A model generated the notes under the pieces. It did not search any database, was not told where the DNA came from, and was given only the letters and a program-made list of their open reading frames with translations. DNA of 64,000 bases, taken from assembly GCF_004358165.1 (NCBI RefSeq), contig NZ_SMTG01000002.1:62001-126000 (forward strand), written 5' to 3'. Source of the stretch: Luteimonas terrae. Lineage in GTDB: Bacteria > Pseudomonadota > Gammaproteobacteria > Xanthomonadales > Xanthomonadaceae. Below are positions 1-64,000 of the stretch, piece by piece (the first letter of the stretch is position 1; each line of letters opens with the position of its first letter). The position numbers were made by a program, and so were the translations under genes.

Positions 1-672
1 ATGCAGTACCGCGATACCGGCTATCTGCCGCACGCGCTGCTGAACTATCTGGTGCGCTTGGGCTGGTCGCATGGCGACCAGGAGATCTTCTCGATCGACG
101 AGATGCAGTCGCTGTTCGACCTCAAGGACGTCAATGCCAAGGCCTCGCGCCTCGATCCCGCCAAGCTCGGCTGGCTCAACCAGCAGTATCTGAAGTCGGA
201 CGATCCGGCTGCGGTCGCCGCGCATCTCGAATGGCATCTGCGCAACGACGGTTACGATCTGTCGAGCGGCCCGGCGCCGGCCGATGTCGTCGTCGCGCTG
301 CGCGATCGCGTGCAGACGCTCAAGGAAATGTCCGAGCGTGCGGCGGTCTGGTATCGCCCGATCGAAAGCTACGACGACAAGGCCGTCGCCAAGCACCTCA
401 AGGCCGAGGCGCGCGCGCCGCTGACCGATGTGCGCGACCGGTTCGCCGCGCTGTCCGACTGGAACGTGGAAGCGATCGACGGCGCGTTCCGTGCGACGGT
501 CGAGACGCTGGGTCTGGGCATGGGCAAGGTCGCGCAGCCGCTGCGCGTGGCGATCACCGGGACCCAGGTGAGTCCGGACATCGGGCACACGGTGTATCTC
601 GCGGGGCGCGAAAAGGCGCTGGCACGGATCGATGCGGCGATCGGCATGATTACGGACGCGGATCCGGCATAA
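1..672 (+). CDS. gltX: Glutamate--tRNA ligase, C-terminal part (5' end outside window)
   Basis: This is the anticodon-binding half of glutamyl-tRNA synthetase, which charges tRNA-Glu with glutamate in the cytosol. The visible 223 residues begin at the stretch that follows the KMSKS-type loop in the family ([17 protein letters not shown]), then [18 protein letters not shown], and end with [15 protein letters not shown] and a short helix. These match the E. coli enzyme closely. The catalytic Rossmann domain with HIGH and KMSKS motifs must lie upstream of base 1, so about half of the protein is missing. The ATG at base 1 is an internal methionine, not a start. The next gene faces it on the opposite strand. 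Confidence 0.95.
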
Positions 673-736
673 AAGCCTCGCGGCTGCGGGCGTCGCGTCG
701 ATCGAGCGCAGGCTCGCCTCGCGCGCCGCGGCGGTG

Positions 737-1543
737 TCAGTCGACGATCCGCCGCTGCGCGTCCAGCGTCACCACCATATCGGCGCGTGCCGGCAGCACG
801 CGCAGTGCCTGCCGGCTGACCCGTTCGTAGTGCTGCACGAACCGCGCGACCTGCGCGCGATCCATGCCGCGGCGGCCGGGCTCGGCGGCCTGCAGGGCCT
901 GCTCCTGCTGCCAGCGCCACTCGGGGACGATGTCGAAACCGGGCGGCTGCAGGAACAGCAGGCGGTCGATCGCGGCCCACAGCGCCGGGTAGTCACGGGC
1001 GAGGGTGTCGTTGCAGTGTCGTCGCCAGCGACCGTCGGCATCCTCGTCGCGTTCGAGCGTGTTGAGCGGTGCTTCGAGCGCGGAGGGCGCTTCCGCAGTC
1101 GCACCGACGCACCAGCCCTCGAACACCAGCAGATCGAGCCCGTCCACCGTCGGCCAGGCGGACCGGGGCAGGCAACGATCGCCGAGCTTGTCGAAGCGCG
1201 GCAGGCGCACGGCGTGTCCGGCGCGGACCGCCTCGAACACCGACAGGCCGAGCGCGACTTCGTGCGTGCCCGGCGGGCCGCGCGTGGCGAGCAGCGGATG
1301 CACCTCGCGGGCGAGGGCGGCACGGAGGTCGTGGTCGAGATACAGATCGTCGAGCGACAGCACGGCGGCGCGCAAGTCGCGTGCATCGGCGGCCGCGACC
1401 AGTTGCGTCGCCAGCGTGGATTTGCCGGTGCCCTGGAGGCCGCTGATGCCGAGCACGCGGGGCGGATCGCCCTGGCGCACATCGGCGAGCAGGGCGGCGA
1501 CGAGGGTGTCCGGCCACGGGCCGGCGGAAGAAGCGTCGTGCAT
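737..1543 (-). CDS. P-loop small-molecule kinase, D-glycerate 3-kinase-like
   Basis: Cytosolic P-loop kinase of about 268 residues. The Walker A motif [12 protein letters not shown] is near the N-terminus, followed by a LSLDDLYL segment and [14 protein letters not shown], the pattern of the plant/yeast-type glycerate 3-kinase and uridine-kinase-like family. [10 protein letters not shown] fits the Walker B strand. Family members phosphorylate D-glycerate to 3-phosphoglycerate, but the substrate here is inferred only. The start at 1543 (MHDASS) is preferred because it places the P-loop near the N-terminus as in homologues; an in-frame ATG at 1594 would add 17 residues. It is divergent from pdxH and convergent with gltX. 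Confidence 0.75.
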
Positions 1544-1622
1544 GCGCGACACGATAGCCGCTCGCGCCGCGTCTGCTGCGCCGCGGTTCGACATCGGTGC
1601 GGGCTGCGGCGATCATCGGACC

Positions 1623-2231
1623 ATGAGTACCGCCACCACGACCCTGCTGTCCGAAGCTCTCGAGACCTTCGCCACCCTGTTCGACGAGGCGCTGGCCGCC
1701 GGCGAACCCGACCGCACCGCGATGACCGTCGCGACCGCGGCGCTCGACGGTCGTCCGTCCGCGCGCACCGTGCTGCTCAAGGCCTGGGACGAACGCGGCT
1801 TCGTGTTCTACACGCATCTCGACGGGCGCAAGGGACGCGAGCTGCAGGAGAACCCGCACGCCGCGATGCTGTTCCACTGGCCGCGCGTGCGCAACGGCGT
1901 GCAGGTGCGGATCGAAGGGCCGGTGGTCATCGTGTCCGATGACGAGGCCGATGCGTACTTCGCCTCGCGCCCGCGCGGCAGCCAGCTCGGCGCCTGGGCC
2001 TCGAAGCAGTCGGAGGAACTGGATGGGCGCGGCACCTTCGAGCAGAAGCTCGCCGATCTCGAACGCGAATTCGAGGGCCGCGACGTGCCGCGTCCGCCGC
2101 GCTGGTCGGGTCTTCGCGTGCGTCCGGATCGCATCGAGTTCTGGTACGGCGCCGAATACCGGTTGCACGAGCGCTGGCTCTACGAATGCGACTGCGCCGG
2201 CGATTGCCGCAAGCGGATGCTGTATCCGTGA
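1623..2231 (+). CDS. pdxH: Pyridoxamine 5'-phosphate oxidase
   Basis: FMN-dependent enzyme that oxidises pyridoxine or pyridoxamine 5'-phosphate to PLP, the last step of vitamin B6 synthesis and salvage. The 202-residue length is normal. Visible signatures are [10 protein letters not shown] (residues 44-53, FMN phosphate site), [29 protein letters not shown] (116-127) and [13 protein letters not shown] near the C-terminus, all typical of PdxH. The stop codon overlaps the GTG start of the following binding-protein gene by four bases (GTGA), so the two are probably co-translated. The divergent kinase gene lies upstream, leaving about 80 bp for promoters. Confidence 0.95.
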
Positions 2232-3028
2232 CAGGTGGCCCACGCCGCATCGTCTGCCTGACCGAGGAACCGACCGAGGTCCTGTACGCACTCGGCGAGC
2301 AGGATCGCATCGTGGGCATCAGTGGTTTCACCGTGCGCCCGCCGCAGGCGCGCAAGGAGAAGCCCAAGGTCAGCGCCTTTACCAGCGCGAAGATCGACGA
2401 GATCCTGAAGCTGGAGCCGGATTTCGTCGTCGGCTTTTCCGACATCCAGGCCGACATCGCGGCCGAGCTTGTGCGGCGTGGGGTCGAGGTGTGGATCAGC
2501 AACCACCGCAGCGTCGACGGCATCGTCGACTACGTGCGCAGGCTCGGCGCGCTGGTCGGCTGCGCGGCGCGCGCCGACGCCTATGCGGACGCGCTGCGCC
2601 GCGGACTCGATGCGATCGAGGCGCAGAGTTCGCGTCTGCCGCGGCGGCCGCGCGTCTACTTCGAGGAATGGGACGAGCCGATCATCACCGGCATCCGCTG
2701 GGTCGTCGAGCTGGTACGCATCGCCGGCGGCGACGACGTGTTTCCGGAACTGTCGGCCGAACCGCTGGCGAAGGCGCGGATTCTCGCCGACGGCGATCCG
2801 GTGATCGCGCGCGCGCCCGACATCATTCTCGGCTCCTGGTGCGGCAAGAAGTTCAGGCCCGAGCGCGTCGCCGCACGCCCCGGCTGGGATGTGATTCCGG
2901 CGGTCCGCGACGGCGAACTGCACGAGATCAAGTCGCCCCTGATCCTGCAGCCGGGACCGGCCGCGCTGACCGACGGCGTAGGCGCGATCGCCGCCATCAT
3001 CCAGAGCTGGGCGGCGCGCCACGGCTGA
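2228..3028 (+). CDS. BtuF/cobalamin-type periplasmic-binding-protein fold, no visible export signal
   Basis: A 266-residue protein with the class III substrate-binding fold of the BtuF/FepB group. It begins with [18 protein letters not shown], then [13 protein letters not shown], an [15 protein letters not shown] segment and a C-terminal lobe with [13 protein letters not shown]. Family members bind vitamin B12, haem or ferric siderophores for an ABC importer. Here neither the GTG start at 2228 nor the upstream in-frame ATG at 2186 gives a hydrophobic signal peptide, and no permease or ATPase gene is nearby. The start at 2228 is chosen because it overlaps the pdxH stop as GTGA. Ligand and compartment are unknown. 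Confidence 0.7.
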
Positions 3029-3167
3029 CGCGATGCGCCGGGGATCGTGCGCACAACCGTGGCCCGGCGGCACGGCGCCGCGCCGGAACAGTGGGTTGCG
3101 GCGTCGTGACCCCGGTCGAAGGGGCGCGCGCCTAGCATGGCGCCTCCCTACACTGCAGGTGCACCCC

Positions 3168-3785
3168 ATGCAGCGCATCGCCCTGATCGGTATCACCGGA
3201 CGCGCGGGCTCGCGCATCGCCAGCGAGCTGCTGGCGCGCGGCCACCGCGTGACCGGCATCGCCCGCAACACCGCCGACACGCCGGCACAGGCCGGTCTGA
3301 CCCTGCTGTCGGCCGATGCGTCGCGCAGCGAAGCCGTCGCGCCGTTGCTGCAGGGCCACGACGTCGTGGTCAGCGCGACGCGGTTCGACGGTGGGTCGAC
3401 GGCAGACGTATTGCTCGACGCCCTGCGCCAGGCTGGCGTGCGCCGCCTGCTGGTCGTCGGTGGTGCCGGCAGCCTCGAAGTCGCGCCCGGCGTCGCCCTG
3501 ATCGACACGCCCGGATTCCCCGAGGCGTACAAGGCCGAAGCGGGCGCCGGTCGCGCGTTCCTCGAAGCGCTGCGCGGCGTCGGCGACATCGACTGGACCT
3601 TCGTCTCGCCTGGCGCGGTGTTCGAGCCCGGCACGCGGACCGGCAGCTTCCGCCTCGGTGGCGACGCCTTCATGGTCGATTCCGACGGCAACAGCGCGGT
3701 GTCGATGGAGGACTACGCGATCGCCTTCGCCGACGAGATCGAGCGTCCGGCGCACGTGCGCCAGCGCTTCAGCGTGGCCTACTGA
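3168..3785 (+). CDS. NAD(P)H-binding atypical SDR protein
   Basis: A 205-residue Rossmann protein of the atypical short-chain dehydrogenase group (NmrA/SDR-a type). The dinucleotide motif GITGRAGSRIASELL is at residues 8-22, followed by ARGHRVTGIARN. VRRLLVVGGAGSLEV and DWTFVSPGAVFEPGTRTG are characteristic of the YwnB/Rv-type family often described as NAD-dependent epimerase/dehydratase. The classical YxxxK catalytic pair is not clear, so it could be a redox sensor or a reductase of unknown substrate. The next gene (a small multidrug-resistance subunit) starts one base after its stop, suggesting an operon with the exporter pair. Confidence 0.75.
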   Translation: MQRIALIGITGRAGSRIASELLARGHRVTGIARNTADTPAQAGLTLLSADASRSEAVAPLLQGHDVVVSATRFDGGSTADVLLDALRQAGVRRLLVVGGAGSLEVAPGVALIDTPGFPEAYKAEAGAGRAFLEALRGVGDIDWTFVSPGAVFEPGTRTGSFRLGGDAFMVDSDGNSAVSMEDYAIAFADEIERPAHVRQRFSVAY

Positions 3786-3786
3786 C

Positions 3787-4152
3787 ATGGCGACGTCGCG
3801 CGGCACCGGCCGCTACTGGGCGCTGGTGTTCGCCGGCGGCCTGATCGAGACGGTGTGGATCGTCGGCCTCAAGGCCGCAACCACGCCGCTGGGCTGGGCG
3901 ATCACCGCGGCGGCGCTGCTGGTGAACTTCGCGCTGCTGATGCGGGCGATCCGGTTCCTGCCGGTCGGCTCGGTCTATGCGGTGTTCTGCGGTCTCGGCG
4001 CCGCGGCGTCGGTCGTCGCGGAAACCGTGTGGTTCGACGAGCCGGTGCAGCCGGCCAAGATCGCATTGATCGCGCTGCTGGTCGTCGGCGTTGCCGGCCT
4101 GAAGCTGGTGACACCGCTCGCCCCGGCTGCCGATACGGAGAAGACGCCTTGA
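3787..4152 (+). CDS. Small multidrug resistance exporter subunit, YkkC/SugE-like
   Basis: A 121-residue inner-membrane protein with four predicted transmembrane helices, the size and topology of SMR transporters. The essential membrane glutamate is in GLIETVWIVGLKAA, and RFLPVGSVYAVFCGLG is the conserved helix 3 region. It resembles Bacillus YkkC (EVVWVIGLK, LPVGTVYAVFTGLG) rather than single-gene EmrE. YkkC works only with YkkD, and that pair is a guanidinium exporter. The partner here follows with an overlapping start. No guanidine riboswitch can fit upstream, because the preceding gene ends one base before the ATG. The substrate is therefore inferred from the family. Confidence 0.85.
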   Translation: MATSRGTGRYWALVFAGGLIETVWIVGLKAATTPLGWAITAAALLVNFALLMRAIRFLPVGSVYAVFCGLGAAASVVAETVWFDEPVQPAKIALIALLVVGVAGLKLVTPLAPAADTEKTP

Positions 4153-4469
4153 ACGGCTGGCTGTTCGTACTGGCAGCCGGTCTGGCGGAAGTCGCCGGTG
4201 TGATCGCGATGAACGCGATCAAGCGCAAGCCGAGTGCGCTGGCCTATGCGCGTCTGGTCGCGTGTTTCGGCCTGAGCTTCGGCCTGCTGTCGATGGGCCT
4301 CAAGAGCGGCATGTCGATCTCGATCGCCTACGCGGTGTGGGTCGGCATCGGCACGGTCGGCGCGGTGGTCGTCGGCATCCTGCGCTACGGCGAATCGGCA
4401 CGGCCGCTGCGGCTGTTTTTCGTCGCGCTGGTGGTGGCTGCGGTGGTCGGGCTCAAGCTGGTGTCCTGA
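4149..4469 (+). CDS. Small multidrug resistance exporter subunit, YkkD-like
   Basis: A 106-residue four-helix SMR protein. The membrane glutamate is in GLAEVAGVIAMNAIK, followed by FGLLSMGLKSGMSISIAYAV and WVGIGTVGAVVVGILRYGES; Bacillus YkkD has LEMAGVALMN, SFSLLSYAM and AYAVWTGIGTAGGALIGIL in the same places. It appears to start at TTG 4149, which overlaps the stop of the first subunit (TTGA), so the subunits are probably made in equal amounts for a heterodimer. Together they would form a proton-coupled exporter of guanidinium or small cationic compounds. The short start region makes the TTG choice firm: no ATG is available before the first helix. Confidence 0.85.
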   Translation: MNGWLFVLAAGLAEVAGVIAMNAIKRKPSALAYARLVACFGLSFGLLSMGLKSGMSISIAYAVWVGIGTVGAVVVGILRYGESARPLRLFFVALVVAAVVGLKLVS

Positions 4470-4525
4470 GTCGATGGGGCCCGTCTGCGGAAGCGTGGGC
4501 ATCGACAGGCTCGCTCGCGTTCGAT

Positions 4526-4588
4526 GTGGGAGCGCGCTCGCGCGCGATTCCGGTGTTCCCACCGCCGAGGATCCGGCGAAATCGCGCG
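4526..4588. repeat. REP-like palindromic element
   Basis: The convergent gap between the exporter pair and the DUF4426 gene holds a copy of the motif GTGGGAGCGCGCTCGCGCGC at 4526-4545. It continues into a larger inverted repeat whose outer arms are 4541-4549 and 4580-4588 (CGCGCGATT / AATCGCGCG). Close copies occur at 14188-14209 and twice at 49672-49736. It may serve as a bidirectional end-of-transcript structure, which is inferred from its position. Confidence 0.7.
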
Positions 4589-4615
4589 CAGGTGTGCTTC
4601 CATAGTTGCGCGCTC

Positions 4616-5086
4616 TCAGCGCGGAATGTCGCGATTGAAGCGGAGCGCCGTACGCGCGCCGTCGGGGCCGGTGACGTCGAGTTCGACGCGCAGGGTGTCC
4701 GGGCCGCTCACGCGCGCCAGCGCGACGTGTTCGATACCGCTGCCGGTATCCACGGCATCGAACTGCAGCGTCTGGCGTACGCCGCGCAGATCGCGTGCGC
4801 GGCCCGTCACCTGCACCGGCATGTCCGCCTTGCCCTCGCGTGCGGCCACCAGGACCAGCACCCGATCGGCGGCAGGCTCGATGTCATAGCGCGATGCTGC
4901 CGCGCCCAGCTGCAGGCTCGGCACCACGCTTGCGGTGACTTCCGTCGAGCCGATCACTGCCTGCGCGGGCATCGCGACATTCTGCGCGGTGCTCTGCGCG
5001 TCGGGCGGCACGGACGAAGACGGGCCACAGGCGGTGGCGGCCAGCGTGAAAAACGCAACCAGTGACGCGCGCGCGATCTCAGTCAT
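4616..5086 (-). CDS. DUF4426-like lipoprotein
   Basis: A 156-residue exported protein. The N-terminus (MTEIARASLVAFFTLAATAC) is a short signal peptide ending in a lipobox, with Cys20 as the likely lipidated residue. The rest fits the DUF4426 pattern, with SRYDIEPAADRVLVLVA in the middle and a closing GPDGARTALRFNRDI. DUF4426 proteins have no established function and are commonly found beside proC in gammaproteobacteria, as here. The start overlaps the end of proC by eight bases, so the two are co-transcribed. The family call rests on the proC context and weak motif similarity. Confidence 0.65.
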   Translation of the reverse strand: MTEIARASLVAFFTLAATACGPSSSVPPDAQSTAQNVAMPAQAVIGSTEVTASVVPSLQLGAAASRYDIEPAADRVLVLVAAREGKADMPVQVTGRARDLRGVRQTLQFDAVDTGSGIEHVALARVSGPDTLRVELDVTGPDGARTALRFNRDIPR

Positions 5087-5918
5087 TGGCGGCCGAAAGC
5101 TCACCGCCGCGGCGCGTGGCATTGGCGATCGCGTCGCCGACCAGGGCGCGCAGTCCGCCGGCCTCGAACGTCTCGATCGCCGCCTGCGTGGTGCCGCCGG
5201 GCGAGGTGACGCGGCGGCGCAGTTCCGCCGGCGCCTCGCCGGACTCGGCGAGCATGCGCGCCGCGCCCAGCACGGTCTGCACGACCAGTGTGCGTGCGTC
5301 GTCGGCGGGCAAGCCTTGCGCGATCGCCGCGTCTTCCATCGCCTCGGCCAGCAGGAACACGTAGGCGGGGCCGCTGCCCGAGGTGCCGGTGACCGCGTCC
5401 ATGCGCGCTTCGTCGTCGACCCACACCGTCGCGCCGGCACTTTCCAGCAACGCCTGCGCGCGCGCGCGCCCGACGGCGTCGACATGCGCGTTCGCGAACA
5501 GGCCGGTGACGCCGGCGCCGAGCAGTGCGGGCGTGTTGGGCATCGTGCGCACGACGGCGACATCGCCCCCGAGCCAGCGTTCGAGCTGGGTGGCGGTGAT
5601 GCCGGCGGCGATCGACAGCACCAGCGGTCGCGTGGCCTGCGCGGTCGGTGCCAGCGATTCGCAGACACCGCGGAGTACCTGCGGCTTGGTCGCCAGCACC
5701 CAGGTCGCGGCGCCGTCGACGGCGTCGGCTGCCTCGGCATGCACATCGATGCCGAAGTCGCGGGCGAGCGCGTCACGGGTGCCGGCGTTGGGATCGACGA
5801 CGCGGATCTTCGACGCGTCGACGCCGCGGGCGATCAGCCCGCCGACCAGACTGCGTGCCATGTTGCCGCCGCCGATGAAGACGACGGGCGCGGCGAGGCG
5901 TTCAGGGGAATCGGTCAT
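5079..5918 (-). CDS. proC: Pyrroline-5-carboxylate reductase
   Basis: NAD(P)H-dependent enzyme for the last step of proline synthesis, reducing pyrroline-5-carboxylate in the cytosol. The 279-residue length is standard. Visible features are the dinucleotide-binding VVFIGGGNMARSLVGGLI (residues 12-29), LATKPQVL, VVRTMPNTPALLGAG, the family signature GTSGSGPAYVFLLAEAM, and TSPGGTTQAAIETFE near the C-terminus. It sits between yggS upstream and the DUF4426 lipoprotein downstream, the common yggS-proC arrangement linking a PLP-binding protein to proline synthesis. No residue appears missing. Confidence 0.97.
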   Translation of the reverse strand: MTDSPERLAAPVVFIGGGNMARSLVGGLIARGVDASKIRVVDPNAGTRDALARDFGIDVHAEAADAVDGAATWVLATKPQVLRGVCESLAPTAQATRPLVLSIAAGITATQLERWLGGDVAVVRTMPNTPALLGAGVTGLFANAHVDAVGRARAQALLESAGATVWVDDEARMDAVTGTSGSGPAYVFLLAEAMEDAAIAQGLPADDARTLVVQTVLGAARMLAESGEAPAELRRRVTSPGGTTQAAIETFEAGGLRALVGDAIANATRRGGELSAAND

Positions 5919-5975
5919 GGCGATACGCGAGTCGGAAGACGCGTCGATGGTAGCCGACGTCTCCCGCAGCGCAGG

Positions 5976-6668
5976 TCAGCGTGGCGGGCGGGCACCGAAC
6001 AGCGCCGAGCCCACGCGCACCATCGTCGCGCCCTCGGCAATCGCCAGCTCCAGATCGTCGCTCATGCCCATCGACAGCGTGTCGATGGCCGGGTCCTGTC
6101 CAGCGACCGTGTCGAACAGTCGGCGCATGCGCACGAAGGCGTCCCGGCGGCGTTCGGGTTCGGCATGCGGCGCAGGGATCGACATCAGCCCGCGCAACCG
6201 CAGCGACGGGGCCGCCCGCACGGCCGCGACCAGCGCCGGCACTTCCGACGGCGTGCAGCCGTGCTTGCTGGACTCGTCGTCGATGTTCACCTGCACCAGC
6301 ACGTTCAGCGCGCCGCGCGCGGCCGGGCGATGCGCGGCCAGGGCGTCGACCAGCTTGAGCCGATCCACCGTCTGCACCCAGTCGAACAGCGCCGCGGCCT
6401 GCCTGGCCTTGTTCGACTGCAGATGGCCGATCAGGTGCCACTCCAGATCGCGCCCCGCCAGCGCCTCGATCTTGCCGGCCGCCTCCTGCACATAGTTCTC
6501 GCCGAACGCGCGCTGCCCGGCGTCGGCCAGGGCGGCGATGGCGGACGCCGGATGCAGCTTGCCCACCGCCAGCAGGCGCGCCGGCACTGGCCGCGCGGCG
6601 GCGTTCGATGCGTTCAGGATGCGCGAGCCGATGGCTTCCAGCGCGGTACGGGCAGGGGACGACGACAC
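5976..6668 (-). CDS. PLP homeostasis protein (YggS/PROSC family)
   Basis: Cytosolic PLP-binding protein of about 230 residues that keeps free vitamin B6 aldehyde levels in balance; it has no known enzyme reaction. The PLP lysine is in LLAVGKLHP (K37), followed by FGENYVQEA, WHLIGHLQSNKA, VLVQVNIDDESSKHG and LSMGMSDDLELAIAEG, all diagnostic. The reading frame is open far upstream, but family length and position of the PLP lysine point to the GTG at 6666-6668 as start. An ATG further upstream would run into the divergent pilT gene. It precedes proC by about 57 bp in a likely yggS-proC operon. Confidence 0.93.
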   Translation of the reverse strand: MSSSPARTALEAIGSRILNASNAAARPVPARLLAVGKLHPASAIAALADAGQRAFGENYVQEAAGKIEALAGRDLEWHLIGHLQSNKARQAAALFDWVQTVDRLKLVDALAAHRPAARGALNVLVQVNIDDESSKHGCTPSEVPALVAAVRAAPSLRLRGLMSIPAPHAEPERRRDAFVRMRRLFDTVAGQDPAIDTLSMGMSDDLELAIAEGATMVRVGSALFGARPPR

Positions 6669-6727
6669 GGGGAACGGGCGCTCCGGCAGGGCGTGAACGG
6701 GCTGGTTATCGCGGCAGGTTGCAGGTC

Positions 6728-6733
6728 TATACT
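6728..6733 (+). promoter_or_regulatory. Candidate -10 element for pilT-pilU
   Basis: TATACT stands out as an AT-rich hexamer in the otherwise GC-rich divergent gap between yggS and pilT, 83 bases before the pilT ATG. The region a standard distance upstream (GTTATC) is a poor -35 match, so this is only a candidate. Confidence 0.3.
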
Positions 6734-6816
6734 GCCGCCGGGGACAGGGACGGCGCCAGCCGCGGCGCGCAACGGCGACTTCGTACCCTGTGCGGATCAT
6801 CATCAAGGGGTGTTGC

Positions 6817-7854
6817 ATGGATATCGCCGAACTGTTGGCGTTCTCGGTCAAGAACAAGGCATCGGACCTGCATCTGTCCGCGGGACTGCCGCCGATGATC
6901 CGCGTCGACGGCGACGTGCGCCGCATCAACATTCCGGCGCTCGAGCACAAGCAGGTGCACGCGCTGATCTACGACATCATGTCGGACAAGCAGCGTCGCG
7001 ACTTCGAAGAGTTCCTCGAGGTCGACTTCTCGTTCGAGATTCCGGGCCTGGCCCGCTTCCGCGTCAACGCGTTCAACCAGAACCGCGGCGCCGGTGCGGT
7101 GTTCCGCACGATTCCCTCGGAAGTGCTGACCCTCGAAGACCTGAACTGCCCGCCGATCTTCCGCCAGCTGATCGACCAGCCGCAGGGCCTGATCCTGGTG
7201 ACCGGCCCGACCGGTTCGGGCAAGTCGACCACGCTCGCGGCGATGATCGACCACATCAACAAGAACGAGTACGCGCACATCCTCTCGGTCGAGGATCCGA
7301 TCGAATTCGTGCACACCTCGCAGAAGTGCCTGATCAACCAGCGCGAAGTGCATCGCGACACGCACGGCTTCAACGAAGCGCTGCGTTCGGCGCTGCGCGA
7401 AGACCCCGACTACATCCTGGTCGGCGAGTTGCGCGATCTGGAAACCATCCGCTTGGCCCTGACCGCCGCGGAAACCGGACATCTGGTGTTCGGCACGCTG
7501 CACACCTCGTCGGCGGCCAAGACCATCGACCGCATCATCGACGTGTTCCCCTCTGGCGAGAAGCCGATGGTGCGTTCGATGCTGTCGGAATCCTTGCGCG
7601 CGGTGATCTCGCAGTCGCTGCTCAAGAAGGTCGGCGGTGGTCGTACGGCGGCGTGGGAGATCATGGTCGGCATGCCGGCGATCCGGAACCTGATCCGCGA
7701 AGACAAGGTCGCGCAGATGTACTCGGCCATCCAGACCGGGCAGCAGTACGGCATGCAGACGCTCGACCAGCACCTGCAGGATCTGGTCAAGCGCGGCCTG
7801 ATCACGCGTCCGGCCGCGAAGGAATACGCCAAGGACAAGCGTCTGTTCGAGTGA
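6817..7854 (+). CDS. pilT: Type IV pilus retraction ATPase PilT
   Basis: Hexameric ATPase that powers type IV pilus retraction and twitching motility at the inner membrane. The 345-residue protein starts MDIAELLAFSVKNKASDLHL, as in Pseudomonas and Xanthomonas PilT. Walker A is GPTGSGKS at residues 130-137, the Asp box is EDPIEF, a Walker B region is LRSALREDPDYILVGELRD, the His box is TGHLVFGTLHT, and the PilT-specific retraction motif AIRNLIRE is near the C-terminus. The upstream in-frame ATG at 6790 is rejected because family members begin at MDI. pilU follows after 71 bp. Confidence 0.97.
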   Translation: MDIAELLAFSVKNKASDLHLSAGLPPMIRVDGDVRRINIPALEHKQVHALIYDIMSDKQRRDFEEFLEVDFSFEIPGLARFRVNAFNQNRGAGAVFRTIPSEVLTLEDLNCPPIFRQLIDQPQGLILVTGPTGSGKSTTLAAMIDHINKNEYAHILSVEDPIEFVHTSQKCLINQREVHRDTHGFNEALRSALREDPDYILVGELRDLETIRLALTAAETGHLVFGTLHTSSAAKTIDRIIDVFPSGEKPMVRSMLSESLRAVISQSLLKKVGGGRTAAWEIMVGMPAIRNLIREDKVAQMYSAIQTGQQYGMQTLDQHLQDLVKRGLITRPAAKEYAKDKRLFE

Positions 7855-7925
7855 CCGGACACGCACACTGATAAGCCGCCGGCCGCATCGGGCCGCGGCG
7901 CGAGACGGGATCCCGGAGGATCGTC

Positions 7926-9056
7926 ATGAGCAGCATCGATTTCACCTCGTTCCTCAAGCTGATGGCCCATCAGAAGGCCTCGGATCTGTTCATCACCGCC
8001 GGCATGCCGCCCTCGATCAAGGTGCACGGCAAGATCTCGCCGATCACCCAGAACCCGCTCACGCCGCAGCAGGCGCGCGATCTGGTGCTCAACGTGATGA
8101 CCCCGCCGCAGCGCGAGGAGTTCGAGAAGACCCACGAGTGCAACTTCGCGATCGGTGTCTCGGGTGTCGGTCGCTTCCGCATCTCGTGCTTCTACCAGCG
8201 CAACCAGGTCGGCATGGTGCTGCGTCGCATCGAGACGCACATCCCGAGCGTCGAAGAACTCAACCTGCCGCCGATCATCAAGACGCTGGCGATGACCAAG
8301 CGCGGCATCGTGATCTTCGTCGGTGCCACAGGCACCGGTAAATCGACTTCGCTCGCGGCGATGATCGGATATCGCAACCAGAATTCGACCGGCCACATCA
8401 TCACGATCGAGGACCCGATCGAGTTCGTGCACAAGCACGCCGGCTGCATCATCACCCAGCGCGAGGTCGGCATCGATACCGACAGCTGGGACGCCGCGCT
8501 GAAGAACACGCTGCGCCAGGCGCCCGACGTGATCATGATCGGCGAGGTGCGCACGCGCGAGGGCATGGACCACGCCATCGCCTTCGCCGAAACCGGCCAC
8601 CTGGTGCTGTGCACGCTGCATGCGAACAACGCCAATCAGGCGATGGACCGCATCATCAACTTCTTCCCCGAAGACCGCCGCAACCAGCTGCTGATGGATC
8701 TGTCACTCAACCTCAAGGGCGTGGTGGCCCAGCAGCTGATTCCCACGCCCGACGGCAAGGGCCGCCGCGTGGCGATGGAGATCATGCTCGGCACGCCGCT
8801 GGTGCAGGACTACATCCGCGACGGCGAGATCCACAAGCTCAAGGAGGTCATGAAGGAGTCGACCAACCTGGGCATGAAGACCTTCGACCAGGCGCTGTTC
8901 GAGCTCTACCAGGCCGGCGAGATCTCCTACGAGGATGCACTGCGCTACGCCGACTCGGCGAACGAAGTGCGCCTGCGCATCAAGCTCGCCCAGGGCGGCG
9001 ATGCACGCACGCTGGCGCAGGGGCTCGACGGCGTCGAGGTGGCGGAGGTCCGCTGA
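7926..9056 (+). CDS. pilU: PilT-dependent twitching motility ATPase PilU
   Basis: Accessory retraction ATPase of the type IV pilus that adds force when PilT is present. The 376 residues include Walker A GATGTGKS at 133-140, an [13 protein letters not shown] segment, [20 protein letters not shown], and the His box [19 protein letters not shown]. Relative to PilT it carries a longer C-terminal tail ([15 protein letters not shown]) that is typical of PilU. A GGAG-type ribosome site precedes the ATG. The gene ends 28 bp before a strong hairpin, which probably closes a pilT-pilU operon. Confidence 0.97.
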
Positions 9057-9083
9057 CCGCACGACGCACGGGTTGCCTGATGT

Positions 9084-9111
9084 CGAACGCCCCGCCCGTG
9101 CGGGGCGTTCG
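9084..9111 (+). terminator. Rho-independent-type terminator after pilU
   Basis: Perfect 12-bp stem CGAACGCCCCGC / GCGGGGCGTTCG with a CCGT loop, followed by TGTTT. It lies 28 bp after the pilU stop and before sodA, so it should separate the pilus transcript from sodA. Confidence 0.8.
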
Positions 9112-9246
9112 TGTTTGCGGCCCGGCGTCGCAACGCAGTGTTGTCACGGCCCGTCACGGCGGGCGCGTATCGTGGCGGTCCGTTGTCGCCAAGTTGACCC
9201 CGTCCGGGGGACAATGCAGCGCATTCACTTCCCAAGGAGACCGTTC

Positions 9247-9873
9247 ATGGCCTACACCCTCCCCGAGCTGGGCTACGCATACGACGCGCTCGAGCCGCAC
9301 ATCGATGCGAAGACGATGGAAATCCATCACACCAAGCACCACCAGACCTACATCAACAACGCCAACGCGGCCCTCGAGGGCACGCAGTGGGCGGACAAGT
9401 CGGCCGAAGAACTCATTGCCGACCTCGACGCGCTGCCGGAAGACAAGCGCGGCCCGCTGCGCAACAACGCCGGCGGCCATGCCAACCACTCGCTGTTCTG
9501 GACCGTGATGTCGCCCAACGGCGGCGGCAACCCGGTCGGCGACGTCGCCAAGCACATCGACAGCGACCTCGGTGGCTTCGACGCGTTCAAGGAAGCCTTC
9601 ACCAAGGCCGCGCTGACCCGCTTCGGCAGCGGCTGGGCGTGGCTGTCGGTCGACAAGTCGGGTGTGCTGAAGGTCGAGAGCAGCGCCAACCAGGACAACC
9701 CCCTGATGAAGGGCATCGGCTCGGGCAACACCCCGATCCTCGGCCTCGACGTCTGGGAGCACGCGTACTACCTGAACTACCAGAACCGCCGCCCGGACTA
9801 CATCGCCGCGTTCTACAACGTCGTCGACTGGAACGAGGTCGAGCGTCGTTACCAGGAAGCGGTCAAGGGCTGA
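9247..9873 (+). CDS. sodA: Superoxide dismutase, Mn-type
   Basis: Cytosolic enzyme converting superoxide to hydrogen peroxide and oxygen. The 208 residues carry all four metal ligands: His27 (MEIHHTKHH), His81 in [10 protein letters not shown], and Asp168/His172 in [24 protein letters not shown] and the later ANQDNP, with its glutamine in the second half, are the manganese-type pattern rather than the iron-type one, so Mn is the likely cofactor, though cambialistic use cannot be excluded. A strong ribosome site (AAGGAGA, six bases before ATG) suggests high expression. It is monocistronic between two hairpins. Confidence 0.96.
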
Positions 9874-9898
9874 GTCCTGCCGTCCTGATGTGTGTTTC

Positions 9899-9997
9899 CA
9901 TTCCGGCCGCGAAAGCGGCCGGAATGCTGTGGAAGCGAAAATTCTGGAGCGCGCCGGACCCGCTCTTTCCGCCGCAAGCAGGGGAGGGCTTCAAGCG
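9899..9997. repeat. Intergenic hairpin plus partial dispersed repeat after sodA
   Basis: A perfect 12-bp stem with a GAAA loop (CATTCCGGCCGC / GCGGCCGGAATG) spans 9899-9926, just after sodA; no T-tract follows, so it may stabilise the mRNA or end transcripts imperfectly. Bases 9960-9997 (with CCGCAAGCAGGGGAGGGCTT) are a degraded, reversed copy of the hairpin repeat found whole at 60005-60028, here running into the end of tag. Confidence 0.6.
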
Positions 9998-10533
9998 TTT
10001 CGCTTCGCCTTCTCGATATCCCGCATCACCGGGCAATCGGCACGATGCGCCCCTGGCAGATAGCCCAGGCTCATCAGGAATTCGCCGGTGATCTCGCCGC
10101 CGGTGAAGCGGAAGGTCTTCTTGAACAGCTTGACCCACGAGGCTTTGTCGCGCGGCGCGCCGTCCTCGAACGCATGCGCATCCAGCCACTCGACGAACCC
10201 GCCGTGGCTGCGCCGCAGGCCCTGGATCACCTGCGCGTTGTGGATCGCCGCGTCGACCTTGAGCCGGTTGCGGATGATCGACGCGTCGCCCAGCAGACGC
10301 TGGCGGTCGGCCTCGCCGTAGGCGGCCACCGTGTCGACGTCGAAGCCGTCGTACGCGGCGCGGAAGCCCTCGCGCTTGCGCAGGATGGTCTCCCAGCTCA
10401 GGCCGGCCTGGTTGATCTCCAGCAACAGCCGCTCGAACAGCACCGCTTCCGCGCGTTGCGGAAAACCGTACTCGGTGGCGTGGTAGCTGTGGTGGACGGG
10501 GTGCCCCGGGGCGATGTCGCAGTAGCCGCTCAT
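9991..10533 (-). CDS. tag: DNA-3-methyladenine glycosylase I
   Basis: Base-excision repair enzyme that removes 3-methyladenine from DNA. The 180-residue protein starts MSGYCDIAPGHPVHHSYHATEYGFP, with the zinc ligands Cys5 and His18, and has INQAGLSWETILRKREGFRAAYDGFD and ASIIRNRLKVDAAIHNAQ as in E. coli Tag. The second ligand pair is in GAHRADCPVMRD at the C-terminus, so the zinc snap is complete. Its 3' end runs into a dispersed hairpin repeat shared with sodA's downstream region, giving a few family-unlike residues at the very end. Convergent with sodA. Confidence 0.94.
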   Translation of the reverse strand: MSGYCDIAPGHPVHHSYHATEYGFPQRAEAVLFERLLLEINQAGLSWETILRKREGFRAAYDGFDVDTVAAYGEADRQRLLGDASIIRNRLKVDAAIHNAQVIQGLRRSHGGFVEWLDAHAFEDGAPRDKASWVKLFKKTFRFTGGEITGEFLMSLGYLPGAHRADCPVMRDIEKAKRNA

Positions 10534-10635
10534 CCGCCCAGCATAGGCCAAGGGCCGAGCATGGGGTGCGCACCGGGTTGCGCCTTTCACGCGGGCCGCG
10601 CCACCATGCGGCCTGGCCCTGTCACGGATCCGTCG

Positions 10636-11091
10636 ATGGACATCGCTCCCAGCCGCGTCGCCACGCTGCACTTCACGCTGTCCGACGACAGTGGCCAGCA
10701 CATCACCAGTACCCGCGGCCACGACCCGCTGGTCTACATGCACGGCAACGGCTCGATCATCAGCGGCCTGGAGGCGGCGCTGGAAGGGCGCAGTGCCGGC
10801 GACACCTTCAGCGTCGACATTCCGCCCGAGCGCGGTTTCGGCCCGCGCCACGACAGTCTGGTGCAGACGCTGCCGCGTTCGATGTTCACCGGCACGGTCA
10901 CGCCTGCGGTCGGCGAGAAGCTGCGCGCCCAGACCGAAAAGGGTCCGCTCGACGTCGTGGTGACCGCGCTCGATGCCGAGCACATCACCGTCGACGGCAA
11001 CAATCCGCTGGCCGGTCGCACGCTGCGTGCGGATGTCGAAGTGCTCGCGGTGCGGGTGGCGACGCCGCAGGAAATCCAGTTCGGCCTGTGA
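10636..11091 (+). CDS. FKBP-type peptidyl-prolyl isomerase, SlyD-like
   Basis: A 151-residue cytosolic proline isomerase with chaperone insert. ATLHFTLSDDSGQHITSTRG, GSIISGLEAALEGRSAGD and VDIPPERGFGPRHDSLVQ define an FKBP domain with the flap (insert-in-flap) seen in SlyD/FkpB. GNNPLAGRTLRADVEVLAV near the end is the typical closing strand. The histidine-rich metal-binding tail of E. coli SlyD is absent, so it may lack the nickel role. The ATG at 10636 is chosen because the domain begins shortly after it; an in-frame ATG about 30 bases upstream is possible. It is divergent from tag. Confidence 0.88.
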   Translation: MDIAPSRVATLHFTLSDDSGQHITSTRGHDPLVYMHGNGSIISGLEAALEGRSAGDTFSVDIPPERGFGPRHDSLVQTLPRSMFTGTVTPAVGEKLRAQTEKGPLDVVVTALDAEHITVDGNNPLAGRTLRADVEVLAVRVATPQEIQFGL

Positions 11092-11094
11092 GCG

Positions 11095-11961
11095 TCAGTC
11101 CAGGCGCGTCATGAGCGCCCGGGCGTCGAACGGCGCGTGCACCTTGGCGTCGTTGTCGAAGTAGCAGTAGACGTCGCGTCCTGCCGCTGCCTTCGCGGCG
11201 CGGGGCGCGCTGCGCGCGGCATCGCGTGGCTCGCCGCCCGCATGCCACCGGGCGATACGCCGCGCCCAGCGGTCGAGTGCAGCGTCGCCGTAGCCGCTGG
11301 TGTAGAGCTCGGTATCGCCGTGCAGGCGGATGTAGACGAAGTCCGCGGTCACGTCTTCGGTCACCGGATACCTGCCGGCGCTGTCGGACACCAGCACGCC
11401 GATGCCGCGCGCACGCAGCAGGGCGATGCACTCGGCGTTCTGGAAGCTCGGGTGCCGCACTTCGAGGGCATGGCGGATGGGCCGGTCGGCCAGGCGGGGC
11501 AATGCGCTGCGGCCGCGCATGCGCGCCACCTCACGGGTGCGGGCGAATGCCAGCCTGTCCGATGTGGTCGTGGGCAGCAACGCGAGGAATGCCTCGAGCA
11601 GCGTCGGATCGAAGCGGAGCGTCGGCGGCAACTGCCACAGAAAAGGCCCCAGGTGCGCGTCCAGTGTGAGCACACCGGACGCGAAGAAGTTCGCCAGCGG
11701 CCGTTCCACGTCCTGCAGGCGCTTCATGTGGGTCACGAAGCGCGGCCCTTTGATCGCGAACACAAAGCCCTCCGGCACCGCGTCGCGCCACGCGCGCCAG
11801 CTGGCCGGCGACTGCAGGGAATAGAAGGATCCATTGAGTTCGATGGAGCGGAACATTCCGGCCGCGTAGGTGAGTTCCGCGCGCTGCGGCAGGCCCGGCG
11901 GATAGAACACCCGACGCCAGGGCGCGTAACGCCAGCCCGAGATGCCGATCCGGATCGTCAT
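11095..11961 (-). CDS. DUF72 (YecE-like) TIM-barrel protein
   Basis: A 288-residue protein of the DUF72/YecE family, a TIM-barrel group of unknown biochemical function. Family motifs visible are IRIGISGWRYAPWRRVFYPPGL at the N-terminus, FRSIELNGSFYSLQ, FAIKGPRFVTHMKRL, ALEVRHPSF, VYIRLHG and DVYCYFDNDAKVHA at the end. In-frame methionines also occur slightly upstream (for example 11970), but the family begins at IRIGISGW, so 11961 is used. The frame stays open much further upstream on this strand, opposite yqgE, which is an artefact of GC-rich coding. It is convergent with the FKBP gene. Confidence 0.9.
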   Translation of the reverse strand: MTIRIGISGWRYAPWRRVFYPPGLPQRAELTYAAGMFRSIELNGSFYSLQSPASWRAWRDAVPEGFVFAIKGPRFVTHMKRLQDVERPLANFFASGVLTLDAHLGPFLWQLPPTLRFDPTLLEAFLALLPTTTSDRLAFARTREVARMRGRSALPRLADRPIRHALEVRHPSFQNAECIALLRARGIGVLVSDSAGRYPVTEDVTADFVYIRLHGDTELYTSGYGDAALDRWARRIARWHAGGEPRDAARSAPRAAKAAAGRDVYCYFDNDAKVHAPFDARALMTRLD

Positions 11962-12078
11962 GGCCGGCATCGTCCACACGGGTGGCGCGCGCATTCGTGA
12001 ATCCAGGCACCGGGACCGTTCAGATTGCGCGGTCCTGTCTACGCGTGGCACGCACGGCGCGCCCGCTAGAATGCGCGC

Positions 12079-12633
12079 ATGTCGTTCTTCGCCAACCAGA
12101 TGCTGGTCGCGCTGCCCGCGCTGCAGGATCCCAACTTTTCGCGGACCGTCGCGCTGATCTGTCAGCACGATGGCGACGGCGCGATGGGCGTGGTGGTCAA
12201 TCGCCCGTCCGAGTACACGTTCGGTGACCTGCTCGAGCAGATGAACATCCCGCTGCGCGACGCGCGTCTGCGCGATCGCCGCGTGCTCGCCGGCGGCCCG
12301 GTCCATCCGGAACGCGGCTTCGTCTTGCACGATGGCGACGGCGGCTGGGATTCGACGCTGTCGATCACCGACACGCTGCACGTCACGACCTCCCGCGACG
12401 TGCTCGAGGCGATGGCCTCGGGCGATGGTCCCGAGCATGCGGCCGTCGCGCTGGGTTGCGCCGGCTGGGGACGCGGCCAGCTGGAACGCGAGCTCACCCA
12501 GCACAGCTGGCTGACCGTGCCGGCCGATGCGCAGCTGCTGTTCGACACGCCGCTCGATGCGCGCTGGCAGGCCGCGGCGGCGCGCATCGGCGTGGACATG
12601 ATGCACATCGCCAGCCACAGCGGCCGCGCATGA
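12079..12633 (+). CDS. YqgE/AlgH family protein
   Basis: A 184-residue cytosolic protein of the UPF0301 (YqgE/AlgH) family, whose Pseudomonas member was linked to alginate regulation; molecular function is unknown. Family features are [50 protein letters not shown] and [18 protein letters not shown]. It is followed by ruvX with a four-base ATGA overlap and then pyrB, the conserved yqgE-ruvX-pyrB order of gammaproteobacteria. Confidence 0.95.
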
Positions 12634-13097
12634 GCGAACCGGCCGCCACGATTCGGCGCGACGGCACCGTGCTGGGATTCGATGTCGGCGCACGCCGGAT
12701 CGGCGTCGCGGTCGGCAGTGCCTTCGGTCATGGCGCGCGTGCATTGGCGGTCATCGACGTGCACAGCGGTGCGATCGACTGGCAGGCGGTCGATCGCCTG
12801 CAGAAGGAGTGGCGCCCGGACGGGATGATCGTGGGCGATCCGCTGACGCTGGACGGCGGCGACCAGCCGGCCCGTATCCGCGCGCATGCGTTCGCGCGCG
12901 AACTCGTTGCGCGCTACCGTCTGCCGGTGGTGCTGATCGATGAGCGCGCCAGCTCGATCGAAGCCGCGCAGCGCTTCGCGATCGACCGCGCCGAAGGCCG
13001 CCGCAAGCGCCGCGATGCGGCCGCGCTCGACGCGGTGGCGGCCGCGGTGATCGTCGAACGCTGGCTGGCCTCGCCGGACGACGCCGTGCCGGTCTGA
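12630..13097 (+). CDS. yqgF: Putative pre-16S rRNA nuclease YqgF/RuvX
   Basis: A 155-residue RNase H-fold protein that matures the 5' end of 16S rRNA in E. coli. [20 protein letters not shown] holds the first catalytic aspartate, [17 protein letters not shown] follows, and [17 protein letters not shown] supplies the second acidic residue; [18 protein letters not shown] is the last helix with another aspartate. The start overlaps the yqgE stop (ATGA). Its normal length and intact acidic residues suggest it is functional. The gap to pyrB (13098-13239) holds a short degenerate hairpin motif (CGCCTCCGCCGGAATGGCGG) and nothing coding. Confidence 0.93.
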
Positions 13098-13239
13098 CGA
13101 TTCCCGCCTCCGCCGGAATGGCGGAATTGTTCGGAACCCTGACGCAGCGCGCAGGCTGAAAAGGTGCCCGCCCACCGTGCACTCGCCGGATCGCGTGCGC
13201 TACGGGACAATGTCGGCCCCGCCGCCGACCGTGCCCGCG

Positions 13240-14184
13240 ATGACCTCTGTTTCCGACGCCCAGATCGATTCCGATGGCCGCCTGCGTCATCTGCTGACCC
13301 TCGAATGCCTGCCGCGTCCGACGCTCGAAGCGCTGCTCGACCGCGCACAGGCGATGGCCGACAGCGGCGAGGTCAATGCGCGGCTGGCCGGCATCGCGGT
13401 CTGCACGCTGTTCTTCGAGCCCTCCACGCGCACGCGCCTGAGTTTCCAGCGCGCCACGCAGCGCCTCGGCGCCGATGTGCTGGGCTTCGACGCATCGACG
13501 TCGTCGACGACCAAGGGCGAGACCGCGCTCGATACCTTCCGCAACATCGAGGCGATGGGCGTGCGCGGCTTCGTCGTGCGCCATTCCGCCGATGGCGCGG
13601 TCGCCGAGCTCGCCGCGGCCGCGGCGCCGGGGACCGCGCTGGTCAACGCCGGCGACGGCCGCAGCGCGCATCCCACCCAGGGCCTGCTCGACATGCTGAC
13701 GCTGCGCCAGGCCACGGGTACCGATTTTTCGGGGCTCAAGGTCGTCATCGTCGGCGACGTCCGGCATTCGCGCGTGGCGCGCAGCGATCTCCACGCGCTG
13801 CGCACGCTCGGCGCTGGCGAAATCCGCGTTTGCGGCCCGGCCTCGCTGTTGCCCGACGCCGACACGCTGTCCGGCTGCACGGTCACGCACGACCTCGATG
13901 CCGCGCTGGACGGTGTGGACGCGGTGATGATGCTGCGGCTGCAGCGCGAGCGCATGGCCGAGGGTCTGGTCGATTCGCTCGAGAACTACCACCGCGACTA
14001 CGGGCTCGATGCGCGGCGTCTGCGGCGTGCCTCGACCGATGCGGTGGTGCTGCATCCGGGACCGATGAACCGCGGCGTCGAGATCACCGACGAGGTGGCC
14101 GACGGGCCGCAGTCGTGGATCCTGCAGCAGGTGGCGAACGGGGTGGCGGCGCGGATGGCGGTGCTGGAGGCGCTGCTGGGGTGA
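13240..14184 (+). CDS. pyrB: Aspartate carbamoyltransferase catalytic subunit
   Basis: Second step of pyrimidine synthesis: carbamoyl phosphate plus aspartate gives carbamoyl aspartate. The 314 residues include the carbamoyl-phosphate loop FFEPSTRTRLSF, STSSTTKGETALDT, GDGRSAHPTQGLLDMLTL, a GDVRHSRVARSD segment and VLHPGPMNRGVEI. The start at 13240 (MTSVSDAQIDSDGRLR) aligns with xanthomonad PyrB; ATGs at 13177 and 13210 in the same frame would add non-conserved residues. No pyrI regulatory subunit follows; instead there is a REP-like palindrome and an amino-acid permease. Confidence 0.95.
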   Translation: MTSVSDAQIDSDGRLRHLLTLECLPRPTLEALLDRAQAMADSGEVNARLAGIAVCTLFFEPSTRTRLSFQRATQRLGADVLGFDASTSSTTKGETALDTFRNIEAMGVRGFVVRHSADGAVAELAAAAAPGTALVNAGDGRSAHPTQGLLDMLTLRQATGTDFSGLKVVIVGDVRHSRVARSDLHALRTLGAGEIRVCGPASLLPDADTLSGCTVTHDLDAALDGVDAVMMLRLQRERMAEGLVDSLENYHRDYGLDARRLRRASTDAVVLHPGPMNRGVEITDEVADGPQSWILQQVANGVAARMAVLEALLG

Positions 14185-14187
14185 CAG

Positions 14188-14209
14188 TCGCGCGCGAGCG
14201 CGCTCCCAC
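14188..14209. repeat. REP-like palindromic element
   Basis: TCGCGCGCGAGCGCGCTCCC (14188-14207, continuing AC) is the exact reverse complement of the element at 4526-4547. It begins four bases after the pyrB stop, in the 127-bp gap before the permease gene. It may mark the end of the pyrB transcript. Confidence 0.7.
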
Positions 14210-14311
14210 AGCCGGGATCTCTCGGATCGGCATGCGGCGTTCCGCGGTGAAGGCCGCTGTCGCCGGGGCAATCCGGTATCGTGCGGCCGTCCCTGACCCG
14301 CTGCAGAAACG

Positions 14312-15697
14312 ATGTCCGCACACGATCCGAATGCCTCCCTGCCCGAACAGGCCGCTGCCGCACCGGCGCATGCGCTGACGCCGCGACAGCTGGTGATGAT
14401 GGGCCTGGGCAGCGCGATCGGCGCCGGCCTGTTCCTGGGCTCGGGCGTCGGCATCCAGACCGCCGGACCGGCCGTGCTGGTGTCGTACCTGATTGCTGGC
14501 GCGCTTGTAATCGTGGTCATGCACGCACTCGGCGAGATGGCGGCGGCGAAACCGGCCAGCGGGGCGTTCTCGGTCTACGCCGCCGATGCGATGGGGCCGA
14601 CGGCCGGCGCCACGGTCGGCTGGTTGTGGTGGCTGCAGGTGGTGATCGTGATCGCCGCCGAAGCGGTCGGCGCGGCCGGACTGCTGGCGTCGATCTGGCC
14701 GCAGCTGTCGATTCCCGGGCTGGCGCTGTGTTTCATGGTGTTCTTCACCGCGATCAACCTGCTGGGCGTGCGCCAGTTCGGCGAGTTCGAATTCTGGTTC
14801 GCGATCCTCAAGGTCATCGCGATCCTCGGCTTCATCGCGATCGGCATTGCGCTGCTGGCAGGCGCGTTGCCGGCCGTGGCGTCGCCGGGCCTGTCGAACG
14901 TGCTGGGCCCCGACGGCTTCGCGCCGCGTGGCTGGGCGGGCATCGGCGCGGCGTTGCTGGTGGTGGTGTTCGCGTTCGGCGGCACCGAAATCGTCGCGAT
15001 CGCGGCGGCGGAGACCAACGACCCGGCCAGGAGCCTCGCTCGCGCGATCCGCACCGTCGCCTGGCGCATCCTGGTGTTCTATCTCGGCTCGATCGCTGTG
15101 ATCGTCGCGGTGGTGCCGTGGGACAGCGCTGCACTGTCTTCGCCGTTCGCCGCCGTGCTGCAGGTCGCGCGCATCCCCGGCGCGGCGACCGCGATCACCC
15201 TGGTCGCGGTGATCGCGCTGCTGTCGGCGCTCAACGCCAACCTCTACGGCGCCTCGCGGATGATCTGGTCGCTGGGCCGGCGTGGCGATGCGCCCGCGCT
15301 GCTGGGCCGCAGCGACCGTCGCAACGTGCCGGTGTCGGCCGTGCTGGCGAGTGTCGCGTTCGGCTTCGCCGCCGCGGCGCTGGAGCTGCTGTTTCCGCAG
15401 CGCGTGCTGCCGGTGCTGCTCAACATCGTCGGCGCGACCTGCCTGCTGGTGTGGACGCTGGCCCTGGTCTCGCAGTTCATTCTGCGCCGCCGCGCCGATC
15501 GCGCCGGCACCGCGCTGCCGTTCCGGATGCGCCTGTTCCCGCTGCCGACGCTTGCGGCGCTGTGCGTGCTGGCGGTGATCTTCGCGATGCTGGTCGCATC
15601 GCCCGACACGCGCGCGCAGTTCCTGTCGATGGCCGCGCTCACGGCGGTGATCGCCGCGCTCAACGCGTTCGCGCAGCGGATGCGTCGCGCGCGCTGA
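14312..15697 (+). CDS. Amino acid permease, APC superfamily (AAT type)
   Basis: A 461-residue inner-membrane protein with about twelve hydrophobic helices. The first helix carries LTPRQLVMMGLGSAIGAGLF, the substrate-site motif of the amino acid/GABA permease branch, followed by GPAVLVSYLIAGALV and MHALGEMAAAKPASGAFS. FAFGGTEIVAIAAAETNDPA is the conserved sixth-helix region, and NANLYGASRMIWSLGRRGDAP is typical of the AAT family. It probably imports one or more amino acids with protons; the specific substrate cannot be read from the sequence. It stands alone, convergent with the hydrolase gene downstream. Confidence 0.9.
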   Translation: MSAHDPNASLPEQAAAAPAHALTPRQLVMMGLGSAIGAGLFLGSGVGIQTAGPAVLVSYLIAGALVIVVMHALGEMAAAKPASGAFSVYAADAMGPTAGATVGWLWWLQVVIVIAAEAVGAAGLLASIWPQLSIPGLALCFMVFFTAINLLGVRQFGEFEFWFAILKVIAILGFIAIGIALLAGALPAVASPGLSNVLGPDGFAPRGWAGIGAALLVVVFAFGGTEIVAIAAAETNDPARSLARAIRTVAWRILVFYLGSIAVIVAVVPWDSAALSSPFAAVLQVARIPGAATAITLVAVIALLSALNANLYGASRMIWSLGRRGDAPALLGRSDRRNVPVSAVLASVAFGFAAAALELLFPQRVLPVLLNIVGATCLLVWTLALVSQFILRRRADRAGTALPFRMRLFPLPTLAALCVLAVIFAMLVASPDTRAQFLSMAALTAVIAALNAFAQRMRRAR

Positions 15698-15703
15698 CCA
15701 TCG

Positions 15704-16534
15704 TCAGCGGCGGCGCTGGGCGAACAGCCACGGCCACAGCGCTTCGGTGCGATAGGCCGCATCCCAGCTGTTGTGGTTGGCGTCGGGAAATTCGGTGTAG
15801 CGCACGTCCGCGCCCGCGTCGCGCAGGGCGGCGTGCATGCGCCGCGACTGCTCCGGCGGCACCACGTCGTCCAGCGCGCCGTGGAAGATCCAGCTCGGGA
15901 TGTCGCGCAGATGCCGCGCCGCTTCGGCGAACGGGTCCGCCGCCGAGCGGGTGGACGCCACGTACAGGTTGTCGAGGTCGGGACGCGAGCCGGGCGGCGT
16001 GATGCCGCCGCAGACTGGCACCAGCGCGGCGAACCGGGTCGGTTCGCGCAGCGCCAGCGACCAGGTGCCGTAGCCGCCGCGCGACATGCCGGTCAACGAC
16101 GTCCGGCTGCGATCGCCATCGAACTCCGCGGTCGCGGCGTCGAGCGTCGCCAGCGCCATCGTCGCGGTGTCGCCTTCCCAGGATTCGCCTTCCGGCGACT
16201 GCGGGAACACCACCAACGCCGGAAAATCCGCCGCGTGCGCGCGCACGTAGGGGCCGAGTCCTGCCTGCGTCTGCTTCTCGCCATCGTCGCCGCGCTCGCC
16301 CGAGCCGTGCAGGAACAGCACGACCGGCAACGGACGCGGCAAGGCGGCCGAGGGCACGAACACCTGGTAGGCGTAACGGCGTCCGTTCGCGGTCACCTCG
16401 CGGCGTACGAAGCGTCCGGGCGCGGCGTTGGACGAGGGCAGGGCGCTCGCGCAGCCGGATAGCACGGCGACGCCGCTGGCCAGGGCGAGCCCGCGCAATA
16501 CACGGCGGCGGGCGGTCGAGGTAGTCTCGGTCAT
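15704..16534 (-). CDS. Exported alpha/beta-hydrolase (prolyl-oligopeptidase/PHB-depolymerase-like) lipoprotein
   Basis: A 276-residue serine hydrolase. The N-terminus has arginines (ARRRVLRGLALASG) and a hydrophobic stretch ending in VLSGC, so Cys28 may be lipidated and export may use Tat. The catalytic triad is visible: Ser151 in GMSRGGYG, Asp222 or Asp223 in GALDDVVPP, and His254 in DANHNSWDAAY; the oxyanion region is VVLFLHGSGERGDDG. Such enzymes are esterases or peptidases acting in the periplasm; the substrate is unknown. It is the last gene after mgtE and the CSD-DUF1294 gene, with 16 bases between it and the latter. Confidence 0.82.
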   Translation of the reverse strand: MTETTSTARRRVLRGLALASGVAVLSGCASALPSSNAAPGRFVRREVTANGRRYAYQVFVPSAALPRPLPVVLFLHGSGERGDDGEKQTQAGLGPYVRAHAADFPALVVFPQSPEGESWEGDTATMALATLDAATAEFDGDRSRTSLTGMSRGGYGTWSLALREPTRFAALVPVCGGITPPGSRPDLDNLYVASTRSAADPFAEAARHLRDIPSWIFHGALDDVVPPEQSRRMHAALRDAGADVRYTEFPDANHNSWDAAYRTEALWPWLFAQRRR

Positions 16535-16550
16535 ACGGACTCCAGATGTG

Positions 16551-17180
16551 TCAGGCGAAGGTCCACAGCGCCAGCGCGAGCAGGTGCAAAGCGATCATCG
16601 CGACGAACACCCTACGGTAGGCGGGTTTGGCGCGTTTGTGACGCAGCACCTGTTGCGCGAGCCCGGCGGCGGGCCAGCCGCCCAGCAGCTCGAGCAGATG
16701 CAGCTGCGATTCGGGTGTGCGCCAGCGGCCGTGCTGCGCGGCGTGCTTGTCGAGCGCGTAGGCCGCGAAGGTCAGGACGTTGAGACCGGCGAGCGCAGCG
16801 AGCGCGAGCGGCGGCAATCGACCCGAAAGTGCGGCGAACGCTAGCAGGCCGAGCCAGACGGCGATCGCGATCCACAGTCCGCGCAGGTCGCTGGACGGGG
16901 CGGCGCCCGCGGTCGCACGGCGTGAGCGCGCGGCCCGAGCGCCGGATGCCGCGCCGACCGCGGCCACCCGCACCGCACGCCAGCGCCCATCGGCCTGCCG
17001 CTCGGGCACGTAACGCACCCGCGCGCCGACGACGGGACGTGTCGCGCCGCGCTCGATGTCGCGGACGTGGACGAACAGGCGATCGGGAGCGCCGTCGGCG
17101 GAGGTCTCGGGCACGATGAAGCCGAAGCCGCGCGCGTCGTCCCAGCGTTCGATCCGACCGAATCCTGCCGGGGCGCGCAT
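16551..17180 (-). CDS. Cold-shock-domain / DUF1294 membrane fusion protein
   Basis: A 209-residue two-part protein. Residues 1-75 form a cold-shock-like OB fold with GFGRIERWDDARGFGFIVPE and LFVHVRDIE, resembling the RNP1 and RNP2 nucleic-acid-binding strands. A basic linker follows (ARAARSRRATAG), then about four hydrophobic helices with the DUF1294 signature LTFAAYALDKHAAQHGRWRTPE and LHLLELLGGWPAAGLAQQ. This fusion is known in proteobacteria but has no assigned function. It lies ten bases after mgtE and sixteen before the hydrolase, so the three may be one transcript. Confidence 0.88.
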   Translation of the reverse strand: MRAPAGFGRIERWDDARGFGFIVPETSADGAPDRLFVHVRDIERGATRPVVGARVRYVPERQADGRWRAVRVAAVGAASGARAARSRRATAGAAPSSDLRGLWIAIAVWLGLLAFAALSGRLPPLALAALAGLNVLTFAAYALDKHAAQHGRWRTPESQLHLLELLGGWPAAGLAQQVLRHKRAKPAYRRVFVAMIALHLLALALWTFA

Positions 17181-17190
17181 CGGGCTGTCC

Positions 17191-18552
17191 TCAGCGCAGC
17201 ATGATCGCGCTGGCGAGGCCGAGGAAGCTGAAGAAGCCCATGATGTCGGTCACCGCGGTCACCACGACCGTGCCGGCGACCGCCGGGTCGACGCGCATGC
17301 GCTTGAGCAGCAATGGCAGCAGCACGCCGGCCAGCGCCGCCGAGCAGAAGTTGATCAGCAGCGCGGCGAAGATCACCAGCGACAGCAGCCAGTCGCGGAA
17401 CCAGACCAGCGCGACCAGTCCGACCAGGCCACCGATCAGCACACCGTTGATCGACGCCACGCGCAGCTCCTTCCACAGCAAGATGCGCGCATTGCTCGCG
17501 CCGACCTGGCCCAGCGCCAGACCCCGCACCATCAGTGTCAGCACCTGCACCGCGGCGTTGCCGCCGATGCCGGCGACGATGGGCATCAGCACGGCGAGCG
17601 CGACGATCTGTTCGATGGTCGCCTCGAACTGGCCGATGACGAACGCAGCGAGGAACGCCGTGCACAGGTTGATCCCGAGCCACACCACGCGGCCGCGCAC
17701 GGCGCGCCGGATCGGCGAGAACAGGTCTTCCTCTTCGTCCAGACCGGCCGCCGACAGCGCCTGGTGCTCGGCCTGTTCGCGGATGATGTCGATGACGTCG
17801 TCGACCGTGATGCGGCCGAGCAGGATGTTGCCGTCGTCGACGACCGGCGCCGAGACCCAGTCGTTGTCGGAGAACTGGCGCGCGACCTGGTCGGCCGAAT
17901 CGGCGACGTGGATCGAGTCGAGTTCGTCGTCGATCAGCTTGTTGATCGGCGTGCCCGGCTCGCGCGTCACCAGATCCTGCAGCGCGACCCAGCCCATCAG
18001 CTGGTGGCGGCGGTTGACGACGTACAGATGGTCGGTGTGTTCGGGCAGCTCGCCGCGCAGGCGCAGGAACCGCAGCACCACGTCGACCGTGGTGTCGGCG
18101 CGCACCGTCACCACGTCGGGATTCATCAGGCGGCCGGCGGTGTCCTCGGGATAGGACAGCACCTGTTCGAGGCGCTCGCGATTCTCGCGGTCCATCGACT
18201 TGAGGACTTCGTCGATGACCGCCTCGGGCAGGTCCTCGACGAGATCGGCCAGGTCGTCGATATCGAGATCCTCGACGGCCGCGACCAGCTCGTCGGGATC
18301 CATGTCCGCGATCAGGCTCTCGCGCACCTCGTCGCCGACGTGGACCAGCACCTCGCCGTCGTCCTCGGCATCGACCAGGCCCCACACGACGATGCGCTTG
18401 TCGTGCGGCAGCGATTCGAGGAGGTTGCCGATCTCGGCCGGCGCCAGCGTGTTGACCAGCCGGCGCACCGGGCCCAGACGTCCGCTGTCGAGCGCGTCGG
18501 ACAGCAGGCGCAGCTGACGCGCGGTCTTGTCGGGGCGGACGGCTTCGGCCAT
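17191..18552 (-). CDS. mgtE: Magnesium transporter MgtE
   Basis: Inner-membrane Mg2+ channel gated by cytosolic magnesium. The 453 residues show the standard order: an MgtE N domain rich in acidic residues (DLDIDDLADLVEDLPE), a CBS pair (EDTAGRLMNPDVVTVRAD; ITVDDVIDIIREQAEHQ), a linker helix, and five transmembrane helices with GIGGNAAVQVLTLMVRGLA and a C-terminal DIMGFFSFLGLASAIML, the pore region with its conserved aspartate. It follows the PTS genes on the same strand after a 140-bp gap, an association seen in other betaproteobacteria and gammaproteobacteria carrying this PTS. Confidence 0.95.
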   Translation of the reverse strand: MAEAVRPDKTARQLRLLSDALDSGRLGPVRRLVNTLAPAEIGNLLESLPHDKRIVVWGLVDAEDDGEVLVHVGDEVRESLIADMDPDELVAAVEDLDIDDLADLVEDLPEAVIDEVLKSMDRENRERLEQVLSYPEDTAGRLMNPDVVTVRADTTVDVVLRFLRLRGELPEHTDHLYVVNRRHQLMGWVALQDLVTREPGTPINKLIDDELDSIHVADSADQVARQFSDNDWVSAPVVDDGNILLGRITVDDVIDIIREQAEHQALSAAGLDEEEDLFSPIRRAVRGRVVWLGINLCTAFLAAFVIGQFEATIEQIVALAVLMPIVAGIGGNAAVQVLTLMVRGLALGQVGASNARILLWKELRVASINGVLIGGLVGLVALVWFRDWLLSLVIFAALLINFCSAALAGVLLPLLLKRMRVDPAVAGTVVVTAVTDIMGFFSFLGLASAIMLR

Positions 18553-18692
18553 GGACTGCTCCGTTGCGCGTCGCGACGGGTCCGGCGCGACAGGTCAGAT
18601 AGGCATCCGCGCATTATCCGCGCAGTGCATCGATCTGCCCACCCCGTGCTGTGCATTTCCGTCGCGCGGACGCCGCGTCCGCAACGCGGGGT

Positions 18693-20426
18693 TCAGGCCG
18701 GCGGATACACCGGCTGCACCGCGTCGAGCCAGCGCTCGATGCCGGCGCGATCGCGGGCACGCAGCAGTGCCGGCGCGCGGGCGCGCAGTCTGCCCAGATC
18801 CAGCGCGCGGATCGCACGGCGCACTTCCAGCAGCGGCGAGGGATGCAGGCTCAGTTCTTCGAGCCCCAGCGCGAGCAGCAGCGGCGTGAACCGCGCATCG
18901 CCGGCGATCTCGCCACAGACCGATGCCGGCATGCCGCGCGCACGCGCGACGCGGACCACGTTGTGCACCAGCCGCAGCACCGCCGGGTGCAGCGGCGAGT
19001 AGAGTTCGCCGAGCGCGTCGTTGTTGCGGTCGGCGGCCAGCAGGTACTGGACCAGATCGTTGGTGCCGATCGAGATGAAGTCGAGATCGCGGGCGAAGGT
19101 CGGCAATGCGATCGCCGCCGAGGGCACTTCGATCATCGCGCCGAGCGCGATGCGCTCTGCGGTTTCGTGGCCGTCGCGCCGCAGGTCCTGCTGCACGCGC
19201 GCGAGCAGCGTGCGCACCGCGACGATCTCTTCGCGGCCGCTGACCATCGGCACGAGGATGCGCACCGGGCCGTAGCCGGACGCGCGTGCGATCGCGCGCA
19301 ACTGCGTCTCCAGCAGGCCGGTGCGCGCCATCGACAGGCGCACGCCGCGCAGGCCGAGCGCGGGATTGGGTTCGTGGCGCAGGGCCAGTCCGCTTTCGTC
19401 GGCCTTGTCGGCGCCGATGTCGAGCGTGCGGATGGTGACGGTGCGGCCGGTCATGCCGAGCACCAGATCGCGATAGGCGCGGAACTGCGCGTCCTCGTCG
19501 GGAATCTCGCGGCCCTGCAGGAACAGGAATTCGGTGCGGTACAGGCCGACGCCGGCCGCGCCCAGTGCGTGCGCCTCGGCGACGTCGTCGCGGGTCTCGG
19601 CATTCGCATACAGGCGGATGTCGACGCCGTCGAGGGTCTTGCTGGGCTCGCGGCGCAGGCGACGCAGCTGTTTGCGTTCGCGCTTTTCATCGCGCAGACG
19701 CGCGCGATAGGCACGCAGGTCGTCGGCGTCGGGTTCGACGACCATCTCGCCGGTGGCGCCGTCGATCACCAGCACGTCGCCGTCGTTGACCGCGCCCAGC
19801 GCCTGCGGCGCGTTGACGATCAAGGGCAGATGCAGGCTGCGGGCGAGGATCGCCGAATGCGACAGCATGCTGCCGCCGGATGTCACGATGCCGAGCACGC
19901 CCTGCGCCTGCAGGCGACCGATCTCCGAAGGCGCGATGGCGTCGGTGACCAGGATCTCGCCGGCTACGCCCTGCAGCTCGGCCTCGTGTGCATGCAGCGC
20001 CGCGTGCACGCGGCCGATGACGTGGTCGATGTCTTCGATGCGGCTGCGGAAATAGGCATCGTCCATGCCCTCGAACACCGCGGCCAGGCGGTCACGCTGC
20101 AGGCGCAGCGCGTAGTCGGCGCCGTACAGGCCCGAGCGCACGAGTTCGTCGAGACCCTGCAGCAGTTCGGGATCGTCGAGCAGCAGCGTGTGCAGGTCGA
20201 GGAACTCGCCGACCTCGTGCGCCAGTGCGCCGTGCAGCTGGTCGCGCATCGCGCGGATCTCGCCGCGCACCTGGTCAATCGCGGCGTGCAGGCGCGCGAG
20301 TTCGGCCTCGGCGTCCTGGGGCGCGACGCGGGTTTCGGCGACTTCCAGGGCATGGGGCTCGCGCACGCGCGCCCGTCCGAGCGCATTGCCGCGTGAGGCA
20401 CCCTGTCCGTGGAGCGCCTGCCGCAT
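18693..20426 (-). CDS. ptsI: PTS enzyme I (phosphoenolpyruvate--protein phosphotransferase)
   Basis: Cytosolic enzyme that takes phosphate from PEP and passes it to HPr. The 577-residue length is typical of the simple enzyme I without a GAF domain. The phosphorylated histidine is His190 in SGGSMLSHSAILAR; the PEP-binding barrel follows with YRTEFLF, ALGLRGVRLSM, GAMIEVPSAA, SIGTNDLVQYLLA and the proton-donor cysteine in SVCGEIAGD. Its start overlaps the HPr stop by one base (TGATG). No sugar-specific EIIB or EIIC is in the window, so it probably feeds regulation through HPr and the EIIA proteins. Confidence 0.96.
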   Translation of the reverse strand: MRQALHGQGASRGNALGRARVREPHALEVAETRVAPQDAEAELARLHAAIDQVRGEIRAMRDQLHGALAHEVGEFLDLHTLLLDDPELLQGLDELVRSGLYGADYALRLQRDRLAAVFEGMDDAYFRSRIEDIDHVIGRVHAALHAHEAELQGVAGEILVTDAIAPSEIGRLQAQGVLGIVTSGGSMLSHSAILARSLHLPLIVNAPQALGAVNDGDVLVIDGATGEMVVEPDADDLRAYRARLRDEKRERKQLRRLRREPSKTLDGVDIRLYANAETRDDVAEAHALGAAGVGLYRTEFLFLQGREIPDEDAQFRAYRDLVLGMTGRTVTIRTLDIGADKADESGLALRHEPNPALGLRGVRLSMARTGLLETQLRAIARASGYGPVRILVPMVSGREEIVAVRTLLARVQQDLRRDGHETAERIALGAMIEVPSAAIALPTFARDLDFISIGTNDLVQYLLAADRNNDALGELYSPLHPAVLRLVHNVVRVARARGMPASVCGEIAGDARFTPLLLALGLEELSLHPSPLLEVRRAIRALDLGRLRARAPALLRARDRAGIERWLDAVQPVYPPA

Positions 20427-20695
20427 CAGCCCTCCTCGTCGAACCTGCGCTCGAACAGCGCGGCAGCGGCCTCCATCGCGGCAGCCTCTTCCTCGCCTTC
20501 GAGCCGCAAGACGACCTGGGTGCCGTGCCCGGCCGCCAGCAGCATCACCCCCATGATGCTCTTGGCATTGACCTCGCGGCCCTTGGCGACCAGCGTGGCA
20601 TTGCAGCGGAAGCCCGACAGCACCTGGACCAGCTTGGCGGTTGCACGCGCGTGCAGACCGAGCTTGTTGGCGACGAGCAGTTCACGTTCGATCAT
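20426..20695 (-). CDS. ptsH: HPr phosphocarrier protein
   Basis: The 89-residue HPr carries phosphate from enzyme I on His15 (KLGLHARATA) and can be phosphorylated on Ser46 by HPr kinase (NAKSIMGVMLLAAG). Both residues are present in good context, and hprK lies four genes upstream in the same run, so dual phosphorylation is likely. The protein is slightly alanine- and glutamate-rich at its C-terminus. It overlaps ptsI by one base and follows the mannose-type EIIA gene after 61 bp. Confidence 0.96.
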   Translation of the reverse strand: MIERELLVANKLGLHARATAKLVQVLSGFRCNATLVAKGREVNAKSIMGVMLLAAGHGTQVVLRLEGEEEAAAMEAAAALFERRFDEEG

Positions 20696-20756
20696 GTGCG
20701 TAAAGGGGTCCTGGGCTGCGCGGGGGAAGGGGTCGCGGTGATGCGGGTGACGGGCC

Positions 20757-21149
20757 TCAGGCGTCGTCGTGCAGTACGCCGTTGCGGGCGCCGGCCGCGG
20801 CGGTCGCCGGAAGCGCGTCGAGCGCCTGCTCAGGATAGTTCATGACCCGCAGCAGCATCGCCAGGCTCAGCCCGGACACGCGCCGCGCCGGCGTGCCCAG
20901 GCGCGCCAGTTGCGAGGCGACATTGCTCGGGCTGGCGCCATAGAGATCGGTCAGGATCAGCACGCCGTCGCCGCCGTCGACGCGTCGCATCGCCGCACTC
21001 GCCTGCGGCAATGCCGCGTCGGGATCCGCGTCGAACGGCATCTCGAACACGTCCGTCTTCAACGGCAGTTGCTGCAACAGACGGGTCGCCACCGCGAGCA
21101 TCGCGGAACCGATCCCTTCGTGGGTCAATAGAAGTACGCCGACGGCCAT
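20757..21149 (-). CDS. PTS EIIA component, mannose family
   Basis: A 130-residue EIIA of the mannose/sorbose (PF03610-type) family. The phosphorylated residue is His10 in LLLTHEGIGSAML, and GVLILTDLYGASPSNVASQL is the second conserved segment. In sugar systems it hands phosphate to EIIB-Man, but no EIIB, EIIC or EIID gene is present nearby. In proteobacteria with this arrangement the protein is considered a regulatory output of the PTS. It sits between rapZ and HPr in the same orientation. Confidence 0.93.
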   Translation of the reverse strand: MAVGVLLLTHEGIGSAMLAVATRLLQQLPLKTDVFEMPFDADPDAALPQASAAMRRVDGGDGVLILTDLYGASPSNVASQLARLGTPARRVSGLSLAMLLRVMNYPEQALDALPATAAAGARNGVLHDDA

Positions 21150-21251
21150 CGGTGGACGTTAGCAGAGCAGGGGGATCAGCCGGAAGCGTCGCCGGCGACA
21201 CGATGCATCCGCGCGCGATGCGACGTGCGATCGTTGCATCGTGATGGCGCG

Positions 21252-22127
21252 TCAGTCGAGTTCGCGATGCCAGGTCGCGACGTCGCGCCAGCCCTGTTCG
21301 CGCGCGTGGCGCGCCATGCTTTCGGCCAGATACACCGAACGGTGCCGGCCCCCGCTGCAGCCGAAGGCGACGGTCACGTAGCTGCGCGTGTCGCTGCGCA
21401 GGCGCGGCAGCCAGTTGTCGAGAAACTGCGCGACCTGCGCGAGGAACTCGCCGACATCCGTTTGCGCCTCGAACCAGGTGCGCACATCCGCATCGCGTCC
21501 CGACAGCGGTCGCAGCCGCGGGTCCCAGTGCGGGTTGGGCAGCATCCGGGCGTCGAAGACGAAGTCCGCATCGGCCGGCACGCCGCGCCGGTAGGCGAAG
21601 GATTCGAACAGCAGCGAGACCGACTGGTCCTGGGCCAGATCGAGCTCGGTGAGGATGCGCCGGCGCAGCTGATGGACGTTGAGATCGCTGGTGTCGATGA
21701 CCGTGTCGGCAAGGCTGCGGAGCGGCCGCAGCAAGGTGCGCTCGAGCGCGATCGCATCGGCCAGCGACAGGCCCACGCGGCTCAGCGGATGGCGCCGGCG
21801 GGTGTCGGCGAATCGCCGCAGCAACACTTCGTCGCCGGTCTCGAAGAACACCAGTCGCGGATCCAGGCCCAGCGCGCCCACGCCCGACAGCCAGCTCGGC
21901 ACCTTCGACAGATCCGTGTGCCGGTTGCGCACGTCGATCCCAACCGCGAGGCGCCTGGGCGGCTCGTCGGCGCGGGTGAGGTTGGCGACGAAGTCGGCGA
22001 GCATGCCGGCCGGCAGATTGTCGACGCAATAGAAGTCGAGATCCTCGAACGTGCGCAGCGCCACCGACTTGCCGCTGCCCGACAGGCCGCTGACCACGTA
22101 GAACAGCGGCGGCGACGCATCGTTCAT
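21252..22127 (-). CDS. rapZ: RNase adapter / nucleotide-binding protein RapZ
   Basis: A 291-residue P-loop protein of the RapZ/YvcJ family. Walker A is [10 protein letters not shown] at residues 12-21; [40 protein letters not shown] and the C-terminal [18 protein letters not shown] are all family signatures. In E. coli RapZ senses glucosamine-6-phosphate and guides RNase E to the sRNA GlmZ; whether that sRNA system exists here is unknown. It overlaps hprK by four bases (ATGA) and precedes the EIIA gene by 102 bp. Confidence 0.95.
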
Positions 22128-23083
22128 GGCGCGCCCCGCTCGAGGAACTGCGAATGCCGCGCGAGGAAGGCCGCGGCCGGGTCGAGACCCTTGGTGCGCA
22201 GGATGTGGGTGCGCGTCGCCGCCTCGGCCAGGACGGCGAGGTTGCGGCCCGGCATCACCGGCAGGGTGATCAGCGGTACGTCGAGGTCGAGCACGCGACG
22301 GACGCCGAGGTCGCCGGTCAGGCGCACCATGCCGTCGCCATCGCCGGCCATCGTGTCGGCATTGGGCCGGCTGAGGTGGATGATCAGCCGCAGGTACTTG
22401 TTCCGCTTGACCGCCGTGTCGCCGAACATCTCGCGGATGTTGAGCACGCCCAGGCCGCGCAGTTCCAGCAGGTCCTGCAGCAGTTCGGGACAGGTGCCAT
22501 CGAGCACGTCGGGCGCGATCTGGGTGAACTCCGGCGCGTCGTCGGCGACCAGACGGTGGCCGCGCGTGATCAGCTCGAGCGCGAGTTCGCTCTTGCCCGA
22601 GCCCGACTCGCCGGTGATCAGCACGCCGATCGAATACACCTCCATGAAGACGCCATGCAGGGTGATGCGCGGCGCCAGCTGGCGGGCGAGGTGGTACTGC
22701 AGCAGGTTGAGCAGTTCATGGCCGCGATTGGGCGAACTCCACAACGGCGTCTGCGATTCCTCGGCCGCCTCGCGCAGGTCCTCGGGGCAGGGCTGGTCCT
22801 TACTGATGACCAGCGCGAGCGGGCGGTACTGGACGATGCGCTCGATGGTTTCCCAGCGCAGGCGCGAATCCAGGCCGTCCAGCCAGGCCAGTTCCTCGGT
22901 GCCGAGGATCTGTACCTTGTTGGGATAGATGATGTTGAGATAGCCGGCGAGCGATGGGCGACGGGCGATGGTCTCGACCGACTCGACGGCACGCCGCGCG
23001 CCGTGCTGGCCGGCCAGCCAGCGCAGGCTCAGACGGTCGTGCAGCTGCGTGAACAGCTCCTGGGCCTGGATGCTCGCGTTCAT
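22124..23083 (-). CDS. hprK: HPr kinase/phosphorylase
   Basis: Bifunctional enzyme that phosphorylates HPr on Ser46 with ATP or PPi and also removes the phosphate. The 319-residue length is typical. Walker A is GESGSGKS at residues 158-165, followed by [17 protein letters not shown] and the HprK signature [14 protein letters not shown]. The N-terminal domain ([20 protein letters not shown]) is also recognisable. ATG at 23083 overlaps the ptsN stop by four bases. Its presence in a PTS without visible sugar permeases is characteristic of many alpha-, beta- and some gammaproteobacteria, and xanthomonads are among them. Confidence 0.95.
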
Positions 23084-23541
23084 GCCCGCGCCGTGGCGGC
23101 GTCGAGCAGCAGGCCGCGCAGGCGCGGCAGATCGGACGCCTCGCGCAACGCGTCGCGAAACTCGGCATCGGAGAAGCGCTCGACGAGGCCCGATAACGTC
23201 TGCAGATGCTGCTCGACCTGGTGATCGGGCACGCACATCGCGAATACCAGATCGACCGGCTGGCCGTCGGCGGCGCTGAAATCGATGGGGTGCGAGAGCC
23301 GCAGGAAGGCGGCGCGCGGTTCGCGGAACGCGGTGCTCCGTGCGTGCGGAATCGCAACGCCACGCCCGATGCCCGTGCTGCCCAACTGCTCGCGCTCACG
23401 CAGTGCGTGGCCGAGCAGCGGAGTCAGCGTGGGCGAGTTGCCGGCAAGCAGGCGCGCGGCGGAGTCCAGTACGACATCGCGGGAACCGGGCGCGACCAGC
23501 ATCACGATGCGGTCGGCCGAGAGCAGATCGGAAAAGGACAT
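23080..23541 (-). CDS. ptsN: Nitrogen-regulatory PTS EIIA (PtsN)
   Basis: A 153-residue EIIA-Ntr protein. The phosphorylated histidine is His66 in [14 protein letters not shown], with [19 protein letters not shown] before it and [24 protein letters not shown] after it. PtsN regulates potassium transport, sigma-54 functions and envelope stress in proteobacteria by protein-protein contacts. It lies 40 bp after hpf and overlaps hprK by four bases, so EIIA-Ntr and HPr kinase are made together. Confidence 0.95.
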
Positions 23542-23581
23542 GCCGCGCGTGCCCGCAGGCGGTTCCGAGGGGAGCTGAAGC

Positions 23582-23908
23582 CTAGCCGAAAGTGCCGTCG
23601 CGTGCAGGGCTCTCGCCGCGGTGATGGTCGACGACCTTCTTGCGGTGCTTGACCAGCAGGCGGTCGAGCTTGTCGGCAAGCTGGTCGATCGCGGCGTACA
23701 TGTCGGCCGCACTGGCGTCGGCATGGAGGGTCTTGCCGGCGATGATCACGGTGGCCTCGGCCTTGTGGTGCGGCTTGTCGAGGCTGAGCTGGGTCTTGAC
23801 CTCGAGCGGTCGGTCGAAGTGCTTGCCAAGCTTCTGCAGCTTGGTCTCCGTGTACTCGCGCAACGCGGGCGTCACCTCGATCTGGTGGCCATGGGTCTCG
23901 ACATGCAT
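23582..23908 (-). CDS. hpf: Ribosome hibernation promoting factor, short form
   Basis: A 108-residue HPF/RaiA protein that binds the 30S decoding site and promotes inactive 100S ribosomes in stationary phase. It begins MHVETHGHQIEVTPALREYT, then KLGKHFDRPLEVKTQLSLDK and HADASAADMYAAIDQLADKL, and ends with LDRLLVKHRKKVVDHHRGE. The long-form dimerisation domain is absent. The position directly after rpoN is conserved across proteobacteria. A purine-rich ribosome site (AGGAGG-like) precedes the ATG; the 135-bp gap to rpoN could hold its own promoter. Confidence 0.95.
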   Translation of the reverse strand: MHVETHGHQIEVTPALREYTETKLQKLGKHFDRPLEVKTQLSLDKPHHKAEATVIIAGKTLHADASAADMYAAIDQLADKLDRLLVKHRKKVVDHHRGESPARDGTFG

Positions 23909-24043
23909 CGGCAACCTCCTTCTACGGTTCGGGAAGGACCCACCCGCGACCACCGCGGGCGATCGGGTCCAGAGTAGCGCGGCGGGGACGCGGTGCAAGC
24001 GCCGTCCGTCACGTCTCTGGGACCACCGTAGGCAACGGGAAGT

Positions 24044-25516
24044 TCAGGCGATGCGAACGCGCTCGTGCGACGAAGCGATGTGCATGGCCTCGCGGTATTT
24101 GGCGACCGTACGCCGCGCCAACTGGACGCCGGCGGCATTCAGCAGCTCGGTCAGGCGGGCGTCGGACAGCGGCTTGCGCGGGTCCTCGGCATCGACCAGG
24201 CTGCGGATCATCTGCTGGATCGCCGTGCTCGACGCCTCGCCGCCGCCCTCGGTGCCGACGCCCGAGTCGAAGAAGTCCTTCAGCGACAGCGTGCCGCGCG
24301 GCGTGTGCACGTACTTGCGGGCAACCGCGCGCGACACGGTCGATTCGTGCATGCCGATTTCCTCGGCGACTTCGCGCAGGGTCAGCGGGCGCAGGGCGCG
24401 CTTGCCGAACTCAAGGAAACCGGACTGCTGCCGCACCAGGCAGCGCACGACCTTGAGCAGGGTCTCACCGCGCGCCTCGATGTTCTTCAGCAGCCAGCGC
24501 GCTTCCTGCAGGCGGCCCTTGAGATAGCCCGCGTCGCTCGATCCCGCATGCTGGATCAGCTGCTCGTACCCGCGGTGGATGGTGAGGCGCGGCGCATGCG
24601 AGCTGGCGAGCGCGACGCGCCACACGCCGTTCTGGCGGGTGATCACGCAGTCGGGCGTGACGTAGTTGTCGTGCGGCACGTTGCCCAGCTGCGCACCGGG
24701 GCGCGGATCGAGGCTGCGCAGCAGCTGCAGGGCGGTCGCCGCTTCCTCGACCGGGCAGCGAAGCGCGTCGGCCAGGCCGCTGGCGCCGAGCTTGGGCAGG
24801 CGTTCGATGTGATCGCGCGCGGCCTGCAGCGCGACGGCGCGGCCGGGCGTGTCGGACGAGAGCGGTTCGAGCTGCAGGCGCAGACATTCGCCGAGGTCGC
24901 GCGCGCCGACACCGACCGGGTCGAAGCGCTGCACGCGGCACAGCATCGTCGCGATCTCCCCGGCATCGGCGCGGATCTCGGGCAGCAGCGCGGCGGCAAT
25001 GTCGTCGAGCGATTCGCGCAGGTAACCGTCTTCGTCGATCGCATCGATCAGGGCGATGCCGATGCTGCGGTCGCGCGACGACATCGTGCTCAGATGCAGT
25101 TGCCAGGACAGATGGTCGCGCAGGCTTTCGGACTGGACCATGCGGTCCGCCGGATCGCCGTCACCATCGAAATCGCCACCCTGGCCGCCACTGCCGGTGC
25201 CCGACGTGCGCTCGTACCAGCCGTCGTCGCCGTCCCAGGCCTGCGGCGCTTCGCCGTCGTGGGCGTCACCGCCGTCGCCGTCGCGGCGCTCGGCCTCGCG
25301 CTCGGCGCGTGCGTCCTGGGCGCTGGCGCGCTCGGACAACGGTTGCGTGCTGATCGCTTCGGGTTCTTCCCAGTCGAGCAGCGGGTTGCTCTCGACCGCC
25401 GCGGCGATCTCGGTTTCCAGTTCCACCGTCGACAACTGCAGCAGGTGCAGCGCCTGACGCAACTGCGGCGTCAGAACGAGATGCTGCCCCAGCGATGTCT
25501 GCAGTCTTGGCTTCAT
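24044..25516 (-). CDS. rpoN: RNA polymerase sigma-54 factor
   Basis: Alternative sigma factor for enhancer-dependent promoters (type IV pili, flagella, nitrogen). The 490 residues contain the activator-interacting region I at the N-terminus (MKPRLQTSLGQHLVLTPQLRQALHLL begins with a conserved glutamine-rich helix), a long acidic region II with a DGGDAHDGE stretch, the core-binding domain (FDPVGVGARDLGECL), a helix-turn-helix (LTLREVAEEIGMHESTVSRA), and the RpoN box ARRTVAKYRE close to the C-terminus. It follows lptB after 36 bp. Confidence 0.97.
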   Translation of the reverse strand: MKPRLQTSLGQHLVLTPQLRQALHLLQLSTVELETEIAAAVESNPLLDWEEPEAISTQPLSERASAQDARAEREAERRDGDGGDAHDGEAPQAWDGDDGWYERTSGTGSGGQGGDFDGDGDPADRMVQSESLRDHLSWQLHLSTMSSRDRSIGIALIDAIDEDGYLRESLDDIAAALLPEIRADAGEIATMLCRVQRFDPVGVGARDLGECLRLQLEPLSSDTPGRAVALQAARDHIERLPKLGASGLADALRCPVEEAATALQLLRSLDPRPGAQLGNVPHDNYVTPDCVITRQNGVWRVALASSHAPRLTIHRGYEQLIQHAGSSDAGYLKGRLQEARWLLKNIEARGETLLKVVRCLVRQQSGFLEFGKRALRPLTLREVAEEIGMHESTVSRAVARKYVHTPRGTLSLKDFFDSGVGTEGGGEASSTAIQQMIRSLVDAEDPRKPLSDARLTELLNAAGVQLARRTVAKYREAMHIASSHERVRIA

Positions 25517-25552
25517 CGTCCCCGGAACTCCCTGACCGGATGCGTGCGCCGA

Positions 25553-26272
25553 CTACAGACGGAAGGATTCCCCCAGGTAGACGCGACGCACATCGGGATT
25601 GGCCAGCAGCGCGTCCGGAGCTCCCTGTGCCAGTACGCCGCCGTCACTGAGGATATACGCCCGGTCACAGATCCCCAAGGTCTCGCGGACGTTGTGGTCG
25701 GTGATCAGCACGCCGATGCCGCGTTCCTTGAGGTGGGTGACGATGCGCTGGATCTCGCCGACCGAGATCGGATCGACGCCGGCGAAGGGTTCGTCGAGCA
25801 GCATCATCCGCGGGTTGGCGGCGAGTGCGCGGGCGATCTCGACACGACGACGCTCGCCGCCCGACAGGCTGGCGCCGGCCTGGTCGGCAACGTGGGTGAT
25901 CTGCAGCTCGTCCATCAGGTCGGCAAGCGCCTTCTGGCGGCCGACCTTGTCGAGATCCTCGCGCAGCTCCAGCACCAGCATGATGTTGTCGGCGACGCTG
26001 AGCTTGCGGAACACCGACGGTTCCTGGGGCAGATAGCCGACGCCGCGCTTGGCGCGCGTGTACATCGGTTCGGCGGTGATGTCGTGGCCGTCGAGCACGA
26101 TGCGCCCGGCATCCGCAGGCACCAGACCGACGATCATGTAGAAGCAGGTCGTCTTGCCGGCGCCGTTGGGGCCGAGCAGGCCCACGACCTCGCCCGATTC
26201 GAGCGTCAGCCCGAATTCCTTGACGACCTCGCGCTGCTTGTAGCGCTTGCGCAGACCTTCGGCGACGAGCAT
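25553..26272 (-). CDS. lptB: LPS export ABC transporter ATP-binding protein LptB
   Basis: Cytosolic ATPase that powers LPS extraction from the inner membrane with LptF, LptG and LptC. The 239-residue protein has Walker [10 protein letters not shown], the Q-loop region [16 protein letters not shown], the ABC signature [15 protein letters not shown], Walker [14 protein letters not shown] and the H-loop [10 protein letters not shown]. Length and the [12 protein letters not shown] motif are LptB-specific. Its ATG shares a base with the lptA stop (TGATG), so the two are translationally coupled. Confidence 0.96.
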
Positions 26273-26817
26273 CAGCGGCCGCCCCGTGCTGCCGGTGCCG
26301 GCTGCTGCGCGGGCTGCTGGCCCTGGTTGCGCGGCTGGAACTGCATGCGCACGCGGCCCTGGCCCTCGCCGCCGCCCTGCACGCGGCCGGTCGACATGTT
26401 GTAGACGATGCGCTGGCCTTCGATCTTGCCCTGGCCCGGCTGGTTGACCACGGCATTGCCGGTCAGCACGACCGTGTCGTTGGTGAGGGTGTAGTCGGCC
26501 TGCGCAGCAGTCGCATCGACCCAGGAACCGTCGTCCATCTGCTGCCTCATCCGCACCGGCGAGCCGGTCAGCAGCGTGCGCTGGATCTGGCCGTTGCTGC
26601 GGCGCACGTCCACGCGCGCGGCCTTGATCTCGAGCGTGCCCTGGGTGATCTCGACATTGCCGGTGAACAGGCAGGGCGCGCGCTCGTCGGTCGAGCAATC
26701 GCTCGTGTCCGCATCGACGCCAAGCGTCTGGTTGCGGTCGGACGTCTTCGCCGACGCGCCGAACGGCACGGCCAGCGCGGCGACGAGCAGCAGACTAGCG
26801 GCGGGAATTCGGTTCAT
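26272..26817 (-). CDS. lptA: Periplasmic LPS transport protein LptA
   Basis: Periplasmic bridge protein for LPS. The 181 residues begin with a Sec signal peptide ([15 protein letters not shown], cleavage near residue 23) and contain an OstA-type beta-jellyroll: [40 protein letters not shown] and [14 protein letters not shown] glutamine/proline/alanine-rich tail ([16 protein letters not shown]) extends beyond the fold. It overlaps lptC by 23 bases and lptB by one, forming lptC-lptA-lptB. Confidence 0.94.
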
Positions 26818-27361
26818 TGCGGAATCTCACCTTGGAAAGAAGCTCGATCCGTCCGGAATCGAGGTCGGCGCGCATGCCGGTGCCTTGCATTGTAGAACCG
26901 GGTTGTTCGACGTCGACGACGGCGTCGGAGGTGGCCTGGTTGCGCTGGGGAAACACGTTGAGCGAATCGGTGCGCATGCGCATGGGCCGCGCGCTGCCCG
27001 GCGGACTGTCGGCGGTGACCGCGCCGCGCAGCCGCACTTCCTCGTTGTTCTCCGACACCCAGCCGGTCTGCGAGCGGATTTCCCAGCGCCCGTCGCCTTC
27101 CTTCTCGGGCACGTGGAACAGCGGCGTGACCAGTTCGAGCGTGCGCGCACCGGGCGTCTGCTGCAGTTCGGGTGCCTGCAGCGAGAACGCCTCGTGGCCG
27201 TCGCTGTCGAGCGCCACGATGTCGAAGTCGCGCAGCAGGTAATCGGTGCGGCCGTCGGCCGGACCGTCGGCGACGATGCTGTCCTTCTGACGCCAGGCCG
27301 ACCAGCCCGACAGCAGGGCGCCGGCCAGCAGCACGACCGTCAGGACGAGGCGCCAGTTCAC
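26795..27361 (-). CDS. lptC: LPS export protein LptC
   Basis: Bitopic inner-membrane protein of 188 residues that passes LPS from LptFG to LptA. One N-terminal transmembrane helix (LVLTVVLLAGALLSGWSAW) is followed by a periplasmic jellyroll with DYLLRDFDIVALDSDG, WEIRSQTGWVSENNEEV and MRTDSLNVFPQRNQATSDA, typical of LptC. It overlaps kdsC by four bases and lptA by 23, so expression is tightly coupled. Confidence 0.93.
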   Translation of the reverse strand: MNWRLVLTVVLLAGALLSGWSAWRQKDSIVADGPADGRTDYLLRDFDIVALDSDGHEAFSLQAPELQQTPGARTLELVTPLFHVPEKEGDGRWEIRSQTGWVSENNEEVRLRGAVTADSPPGSARPMRMRTDSLNVFPQRNQATSDAVVDVEQPGSTMQGTGMRADLDSGRIELLSKVRFRNEPNSRR

Positions 27362-27915
27362 GAGACCCGTCCGTCGGCGTGGATGCCGGCCAGACGACCC
27401 TGCGCGTGCAGGATTAGATCGCAGAGTTCACGCCCGGCGCCGCGGCCACCGTTGGCACGGGTCCGCCAGTGCGCGCTGTCGCCGGCGCAGGCGTGCGCGT
27501 CCGCGGGCGACACCGCCAGGCCGACCGCGCGCATGACGCCAACATCGGCCAGGTCGTCGCCCATGAAGGCCACCTCGTCCAGGCCGATGCCCAGCGATGC
27601 GCACAGCGACTCGACACGCTCGCGCTTGTCGGCGACGTGCACGTGCGCCTGGACGCCGAGGTCTTCGGCGCGGCGCTCGACGATGCCGCCCTTGCGCGCG
27701 GTCACCAGCGCCACCGTGATGCCCGACTTGCGCAGCAGCACCAGGCCCTGGCCGTCGTGCACGTGGAAGGTCTTGATCTCGCGGCCCTCGCTGTCGAAGC
27801 CGAGGCTGCCGTCGGTCAGCGTGCCGTCGACGTCGAAGCACGCCAGACGCACGCGCGCCGCGCGGTCGAGGATCGCGGCAGGCACATCGGCGAAGGGAGT
27901 GGGCGGGTGAGGCAT
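27358..27915 (-). CDS. kdsC: 3-deoxy-D-manno-octulosonate 8-phosphate phosphatase
   Basis: HAD-family phosphatase that makes Kdo for the LPS inner core. The nucleophile motif DVDGTLTDG lies near the N-terminus; then HVHDGQGLVLLRKSGI, VALVTARKGG, and the metal-binding FMGDDLADVGVM. The family has no cap domain and works as a tetramer, consistent with the short length. Start choice is uncertain: ATGs at 27915, 27936 and 27951 are all in frame; 27915 gives the length closest to xanthomonad homologues. It follows kdsD and overlaps lptC by four bases. Confidence 0.93.
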   Translation of the reverse strand: MPHPPTPFADVPAAILDRAARVRLACFDVDGTLTDGSLGFDSEGREIKTFHVHDGQGLVLLRKSGITVALVTARKGGIVERRAEDLGVQAHVHVADKRERVESLCASLGIGLDEVAFMGDDLADVGVMRAVGLAVSPADAHACAGDSAHWRTRANGGRGAGRELCDLILHAQGRLAGIHADGRVS

Positions 27916-27955
27916 TGTTTCGAAGGTATCGGGCATGACGTGAATGGGCACCTGC

Positions 27956-28966
27956 TCAGACCACGCGGGCGCGCAGCAGGTCCTGGATGTTCAGCGCGCC
28001 GACCACGCGGCGCTCGCCGTCCACCACCGGCAGCATGGTGATCTTGCGGGTTTCCATCAGGCGCGCCGCCTCGACGGCGAGCGCGTCGGCGGAAATCGCG
28101 AACGGGTCGCGGGTCATGACATCGGCGATGCGCGCGTTGCGGACATCGACCGCGGGATCGGTCAGGGTGCGGCGCAGGTCGCCATCGGTATACAGGCCGA
28201 TCAGGCGGCGCTGGTCGTCGACGATCACGGTCATGCCCAGGCGCTTGCGGCTCATTTCCATCAGCGCGTCGGCCAGCGACGCGTCCGCGGCGATCGCCGG
28301 GATCTCGTCGCCGCCGTGCATGACGTCGCGGATGTGCAGCAGCAGACGTCGGCCGAGCGCGCCGGCCGGATGCGAGCGGGCGAAGTCGTCGGCGGTGAAG
28401 CCGCGCGCCTCCAGCAACGCGACCGCCAGCGCATCGCCCATGGCCAGCGAGGCGGTGGTGCTGGCCGTCGGCGCCAGCGCCAGCGGGCAGGCTTCGGCCG
28501 GCACGCTGATGTCGAGGTGGATGTCGGCGGACGTCGCCATCGTCGATGCGGGTCGGCCGGTCATCGCGATGACGATGTTGCCCTGGCGCTTGAGCACCGG
28601 CAGCAGCATCAGGATCTCGTCCGACTCGCCCGAATACGACAGCGCCAGCACCACGTCGGCGTCGGTGATCATGCCCAGGTCGCCGTGTCCGGCTTCGCCC
28701 GGATGCACGTAGAAGGCCGGGGTGCCGGTCGATGCGAAGGTCGCGGCGATCTTGCGTGCCACATGGCCGGACTTGCCCATGCCGGTGCAGACCACGCGGC
28801 CACGGCATTCGAGCATGCGGGCGCAGGCCGCGGAAAAGGCGCCGTCCAGACGCGCCGCAACGGCGTTCAGACCCTCGACCTCGACCTCGAATACGCGGCG
28901 TCCGCTGGCGGCGAAACCGGAGCTGACGACGGCATCGTCGGGGGCGGGCGCGACCATATCCGGCAC
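27956..28966 (-). CDS. kdsD: Arabinose-5-phosphate isomerase
   Basis: Converts ribulose 5-phosphate to arabinose 5-phosphate, the first Kdo-specific step. The 336 residues comprise an N-terminal SIS domain (RVVCTGMGKSGHVARKIAAT, GDLGMITDADVVLALSYSGE, LAPTASTTASLAMGDALA) followed by two CBS domains (RDVMHGGDEIPAIAADASLA and VMTRDPFAISADALAVEAAR). Two starts are possible, 28966 and a nearby ATG at 28957. It leads the lpt-rpoN run and is divergent from ibaG-murA. Confidence 0.95.
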   Translation of the reverse strand: MPDMVAPAPDDAVVSSGFAASGRRVFEVEVEGLNAVAARLDGAFSAACARMLECRGRVVCTGMGKSGHVARKIAATFASTGTPAFYVHPGEAGHGDLGMITDADVVLALSYSGESDEILMLLPVLKRQGNIVIAMTGRPASTMATSADIHLDISVPAEACPLALAPTASTTASLAMGDALAVALLEARGFTADDFARSHPAGALGRRLLLHIRDVMHGGDEIPAIAADASLADALMEMSRKRLGMTVIVDDQRRLIGLYTDGDLRRTLTDPAVDVRNARIADVMTRDPFAISADALAVEAARLMETRKITMLPVVDGERRVVGALNIQDLLRARVV

Positions 28967-28982
28967 TGGGCTTTTCCGTTAG

Positions 28983-30632
<1,650 letters not shown>

Positions 30633-30633
30633 C

Positions 30634-30930
30634 GTGGCCTTCCGCGGACGACTCTCGAACCGGCGCATCGCTCTGTTCGTGACGATAGCGATGGTGCTGG
30701 TCGCGCTCGGCTGGATGCGCTACACCGGCGCAGCCGCGCTCAGCGGCATGCCGTTCAAGGACATGGACTGGAACGAGGATGGGGAGCTGACCCGCGGCGA
30801 AGTCCTGCAGGGTTTCTTCACCATCAGCGCCGTGCAGACGAAGGCGGGCAACCGCAGCTGCACCGAGTATCGGCACCGCGGCTCGAACGAACCGATCCGC
30901 GTGGAATGCCGGACCGAAGCCGCCCCCTGA
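30634..30930 (+). CDS. Small membrane-anchored EF-hand protein
   Basis: A 98-residue protein starting at GTG, one base after the murA stop. Residues 11-29 form a hydrophobic helix (signal anchor), and the exposed part has one canonical EF-hand loop: Asp45, Asn47, Asp49, Gly50, Leu52 and Glu56 in DWNEDGELTRGE. A later segment contains two cysteines (NRSCTEYRHRG and VECRTEAAP) that might form a disulfide in the periplasm. Function unknown; calcium binding is inferred. It ends 22 bases before a strong bidirectional terminator. Confidence 0.72.
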   Translation: MAFRGRLSNRRIALFVTIAMVLVALGWMRYTGAAALSGMPFKDMDWNEDGELTRGEVLQGFFTISAVQTKAGNRSCTEYRHRGSNEPIRVECRTEAAP

Positions 30931-30952
30931 CGCACACCCACGTCCGGATACG

Positions 30953-30979
30953 AAAAGGCCCCGCATCGCGGGGCCTTTT
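30953..30979. terminator. Bidirectional rho-independent terminator
   Basis: A perfect 12-bp stem AAAAGGCCCCGC / GCGGGGCCTTTT with an ATC loop. A-tract and T-tract flanks on both sides make it work in either direction. It separates the murA operon (plus strand) from the purM-to-DUF3108 operon that ends from the other side. Confidence 0.9.
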
Positions 30980-30997
30980 CTATTTGCAGCCGATGGA

Positions 30998-31717
30998 TCA
31001 GTTGACCGCCTGCAAACGCATGTCGATGTGGTCCTTGCCGTCACGACGCTGCAGCAGGCGCGCCGGCACCGGCAGGTCGTCGACGATCCACGCGATGATC
31101 TCGCGACGACCGTCGGTGCGCACGACCTTGGTCGCCTGCATCGACTTGCCACCCACGGTCACCTGTTCGGTGCCCTGGCGTTCGAACAGCTGGCGCTTGG
31201 CGCGGCCGTCCTCGACCAGGCGATAGCGCAGCGGCGACTTGCCGGCCTGCACGTCACGCACCAGTACCAGGTTCATCAGCATGCCGTCGAGGTCGCCGGC
31301 CTGCAGCGGCACCGGTGCGCTCTGGCCCTCGCGCACGTCGCCGCTGAAACGCGCTTCGCCGGCGCTCCAGTCATAGCGCGTGGTGAGCTCGCGGTTCTTC
31401 ATCAGCATCGCGGCCAGGCCCGATTCGCCGCGCTGCGAATCGCTGCTCGACACGGGGCGCCACTGGTCGCCGTTGGTCTCGAAGACGGTGTTCTGCTCCA
31501 GCCGCGCGCCTGCACCGGCGACCTGCAACGCGTACTTCCAGCGGTTGCCGCCCTCGCGCGCCAGATTCATGTTCGCCTGCGCGCGCATGCCCATGTAGTT
31601 GGCCTGGTAGCTCGCGGAGAACGGCTCGATCGCCATCGCCGGCAGCGCGGCGAGCGTGAGCAGGGCGACGCTCGCGGTCGCGAGCAGTCGGGACAGGGAG
31701 GTTCGGATCTTCATCAT
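30998..31717 (-). CDS. DUF3108 exported protein (second tandem copy)
   Basis: A 239-residue periplasmic protein with a Sec signal peptide (LLATASVALLTLAALPAMA, cleavage near AMA). The DUF3108 pattern appears as IEPFSASYQANYMGMRAQA, RYDWSAGEARFSGDVREGQ, DLDGMLMNLVLVRDVQAGK and IIAWIVDDLPVPARLLQRRDG. DUF3108 proteins bind outer-membrane or periplasmic ligands of unknown nature. A strong AAGGAG ribosome site precedes ATGATG. It overlaps the end of the upstream DUF3108 gene by four bases and is clearly its paralogue. Confidence 0.85.
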   Translation of the reverse strand: MMKIRTSLSRLLATASVALLTLAALPAMAIEPFSASYQANYMGMRAQANMNLAREGGNRWKYALQVAGAGARLEQNTVFETNGDQWRPVSSSDSQRGESGLAAMLMKNRELTTRYDWSAGEARFSGDVREGQSAPVPLQAGDLDGMLMNLVLVRDVQAGKSPLRYRLVEDGRAKRQLFERQGTEQVTVGGKSMQATKVVRTDGRREIIAWIVDDLPVPARLLQRRDGKDHIDMRLQAVN

Positions 31718-32439
31718 GGTGCTCCTTGGTATTCGACCAGGCGCAGGTCCACCGCGTCCTCGCCGTTCTCGCGTTGCAGGATGCGCACCGGCGTGGGCAC
31801 GCCGTCCGCAACCCAGATGATCATTTCGTCGTTGCCGCCGTTGGTCCGTGAAACCCGCAGCGCCGAATAGCTGATCTCGCCGACCTGTACCAGTTCGGTA
31901 TCCGCCGCGACCTGGTAGGCGTACTCGCGCACGCGACCGCCGTCGACGAAGCGGTACTGCAGCGCGGCGCCCGGTGCGGCATCGCGCATGACTGCCAGGT
32001 TGATGAGCAGCGCGCTCATATCGCCCGGCTTCAGCGCCACCGGGTCGCGGCGCCGCTTGCTGATGTCGCCGGTCCACCGGGCCGTGCCGGTGTTCCAGTC
32101 GTAGACGCCCTCGACCTTGCGGTTGAAGAACACCGCCGCCTTGCGCGTCGTGCTCTGGCGCAGCGGGCGATAGACGTTGTCGCCGACCACGTCGAACAGC
32201 GTGTCCTGGTCGAGGTTGAGCGCCAGGATGCCGGCCAGACCCCGGTTGCCGCGGATGCCCAGATCGATCTGCCACTGCGCGCCCTGCGGCTGCAGGCGCA
32301 TCGTCGCCGCCCCGGCCTGCTTGCCCTCGTACCAAGCGTCGTAAGTCGCGACGAACGGCTCCAGCCCCGCCGCACGGGCAGGGGGGGGGCACGCAACGGA
32401 CAGCAGCGCGACTGCGATCAGGGGGAGGAGGGCACGCAT
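31714..32439 (-). CDS. DUF3108 exported protein (first tandem copy)
   Basis: A 241-residue paralogue of the next gene, with GLEPFVATYDAWYEGKQAGA, VYDWNTGTARWTGDISKRR, DMSALLINLAVMRDAAPGA and MIIWVADGVPTPVRILQREN in the same order. The signal peptide (LLPLIAVALLSVAC) is followed by PPPARAA; a run of nine G on the plus strand (32381-32389) encodes the three prolines there. Loss or gain of one base would break the reading frame just after the signal peptide. It follows purN by ten bases in the same orientation. Confidence 0.84.
   Translation of the reverse strand: MRALLPLIAVALLSVACPPPARAAGLEPFVATYDAWYEGKQAGAATMRLQPQGAQWQIDLGIRGNRGLAGILALNLDQDTLFDVVGDNVYRPLRQSTTRKAAVFFNRKVEGVYDWNTGTARWTGDISKRRRDPVALKPGDMSALLINLAVMRDAAPGAALQYRFVDGGRVREYAYQVAADTELVQVGEISYSALRVSRTNGGNDEMIIWVADGVPTPVRILQRENGEDAVDLRLVEYQGAP
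32381..32389. repeat. Nine-base homopolymer G tract in a signal-peptide region
   Basis: Uninterrupted G9 (C9 on the coding strand), encoding Pro-Pro-Pro directly after the signal peptide of the first DUF3108 protein. Such tracts are prone to slippage during replication or sequencing. Confidence 0.75.
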
Positions 32440-32449
32440 ACGGCGGTCA

Positions 32450-33106
32450 TCATGCGAAGCGATCGGTGGCTGTCAGCTGAAGCGGGGCGGCCATCAGACG
32501 ACCGTCCGCATGAACGCCTTCTTCATGCCAGCACACGCGCCCCGATGCGATCCGGCGCAGGGTTTCGAGCAGCAAGGGATGTTCGCGCGCGAGCACGCGC
32601 CCGGCGAGCGTCGATGCATCGTCACCCGCCAGTACCGGCACGCGCGCCTGCGCGATCACCGGGCCGCCGTCGAGCTCGGCGGTGACGAAATGCACGCTGC
32701 AGCCGTGCTCGGCGACGCCGGCGTCGAGCACGCGCTGGTGCGTGTGCAGACCCTTGAACGCCGGCAGCAGCGATGGATGGATGTTCACCAGTTGCCCGGC
32801 ACGCATTTCGAGTACGGCTGCGCCGATGAGGCGCATGTAGCCGGCGCAGACGATCAGGTCGGGCGCGGCCGCGTCGATGGCGTCGAACAGCGCGGCGTCG
32901 TGCGCGGCGCGGTCGGCGAAGTCGCGCGGGCGGACCGCACGTGCGGGAATACCGGCATCGCGGGCGCGCACGAGCGCCTGCGCGTCGCTGCGGTCCGACC
33001 ACACGCCGACCACGTCCGCATCGAGCGTACCTGCGTCGATCGCGTCGAGAATCGCCTGCAGGTTGCTGCCGCGGCCGGAGGCGAGGACCGCAAGACGCAA
33101 CGTCAT
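32450..33106 (-). CDS. purN: Phosphoribosylglycinamide formyltransferase
   Basis: Third step of purine synthesis, using 10-formyl-THF. The 218 residues contain LAVLASGRGSNLQAILDAID at the N-terminus, VCAGYMRLIGAAVLEMRAGQ, the catalytic Asn-His-Asp region around NIHPSLLPAFKGLHTH and HFVTAELDGGPVIAQARV. The gene lies two bases after a small membrane-protein gene that itself overlaps purM, so purM-X-purN is one transcript, followed by the DUF3108 pair. Confidence 0.95.
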   Translation of the reverse strand: MTLRLAVLASGRGSNLQAILDAIDAGTLDADVVGVWSDRSDAQALVRARDAGIPARAVRPRDFADRAAHDAALFDAIDAAAPDLIVCAGYMRLIGAAVLEMRAGQLVNIHPSLLPAFKGLHTHQRVLDAGVAEHGCSVHFVTAELDGGPVIAQARVPVLAGDDASTLAGRVLAREHPLLLETLRRIASGRVCWHEEGVHADGRLMAAPLQLTATDRFA

Positions 33107-33107
33107 G

Positions 33108-33527
33108 TCAGGCCGTCGCGAAACGGGCCTTCACGGCCGGTCGTAGCAGAACGATCAGCGAGCACACGCCCAGCACCGTGCCGAACGGGGCGATCGCACA
33201 GCACAGGCCGGCGACGATCAGGCAGGCCAAGTGATGCCGCCGCTTCGACAAATTGCGCCCCGTCCAGGCGAGCAGCGCCGCCATGCCGAGCCCGCCGAGG
33301 ATAAAGACCAAGGCGATGCCGACCAGAATCCCGCCAACGAAGCGCGCATCCGAATCGCCGGGCGACAGGTGACCGCTCAGCATGCCAATGCCCATCAGCA
33401 GGTGCAGCGTTGGCAGGAGCGCGAACAGCGCCGTGAACGCGGCCAGCACGTAATGGAAGATCGCGAGCAGGCGCAGATGCTCGTCGTCGCGCGCGGCGAC
33501 GAGCGCGTCCTCAAGCGATGCGGACAC
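33108..33527 (-). CDS. Small membrane protein inserted between purM and purN
   Basis: A 139-residue protein with about four hydrophobic helices: [49 protein letters not shown] and [19 protein letters not shown]. The sequence resembles a small xanthomonad integral membrane family without function (LSIFHYVLGG and APFGTVLGV are recognisable landmarks). A GTG at 33527 is the only usable start before the first helix and overlaps the purM stop by 17 bases. It ends one base before purN. Its lodging inside a purine operon suggests co-expression only. Confidence 0.75.
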
Positions 33528-34554
33528 GGTCGCCTTCGCCGGCGCCCACGACCTCGCCGATCGTCCAGTGCGCCAGCGCCAGTCCGTCGAGCGCATCGCC
33601 GAACGCGGCGACGCTGCCGGCCGGTACCACCAGCACGAAGCCGATGCCGCAGTTGAAGGTGCGCCACATCTCGTGGTCGGCGACCGCGCCTTCGCGCTGC
33701 AGCCATTCGAACACCGGCGGCTGCGGCCAGGACTTCGCATCGATGGTCAGGCCGAGGCCTTCGGGGATCACGCGGATGATGTTCTCGGTCAGGCCGCCGC
33801 CGGTGACGTGGGCCATCGCGTGCAGCTGCGGGCCGAGTTCGCCGCGCAGCAGCTCCAGCACCGGCTTCACGTAGAGCGTGGTCGGCGCCATCAGCGCATC
33901 GACCAGCTTGACGCCACCGACGTCGAGATCTGCCGGGCTGCCGGCCCGTTCGTAGATGCGGCGGACCAGCGAGTAGCCGTTCGAATGCGGGCCACTCGAA
34001 GCGATGCCGATGAGCACGTCGCCGGGCTGCACCTTGCTGCCGTCGCGCAGCTCCGACTTCTCGACCGCACCGACGGTGAAGCCGGCCAGGTCGTATTCGC
34101 CGATGCCGTACATGTCCGGCATCTCGGCGGTCTCGCCGCCGATCAGCGCGCAGCCCGACAGCTCGCAACCGCGGGCGATGCCGCCGATGACCGCAGCCGT
34201 GGTGTCGATGTCGAGCTTGCCGGTGGCGAAGTAGTCGAGAAAGAACAGCGGTTCGGCGCCTTGCACCAGCACGTCGTTGACGCACATCGCGACCAGGTCG
34301 ATGCCGATCGTGTCGTGGCGACCCAGCTGCTGGGCCAGCTTGAGCTTGGTGCCCACGCCGTCGGTGCCTGACACCAGCACCGGTTCGCGGTACTTGCCCG
34401 ACAGGTCGAACAATGCGCCGAAGCCGCCCAGGCCGCCCATGACCTCGGGCCGGAAGCTGCGCTTGACCAGCGGCTTGATGCGTTCGACGAGTTCGTTGCC
34501 CGCGTCGATGTCGACGCCTGCATCGCGGTAGGTCAGGGGAGTGGGAGCGGTCAC
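33511..34554 (-). CDS. purM: Phosphoribosylformylglycinamidine cyclo-ligase
   Basis: Fifth step of purine synthesis (AIR synthetase). The 347 residues show [20 protein letters not shown] at the start, [77 protein letters not shown] and [18 protein letters not shown], all diagnostic. It begins the leftward purM-X-purN-DUF3108-DUF3108 operon and is divergent from the DUF2066 gene, with about 118 bp between the two starts for promoters. Confidence 0.96.
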
Positions 34555-34672
34555 GGCGGCCTTCGCACGGCGGTAAGACCGGTGATTTTAGCAGCCGGCT
34601 GCGCCGCAGTCGTGCGTCCGGCGCCCGTGTGACGGGGACCGTGAACACGGTTTGTGGCACCATCGCGCCTCG

Positions 34673-35797
34673 ATGCCGCCCCGATCCAGGATCCGCCGGA
34701 TGCACCGCCCCAAGCGCTCGATTGCAATGATGGTCTGGCTGCTGGCCGCGCTGCTGGGCACGTTCGTCGTGACCGGCACGGCGTCCGCGCAGCGCATGGA
34801 GGGCGACCGCGCGGCCGCCATCGGACCGTACGCGGCCGAGATCACCGTCCGCAGCCAGAGCGAGTCCGAGCGCGAGGCCGGTTTCACCCGCGCACTGGCC
34901 CAGGTGCTGGGCAAGCTGTCGGGCGACCGCAACGCCGCGCAGCGCCCGGGCGTGGCGCAGGAGCTGCGCCGCGCGTCGCAGTACGTGGAGGGCTACGACT
35001 ACCGTCAGGACGAGGGCGTGTCCTCGCGCGGATCGCCGACCTTTAGCACCAAGCTGGTCGTGCGCTTCCGCCAGGCCGATGTCGACGCCGTCGCCGGCGC
35101 GTTGGGCCTGCCGATCTGGCCCGACCCGCGTCCGCGTCCGGTGATGTGGCTGGCGATCGACGACGGCTCCGGCCCGCGTCTGGTCGGTCTGCAACAGAAC
35201 AATGTCGCCCGTCCCACGCTGGACCGCGCCGTCGAGCGCGGGTTCCGGCTCGGCCTGCCGAGCGGCAACGCCGCCGAACAGGCGGCGGTCGGTGCGATCT
35301 GGCGTGGCGATACCGCCGCCGTCGCACGCATCTCGTCCCGCTACAACCCGCCGATGCAGCTGATCGGCAAGCTCTATCGCGACGGCGCGGGCGGTTGGAA
35401 GGCCGACTGGATCTTCGTCGACAGCGGCCGCGTGCTCGCGCGCTGGAGCGAGACCGGCGCCGATGCGCGCCGCACGCTGGCCACCGGTGCCGACGGCGCG
35501 GCCGATGCGCTGGTCAAGCGCTACGCGCGCACCAGCCCGGCGGGTGCGCCGTCGACGCAGGCGATCGTGTTCTCGGGCATCAACAGCAGTGCCGACTACA
35601 TCCGTCTGTCCGCGCAGCTGCAGCGCATGTCCGTCGTCCGCGGCATGCGGCCGGTGCGCGCGACGCCGCTGGGTCTGGAAGTGCAACTGGATCTGCTCAC
35701 CGGCCTGACCGGCTTCCGGCGCATGGCCGACGAGAACGTATTCGTCGAGGCCGACGGCAACATCGAAGGCGTCACCCCCGTATTCCACCTGCGCTAA
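34673..35797 (+). CDS. DUF2066 exported protein
   Basis: A 374-residue protein with an N-terminal signal (MMVWLLAALLGTFVVTGTASAQ, cleavage near ASA). DUF2066 is recognised by the opening YAAEITVRSQSESEREAGFT, the QVLGKLSGDRNA segment, LVVRFRQADVDAVAGALGLP and a WIFVDSGRVLARWSETGAD middle part. The function of the family is unknown; the gene precedes perM and hda in xanthomonads and pseudomonads. ATG at 34700 is an alternative start nine residues downstream. Divergent from purM. Confidence 0.85.
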   Translation: MPPRSRIRRMHRPKRSIAMMVWLLAALLGTFVVTGTASAQRMEGDRAAAIGPYAAEITVRSQSESEREAGFTRALAQVLGKLSGDRNAAQRPGVAQELRRASQYVEGYDYRQDEGVSSRGSPTFSTKLVVRFRQADVDAVAGALGLPIWPDPRPRPVMWLAIDDGSGPRLVGLQQNNVARPTLDRAVERGFRLGLPSGNAAEQAAVGAIWRGDTAAVARISSRYNPPMQLIGKLYRDGAGGWKADWIFVDSGRVLARWSETGADARRTLATGADGAADALVKRYARTSPAGAPSTQAIVFSGINSSADYIRLSAQLQRMSVVRGMRPVRATPLGLEVQLDLLTGLTGFRRMADENVFVEADGNIEGVTPVFHLR

Positions 35798-35816
35798 GCG
35801 CCCGGACGCCAGCACG

Positions 35817-36992
35817 ATGATCCAGACCGATCCCGCGAACGTCGACATCGCGCGTTTTCTCAAGCGCCTGCAATGGGGCCTGGTGTTCTTCGCGGTGGGC
35901 TACGTCGTCTGGCTGCTCGGCCCGATCCTCACGCCCTTCGTGCTCGCGCTGCTGCTGGGCTGGCTGGGCGATCCGCTGGTCGACCGTCTGGAGCGTCGCG
36001 GCCGCTCGCGCGGCATTGCGGTGACGCTGGTGTTCGCGCTGATGACGCTGCTGCTGGCGCTGGTGCTGATCATCCTGGTGCCGATGATCGAGCGGCAGAT
36101 CGTCACTCTGATCGACAGCCTGCCGCAGTACCGCGACTGGCTGATGGGCACAGCGCTGCCGTGGATCGAGCAGCGCACCGGCTACGAGGTCATGGCCTGG
36201 CTCGACACCGAGCGTCTGATCGAACTGATCCGCGGCCACTGGCAGCAGGCCGGCGGCGTCGCGGCGACGGTGCTGGCGTATGCCTCGCGCTCGGGTTTCG
36301 CGATCCTCGCGCTGGTGATCAACCTGGTGCTGGTGCCGATTCTCGCCTTCTATTTCATGCGCGACTGGGACCTGCTGGTCGAGCGCGTGGCCTCGCTGAT
36401 TCCGCGCGACCACATCGACACCGCGACGCGCCTCGCGCGCGAGACCAGCGAATCGCTCGGCGGCTTCCTGCGCGGCCAGTTCCTGGTGATGCTGGGACAG
36501 GGCGCGATCTATGCGGTCGGCATGTCGCTCGTCGGGCTGCGCCTGGGTCTGCTGATCGGCATGGTGGCGGGCCTGATCAGCTTCATTCCGTATCTGGGCG
36601 CGACGATCGGCATCCTGCTCGCGCTGATCGCGGCGATCGTGCAGGTGCAGGGCTTCGACTGGACGCTGCTGATCCTGATCGGCGTGGTGTTCACGATCGG
36701 CCAGCTGGTCGAGAGCTATGTGCTCACGCCGCGCCTGGTCGGCGACCGCATCGGCCTGCATCCGGTCGCGGTGATCTTCGCCGTGCTCGCCGGCGGGCAG
36801 CTGTTCGGCTTCCTCGGCATGCTGCTGGCGCTGCCCGCGGCGGCAGTGATCAACGTGCTGCTGCGCTTCGCGCACGAGCGCTACACGCACAGCCGTCTCT
36901 ACGCGGGCGAGAAACCCGAGATCGAGATCGCCGGCAAGAATCCGCGCCAGGTCATCATCGTCACCGACGACAAGGGCATCGACGCGCCCTGA
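35817..36992 (+). CDS. AI-2E family transporter (PerM-like)
   Basis: A 391-residue inner-membrane protein of the AI-2 exporter/PerM family with about eight helices. WGLVFFAVGYVVWLLGPILT and ALLLGWLGDPLVDRLERRG form the N-terminal pair; FLRGQFLVMLGQGAIYAVGM and AGLISFIPYLGATIGILLAL and ESYVLTPRLVGDRIGLHPV are the family signatures. Members export diverse solutes or ions, and the substrate here is unknown. It follows DUF2066 by 19 bases and precedes hda by seven. Confidence 0.9.
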   Translation: MIQTDPANVDIARFLKRLQWGLVFFAVGYVVWLLGPILTPFVLALLLGWLGDPLVDRLERRGRSRGIAVTLVFALMTLLLALVLIILVPMIERQIVTLIDSLPQYRDWLMGTALPWIEQRTGYEVMAWLDTERLIELIRGHWQQAGGVAATVLAYASRSGFAILALVINLVLVPILAFYFMRDWDLLVERVASLIPRDHIDTATRLARETSESLGGFLRGQFLVMLGQGAIYAVGMSLVGLRLGLLIGMVAGLISFIPYLGATIGILLALIAAIVQVQGFDWTLLILIGVVFTIGQLVESYVLTPRLVGDRIGLHPVAVIFAVLAGGQLFGFLGMLLALPAAAVINVLLRFAHERYTHSRLYAGEKPEIEIAGKNPRQVIIVTDDKGIDAP

Positions 36993-36999
36993 TGTCCGC

Positions 37000-37701
37000 A
37001 TGAGCAGTCCGTCTCCCCAGCTGCCGCTGGCGCTCCGGTATCCGCCGGACCAGCGGCTGGAAACCTTCGTCGCCGACGACACCGCATTGCTGCCGCAGCT
37101 GCGCGATTTCGCGCTGGCCGGCGCACGGCGTGGGCTCTACGTCGAAGGCGCGTCCGGAACCGGCAAGACCCATCTGGCGATCGCGCTGTGCGCCGAGGCC
37201 GACAAGCTCGGCCGGCGTGCCGTCTACCTCCCGCTGCGCAGCGTGGCGGGCCGTCTGCGCGACGCGACTGCCGGGCTGGACGCACACGATCTGGTCGCGG
37301 TCGACGACGTCGACGCGATCGCCGGCGACCGGGACGACGAGATCGCCCTGTTCGATCTGCACAACCGGCTGCACGACGCCGGTCGCAGCGTGTTCTACAC
37401 CGCGTCGGCGGCGCCGGATTCACTCGACCTCGGCCTGCCGGATCTGCGTTCGCGCCTGGGCCAATGCATCCGCGTACCGCTGCCGGCACTCGACGACGCC
37501 GGCCGTCACGACCTGCTGCGCCTGCGCGCCGAACGCCGCGGCCTGCAGGTCGATGCCGCAACCATCGACTGGCTGCTGCGCCGCGTCGATCGCGACCTGC
37601 CGGCACTCACCGCACTGCTCGATCGCCTCGACCACGCATCCCTGGCATCGCAACGTCGGCTGACCGTGCCCTTCGTGCGTCAGGTGCTGGCGCTGGATTG
37701 A
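37000..37701 (+). CDS. hda: DnaA regulatory inactivator Hda
   Basis: A 233-residue DnaA-like AAA+ protein lacking the DNA-binding domain; it stimulates ATP hydrolysis by DnaA with the sliding clamp to prevent re-initiation. It has a clamp-binding element near the N-terminus (QLPLALRYP), Walker A GASGTGKTHLAIAL, a Walker B region HDLVAVDDVDAIAGD and the sensor 2 area RDLPALTALLDRLDHASL. The perM-hda order is conserved in gammaproteobacteria. It ends nine bases from the convergent PDZ gene. Confidence 0.94.
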   Translation: MSSPSPQLPLALRYPPDQRLETFVADDTALLPQLRDFALAGARRGLYVEGASGTGKTHLAIALCAEADKLGRRAVYLPLRSVAGRLRDATAGLDAHDLVAVDDVDAIAGDRDDEIALFDLHNRLHDAGRSVFYTASAAPDSLDLGLPDLRSRLGQCIRVPLPALDDAGRHDLLRLRAERRGLQVDAATIDWLLRRVDRDLPALTALLDRLDHASLASQRRLTVPFVRQVLALD

Positions 37702-37710
37702 GCGCGCGTG

Positions 37711-38481
37711 TCAGCGGCAGCGCGACGCGAACGAGCTCCACACCACCGGCTCCCAGAACGTGTTGCCGCGGATGCCGTCGCGATCAAGACGGTCGCGATG
37801 CAGGCGCGCGCCGACGCGATAAGTCCGGTCGGGCTCGATGTCCACGACGATCGCCTTGTAGGCCCGCGCACGCAGCTCGCGGCGCATGAGCTGGCGCTGC
37901 AGGCGCTGCGCGTTGTTGAAGCGCTGGGGATCGATGCGCTCGTCGACGATGAGCACGTGCCGTCCCGCCGCGAGCTCGTGGCGGTTGACGGGCGTCAGCG
38001 GTGTGCTCTCGCCGTCGATCATCGTGATCAGCGCGCTGAAGACCGACTCCTTGCTGCGGGGCGTGGTGCCCAGCGTAGTCACGTAGCCGCAGCCGCGTTT
38101 CGCCGGCTCGCGCGTGCCCGCGTCCAGTACGCCCGACACCCGCCGTTCCCGGCCGTCGCGCAGCACCAACAGTTCCACCTGGCCTTTCGCGGACGCGAGC
38201 AGGCGTTCGATGTCGCCGTCGCCGAGCGGTCGGCCGTTCACCGATACGATCCGGTCGCCGACGCTCAGGCCCAGGCGCTCGGCCGCGCCGCCGGGCGTCA
38301 CCGCCCGCACGAGCGCGCCGTCGCCCGCGGTTCGCGTGTCGAGCACGGCGCCGAGCTGCTGCTCGGCCAGGGCGACCACGGCGACCCCGGCATCGGGCGC
38401 CGCAGCGGATGCAGCCGTTCCGTGCCCCAGCAACAGGGCGATCAATGCGGCCGCGAGGGCGAGTGGCAAACGGGTCAGCAT
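37711..38481 (-). CDS. Exported PDZ-domain protein
   Basis: A 256-residue protein with a signal peptide (LPLALAAALIALLLGHGTAASA) and one PDZ domain at about residues 45-105, with ALVRAVTPGGAAERLGLSVG and RIVSVNGRPLGDGDIERLLA. No protease domain follows; the C-terminal half (RGCGYVTTLGTTPRSKESVF and SSFASRCR) contains cysteines that may pair in the periplasm. It is the third gene behind an ECF sigma factor and a small single-helix protein, so it may be the envelope-side target or partner of that sigma switch. Role not established. Confidence 0.82.
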   Translation of the reverse strand: MLTRLPLALAAALIALLLGHGTAASAAAPDAGVAVVALAEQQLGAVLDTRTAGDGALVRAVTPGGAAERLGLSVGDRIVSVNGRPLGDGDIERLLASAKGQVELLVLRDGRERRVSGVLDAGTREPAKRGCGYVTTLGTTPRSKESVFSALITMIDGESTPLTPVNRHELAAGRHVLIVDERIDPQRFNNAQRLQRQLMRRELRARAYKAIVVDIEPDRTYRVGARLHRDRLDRDGIRGNTFWEPVVWSSFASRCR

Positions 38482-38491
38482 GGCGGTTCTC

Positions 38492-38845
38492 CTAGATGGC
38501 ACCGGGGTCGAGGACACGCAGCAGCCGCGCGCGCTCGTGCCAGAGCGGTGCGACTTCGTCTTCACTGGCACCGCGCGCGTACGCGACCTGCAGGGCGTGA
38601 TCGACGACTGCGACGTCACGCAGGGGTGCATCGGACACGCCGGTCGCGATCGTGGGTGACGTCGCGCCGTCGTGGGTCGGCTGCAACGGCGGCAGCACCG
38701 TCATGCCGGCGACGACGGCCAGACCGGCTGCCAGCGCGCCGGCAGCGCCCAGGCGCGTGCGGCGGCGATAGGCGCGCAGCACGCGGTCACGCAGCGCGGG
38801 CGGGGCGCACTCGGGGGCATCGAAAGGCGAGACAGGCAGGCTCAT
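38492..38845 (-). CDS. Small single-pass membrane protein, possible anti-sigma partner
   Basis: A 117-residue protein with a short cytoplasmic N-terminus (about 30 residues, RVLRAYRRRTR basic end), one transmembrane helix at residues 31-52, and a 65-residue periplasmic tail. Its start overlaps the ECF sigma stop as ATGA, the standard arrangement for an anti-sigma factor. The N-terminal part is too short for a normal anti-sigma (ASD or zinc) domain, and no HxxxCxxC motif is present, so it would be an unusual one. No homology is recognised. Confidence 0.65.
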   Translation of the reverse strand: MSLPVSPFDAPECAPPALRDRVLRAYRRRTRLGAAGALAAGLAVVAGMTVLPPLQPTHDGATSPTIATGVSDAPLRDVAVVDHALQVAYARGASEDEVAPLWHERARLLRVLDPGAI

Positions 38846-39390
38846 GGCGGCATGTGATCGGAACGGGTGTCGGGATGGGCGCGGAGTTGCTGGAGGGCAC
38901 GCGAGACGATGGATTTCGACCAGCTTTCGCTGCGGCCGAAGCGCTGCGCGAGCTCGGCATGCGTCCAGCCCTCGACCGTGTGCAACCAGACGAGGGTACG
39001 GATGTCGGCCGGCAATCGTCGCAGCAGTGTCGAGGCGTCCAGTCCGGTGTCCATGGCCGGCGCGCCGTCGACGAGCGCATCGGCCTCGATCGATCCGGAC
39101 ACCAGGCGCTCGCGGCGCAGCCGGTCGATCGCGGCATTGGCCGCGACGCGCTTGAGCCAAGGCCTGAGTGGTCGGTCGCCGCGGAGGCCGCCGATGAACT
39201 GCACCATCCTCAGGAAGGTGTCCTGCGTGATGTCCTCCGCCGCGCCGCGATCGCCGGTCAGGCGATAGGCCAGCGCGTGGATCGCGCCGGCGTGCCGGTC
39301 GTAGAGCGTCTCGAAAGCCCGCTGGTCGCCCCAGCGTGCACGCCGTACGAGCGCGGCCTCTTCCCTGATATCCGTCGGCATCGTTTCCAT
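38842..39390 (-). CDS. ECF sigma-70 family RNA polymerase sigma factor
   Basis: A 182-residue ECF sigma factor. Region 2 is visible in RAFETLYDRHAGAIHALAYR and GAAEDITQDTFLRMVQF (core binding and -10 recognition), and region 4 in LPADIRTLVWLHTVEGWTHA followed by ELAQRFGRSESWSKSIVSRA (the -35 helix-turn-helix). It is likely to direct envelope-stress or related genes, with its own downstream neighbours as candidates. murU lies 37 bases upstream on the same strand. It could also be classed as RpoE-like; the subgroup is not certain. Confidence 0.9.
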   Translation of the reverse strand: METMPTDIREEAALVRRARWGDQRAFETLYDRHAGAIHALAYRLTGDRGAAEDITQDTFLRMVQFIGGLRGDRPLRPWLKRVAANAAIDRLRRERLVSGSIEADALVDGAPAMDTGLDASTLLRRLPADIRTLVWLHTVEGWTHAELAQRFGRSESWSKSIVSRALQQLRAHPDTRSDHMPP

Positions 39391-39427
39391 TGCAGGCAGT
39401 TACGCACGGACGGGCGATTGCGTCGCA

Positions 39428-40153
39428 TCAGCCGTCAGGCAGCGCCGCATCCAATTCCGCCAGCCGCTCCGGCGTGCCGACATCGGTCCAGCGGCCAACG
39501 TAGTGTTCGCCGGTCACTCTTTCCCGGGTCATCGCTGCGCGCAGCAGGGGCGCGAGTTTGAAACGCGGCGGGTCGGCGTCGACGCCGGGCGCATCGCCGA
39601 CGATCGAGCGCCAGTCGTGCAGCAGTGCCGGGCGATAGACGCCGATGCCGGAGAAGGTCAGCTTGCGCGCGCCGTCGCTGCGCACGCGGTCTCCATCGAG
39701 TGCGAAATCGCCCGAGGGGTTGTGGGCGGGATTGTCGACCAGTACCAGATGCGCATCGCCGTCCGGATCGGCCGGCAATCGCGCGAAATCGAAGTCGCTC
39801 CAGATGTCGCCGTTGACCGCGATGAAGGGCGCATCGTCGAGCAGGCGCAGCGCATGCAGCATGCCGCCGCCGGTCTCCAGCGGTGGTGCGCCCTCGTGCG
39901 ACCAGTGCAGGCGCAGGCCCCAACGGCTGCCGTCGCCGAGGGCCGGCGCGAACCGGTCGGCGAGCCACGACACGTTGACCACGACGTCGCGTACACCGAT
40001 CGCGGCGAGCTTTTCCAGATGCCAGACGATCAGCGGTTTGCCGCCGACCTGCAGCAACGGCTTGGGCGTTGTATCGGTCAGCGGCCGCATGCGTTCGCCC
40101 AGGCCCGCGGCGAAGATCAGGGCCTGCCGGTGACCGGTGGGCGATGACGACAT
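39428..40153 (-). CDS. murU: N-acetylmuramate alpha-1-phosphate uridylyltransferase
   Basis: Peptidoglycan recycling enzyme that makes UDP-MurNAc from MurNAc-1-phosphate, bypassing fosfomycin. The 241 residues have the nucleotidyltransferase motif LIFAAGLGERMRPLTD, then TPKPLLQVGGKPLIVWHLEK, NVSWLADRF, VNGDIWSDFDFARL and VGRWTDVGTPERL. In pseudomonads it sits beside the kinase gene amgK; no kinase is adjacent here. It leads into the sigma factor after 37 bases. A mannose-1-phosphate guanylyltransferase is the main alternative name. Confidence 0.9.
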   Translation of the reverse strand: MSSSPTGHRQALIFAAGLGERMRPLTDTTPKPLLQVGGKPLIVWHLEKLAAIGVRDVVVNVSWLADRFAPALGDGSRWGLRLHWSHEGAPPLETGGGMLHALRLLDDAPFIAVNGDIWSDFDFARLPADPDGDAHLVLVDNPAHNPSGDFALDGDRVRSDGARKLTFSGIGVYRPALLHDWRSIVGDAPGVDADPPRFKLAPLLRAAMTRERVTGEHYVGRWTDVGTPERLAELDAALPDG

Positions 40154-40306
40154 GGCGGTCGGTCCTGCGCGATGTGGGCGCGACAGCGTAACCGCAGCAC
40201 GGACCGGCCGGCGACTGAACACCGGAACGCTTACGACGGCGCCGCGAGCGCGCTGCGCGCATCATCGGGACATCTTCAGTCCGTCGCGATCGCGCAGGAG
40301 ACCGTC

Positions 40307-40780
40307 ATGGCAGCATCCACCTTCCGACGCACAGGGCTGGCCGCCGTGCTGGCCGCGACGACCGCGCTCGCCGCATGCGCATCGATGTCGGGCATGACCG
40401 ACGCCGAAAAGTACGCGCTCAACGACGCGCACGCCGGCGCGCCGGTCGACCATTTCCGCTATCTGGGCTCGATCAACGGCTGGACGCCGCTCGGCGATGC
40501 GGCCCTGGTGGTCTGGACGCGGCCCAGCGAAGCTTGGCTGCTGGATCTGTCGGGCACCTGCCAGGATCTGCGTTCGACACCGGCGATCGGGCTGACCAGC
40601 AGCATGGGCCGGGTCAACGCGCGCTTCGACAAGGTGCTGGTGCGCAGCACCGGTTCGATCAACATGCCCTGCCACATCCGGCAGATCCGGCCGCTGGACG
40701 TCAAGGCGGTCCGCGCGGCCGAGAAACAGAACGCCGCCGGCGCGCCGTCGATGGATCAGCCGTCCGATTCGGGCACGTAA
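40307..40780 (+). CDS. DUF6491-type lipoprotein
   Basis: A 157-residue exported protein. The signal peptide ends in [11 protein letters not shown], a lipobox with Cys24 as probable lipidated residue. The mature part has [40 protein letters not shown], and [20 protein letters not shown], with two cysteines that may pair. This looks like the small xanthomonad DUF6491 family; function unknown. The 3' end overlaps yggX on the opposite strand by 25 bases. Confidence 0.78.
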
Positions 40781-41031
40781 CCGGCGACGCGGTCGGTCTG
40801 CCGGTCGAACAGATAGGCACGCATCTGGCCTTCGAGGAAGGCGCGATGCTTGGGGTCCAGCGGCGACAGACGGTTCTCGTTGATCAGCATGGTCTGGTGC
40901 GCCAGCCAGCGCGCCCAGGCCGGCTTGCCGATCTGCGCGAACACCTGCTTGCCGAGTTCGCCCGGCCAGGGAATGAAATCCAGACCCTCGGTTTCGGTCT
41001 GGTCGTGGACGCAGAAGACGCGTCGGCTCAT
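40756..41031 (-). CDS. yggX: Probable Fe(2+)-trafficking protein YggX
   Basis: A 91-residue protein that protects iron-sulfur proteins from oxidants. It begins [20 protein letters not shown] with the conserved Cys7, then [39 protein letters not shown] and [15 protein letters not shown], diagnostic of YggX. It lies three bases after mutY, a pairing conserved in gammaproteobacteria, so oxidative-damage repair and iron protection share a transcript. Confidence 0.96.
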
Positions 41032-41034
41032 GGG

Positions 41035-42114
41035 TCAGTCCTCGGATGCGATGCGCGGCGCGAGCAGCAGCGTGCGGATCGGGGCGGGAATGCCGAGCGT
41101 CGCGAGTTCGTCGCGGGCCACCCAGCGCAGGGCGTCATTGTCGCGCACGTGGTGGCGCGCAGCGAGGCCGTGCCAGTGCAGGGGCTGCAGACGCAGCCTG
41201 AAATGGGTGAAACCGTGCTGCACCGGCAGCAGCCGACGTGACGCGTCGATATCGGCGGCGTCGACGAGGCCGGGCGCATGCGCGTGCAGCCAGTCGATCG
41301 CGCGCGCTTCATCGTCCGCCTGCGGCAACGACCACAGCGAGGCCCAGATGCCGGTCGGCGGGCGTTTCTCGAGCAGCACGCGGCCCTTGGTGTCTTCCAG
41401 CAGCAGCACGCTGGCTTCGCGCTCGGGCAGGGCCTTGGTGGGGCGAGGCGTGGGCAGTTCGTCGACGCGGCCCTGCGCGAACGCGGCGCAGTCGACGTTG
41501 ACCGGGCACAGCAGACAGGCCGGGTTGTGGCGTGTGCACAGCGTCGCACCGAAATCCATCTGCGCCTGCGTGTAGTCGGCGAGGCGCGTCGTCGGCAGCA
41601 GCGTTTCCGCGATCGCCCACAACTGCTTCTCGACCTTCGGCTGCGCCGGCCAGCCTTCGACCGCATGGCGACGCGCGAGCACGCGTTTGACGTTGCCGTC
41701 GAGAATCGGGAACGGGTCGCCCCAGGCCTGCGACAGGATCGCGCCGGCGGTGCTGCGGCCGATGCCGGGCAGGGCGCGCAGGGCATCGGGGTCGCGCGGC
41801 AGATCACCGTCGTGCAGTTCGGCGCAGACCTTGGCCGCGGCGTGCAGATTGCGGGCGCGGGCGTAATAGCCGAGCCCCGACCACAGCGCGAGCACGGTGT
41901 CCTGGGGTGCCGCGGCGAGCGCACGTACGTCGGGCAGCGCGGCGACGAAACGTTCGAAATAGGGAATCACGACCCGCACCTGGGTCTGCTGCAGCATGAT
42001 TTCCGACAGCCACACGCGATACGGCGTGCGCGGGTGCTGCCACGGCAGGTCGTGGCGGCCATGCACGTCGAACCAGGCCAACAGGCGTGTCGCGTAGTCG
42101 CGATCGGCATTCAT
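41035..42114 (-). CDS. mutY: Adenine DNA glycosylase MutY
   Basis: Removes adenine opposite 8-oxoguanine. The 359 residues include catalytic Glu38 in WLSEIMLQQTQVRVV, the helix-hairpin-helix LRALPGIGRSTAGAI, catalytic Asp139 in ILDGNVKRVLARRH, and an intact [4Fe-4S] cluster motif with Cys193, Cys200, Cys203 and Cys209. The C-terminal domain is the NUDIX-like 8-oxoG recognition part (EASVLLLEDTKGRVLLEKRP). It overlaps the AsmA-like gene by four bases and precedes yggX. Confidence 0.96.
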   Translation of the reverse strand: MNADRDYATRLLAWFDVHGRHDLPWQHPRTPYRVWLSEIMLQQTQVRVVIPYFERFVAALPDVRALAAAPQDTVLALWSGLGYYARARNLHAAAKVCAELHDGDLPRDPDALRALPGIGRSTAGAILSQAWGDPFPILDGNVKRVLARRHAVEGWPAQPKVEKQLWAIAETLLPTTRLADYTQAQMDFGATLCTRHNPACLLCPVNVDCAAFAQGRVDELPTPRPTKALPEREASVLLLEDTKGRVLLEKRPPTGIWASLWSLPQADDEARAIDWLHAHAPGLVDAADIDASRRLLPVQHGFTHFRLRLQPLHWHGLAARHHVRDNDALRWVARDELATLGIPAPIRTLLLAPRIASED

Positions 42115-43418
42115 GGCGCGGTGTCTCCGCTGCCGTCGTCGAAATCGATCTCGACGCCTTCGAGCACAGCGCCGGCGACGTCGATGCGATCGGCCGACAG
42201 CGTGCCGCGCAGCGGCGGCAATGGTGAGCCGGTCGCGAGCGCATCGAGCCAGGTCAGCATCGCCGGAATCCGCGTCGCGCCATCGAAGCGGGCGTGCTCG
42301 TGTTCGAGTCGTAGCGCGACGGGTGCGGACGCGTCGAGCGGGCCGGCGTAGCGCAGCGCGAACGGCAGTGGCTGCGTCGATTCCGACAACGGCGGCGGCA
42401 AGGCCGGCCACATCTCCGGCCAGCGTGCGAGGCGACCGTCGAGCATGATGTCCAGGCCATCGCCAACCGCAACGCGGCCCGCCGCGGTCACGTCCGGCAC
42501 GGCGCCTTCGCCGCGAACCACGAGACCCAGCGGCGCGAGCCGCAGGGACTCCGCGCCATCGCCGACGTGCAGCGCGCCGTGCAGTCCGAGCACGAACGGC
42601 AGCGGCGATGCGGTTCCCGCGCCGGTCCAGCGCGCATCCATTGCCAGGCGCAGCGGCGCCAGCGCGAAACCGGGCAGATCGGCGTCGATACGCGAAGCAT
42701 CGAGTTGCAGCGCGGAATTCAGACGCCCCGACGCATGTTCGACTGCGAGCGTGCCGCGCGCCTGCAGGTCACGTGCGCCGACTGCGCGATCGGCGTGCAC
42801 GCGCAAACGGAACGGCGCCTGCAACGCCTCGAGCGTCAGCGTGCCTGCGATCTGCGCGTCGACGGGGCGCTCGGCCCGCAGCGAAGGCAGGTCCAGTGAC
42901 AGTTCGGCGACGTGCCAGTCTTCGCCATCGAGGCGACCGCGCACGATGCGGATGCCATCGGTGATCGTCGGCACCTTGCCGTCGCCGGGCGGTCGTGTGT
43001 CCAGCCAGCGCAGCAGCGTGGGCAGATCGACCTGCGGTGCGTCGAGTTCGATCCGGGCGATCTCGAGATCGGCGCCGCGGCTGCGGATCGTCTTCCACGG
43101 CAGCGACAGCAGCACGCGTTCGGCCTCAAGCAGCGCCGGCGCATCGGCGGCTGCACCGGGCAGGGTAACGTGCACATCGCGCACGACGAGTTGCGGCGTG
43201 CCGCGCAGGCGATACTCCACGTCGCCATCGAATTCGATGTGCAGGCCGAGCGTGGGTTGCAGCCGCGCGAGCACCAGGCGCAACGCACGTTCGGGCGGCA
43301 GCAGGATCTGCACCAGCAGCGCCACGGCGATCAGCGCGATCAATGCGCCCAGCAGCAGGCGCAACCAGCGCTGGCGCTTCGGCGCCGCTCCGGCGGGTGC
43401 CGGATCGGAGGCGGTCAC
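42111..43418 (-). CDS. AsmA-like inner-membrane protein
   Basis: A 435-residue protein with one N-terminal transmembrane helix (LLLGALIALIAVALLVQILL, residues 21-40) and a large periplasmic part of repeated beta-strands. Segments such as VEYRLRGTPQLVVRDVHVTL and LPWKTIRSRGADLEIARIEL resemble the AsmA/TamB superfamily (bridge-like lipid transport). Human-scale function is unknown; homologues influence outer-membrane assembly. It overlaps ftsY and mutY by four bases each, giving ftsY-asmA-mutY-yggX. It is shorter than E. coli AsmA. Confidence 0.85.
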   Translation of the reverse strand: MTASDPAPAGAAPKRQRWLRLLLGALIALIAVALLVQILLPPERALRLVLARLQPTLGLHIEFDGDVEYRLRGTPQLVVRDVHVTLPGAAADAPALLEAERVLLSLPWKTIRSRGADLEIARIELDAPQVDLPTLLRWLDTRPPGDGKVPTITDGIRIVRGRLDGEDWHVAELSLDLPSLRAERPVDAQIAGTLTLEALQAPFRLRVHADRAVGARDLQARGTLAVEHASGRLNSALQLDASRIDADLPGFALAPLRLAMDARWTGAGTASPLPFVLGLHGALHVGDGAESLRLAPLGLVVRGEGAVPDVTAAGRVAVGDGLDIMLDGRLARWPEMWPALPPPLSESTQPLPFALRYAGPLDASAPVALRLEHEHARFDGATRIPAMLTWLDALATGSPLPPLRGTLSADRIDVAGAVLEGVEIDFDDGSGDTAP

Positions 43419-44632
43419 GCCCCCAGCGTCTCCGGCAACATCGCGTCGACGAAGGCTTCGGCGTCGAACACGCGCAGGTCTTCGGGGCGTTCGCCGATGC
43501 CGGCGAAGCGGATCGGAATGCCGAACTCGCGCGCGAGCGCGAACACTACGCCGCCCTTGGCGGTGCCGTCGAGTTTGGTCACGACCAGGCCGGTCACCTG
43601 CACCGCGGCGTTGAACTGTCGCAGCTGCGACAGCGCGTTCTGGCCGGTGGTGCCGTCGATGACCATCAGCACTTCGTGCGGTGCGGTCGTGTCGATCTTG
43701 CCCATCACCCGGCGGATCTTGCCGAGCTCGGCCATCAGTCCCTGCTGGGTGTGCAGACGCCCGGCGGTATCGGCGATGAGGATGTCGGTGCCGCGCGACT
43801 TCGCCGCCTGCAGCGCGTCGAACGCGACTGCTGCGGGGTCTGCGTCCTGGCCCTGGGCGACGACGGCGACGCCGTTGCGCTCGCCCCAGGCCTTGAGCTG
43901 GGCGACCGCGGCGGCGCGGAAGGTGTCGCCGGCGGCCAGCATCAGGCCGTGGCCTTCGTCCTTGAAGCGCTTGGCGAGCTTGCCGATGGTGGTGGTCTTG
44001 CCGACCCCGTTGACGCCGACGGTCAGGATCACGAAGGGCCTGGCGGCGGTGTCGACGACCAGCGGCTTGGCCACGGGTTGCAGCATCGCGATCAGATCAC
44101 CGCGCAGCGCCTGCAGCAGTGCATTCGCATCGACGAACTCGCGCGCTTTCATGCGCTTGCGCAGCGATTCCACCAGCTGCGTGCTCGCGGCAACGCCGAC
44201 GTCGGCGGTCAGCAGCGCCGTCTCGATCTCGTCGAGCAGATCGTCGTCGAGCTTGGGATTGCGCGAGAACAGGCCGCCGAAACTCCTGGCGAACGTGCTG
44301 CCGCCCAGGCGCTCGCGCCAGCCGGACTTGCCCGGCGCCGCGGCGGGCATGGTGCTGGCGAAGACATAGTCGGCCAGTGCCGCTGCCGGATCGACGAAAG
44401 CCGGCGGTGGCGGGGTGGGCGCTGCCGGTGCGGCGGCCGCTTCCGGCGTGTCCGGCAGGCTGCCCGCATCGACGGGCGCATCCGCCAAAGGAGCGGGAGC
44501 CGGCGGCGGCACGGGCGCAGGCGCGACCGGCGGCGCGAACGCGGCCGCGATCTCGTCGGCGCTGAGGCGTCGGCGGCCGCTGTCGGCTTCGGGCTTGTCG
44601 GGGGTTTTGTCGCGCTTGAACCAGCTGACCAT
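43415..44632 (-). CDS. ftsY: Signal recognition particle receptor FtsY
   Basis: SRP receptor GTPase that docks ribosomes at the inner membrane. The 405 residues begin with a variable alanine/proline-rich acidic A domain (to about residue 100), then the N domain (RLGGSTFARSFGGLFSRNPK), and the G domain with GVNGVGKTTTIGKLAKRF at 206-223, LAAGDTFRAAAVAQLKAWGE, ILIADTAGRLHTQQGLMAEL, VVTKLDGTAKGG and FAGIGERPEDLRVFD. The NG core is complete. Divergent from rsmD; overlaps the AsmA-like gene by four bases. Confidence 0.97.
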   Translation of the reverse strand: MVSWFKRDKTPDKPEADSGRRRLSADEIAAAFAPPVAPAPVPPPAPAPLADAPVDAGSLPDTPEAAAAPAAPTPPPPAFVDPAAALADYVFASTMPAAAPGKSGWRERLGGSTFARSFGGLFSRNPKLDDDLLDEIETALLTADVGVAASTQLVESLRKRMKAREFVDANALLQALRGDLIAMLQPVAKPLVVDTAARPFVILTVGVNGVGKTTTIGKLAKRFKDEGHGLMLAAGDTFRAAAVAQLKAWGERNGVAVVAQGQDADPAAVAFDALQAAKSRGTDILIADTAGRLHTQQGLMAELGKIRRVMGKIDTTAPHEVLMVIDGTTGQNALSQLRQFNAAVQVTGLVVTKLDGTAKGGVVFALAREFGIPIRFAGIGERPEDLRVFDAEAFVDAMLPETLGA

Positions 44633-44713
44633 GCGGCGGTCGGGACGGGGATGGGGGAGAATGGCGCGCATGGTACCACCCGCCTTTCCGGCGCCCCGTG
44701 CAGTGGCGCGCCC

Positions 44714-45890
<1,177 letters not shown>

Positions 45891-45930
45891 CGTTGCCCAT
45901 CCAAACGCTAGAGAAAGAAGAGGGAATCCC

Positions 45931-46506
45931 ATGAAGTCCATCACCCGCGCACTGCTGGTCGCCTGCCTGGTCCTGCCGGCCATCGCCTGTAGCAAGAAGG
46001 AAGAGGCGCCGCAGGTCGAAGCCGCGCCGGTCGCCGTGCCGACCACCGAGGACAAGACGGCGTGGAACGCCTACCTCAACGACGTGGCCGGTCGCCACAT
46101 GGAAGGCGTGAACAATTCGCCGTACGTGTATCTGGTGCCGCCGGCTTCGGCCGACCAGGCGCCGGCTGCCGATGCCGCCGCAGCGCAGGAAGGGGCGGAC
46201 GCACCGGCCGCCGCCACCGGCGACACCGGCCCGACGATGACGATGGACGGCAACTACGAGCGCCTGCTCGACAAGGCCAAGACCGACGTCTCGCGCGGCA
46301 TCACCCGCGGCAACCTGCTGATCTTCGCCGGTCTGGATTCGGCCCGTACCGCCAACCTGACCATCGCGTCGTTCTCCACGGTGCCGGCCGGCAGCATGAA
46401 GGGCGTGCGCGTGCTGTTCATCGGCGCGGCTGCCGACAACGAGCGCGTCAAGGCGGCGGTCGAGCCGGCCGGCGTCGAGTACGTGTTCGTCGACAACGCG
46501 GCCTGA
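45931..46506 (+). CDS. Lipoprotein of unknown function after coaD
   Basis: A 191-residue exported protein with a clear lipoprotein signal: RALLVACLVLPAIAC places the lipidated cysteine at residue 20, followed by charged SKKEEAP. An alanine-rich linker (APAADAAAAQEGADAPAAA) divides an N-terminal part (AWNAYLNDVAGRHMEGVN) from a C-terminal part (SRGITRGNLLIFAGLDSART, GVRVLFIGAAADNERVKAAV) that looks like a small alpha/beta domain. No named family is recognised. A purine-rich ribosome site (AGAAGAGGG) precedes the ATG. Confidence 0.8.
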   Translation: MKSITRALLVACLVLPAIACSKKEEAPQVEAAPVAVPTTEDKTAWNAYLNDVAGRHMEGVNNSPYVYLVPPASADQAPAADAAAAQEGADAPAAATGDTGPTMTMDGNYERLLDKAKTDVSRGITRGNLLIFAGLDSARTANLTIASFSTVPAGSMKGVRVLFIGAAADNERVKAAVEPAGVEYVFVDNAA

Positions 46507-46666
46507 TCCAGCGCCGCATGCCGACCGGTCCGTCCGGTCGGTGGTGAGTCCCGACGCCACCGCGGCTCCGGCCCGGTGGCGTCGTCGTATCCGGAACCGG
46601 CCGCGTGACCGACGCAGTTCCAGCCATGGAACGCCGACGTCGCAGGCCACGCCTTACAATGCGCAC

Positions 46667-46921
46667 ATGTCCCTGAAGATCAACGAGCTCTGCGTCAACT
46701 GCGACGTCTGCGAGCCGGCCTGCCCGAACCAGGCGATCGCCCAGGGCGAAACCATCTACGTCATCGACCCGGCCCGCTGCACCGAATGCGTCGGCCATTT
46801 CGACGAGCCGCAGTGCGTGGTCGTCTGCCCGGTCGAATGCATCGATCCCGATCCCGAGATCCAGGAAACGCAGGCGCAGCTGCTGGCCAAGCTGGCGCGC
46901 CTGCAACAGGAGTCGTCATGA
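46667..46921 (+). CDS. yfhL: YfhL-type 2[4Fe-4S] ferredoxin
   Basis: An 84-residue ferredoxin with two cluster motifs: CVNCDVCEPACP near the N-terminus and CTECVGHFDEPQCVVVCP, the second with the long loop typical of YfhL and Fdx of Allochromatium. A C-terminal helix (EIQETQAQLLAKLARL) follows. YfhL ferredoxins serve as low-potential electron donors. In many gammaproteobacteria the gene follows coaD, as it does here with one lipoprotein gene between. It overlaps ggt by four bases (ATGA). Confidence 0.95.
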   Translation: MSLKINELCVNCDVCEPACPNQAIAQGETIYVIDPARCTECVGHFDEPQCVVVCPVECIDPDPEIQETQAQLLAKLARLQQESS

Positions 46922-48693
46922 CGCGCGCCCGATTCTCCGCCGGCCTGCCCGCCCTGCTGCTGTCGGTGCTGCTGCTCGCGGTCGCGCCCTCGTGCGCGCG
47001 CGACGTCCGCCAGCCTGCCGCGCTCGTCGCGGCTCAGACGCAGGCCACGCCGCCCGGCAATGCGGTCGCGTCGGCGCATACGCTGGCGACCGAGGCCGGC
47101 CTGCAGGTGATGCGAGAAGGCGGCAACGCCTTCGACGCGGCGATCGCGACCTCGGCCGTGCTGTCGGTCGTCGAGCCGATTTCCTCGGGCCTCGGCGGCG
47201 GCGGCTTCTTGCTGCTGCACGATGCGAAGAGCGGCCGCGACATCTTCGTCGACGCCCGCGAGACCGCCGCGGCCAGCGCGCATCCGGATCGCTATCGCAA
47301 GGAAGGCGGTGGCCTCGACAGCGACCGCGCACAGAACGGCCCGTGGTCGGCCGGCATTCCGGGCCTGCCCGCGGCGTTCGTGCACATCGCCCAGACCTAC
47401 GGCGCGCTGCCGCTGTCGCAGTCGCTGGCGCCGGCGATCCGCATCGCCGAAGAAGGCTTCCCGGTCTACGCGCGTTTCGCGCGCGGCTACCAGTCGCGCC
47501 GCGATGTCATGGAGCGCTACCCCGGCACGCGCGCCGTGTTCCTCGCCAACGGCCGCGCCCCGGAAGAGGGCGATGTGTTCCGCCAGCCGGAACTCGCCCA
47601 CACGCTGCGTCTGCTGGCCGAGCGCGGTTTCGACGGGTTCTATGGCGGCGAGACCGGCGCGAAGCTGGTCGCCGGGGTCAATGCCGAAGGCGGTGAATGG
47701 ACCGCGGCCGATCTCGCCGGCTACAAGGTGGTCGAGCGCGAACCGATCCGCTTCCGCTATCACGACTGGGACGTCGTCACCGCGCCGCCGCCGTCGTCGG
47801 GCGGTATCGCGATGGCGCAGATGCTGCAGATTCTCGAGCCCTACGATCTGAGCAAGCTCGACGATGCGGCGCGCACGCATCTGGTCGTCGAATCGATGCG
47901 CCGCGCCTTCCGCGACCGCACCTTCTATCTGGGCGATCCGGACTTCGTGAAGATTCCCCAGCGCACGCTGCTGAGCCGCGACTATGCCGCCGGCCTGCGC
48001 GCGACGATCAACCCGTCCAAGGCGACGCCGAGCGATCTGCTCTCGGGTGATCCGACGCCGCTCGAGGACGAAGAGACCACGCACTTCTCGATCGTCGACG
48101 CCGCCGGCAACCGCGCCGCGGTCACGCAGACGGTCAACCTGTTGTTCGGCAGCGGTCTGGTCGCCCCCGGCACCGGCGTGCTGCTCAACAACGAGATGGA
48201 CGATTTCGCGCTGCAGCCCGGCGTGCCGAACGCGTTCGGCGTGATGGGGTTCGACGCGAACGCACCGAAGCCCGGCAAGCGTCCGTTGAGCTCGATGACG
48301 CCAACCTTCCTCGTCTCCGATGACCGCGTCGCGGTGCTCGGCACGCCCGGCGGCAGCCGCATCATCACGATGGTGCTGCTGGGCATCCTCGGTTACGACG
48401 CGGGCCTCGATGCGCAGAGCGTCTCGGCACTGCCGCGTTATCACCACCAGTGGATGCCGGACACGATCTCGGCCGAGTCGAATGCGTTTTCCCCGGAAAC
48501 GGCGGAACAGCTGCGCGCGATGGGGCATACCGTGGATCTGCCGGGCGACCGCGCTGCAGGTGGCCGTGGTTCCAGCCACGTCTGGGGCAATCTGCAGACC
48601 ATCGAATGGAACCGCGCGGCGGGTACGCTGACCGGCGGCAGTGATCCACGTAACTCGGTGGGTGCGGCGAAGGTGGAGGCTGTGACGCGCTGA
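46918..48693 (+). CDS. ggt: Gamma-glutamyltransferase
   Basis: Exported Ntn-hydrolase that cleaves glutathione and other gamma-glutamyl compounds. The 591 residues start with a signal peptide ending in LLLAVAPSC (possible lipoprotein). The large-subunit half has GGNAFDAAIATSAVLSVVEP, SSGLGGGGFLLL and ARETAAASAHPDRY. Autoprocessing should occur before the conserved threonine in TTHFSIVDAAGNRAAVTQT; the small subunit follows with LLNNEMDDFALQPG, KRPLSSMTPTFLV and LGTPGGSRI. Complete and of normal length. Confidence 0.95.
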   Translation: MTRARFSAGLPALLLSVLLLAVAPSCARDVRQPAALVAAQTQATPPGNAVASAHTLATEAGLQVMREGGNAFDAAIATSAVLSVVEPISSGLGGGGFLLLHDAKSGRDIFVDARETAAASAHPDRYRKEGGGLDSDRAQNGPWSAGIPGLPAAFVHIAQTYGALPLSQSLAPAIRIAEEGFPVYARFARGYQSRRDVMERYPGTRAVFLANGRAPEEGDVFRQPELAHTLRLLAERGFDGFYGGETGAKLVAGVNAEGGEWTAADLAGYKVVEREPIRFRYHDWDVVTAPPPSSGGIAMAQMLQILEPYDLSKLDDAARTHLVVESMRRAFRDRTFYLGDPDFVKIPQRTLLSRDYAAGLRATINPSKATPSDLLSGDPTPLEDEETTHFSIVDAAGNRAAVTQTVNLLFGSGLVAPGTGVLLNNEMDDFALQPGVPNAFGVMGFDANAPKPGKRPLSSMTPTFLVSDDRVAVLGTPGGSRIITMVLLGILGYDAGLDAQSVSALPRYHHQWMPDTISAESNAFSPETAEQLRAMGHTVDLPGDRAAGGRGSSHVWGNLQTIEWNRAAGTLTGGSDPRNSVGAAKVEAVTR

Positions 48694-49255
48694 AACTTGC
48701 GTCTGCGCGAGCAGGGGACTCGGTGGAACAGGTGATCTGATTCTGTTGTTGCCGTGCACTTGCTGGTGGGAGCGGAGGCCAAGGCAAGTGCAAGGCTTTC
48801 GCCCGCTGCGCGTGCGAGTTTCTTTTGGCGGGACCCAGAAGAAACCAAAAGGTCCCTTCGCCGGACGCGATCCGCCGCGATAAAGCCGCGGCGGTGCCCT
48901 GCGCGCTTCGCCTGACGCGGCACGCAGCCCAAACTCGCTGCGCTCGGACATGGGCTGCTCTACGGCCGCGCCAGGCTCCAGTGCTCGGCTCGCTTTACGG
49001 CTCGCAGGTCAAAGTCAAAGGCTGAAAGCCGAAGCCGAAGCCGAAGCCGAAGCCAGATCCGAAGCGGCGGCCGAAGCTGGAGCAACAGCCGGCAGTCGGG
49101 GACTCGTTGTTGAAGCGTGTCGGCCACCTGCCCAGACAAGTAATGGCCCGACAATCGATTCTGGGAGATCGGCCAACCACCTGACCCGCGCAGGCACCCC
49201 GCAAGGTCCCGGATTGCTGCACACTCCGCGGCAGTCCCGCCATCGAAGCCCCGCC
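48694..49255. other. Repeat-rich noncoding stretch between ggt and the MAPEG gene
   Basis: About 560 bp without a credible gene. It contains an inverted repeat TGCACTTGC (48755-48763) / GCAAGTGCA (48784-48792), a motif with TTTCTTTTGGCGGGACCC and a mirrored AAACCAAAAGG (about 48819-48855) of the kind scattered in xanthomonad genomes, and a short hexamer array at 49027-49050. Short open frames here (for example residues SGEARRAPPRLYRGG on the minus strand) are the usual spurious translations of this repeat. Promoters for the MAPEG gene may lie at its right end. Confidence 0.65.
49027..49050. repeat. Tandem hexamer (AGCCGA) x4
   Basis: Four perfect copies of AGCCGA, followed by degenerate copies to about 49075. 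In the frame of the downstream MAPEG gene it would read Ala-Glu repeats, but the conserved protein begins at 49256. Confidence 0.8.
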
Positions 49256-49663
49256 ATGACGCCTCGCATTTCGCTTCTCATCGCCTCGCTGCACGTGCTG
49301 CTCTACCTGGTGCTGACGATCCGCGTGGTCCTGCACCGCAACGTCAAGAAGATCGGCATCGGCAGCGGCGGGGACGAGACGCTGTCGCGCAAGATCCGGG
49401 TGCATGCGAACTTCGTGGAGTACGTGCCGCTCGGTCTGCTGCTGCTCGCATTGCTCGAACTGTCGGCCGTCAACGCGACGCTGCTGTGGACGTTCGGCAT
49501 CGCGTTCCTGGTCGCGCGCGTGCTCCACGCGATCGGTCTGGGCGGCTCGGCGGGGTATTCGTTCGGCCGCGGCACCGGCGCGCTGCTGACCTTCGCCACG
49601 CTGTTCGCGATGGCCGCCTTCGGCATCTGGCGCTTCGTGATCGGGGCGATGCTTGTCCCGTGA
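49256..49663 (+). CDS. MAPEG family membrane protein
   Basis: A 135-residue integral membrane protein with four helices of the MAPEG family (membrane-associated proteins in eicosanoid and glutathione metabolism). RKIRVHANFVEYVPLGLLLL is the signature (RxxxNxxE), and RVLHAIGLGGSAGYSFGRGT the later conserved segment. Family enzymes are glutathione transferases or related. ATG 49256 is used because the first helix starts directly after it; the longer frame to 48950 is repeat-derived. It is convergent with upp. Confidence 0.88.
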   Translation: MTPRISLLIASLHVLLYLVLTIRVVLHRNVKKIGIGSGGDETLSRKIRVHANFVEYVPLGLLLLALLELSAVNATLLWTFGIAFLVARVLHAIGLGGSAGYSFGRGTGALLTFATLFAMAAFGIWRFVIGAMLVP

Positions 49664-49671
49664 CCGTTCGG

Positions 49672-49736
49672 GTGGGAGCGCGCTTGCGCGCGGGAGCGTT
49701 CGCGAGCAACGCCATCGCGCGCGAGCGCGCTCCCGC
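49672..49736. repeat. Paired REP-like element (inverted, REPIN/BIME-like)
   Basis: Two copies in opposite orientation: GTGGGAGCGCGCTTGCGCGC from 49672 and GCGCGCGAGCGCGCTCCCGC ending at 49736, separated by about 22 bases. Same core as the single copies at 4526 and 14188. It fills the convergent gap between the MAPEG gene and upp. Confidence 0.75.
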
Positions 49737-49749
49737 AGCCCACGTGTTT

Positions 49750-50382
49750 TCAGTCGACGCGTGTGCCGAAGATCTTGTCGCCGGCGTCGCCGAGACCCGG
49801 CAGGATGTAGCCCTTCTCGTTGAGGCGCTCGTCGATCGAGGCGGTGTAGACCTCGACATCCGGATGCACCGCTTCCAGCGCCTGCAGGCCTTCCGGCGCC
49901 GCGACCAGAAACAGGCCCTTGATGCGGCTCGCGCCGGCGGCCTTGAGCATCGACACCGTGGCGATCAGCGTGCCGCCCGTGGCCAGCATCGGGTCGAGGA
50001 TGAGCGCGGTGCGGTCGGCCATGTCGCCGACGAGATTCTCGTAATAGGGCACCGCTTCGAGTGAGGCCTCGTCGCGCTTGATGCCGACCACGCTGACCTT
50101 CGCGGCGGGAATCATTTCCAGCACGCCCGGCAGCATGCCGATGCCGGCACGCAGGATCGGCACCAGCGTGATCTTGCGACCCTTGATGCGGCGCACGCGC
50201 ACCGTGCCGGCCCAGCCCTCGACGTCGGCGTCTTCGGTTTCCAGATCCGCCGTGGCCTCGTAGGTCAGCAGCGTCGCGACTTCGGCCGAGAGCTCGCGGA
50301 AGGTCTTGGTGCTGTTGTCGGCGCGGCGCATCAGGCCGAGCTTGTGCTGCACCAGCGGATGGCGGACTTCGATGGTCTTCAT
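49750..50382 (-). CDS. upp: Uracil phosphoribosyltransferase
   Basis: Pyrimidine salvage enzyme making UMP from uracil and PRPP. The 210 residues contain [17 protein letters not shown] at the start, [20 protein letters not shown], the PRPP loop [20 protein letters not shown], and the uracil-binding C-terminus [16 protein letters not shown]. Start at 50382 fits the family. A very long open frame continues upstream on this strand across the neighbouring receptor gene, but it is a GC-rich shadow. Divergent from the TonB-dependent receptor. Confidence 0.96.
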
Positions 50383-50466
50383 GTCGGGGCCTTGCGGGGA
50401 ACAGGTGCAGTTTGACGGAAACGACCGGCGCCCAGAAGCGCACGAAGGATGACATTGCACGTTCAT

Positions 50467-50484
50467 CTGTAATCGCAATGACAC
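50467..50484 (+). promoter_or_regulatory. Possible Pho-box-like site upstream of the phytase locus
   Basis: CTGTAAT-CGCA-ATGACAC resembles two 7-base PhoB half-sites (E. coli consensus CTGTCAT and CTGTCAC/T, four-base spacer): first half 6/7, second 5/7 by eye. It ends 54 bases before the receptor ATG. The spacer is not AT-rich as in E. coli. A separate inverted repeat CATTGC (50453-50458) / GCAATG (50475-50480) overlaps it, so another regulator could use the site. Confidence 0.35.
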
Positions 50485-50538
50485 GCGGTGGACATAGCGT
50501 ACGCACCCGACGTTCACCTCAACAACGCCGGAACTCTC

Positions 50539-53079
50539 ATGTCGAACCCCCATCCGCTGCACGCGGCGATCGCGCTCGTGCTGGCTGCAGGCGCCGTTTC
50601 GCTTCCGCTCCATGCCCAGACCCTCCCGCAGACGCCCGACGGCAGCACACTCGCCGATCCGGTGGATCTGGATACGCTGGAGGTGCGTGCACAGCTCGAA
50701 TCGCAGATGCGGGCGATCGATTTCAAGCGTGCGTCGGATGCGATCCAGGACACCGTGTCGTCCGACTCGATGGGCCAGTACCCGGACAAGAACGTCGGCG
50801 AGTCGCTGTCGCGTCTGCCGGGCATCAGCGTCACCCGCGACCAGGGCGAGGGCCGCTTCGTCGTCGTCCGCGGTCTGGATGCGGCCTTCAATAGCGTCAG
50901 CGTCGACGGCGTCGCCATCGGCACGCCCGAAGACGCCAGCCGTGCGGCGCCGCTGGACGTGATTCCGTCCGAATCCACCGAGCGGCTCACCGTGGTCAAG
51001 GCGCCGACGCCGGACATGCCAGGCGATGCCATCGGTGGCGCGATTCTGGTCGAGTCCGCGTCCGCATTCGATCGCGCGGGCCGCGACATCCGTGCCAAGG
51101 CCGAGATGAGCCACCAGAACCTCAGTGGCAAGACCAGCCCCAAGGCCGCGTTCAACTACAGCGACATCTTCGTTGACGGCACGTTCGGCGTGGCGCTGGG
51201 CCTCAGCCATCAGGATCGCGACTACGAGTCCGACAACATCGAAGTCGAGTACGACAAGGTGGACGAACGCGACGGCCTGACCCCGATCGAGATCCAGCAG
51301 CGCAAATACAGCATCAACCGCGAACGCACGGGCCTGAACCTCAATCTGGACTGGCGCCCGGGTGACGGCAACAGCTACTACCTGCGTACGCTGTACACCG
51401 ATTTCACCGATGCCGAGACCCGCCAGAACAGCATCATCCCGGTCGGCGAGGGTGACATCACGACGCATGCGGACGGCACCTACACCGTCGACGGCATCGA
51501 TCCGAACGACTTCAGCCGTCGGGTCCGCTTCCGGACCAAGCAGGAAGACACGTTCACCGTGAGCGCGGGCGGCGAGAACCGTTTCGGCGCCGGCTCGGCC
51601 GTCGACTACAAGCTGGGCTTCACCAAGACCCGCGAGCGCGTGCTCGATGAAGTCGAAGCGCGCTTCGAGTACGACGGCGCCGACGACGTGTCCATCGAGA
51701 TGGATACGTCGCGCCCGATTCCGCGCTACACGATCAGTGACAGCCCCGCAGGCGGCTGGCTGGACAACGACAACTACGAGTTCAACCGCTTCGTGGTGGC
51801 GCCGATCTGGGTCGACGACAAGGAGAACAGCGCGCAGGTGAACTTCACCTTCGCCGGTGACCTGATCACCTGGAAGACCGGTCTGCTGGGCCGTTGGCGC
51901 GACCGCGTCGTCGACATCGACGAGACCGAACTGCGGCGTGGCCCGGACATCAACCTGGGCAGCTGGACCACCAAAGCACCGGGCTACACGCACGGCAACA
52001 TGGGCGACGGCATCAGCTCGGCGGCGATGAACGCCTATCTGCGCGATCGCCTCGGCGACTACAGCGCGCGCCCGCAGGACGTGGCGGCCAACACCGAGGT
52101 CTCGCTGATCGAGGATTACACGGCCAGCGAAGACATTCTGGCGGGCTACCTGATGGCCACGATGGATTTCGACAGGCTGCGCGTCATCACCGGTGCCCGT
52201 GTCGAACGGACCGAATTCGAGGCGACGGGCAACGTGGTGGACCTCGAAGACGAGGAGACGATCGGCTCGATCTCTACCCGCAACGTCTCCAGCAGTTACA
52301 CCAGCGTCTTGCCGGGTCTGCACCTGCGCTACGACATGGACGACTGGGTGCTGCGTGGCGCCTACACGACCACCATTGCCCGTCCGTCGTTCGGCAGCAT
52401 CTCGCCGCGCACGCGGATCAACCGCGACGAGGAGGAGGTGCAGCTGGGCAACCCGGACCTCGATCCGTACACGTCGCGCAATTTCGACATTTCGATCGAG
52501 CGCTATCTGGGCGACACCGGCCTGGTGTCGGCCGGGCTGTTCTACAAGAACATCGACGATTACGTCGTCGACGTGACCACCCGCGACAACCCCGCCTATC
52601 AGGGCTTCGACGTGACCATGCCCGTCAACGGCGACAAGGCCACCGTCTACGGCGCGGAACTGAACTGGCAGCAGCATTTCGACAACGGCCTGCTGCTGGG
52701 CCTCAGCGGCACGTGGCTCGACACCGAGTACGAGATCAACGGCCGCAGTTTCACGCTGCCCAATGCATCGGAGCGTCTTTACAGCGCGCACATCGGCTAC
52801 GAGAAAGGGGGGCTGAGCACGCGTATCGCCGCCGTCCGTCGCAGCGAATACATCGACGAGGTGGACGCGAGCGACAGCGATTTCGACATCTGGGTCGCTG
52901 CCAACACTCAGCTCGACTTCAGCCTGGACTACAGGGTCAGCGACCAGTGGGGCCTCTACTTCGAGGCCTCCAACCTGCTCGACGAGCCACTGGAGCTGTA
53001 CCAGGGGTCGCCGGCCAACACGCTGCAGAACGAGCTCTACGGCCGTACTTACGTTGCAGGCGTGAAGCTGCGCTTCTGA
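50539..53079 (+). CDS. TonB-dependent receptor, phytase-locus type
   Basis: An 846-residue outer-membrane receptor. After a Sec signal (ending LPLHAQ, about residue 27) a [10 protein letters not shown] segment may be the TonB box. The plug includes [40 protein letters not shown] and [20 protein letters not shown], the pattern of the TIGR01782-type xanthomonad/caulobacter receptors. The barrel ends in GVKLRF, a terminal-Phe BamA signal. It is followed after 52 bp by a beta-propeller phytase and two further exported phosphatases, so the ligand is probably an inositol phosphate or related phospho-compound (inference). Confidence 0.9.
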
Positions 53080-53084
53080 TTGTC

Positions 53085-53113
53085 GCCGGCGGCACGCGAC
53101 GCGTCCCGCCGGC
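53085..53113 (+). other. Hairpin between receptor and phytase genes
   Basis: An 8-bp stem GCCGGCGG / CCGCCGGC with a 13-base loop sits in the 52-bp gap. It lacks a T-tract, so it could slow but not stop transcription, or protect the upstream mRNA and lower downstream expression. Confidence 0.45.
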
Positions 53114-53131
53114 ATTCCACCGAGGGTCCCC

Positions 53132-54286
53132 ATGCACACACATCGCTTTTTTCCCGTCGCCCTGCGCACATGCGCGCTGACGATCGCCATCACGCTCCCC
53201 GCCTGTGCCCGCACGCCCGACGCGCCAGCGACGCCCGCCGCGGACGCGTCGGCCGAGGCGCCCGCCGCCGGCACCGGGACGGCCCGTGCGCTGCCGGTCG
53301 TCGAAGAAGCCTTCGTCACCGCACTGACGCCCGACGACAACATCGATTCCCCAGCCGCATGGACCGCGCCCGATGGCGCGACCTGGGTCATCGCGACCGC
53401 AAAGGCCACCGATCGTCTGGTGATCTACGACGGCGCTACCGGTGAGACCCTGCGGACCTTCGGCACGCTCGGTACCGGCGAGGGCCAGTTCGACCGTCCC
53501 AACGGCGTGGCCGTGGTCGACGACCTGCTGTTCGTGGTCGAGCGCGACAACCACCGCGTGCAGGTGCTGCGCCTGCCGGACTTCACCCACGTCGCGACCT
53601 TCGCCGCCGACGCGCTGGTCAAGCCCTACGGCCTGTGGGTGCGCAAGGTCGACGACGGCTACACCGTCTACGTCACCGATTCCTACGACGACGGCGAAGA
53701 CGCGCAGGGCAACGACATCCTGCCCGCGCTGGACACGCTCGACCGTCGCGTGCACCGCTATGCGATGCGCACCGACGGCGCGGACTTCAGGATCGAAGCG
53801 CTGGGCACGTTCGGCGATGCGACCCCGGAAGGCGCACTGCGCGTGGTCGAGTCCATCTGGGGCGATGCCGACAACGATCGCCTGCTGATCGCCGAAGAGG
53901 ACGAGACCTACGCCAACGAACTGAAGGTCTACGACCTCGAAGGCCGCTTCACCGGCAAGACCATCGGCCGCGACGTGTTCGGCGCGCAGGCCGAGGGCAT
54001 CATGCTCAAGACCTGTAGTGGCGGCGCCGGCTGGTGGATCACCACCGAGCAGGGCAAGGGACAGACGGTGTTCCATCTGTTCGATCGCCAGTCGCTGGCG
54101 CATGCCGCTGCGGTGACCGGTCGCAAGGTCGCCAACACCGACGGCATCTGGCTGCACGACGTGCCGAGCACACGTTTCCCCGATGGGGTGCTCTACGCCG
54201 TACATGACGATCAGGGCGTGGTCGCGTTCGACTGGGCGCAGATCGCCAGGGCCGCGAATCTCCCCGCGTGCGAGCGTGGCGCATGA
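53132..54286 (+). CDS. Beta-propeller phytase lipoprotein
   Basis: A 384-residue exported protein. The signal ends in ITLPAC, so Cys25 is probably lipidated; an alanine/proline-rich linker runs to about residue 52. The rest follows the beta-propeller phytase order: [17 protein letters not shown] (67-82, cf. DDPAIW), [39 protein letters not shown] (245-264), [41 protein letters not shown] and [20 protein letters not shown]. Bacillus phytase has YIAEED, DTDGID and FVAQDG at equivalent places. These enzymes use calcium to cleave phosphate from phytate. Stop overlaps the next start (ATGA). Confidence 0.87.
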
Positions 54287-55686
54287 GGGCGCGTCCTACC
54301 CGCACGCGTGTGCGATCGCTGGTGCTGGGCCTGGGTGTCGCACTGCTCGCAGTGACAGGCGCCGCCAGTGCCGCCGGCGAGACGCGACCCGAGCCCAACA
54401 CGCTCGTGCCCGCCGGCGTGATGCGTTACGCCCCCAGCGTGTTCCCCGATCGCATCGTCGCCTCGCCTGCGCAGGACGCCGCCACCGGCTTCGGCGTGTC
54501 CTGGCGCACGGCAGCTTCGGTCGAGTCGCCGGTGCTGGAACTCGTCGTCGCCGGCGATTCGCCGGACATGGGCCCGCGTCGGCGTATCGCCGCGCGCAGC
54601 ACATCTTTCGAAGGCGAGAACGGCGCGGCGCAGTTCCATCGCGCCGATGTGGACGGCCTGCAGCCCGACACGCTGTATGCCTGGCGCGTGCAGGGCGGTG
54701 GCACCTGGAGCCCGTGGATGCAGACGCGCACCGCGGCGGCGGCCGATGCACCGCTGACACTGCTGTACTTCGGCGACACCCAGAACAAGAACGCCAGCCT
54801 GAGCACCCGCGTGTTGCGCGAAGCGCACCGGCATGCGCCCGACGCGAAGCTCGCGCTGTTCGCCGGCGATCTGGTCAGCGGCGGCGACGGCGAGGACGAC
54901 AACGAGTGGGGCGAGTGGTTCGACGCGGTTGGACCGCTGGCGACGATGGTCGTCAACGCGCCCGCGCCGGGCAACCACGAGTACTGGGAGGAGTTTGAGG
55001 ACACGCCGCAGGAGCGTCGTGTGCTCGGCGGTCACTGGCCGCGCACGTTCGCGCTGCCGGCCAATGGCGCGCCGGGCGCGGAGCAGACCAGCTACTGGTT
55101 CGACTACCAGGGCGTGCGCGTGGTCGTGCTCGACGGCACCTCGGCGCTCGATCTGGGCACGGCGCAGGCGCAGGCCGCGTGGCTCGACCGCACGCTGGCC
55201 GCCAATCCGCATGCCTGGTCGATCGCGCTGATCCACCAGCCCATGTACTCGCCGCGCCAGGACCGCGAGAACGTCGCCCTGCGCGAACACGTGCTGCCGG
55301 TGCTCGAACGGCGCCGCGTCGATCTGGTGCTGCAGGGACACGACCACGTCTACGGCCGTCGTGCCGGCGAGGACGCGACGCGAGCGACGCCGCTGTATCT
55401 GGTGTCGGTGGTCGGCGCCAAGCAGTACCGCCTGTCGGACGAGGCCCGCCGCGACATGGCGCCGACCGCCGAAGACACGCAGCTGTTCCAGGTCATTCGC
55501 CTCGACGGCGACACGCTGCGCTACGAATCGCGTACCGCGACCGGACGTCTCTACGATGCGTTCGAGATCCGCGGTGCAACGCCCGCGACGCGCACGCTGC
55601 ACGAGATCACCGAAGGTCGCATCGCCCCGCGCGACTGCACCCGCGCGCAGACCCTGAAAGGCCGCGCCGACCGGTGCTGGGAGTGA
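54283..55686 (+). CDS. Exported purple-acid-phosphatase-like metallophosphoesterase
   Basis: A 467-residue protein with a signal peptide (LVLGLGVALLAVTGAASA). Residues 50-150 form an FnIII-like domain (VSWRTAASVESPVLELVV, DGLQPDTLYAWRVQ) as in purple acid phosphatases. The dinuclear-metal site is intact: GDTQ (164-167), GDLV (195-198), GNHEYW (230-235), His318 in ALIHQPMY, and GHDHVYGR (352-359). Such enzymes hydrolyse phosphomonoesters. It is translationally coupled to the phytase gene, suggesting they act in sequence on inositol phosphates or other esters. Confidence 0.9.
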   Translation: MRARPTRTRVRSLVLGLGVALLAVTGAASAAGETRPEPNTLVPAGVMRYAPSVFPDRIVASPAQDAATGFGVSWRTAASVESPVLELVVAGDSPDMGPRRRIAARSTSFEGENGAAQFHRADVDGLQPDTLYAWRVQGGGTWSPWMQTRTAAAADAPLTLLYFGDTQNKNASLSTRVLREAHRHAPDAKLALFAGDLVSGGDGEDDNEWGEWFDAVGPLATMVVNAPAPGNHEYWEEFEDTPQERRVLGGHWPRTFALPANGAPGAEQTSYWFDYQGVRVVVLDGTSALDLGTAQAQAAWLDRTLAANPHAWSIALIHQPMYSPRQDRENVALREHVLPVLERRRVDLVLQGHDHVYGRRAGEDATRATPLYLVSVVGAKQYRLSDEARRDMAPTAEDTQLFQVIRLDGDTLRYESRTATGRLYDAFEIRGATPATRTLHEITEGRIAPRDCTRAQTLKGRADRCWE

Positions 55687-55691
55687 CGGCG

Positions 55692-56321
55692 ATGCGGAGT
55701 TCCAGGCGCCATACGCTGCACGCGATCGTGCTCGGCTGTCTGCTGCCGCTCGCGGCGCAGGCCGGGTCGCCGCCCGCGCACGACCGCCAGCCGGAGATCG
55801 AGCCGGCCGAGGCGACGCTGCTGGTCGAGATTCCGGCCGGCAGCTTCACCAAGTACGAGAGCGACGCCGATGGCCGCATCTTCGTCGACCGCTTCCTGTC
55901 GATGCCGATGGCCTATCCGGCGAACTACGGCTCGATGCCGGGCACGCACGCCGGCGACGGCGATCCGCTCGACGCCCTGGTGCTGACGCGCGCGCCGCTG
56001 CATCCCGGCGTGCGCATCCGCTTCCGCCCGCTGGGCGTGCTGCGCATGGTCGATGGCGGCGAACAGGACGAGAAGATCATCGGCGTGCCGGCCGACGCTG
56101 TGGATCCCACCTACGCCGGCATCCGCTCGATCGACGACCTGCCCGCGATGGAACGCGACCGGATCGAAGCTTTCTTCCGCGTCTACAAGGACCTGCCCGC
56201 CGGCGGCAAGCAGGTCCAACTGCGCGGGTGGGGTGGGGCGGACGAGGCGCAGGCCGTCATCCGGGCAGCGGTCGCTGCGTTCGACGCGCGGGCGTCAGTC
56301 GCAGCCGACGCCACGCGCTGA
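55692..56321 (+). CDS. Exported family I inorganic pyrophosphatase
   Basis: A 209-residue soluble-type pyrophosphatase with a Sec signal (LHAIVLGCLLPLAAQA), which is unusual because the family normally works in the cytosol. Active-site motifs are intact: FTKYESD, MAYPANYGSMPGT, the signature DGDPLD (89-94), a VLRMVDGGEQDEKIIG segment and FRVYKDLP. GTG 55683, overlapping the phosphatase stop, is an alternative start six bases before; ATG 55692 is used. As last gene of the locus it would turn PPi into two Pi in the periplasm. Confidence 0.88.
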   Translation: MRSSRRHTLHAIVLGCLLPLAAQAGSPPAHDRQPEIEPAEATLLVEIPAGSFTKYESDADGRIFVDRFLSMPMAYPANYGSMPGTHAGDGDPLDALVLTRAPLHPGVRIRFRPLGVLRMVDGGEQDEKIIGVPADAVDPTYAGIRSIDDLPAMERDRIEAFFRVYKDLPAGGKQVQLRGWGGADEAQAVIRAAVAAFDARASVAADATR

Positions 56322-56325
56322 CCGG

Positions 56326-57753
56326 TCAGCCGCCTGCCGCCTCGGCCTCGACGCGTGCTGCTTCGAGCGCTGCTTCGACCACCGGCCATGCAGCGGCCAG
56401 GTCGACCGCGGCACCGTCCTTCCACACTGCGACGACGTTGCGCGTCGCGCGGATGTCGGCCAGCGGATCGCCATCGACCACGAGCACGTCGGCGAGCGCG
56501 CCGGCATCGAGTCGGCCGAGCTGCGACTGGCCCAGGATGCTGGCGGCGACCACGGTCGCGGACTGGAGCGCCTGCACGGGGCTCAGTCCGGCACGCACCA
56601 GGGCTTCGAGTTCCTGGTGCAGGGCCGGGCCCGGCACGATGTAGGGCGCGGCAGGCACATCGGAGCCGGCGCCGATCGGCACACCCGCCGCATGCAGGCG
56701 CGGCAGCAGCGCGTCGAGCAGGCGCTGGTCGGCGCGCGCGCGGGCATGCGCGGCCGGGGACGCGAGCACGCCGGCCAGATGCGACCAGTACCCTTCGAAG
56801 TGCGGCGCGATGCGCCCGGCGCCGGGCAGACCATCACGTTCGAGGCTGTCGGGCGAGAAGAACTGGGCCGTGTTGCCGGCCGTCGGCACGACCGCGACTC
56901 CGCTGGCGGCGAGATCGGCGACGATCCGATCGAGGTGTGCGTCGTCCAGCGTGTCGGCCATCGGATCGCCGCCGAGCCTCGCATAGGAGAGCGCCGCGCC
57001 GCCGATGTGCTCGAGCGTGGTCACGCCGGCCGCTGCCGCCTGCCGTGCATCGACATCCGCGCCGGAAAGTCCGCGCGTGACCACCAGCCCCAGGTCGCTC
57101 ATCACCGGCAGGCCATGACGCGCGGCCGCCGCCACCGCGGCATCGAACACCACTGGCGGCAGTTGCTCGTAGAGCTTGATCCAGTCCACGCCGTGCTCGG
57201 CGAGGGCTGCAATTGCGGCGTCGGCCTCGGCGGCGCTGGCCACCGTCAGCGATGGCTGCGCGCCGAGTGTTTCGACATCCAGCGGTCGCGGACCGTCGGG
57301 TGTCATCACGCTGTCGGGTCCGTCGATCAACGGCCCGGCGGCGAAGATGCGCGGCGCGCCGGGCATTGCGCGCATCTGCGCGATGTTGTCGAGTGTGTTG
57401 CCTGCATCGCGGACAGTGGTGACACCGGCGGGTACGAATGCGCCGATGTAATGCGGGCGCGCATGGACGTGCAGATCGATCAAGCCCGGCAGCAGCAGCG
57501 CGTCGCCATAGTCGTGGCGCGCGTCCGCGTCCCGCCAGCTGCAGGCATCACGTTCGCCGGCGCAACGTACGCGCTCGCCTGCGATCACCACCACGCCGCG
57601 TTCGATGACGGTGCCGGCGCCCGCGTCGAACAGTCGACCGAACAGGACAGCGTCGGCGGATGGGCCGGTCGGCGGCGAGGCGGTCTCACTGCCACAGGCG
57701 GACACCAGAAGCGCTGCGCACGACAGCGCGAAAACACCGGAACGTCGAAGCAT
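56326..57753 (-). CDS. Amidohydrolase lipoprotein
   Basis: A 475-residue metal-dependent hydrolase. The N-terminus is a lipoprotein signal with LLVSAC (Cys20). The amidohydrolase fold shows GLIDLHVHARPH (metal His95 and His97), VDWIKLYEQLP with the likely carboxylated lysine, TTLEHIGGAALSY, and GVPIGAGSDVP with the final metal aspartate; ILGQSQLGRLDAGALADVLV is the closing strand of imidazolonepropionase-like members. Substrate unknown; peptides or cyclic amides are possible. It is convergent with the pyrophosphatase gene, five bases apart, and probably independent of the phosphate locus. Confidence 0.87.
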   Translation of the reverse strand: MLRRSGVFALSCAALLVSACGSETASPPTGPSADAVLFGRLFDAGAGTVIERGVVVIAGERVRCAGERDACSWRDADARHDYGDALLLPGLIDLHVHARPHYIGAFVPAGVTTVRDAGNTLDNIAQMRAMPGAPRIFAAGPLIDGPDSVMTPDGPRPLDVETLGAQPSLTVASAAEADAAIAALAEHGVDWIKLYEQLPPVVFDAAVAAAARHGLPVMSDLGLVVTRGLSGADVDARQAAAAGVTTLEHIGGAALSYARLGGDPMADTLDDAHLDRIVADLAASGVAVVPTAGNTAQFFSPDSLERDGLPGAGRIAPHFEGYWSHLAGVLASPAAHARARADQRLLDALLPRLHAAGVPIGAGSDVPAAPYIVPGPALHQELEALVRAGLSPVQALQSATVVAASILGQSQLGRLDAGALADVLVVDGDPLADIRATRNVVAVWKDGAAVDLAAAWPVVEAALEAARVEAEAAGG

Positions 57754-57887
57754 CGGCAACACATCCTCCATGGAATGCGCGGAGGGCCGACTGTGATCAG
57801 GTCGTTCCAGGCACGATGCGCGACATCAACCGCGGCTGCGCCCGGGCGGACGCAGACCGGGGTCGGCCGCGCGGGCCGCAGACCTTA

Positions 57888-59384
57888 TCAGGCTGCGGCG
57901 GCGTCCGACAGGCGCGGACCTTCGCGCAACGCCTTGCCCACCATCGCCACCATCAAGGCGATCTCGTCGTCGCCGATCTCGAAGTGCGGGGTGAAGCGCA
58001 GCGAGTTTGCGCCGCCGTGGATCACGCCCAGGCCCTGTTCGCGCAGCCACTCCTCGGTCGAGCCCGCGCCGTAGCACTTGAACTGCGGCGCGAGTTCGCA
58101 GGAGAACAGCAGGCCGGTGCCCTGAACCTTGGTGATCAGGCCGCCGAGTTCGGCCTTCAGCGCTTCGAGCGCCTCGACCGACTTGCGCCCCGCGTCGCGG
58201 ATGTTCGCGCGCACCTCGGGCGTGAGCTGGCCGAGCACCGCGCAGGCGACTTCGAGCGCACGCGGGTTGGCGGTCATCGTGTTGCCGTAGACGCCGCTCT
58301 TGTACAGCTGCGCCGCATGCTCGCTGACCGCGAGCACCGACAGCGGGTACTGGCCGGCGTTGAGCGCCTTGGAATAGGTCTCCATGTCCGGCGCGTCGAG
58401 GCCTTCGAACCCGGGATAGTCGACGACCGACAGCACGCCGTGCGCGCGCAGGCCGGCCTGGATCGAATCCACCAGCAGCAGGCTGCCGTGTGCGCGGGTG
58501 AGTTCGCGGGCGACGGCGTAGAACGCCGGCGGCAACGCGCGGCCGGGATCGCCTTCGCCCATCACCGGCTCCAGGAACACCGCCTCGACGAACCAGCCGT
58601 TGGCATCGGCGTCGGCGAAGGCCTGGCGCAGGGCGTCGGCGTCGTAGGGCGCGATCGCGATCAACGAGTTCTCGTCGCGGAAGCTGGCGAGGTACTTCTT
58701 GTAGGTCGCGCGCGAGGAATCGGAGTACAGCGCCGGGCGCTCGGTGCGGCCATGGAAGCTGCCCTTGACCACAATGCGCTTGACCGTGCGGCCGGCGTGG
58801 CGGCCACCCGGATCGGTCTGGGTGCGGGTGTTGATGTCGGCGATGCGCGCGGCCAGGCCGACCGACTCCGAACCGGAATTGAGGCACAGGAAGTGGCTGA
58901 AGGGACAGCCGCCGCGGGTGTGGCCGATCTCGCGGCGCAGGGCGCGCTCGAGCTTCAGCTGCGAAATGCTCGGCGTCATGATGTTGGCCATCGGCACCGG
59001 CTGCGCCATCGCCTCGATCACCGCCTTGGGCGTGTGGCCGAAACCGAGCATGCCGTAGCCGCCGGAATCGTGGAGCACGGCGCCCTTGAGCGTGACGATC
59101 CACGGACCGCGCGCGACCAGCGCGACGTACGGGTTCACCGCATCGCCGGGATAGAAGTTCACGTAGCCGGCCTGCACGGCGCGGGCCTGCGCGTCCTCGT
59201 CGAGATCCAGCAGATCGGCGAAGTCCTGCGTCAGCGCAGCGTGCGCCTCGACGGCGGCATGCGCGGCCTCGACCAGTTCGGGGTGCGTCGCGGCGAAGCG
59301 TTCCAGCACGTCGTCGGCCAGGCCGGTGGTGCGGCGTGCGCCGCCGTGGGCGCGCAGCGGGGCGAGGATCTGGGATACGGACAT
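57888..59384 (-). CDS. Class III PLP-dependent aminotransferase
   Basis: A 498-residue aminotransferase. PLP phosphate-binding is in FLCLNSGSESVGLAARIADI, the PLP ring aspartate is Asp306 in LLLVDSIQAGLRAHG, and Lys339 in METYSKALNAGQYPLSV forms the Schiff base. The usual DEVQTG motif reads DSIQAG here, a divergent form. Family members act on ornithine, lysine, GABA or similar amines; the actual substrate cannot be told. It is divergent from an Lrp/AsnC regulator with a palindrome between, suggesting amino-acid-responsive control. ATG 59384 is preferred over 59393. Confidence 0.87.
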   Translation of the reverse strand: MSVSQILAPLRAHGGARRTTGLADDVLERFAATHPELVEAAHAAVEAHAALTQDFADLLDLDEDAQARAVQAGYVNFYPGDAVNPYVALVARGPWIVTLKGAVLHDSGGYGMLGFGHTPKAVIEAMAQPVPMANIMTPSISQLKLERALRREIGHTRGGCPFSHFLCLNSGSESVGLAARIADINTRTQTDPGGRHAGRTVKRIVVKGSFHGRTERPALYSDSSRATYKKYLASFRDENSLIAIAPYDADALRQAFADADANGWFVEAVFLEPVMGEGDPGRALPPAFYAVARELTRAHGSLLLVDSIQAGLRAHGVLSVVDYPGFEGLDAPDMETYSKALNAGQYPLSVLAVSEHAAQLYKSGVYGNTMTANPRALEVACAVLGQLTPEVRANIRDAGRKSVEALEALKAELGGLITKVQGTGLLFSCELAPQFKCYGAGSTEEWLREQGLGVIHGGANSLRFTPHFEIGDDEIALMVAMVGKALREGPRLSDAAAA

Positions 59385-59513
59385 GCGAAACACTCCTGGC
59401 GACGTCGTGGAGGGACCTGGCCCGGGGCGCGCGGTGCGCGGCGCTCGGCGGTCTTTCCATTATCTGGACGATTCCGTCGGACGATAGCGACGATCTGCCG
59501 AGGTGCCGATAGA

Positions 59514-59534
59514 ATTTCGGCAGATCGCCGAAAT
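59514..59534. promoter_or_regulatory. Palindrome in the aminotransferase/Lrp divergent region
   Basis: Perfect 8-bp arms ATTTCGGC / GCCGAAAT with a five-base spacer (AGATC), located 11 bases before the Lrp-like ATG. Placement and symmetry fit an operator for the adjacent regulator. Confidence 0.6.
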
Positions 59535-59545
59535 CTGGCCTGCGC

Positions 59546-59977
59546 ATGTCCATCGAATCCGCCGACGTCCGTCTGCTCAACCTGCTGCGCGAGAACGCCC
59601 GCCTGTCCACAGCCGAGATCGCCCGGCGGCTGGGCCTGTCGCGCACCACGGTGCAGAGCCGCATCGAGCGGCTGGAGCGCGAAGGCGTGATCGGCGGCTA
59701 CACGGTGCGGGTGCGCGACGACTTCGAGCAGGGCCACATCCGCGCCCACATCATGATCACCGTGCGCCCGCGCCAGACCACGCCGGTGGTGACCGCGCTG
59801 CGCGCGATCGACGCGGTGCGCTCGCTGCATTCGGTCAGCGGCCCGTACGACCTGATCGCGCTGGGCGTGGTGCCGACGGTCGCCGCCATGGATGCGCTGA
59901 CCGACCGGATCGGCTGCATCGAGGGCGTGGAGCGGACGACGTCGTCAATCATTCTTTCGACAAAATTCGAGCGGTAG
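59546..59977 (+). CDS. Lrp/AsnC family transcriptional regulator
   Basis: A 143-residue regulator. The N-terminal helix-turn-helix covers DVRLLNLLRENARLSTAEIA and RRLGLSRTTVQSRIERLERE; the C-terminal RAM ligand domain has IRAHIMITVRPRQTTPVVTA and HSVSGPYDLIALGVVPTVAA, with the GxxD effector loop. It is a normal-size feast/famine regulator that probably senses an amino acid and controls the divergent aminotransferase and itself through the palindrome just upstream. Confidence 0.93.
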   Translation: MSIESADVRLLNLLRENARLSTAEIARRLGLSRTTVQSRIERLEREGVIGGYTVRVRDDFEQGHIRAHIMITVRPRQTTPVVTALRAIDAVRSLHSVSGPYDLIALGVVPTVAAMDALTDRIGCIEGVERTTSSIILSTKFER

Positions 59978-60004
59978 TTTCCGCAGCCCGCTGCTGACTT
60001 GAAG

Positions 60005-60170
60005 CCCTCCCCCGCAAGCGGGGGAGGGTTGGGTGGGGGCGAGCGGCCCGATCGCGGTATCCACGCCCCGCGCAGGCCCGCGGGTGAAAGCAGCGCGTGA
60101 TCGAGGAAGGTCGGGACGGTCGGTTCGCCCCCATCCCGGCCTTCCGCCGCGCGTGGGGGAAGGCGCGGAT
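60005..60170. repeat. Inverted pair of GC-rich hairpin repeats
   Basis: The 293-bp gap between the Lrp gene and queA has two related units facing each other. Unit A (60005-60055) begins with CCCTCCCCCGC / GCGGGGGAGGG and a two-base loop, then TTGGGTGGGGGCGAGCGG. Unit B, read on the minus strand from about 60165 to 60115, has a GCCTTCC...GGAAGGC stem (60139-60145 / 60158-60164) then CCGGGATGGGGGCGAAC. A degraded copy lies near 9960. No gene is seen in this gap. Confidence 0.75.
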
Positions 60171-60270
60171 CGCGTCGCCTGCGAGTTCCGCAGAGACTCG
60201 GGGGTGCATGCAACGGGGCGGCAGGACACGCCTTCATTACAATGTCCGCCCGCAAACCCCCGTCCGACCC

Positions 60271-61311
60271 TTGAAGAAGTCCGACTTCCATTTCGACCTG
60301 CCCGAACACCTGATCGCCCAGGCCCCGCTGGCCGAGCGTTCGGCGAGCCGGCTGCTGGTCGTGCCGCCGGGGCAGGGCAGCTTCGACGATCGCCAGGTCC
60401 GTGACCTGCCGGATCTGCTGCAGCCGGGCGACCTGCTGATCTTCAACGACACGCGGGTGATCCCCGCCCGCTTGTTCGGCCAGAAGGACAGCGGCGGGCG
60501 CGTGGAAATCCTGATCGAGCGGCTGCTGCCGGACAACGAGGCGCGGGCGCAGATCGGTGCCAGCAAATCGCCCAGGCCCGGCGGACGCATCCAGCTCGAT
60601 GCCGGCGGCAGCGCCGAGGTGATCTCGCGCGACGAGGGCTTCTATCACCTGCGCTTCGAGCTCGACGACACGCTCGAATCCTGGCTGCTCAAGGCCGGGC
60701 GCATGCCGTTGCCGCCCTACATCCGCCGCGAACCGGGGCAGGACGACGCCGAGCGCTACCAGACCGTGTTCGCGCGCGAGGTCGGCGCGGTCGCCGCGCC
60801 CACCGCCGGCCTGCATTTCGACGACGCGCTGCTGGCGCGCCTGCGCGAGCGCGGCGTGCAGTTCGGTCACGTCACGCTGCATGTCGGCGCGGGCACCTTC
60901 CTGCCCATGCGCGTCGAGGACGTGCGCGAGCACCGCATGCACAGCGAGTGGCTCAATGTCGGCGCCGAACTCGTCGCGCAGATCCGCCGCACGCGAGAGG
61001 CGGGCGGTCGCGTGATCGCGGTCGGCACCACGGTCGTGCGTGCGCTGGAGAGCGCCAGCGTCGACGGCGAACTGCATCCCTTCGCCGGCGAGACGCAGAT
61101 CTTCATCTTCCCCGGCTACCGCATCCGCAGCGTCGACGCGATGGTGACCAACTTCCATCTGTCCGAATCCACGCTGCTGATGCTGGTCTCGGCCTTCGCC
61201 GGCAAGGACCGCGTGTTCGCGGCCTACGACCATGCCGTGCAGGCGGAATACCGCTTCTTCTCCTATGGCGACGCGATGCTGCTGTGGGGCGCGCACGCGC
61301 CCGCCGCCTGA
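60271..61311 (+). CDS. queA: S-adenosylmethionine:tRNA ribosyltransferase-isomerase
   Basis: Makes epoxyqueuosine in tRNA from the preQ1 base inserted by Tgt. The 346 residues start [19 protein letters not shown] and include [78 protein letters not shown] and [20 protein letters not shown], all conserved. The start is TTG 60271, the only suitable codon before the conserved first strand. It is followed by tgt after 25 bp, the classic queA-tgt-yajC-secD order. Confidence 0.95.
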
Positions 61312-61336
61312 CCGTTACCCGCGTCCACGAGTGTCC

Positions 61337-62473
61337 ATGTCCAGATTGCAGTTCGAGCTGATCACCACCGATGGCGTCGCCCGTCGCGGCCGCCTGACGT
61401 TCCCGCGCGGCACCATCGAAACCCCGGCCTTCATGCCGGTCGGCACCTACGGCACGGTCAAGGGCGTGCTGCCCGAGCAGGTGCGCGCGCTGGGCGCGGA
61501 GATCATTCTCGGCAACACCTTCCATCTGTATCTCCGCCCGGGTCTCGAGGTCATCGAAGCGCACGGCGGCCTGCACGGCTTCGCGCGCTGGCACAAGCCG
61601 ATCCTCACCGATTCCGGCGGTTTCCAGGTCTTCTCGCTGGCGCACAAGCGCAAGATCACCGAGGAAGGCGTGACCTTCGCCGCGCCGACCGATGGCGCGA
61701 AGGTGTTCCTCGGTCCCGAAGAGAGCATGCGCATCCAGAAGGTGCTCGACTCGGACATTGTGATGATCTTCGACGAGTGCCCGCCGGTGCAGATCGACGG
61801 CAAGCCGGTGCATCCGCGCGTGGTCGAGAAATCCATGGAGCTGTCGCTGCGCTGGGCCGCGCGTTCGAAGCGCGCGCATGAGGGCAACGACGCCGCCCTG
61901 TTCGGCATCGTCCAAGGCGGCGTGCACCACGACCTGCGCACGCGCTCGGCCGAAGGCCTCAAGGACATCGGCTTCGACGGTTATGCGATCGGCGGTCTGG
62001 CCGTGGGCGAAACCGAGGACGAGCGCAACGCGATGCTCGACCACACCGCGCCGCAGCTGCCCGACGACCGCCCGCGCTATCTGATGGGCGTCGGTCGTCC
62101 GGAGGATCTGGTCGAAGCGGTCGCGCGCGGTGTCGACATGTTCGACTGCGTGATGCCCACCCGGAATGCGCGCAACGGCCACTTCTTCACCTCGACCGGC
62201 GTGATCCGCATCCGCAACGCGAAGTTCGAGAAGGACCTGCGGCCGATCGAGGAAGGCTGCGGCTGCGAGGCCTGCAGTGGCGGCTTCACCCGCGCCTACC
62301 TGCGGCATCTGGACCGCTGCGGCGAGATGCTGGGCCCGATGCTGGGCACTCTTCACAACCTCTGGTACTACCAGACGCTCATGGCCGACATGCGCGCGGC
62401 GATCGCCTCGGGAACCTTTGCCGCGTTCCGCGACTCTTTCTATCGCGCCCGGACGGGGAATCCGGACGCCTGA
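61337..62473 (+). CDS. tgt: Queuine tRNA-ribosyltransferase
   Basis: Exchanges guanine-34 for preQ1 in GUN-anticodon tRNAs. The 378 residues include [46 protein letters not shown] with an active-site aspartate, [38 protein letters not shown] with the nucleophile aspartate, and the zinc site [18 protein letters not shown]. All catalytic residues are present. It is co-transcribed with queA and precedes yajC-secD. Confidence 0.97.
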
Positions 62474-62590
62474 GCCGTCACTGCGACGTCCCGGACGCCG
62501 TCACCCCCCATTCACCGGCCTTCCGGGCTGCGCCCGTGCCCGGCCGTGCCATAATTGCCCGCTGTCTGTTTTCGACCCATGGATGCCCCG

Positions 62591-62932
62591 ATGAATCTGC
62601 TGGACCTTGTGATCGCCCCCGCCCACGCCGCTGCCCCGGCCGCCGGCGCCGCGCCGAGCCTGCTGTCGACGCTGGCCTTCCCGATCATCCTGATCGCGAT
62701 CATGTACTTCCTGATGATCCGCCCGCAGATGAAGCGCACCAAGGAACACCGCGCGATGCTCGACAAGCTGTCGGTCGGCGACGAAGTCATCACCAACGGC
62801 GGCATCGCCGGCGTGGTGCGCAACATCGGCGACAGCTTCATCACCGTCGAAGTCGCCACGGGCGTCGAGATCCGCGTGCAGAAGGGCGCGGTCGGCAACG
62901 TCCTGCCCAAGGGCACCCTGAAGTCGGCCTGA
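62591..62932 (+). CDS. yajC: Preprotein translocase subunit YajC
   Basis: A 113-residue single-pass membrane protein of the SecDF-YajC complex. The helix is LLSTLAFPIILIAIMYFLMI, followed by RPQMKRTKEHRAMLDKLSVG and the conserved EVITNGGIAGVVRNIGD. An alanine-rich N-terminal segment (APAHAAAPAAGAAP) precedes the helix. ATG 62591 (MNLLDL) is used; ATG 62579 is in frame and possible. secD follows after 65 bases. Confidence 0.94.
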   Translation: MNLLDLVIAPAHAAAPAAGAAPSLLSTLAFPIILIAIMYFLMIRPQMKRTKEHRAMLDKLSVGDEVITNGGIAGVVRNIGDSFITVEVATGVEIRVQKGAVGNVLPKGTLKSA

Positions 62933-62997
62933 TCCCGGTCGCCGGTTCCGTCATCTCTCCAGGCGCCGGCACTCCGCGCGGCGTCCGAGGCAAGGCA

Positions 62998-64000
62998 ATG
63001 CTTGAATTTCCGCGCTGGAAGTACGTCCTGATCCTGCTGGTCCTGGCCGTGGCGACGCTGTACGCGTTGCCCAACGCCTACCAGAAGAACCCCTCGGTGC
63101 AGATCACCCCGAGCACGAGCGAGGCCCGCATCGACGAGGCGCTGAAGACGCGCGTCGACGGTCTGCTCAAGGAAGCTGGCGTCACGCCGGTCGGGACCGA
63201 GATCGACGAGAACCACCTGCTGGTGCGTCTGCACGATTCGGACGCGCAGACGCTGGCGTCCGACACGCTGCGTCCGGTACTGGGCGAGAATTATTCGGTT
63301 GCGCTGAACCTCGCCTCGACCGTGCCCGACTGGCTGTCGAACCTGGGCGCACGTCCGATGACGCTGGGTCTGGACCTGCAGGGCGGCGTGCACTTCGTGA
63401 TGCAGGTCGACCAGGCCGCGGCGCTGCAGAAGCGCGTCGAGGGTTACGCCGACGGCATCCGCACCGTGCTGCGTGACGCCCGTATCGGCTACTCCAGCGT
63501 CGAGCGTCGTCCCGACAACAGCATCGGCGTGGTGCTGACCGAAGGCGCCGACGTCAACGCCGCGCGGACGCAGATCGCGACCAGCCTCGCCAGCGCCTCC
63601 GGCCAGGCCGTCGGCGGCAGTGGCCCGCAGATCACGACCGAAGGCAACCGGCTGACCGTGCGCCTGTCGGCCGGCGAGATCGACCGCATCGCGGCCGATG
63701 CCGTCGAGCAGAACCGCACAGTGATCTCCAACCGCATCAATGCGATCGGCGTCGCCGAGCCGGTGCTGCAGCGCCAGGGCGAAGACCGCCTGGTCATCCA
63801 GCTGCCGGGCCTGCAGGACACCGCCGAGGCCAAGCGCCTGATCGGTGCGACCGCGACGCTGGAGTTCCGCGCCGTCACCGGCGACGAGAACCAGGCCGCG
63901 GCCGCGGTCGCGTCGGGCAACATCCCGGCCGATTCGCGCATCTACTACAACGAGGCCGGCACGCCGCTGCTGCTCTCGCGCCGCATCCTGGTGTCGGGCG
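62998..64000 (+). CDS. secD: Protein translocase subunit SecD, N-terminal part (cut by window end)
   Basis: The first 334 residues of SecD, which uses the proton gradient to help protein export. The N-terminal helix is WKYVLILLVLAVATLYALPN, and the periplasmic P1 domain has GARPMTLGLDLQGGVHFVMQ (the conserved D/G-rich base) and QNRTVISNRINAIGVAEPVL, followed by LVIQLPGLQDTAEAKRLIGA. The reading frame stays open to base 64000; the rest of P1 and the other five helices lie outside. Usual partner secF should follow. Confidence 0.95.
   Translation, partial: MLEFPRWKYVLILLVLAVATLYALPNAYQKNPSVQITPSTSEARIDEALKTRVDGLLKEAGVTPVGTEIDENHLLVRLHDSDAQTLASDTLRPVLGENYSVALNLASTVPDWLSNLGARPMTLGLDLQGGVHFVMQVDQAAALQKRVEGYADGIRTVLRDARIGYSSVERRPDNSIGVVLTEGADVNAARTQIATSLASASGQAVGGSGPQITTEGNRLTVRLSAGEIDRIAADAVEQNRTVISNRINAIGVAEPVLQRQGEDRLVIQLPGLQDTAEAKRLIGATATLEFRAVTGDENQAAAAVASGNIPADSRIYYNEAGTPLLLSRRILVSG

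Follow-up and report, generated by a model that had tools for sequence, protein, structure and literature searches.

What does a bacterium gain by placing a TonB-dependent receptor gene directly before genes for three putative phosphohydrolases? We addressed this question in a 64,000-nucleotide stretch of the Luteimonas terrae genome, hereafter called the window. The answer that we consider fairly probable is a phosphate-starvation locus, which would feed the cell from external organic and condensed phosphates and would be built as a mix-and-match slot.

Gene organization of the locus

The open reading frames of the window and their translations place four plus-strand genes side by side: a TonB-dependent receptor of type Ta (50539..53079), a predicted lipoprotein with a six-bladed beta-propeller (N, 53132..54286), a PAP-like metallophosphoesterase predicted to be exported (P, 54283..55686) and a putatively exported family I inorganic pyrophosphatase (I, 55692..56321). 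A preliminary description of this DNA had proposed four such consecutive genes, the last three joined by an ATGA overlap and a 5-base gap, and this was what we found: N and P share the ATGA at 54283–54286, P and I are separated by 5 bases (55687–55691), and receptor and N are spaced by 52 bases. The export signal that had been assigned to each gene agrees with the export-like N-termini that we recognized by eye in all four proteins. The proposed left end, 50467, had to be moved as a gene start, since the receptor begins at the ATG at 50539, common to the six sequences aligned, and positions 50467–50484 hold a PhoB-box-like site that ends 54 bases 5' of this ATG.

Outside the unit, the left neighbor is upp (uracil phosphoribosyltransferase; 49750..50382, minus strand), which scores 267 bits against the TIGR01091 cut-off of 208, and the right marker is an aminotransferase-like gene (AAT; 57888..59393, minus strand), assigned by kinship with scores below the cut-offs. 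AAT is followed by two further plus-strand genes outside the unit, presumably an Lrp-like gene (59546–59977) and queA (60097–61311). An amidohydrolase-like gene with a lipoprotein-like start, as judged by eye, lies next to the unit (56326–57771); at E 1e-10, L082 and L287 were the only ones of the 144 loci in which it recurred.

Conservation of the four-gene unit

We searched genomes of the same bacterial family for the same arrangement, as had been suggested, and found that N has receptor, P and I as neighbors in 60 of the 80 named loci, mainly of Stenotrophomonas, Luteimonas and Pseudoxanthomonas. These 80 loci are the top-ranking ones of 392 matches to N, and Stenotrophomonas is heavily represented among them. 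The complete set was also present in 8 of 20 hand-chosen loci (L034–L053) and in 7 of 40 lower-ranking loci (L247–L286, which comprise 39 rows, every second one below rank 30, plus G146, with one row's stretch already taken). The order varied in a few cases, with I before P in L087, P before N in L124 and two P genes in L083. The latter form a tandem pair (L083:9047-11801) between N and I at a locus with receptor Tb, and are 76% and 61% identical to the P of the window. P is apparently interrupted, in two pieces, in L270 (G092) and at G192:C103:9778-11152.

A 4-base overlap of N and P was possible in 47 of the 61 named loci with P after N, a count favoring small gaps because P starts were taken nearest to the N stop. 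Close P homologues (E <=1e-60) were present in 46 of 198 family genomes, and in 42 of these 46 they adjoin an N homologue, as compared by eye. In G194, G130, G057 and G065, P lies beside receptor Tb, in three of the four together with I, and no N was found within 16 kb. A chance neighborhood of the four genes was rejected on the basis of the N–P overlap and the adjacency of P and N. The possibility raised in the preliminary description, that the homologues never co-occur in related genomes, is excluded by their co-occurrence at many loci, and its proposal of a TonB receptor and phosphate-releasing enzymes as one unit is borne out by the conserved neighborhood. We concluded that the four genes form one conserved unit whose enzymes are probably exported.

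A Stenotrophomonas-like Ta-N-P-I locus with its flanks also occurs in L132, a record titled Bacillus subtilis subsp. subtilis SK7B5; this assembly is perhaps contaminated or mislabelled.

N is a divergent relative of beta-propeller phytases

The preliminary description had named the second gene a phytase. No PF02333 match was found in the genome of the window, and N (P0002) gave none up to E 1. Beta-propeller phytase signatures have been described as DA[ATE]DDPA[ILV]W and NN[VI]D[ILV]R in the portion of the source available (PMC4017775). N of the window misses both, with DNIDSPAAW and PNGVAV instead. In another genus of the same family, N homologues exceeded the PF02333 cut-off of 21 bits in 31 of 35 genomes, with 24.4–33.7 bits over profile positions 205–330 at most, and all 31 places fall inside N genes. 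The N homologue of L295, 52% identical to P0002, reached 36.8 bits; L034, L019 and L099 (17.2 bits for L099) did not reach the cut-off.

An alignment of N from 29 of 30 loci (A1, with L002 left out for an internal stop) was compared by hhalign with 22 PF02333 proteins (A3, from 31 PF02333 loci retrieved, of which incomplete ones and those with stops were omitted), giving a probability of 99.1% and an E-value of 1.3e-18. The N profile reached 3.0% against the SGL propeller family, the single family tried, and we therefore rejected the idea that the phytase match reflects nothing more than general propeller kinship. A structure model of N (pLDDT 87.2) predicts a six-bladed propeller with a phytase-like fold, and its best structural alignments were to the solved phytases 1poo, 1qlg and 3amr. 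Foldseek placed one NHL domain (2.4e-12) slightly ahead of the best phytase (2.9e-12), and a sequence search of the PDB with N returned NHL-repeat proteins and weak cadherin matches, with phytases absent.

At the residue level, K51, R97, Y128, E195, E196, E231, Q250 and D287 (A3 numbering), which we take to be catalytic in phytases, are unchanged in all 104 aligned N sequences, a set that counts some genomes more than once. Phytase columns D31, N75 and D229 are replaced in N by invariant Ser, Gly and Gln, D77 by Ala, Ser or Phe, and the QN-K end is not conserved. Hydrolysis of Ca-phytate may thus be lost or changed in N. By profile, structural alignment and homologues, N is a divergent relative or subfamily of the beta-propeller phytases and not a textbook phytase, so that of the earlier label the kinship stands, and membership as defined by PF02333 and the signatures does not; of the conserved catalytic and metal columns, many are unchanged and several replaced or lost.

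N begins like a lipoprotein, with Cys25 and an unusual Pro at position -2, and a permissive lipobox pattern of our own making fits 69 of 75 N homologues. SusD- and BtuG-type lipoproteins cap their receptors, and N could likewise be a non-enzymatic, ligand-binding surface lipoprotein that caps the receptor and leaves hydrolysis to P and I. The lipoprotein-like N-terminus, the lost phytase columns and the many loci that carry N beside a TonB receptor without P or I all fit such a cap; the presumed catalytic columns, kept in every aligned N sequence, do not, and we regard this role as unlikely.

Full-length relatives of N were found only in its own bacterial family in our class and phylum samples. 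N profile matches in other families cover at most 109 of 367 positions, and one of them, in G456, corresponds to the C-terminal portion of a true PF02333 phytase. A plasmid search gave a single weak match, annotated as a peptidase. The genome of the window carries a second N-type gene (G000:C5:1590771-1591874; L034:7748-8884), 49% identical and with a lipoprotein-like start; no match to receptor, P or I was found in the 17 kb around it. G010, a genome of the same bacterial family, encodes, besides N, a two-domain PF02333 phytase in a 767-residue frame (G010:C33:241367-243403; L032, L033).

The receptor, P and I

The receptor scores 637 bits against the curated TIGR01782 cut-off of 310 and is thus a member of this subfamily, with Pfam matches to Plug and TonB_dep_Rec_b-barrel. 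The SusD family was absent from the Pfam matches of the four proteins, which sets the unit apart from PusCD-type pairs.

P matches PF00149 and the PAP N-terminal domain PF16656, and plant purple acid phosphatases are its best sequence matches among solved structures. Purple acid phosphatases bind metal through seven ligands, including the tyrosine of GDxxY. Six of these positions are kept in all 63 P sequences (P0003 and 62 homologues from the named loci), and the tyrosine position, in the register of the alignment to the solved structures, holds Ser in 62 and Asn in one. The earlier label of a purple acid phosphatase-like enzyme thus needs correction: the tyrosine behind 'purple' is absent, and the name purple acid phosphatase is not appropriate for P.

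I matches PF00719 with 162.5 bits, and 15 positions that we take to be the active site of family I pyrophosphatases are each kept in at least 65 of 67 sequences. These features, along with an export-like N-terminus recognized by eye, uphold the proposed exported pyrophosphatase. A second family I gene lies elsewhere in the genome of the window, so I is an additional copy.

The cascade from phytate to free phosphate that had been suggested for these enzymes is plausible. Phytate alone does not explain the pyrophosphatase, because plain phytate hydrolysis yields no pyrophosphate. The locus might instead scavenge nucleotides, nucleic-acid or other phosphate esters and pyrophosphate, with N acting on another phosphoester than inositol phosphates. 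A pyrophosphatase suits nucleotide breakdown better than phytate, and the altered putative metal ligands of N are in line with another substrate; on the other hand, the nearest characterized relatives of N by profile and structural alignment are phytases, and PhyA of Xanthomonas oryzae, possibly a counterpart of N, is reported to support growth on phytate (PMC5735085, PMC9403785). We therefore hold this alternative to be possible and rather doubtful.

A PhoB-box-like site precedes the unit

The site CTGTAATCGCAATGACAC (50467..50484, plus strand) scored 9.1 bits with a PhoB matrix that we built from Escherichia coli sites. It exceeded 20 of 20 shuffles of its own region and is one of two sites of at least 9 bits in the 64-kb window; a similar sequence occurs at the same place in L082 and L152. 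Across loci, regions before the operon scored on average 7.3 bits above their own shuffles, compared with -0.36 for control regions, and none of 60 column-permuted matrices reached 7.3 bits (best 2.0). All 20 shuffles were exceeded by 21 of 63 regions for Ta, 18 of 26 for Tb/Tc and 9 of 14 for Te, and by 1 of 45 control regions, where many regions come from near relatives and the counts are not independent. The permuted matrices and control regions led us to reject a general promoter-composition effect behind this signal. One gene in the genome exceeded the PhoB cut-off, and the strongest site in the surrounding 20 kb ends 35 bases before this match; since it directly precedes the PhoB match, the E. 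coli-based matrix is supported in this organism. No sigma-70-like promoter was found before the operon. PhoB control of the operon is thus predicted from a sequence match.

TonB receptors classically import metal chelates and phytate binds metals strongly, so the receptor might import a chelate of iron or another metal, with the enzymes stripping or using the chelator and metal supply rather than phosphate as the point of the locus. Both the enrichment of PhoB-box-like sites before the operon and the presence of three phosphohydrolases in one unit argue for phosphate, and we consider metal supply very unlikely.

Different receptors occupy one genomic address

At least one of the six genes flanking the window unit was found in 104 of 144 loci. 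The order at this address is GGT (plus), upp (minus), the cassette, aminotransferase (minus), lrp (plus) and queA (plus), where GGT, Lrp and queA are names that we presume. After removal of duplicates, upp or the aminotransferase lies beside 93 of 129 distinct loci, with loci whose flanks were not reached counted as not at the address. The 93 address loci carry receptors of type Ta (63), Tc (13), Tb (12) and Te (5), and enzyme sets NPI (68), N (9), NP (8), NI (5), PI (2) and P (1). The remaining 36 distinct loci were not placed there; in 32 of them N occurs with neither P nor I, and 14 of the 36 are N orphans with no receptor, P or I match nearby. Since Tc and Te receptors are 57–59% alike in the loci shown, the four labels amount to three deep classes.

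Near relatives whose upp, aminotransferase and lrp proteins are 85–97% identical differ in their receptors: Ta in L082, Tb in L083 and L287, and Tc in L099. A quick tree was built from four flanking proteins in 47 rows, for which a locus needed upp, the aminotransferase and one more flank gene, and from which twins were omitted. On it, the receptor label required 12 changes, compared with a minimum of 3 and a shuffled mean of 22.1; the label of L270 was set to Ta by hand in this tree, and the flanks themselves may recombine. The starred branches of the tree force at least 6 changes each for Ta and Tc, 5 for Tb and 1 for Te. The L270 receptor is in two pieces, apparently an interrupted copy, and its upstream piece matches Td at 45%.

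The receptor DNA of the window is 83–90% identical to that of Pseudoxanthomonas sp. PXM01 (bins 50901–52701) and 84–87% identical to that of the near relative L082. For two upp bins, the identities are 85 and 69% to PXM01 and 94 and 93% to L082, and the N bins are 72–80% identical to PXM01. At the protein level, upp is 74% identical in the Luteimonas locus L091 and 73% in PXM01, and the receptor 64% in L091 and 89% in PXM01. High receptor identity despite divergence of upp suggests that the receptor gene moved between genera, and selection on the receptor could have contributed.

The receptor types could alternatively descend from an ancestral multi-receptor cluster by differential loss rather than replacement, which would agree with the clustering of labels on the flank tree (fewer changes than in shuffles). 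No second receptor type lies within 1.5 kb of the enzymes in any of the 93 distinct address loci, the extra upstream piece in L270 is read as part of one receptor, and the receptor DNA of the window is closer to PXM01 than upp and N would suggest; all three count against differential loss, which we judge quite improbable. Three deeply different receptor classes have apparently replaced one another repeatedly at one address.

At siderophore-receptor loci, exchange is driven by ligand competition or by receptor-targeting phages and bacteriocins. We give about an even chance to a comparable reading here, that one PhoB-controlled slot is a receptor-exchange locus for organic phosphate, in which receptors would be swapped between upp and aminotransferase-lrp-queA by recombination and inter-genus transfer, the phosphohydrolases would stay or be reshuffled, ligand competition or receptor-using phages or bacteriocins would be the driver, and N would represent a lipoprotein phytase specific to this lineage, its metal chemistry altered.

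Discussion

For the phosphate-starvation locus favored here, we infer the export of the proteins, their ligand and substrates, the sequence of their action, the position of N and the induction of the operon as follows. Low phosphate would let PhoB turn the operon on, as predicted from the site. The receptor would carry a bulky phosphorylated ligand across the outer membrane, in this genomic context most likely a compound akin to inositol phosphate, free or complexed with metal. The membrane-held lipoprotein N would cleave phosphates from the ligand at the surface or in the periplasm, as its kinship and kept catalytic columns suggest; by family and active site, P would remove further phosphomonoesters and I would split pyrophosphate, and the freed phosphate would enter by the usual transporters. 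Genome comparison suggests a slot whose N/P/I set varies and whose receptor has been exchanged repeatedly at one address. Several observations count against this reading: the missing PF02333 match of N, its replaced phytase columns, the NHL domain that Foldseek ranked ahead of the best phytase, the many loci outside the address with N and neither P nor I, the small share of complete sets among the lower-ranking loci, the four loci with receptor and P where N was not found, and the sigma-70-like promoter that was looked for and not found.

Known families come close to N, P and I. N is like the beta-propeller phytases (PF02333; 1poo, 1qlg, 3amr) in predicted fold and in most near-universal columns, and differs from them in Pfam model, signatures, lost columns, lipoprotein-like start and its restriction to one family in the class and phylum samples. 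P shares six metal ligands and the PAP N-terminal domain with purple acid phosphatases and lacks their tyrosine ligand, and I has the kept active site of family I pyrophosphatases together with an export-like N-terminus. Xanthomonas oryzae belongs to the same bacterial family as the window organism. Its PhyA, a secreted putative phytase (PMC5735085, PMC9403785), is possibly the counterpart of N in that genus. Other papers report that a phytase-annotated gene and pst genes go up jointly in a mutant of Xanthomonas perforans (PMC10782981), that 212 of 213 Stenotrophomonas genomes carry a phyA-annotated phytase (PMC11138164) and that phytase genes occur in all Stenotrophomonas genomes of another study (PMC7404187). 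The word phytase is absent from the accessible portion of a paper on TonB receptors of Xanthomonas (PMC1790865).

Phosphate-responsive pairing of a phytase with a TonB transporter has been reported in Flavobacterium johnsoniae, where phosphate depletion raises both a PF02333 phytase and the transporter with which it is listed (PMC8115612). The phosphate-depletion TonB/SusCD ('Pus') loci and this phytase-transporter pair resemble the window unit in combining a TonB transporter with exported phosphatases or phytase and in responding to phosphate, a response that is predicted for the window unit; they belong to another phylum and have other enzymes, whereas the window unit is without SusD and has a putatively exported pyrophosphatase and receptor exchange. 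The PhoB regulon of Caulobacter crescentus is likewise reported, in the part of the source at hand, to include TonB receptors, a phytase, a nucleotide pyrophosphatase and phosphatases (PMC11208175), which are the same kinds of function under PhoB, but as a regulon and not as one operon with this gene set. Among the best matches listed in the open-licence PMC literature, we recognized none that describes the four-gene unit, N as a subfamily of its own or an exchange of receptors at this address.

In many soils and waters growth is limited by phosphate, of which phytate is a major locked-up reserve. N-type matches at E 0.001 were found in 159 of 198 family genomes, some of them weak, and PF02333 finds none in the genome of the window; if N is a phytase, counts based on Pfam can miss such genes. 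In addition, a fixed slot with interchangeable receptors provides natural replacement pairs in near relatives with a similar enzyme background, so that receptor specificity for phosphorus compounds, apparently a poorly understood property, may become testable.
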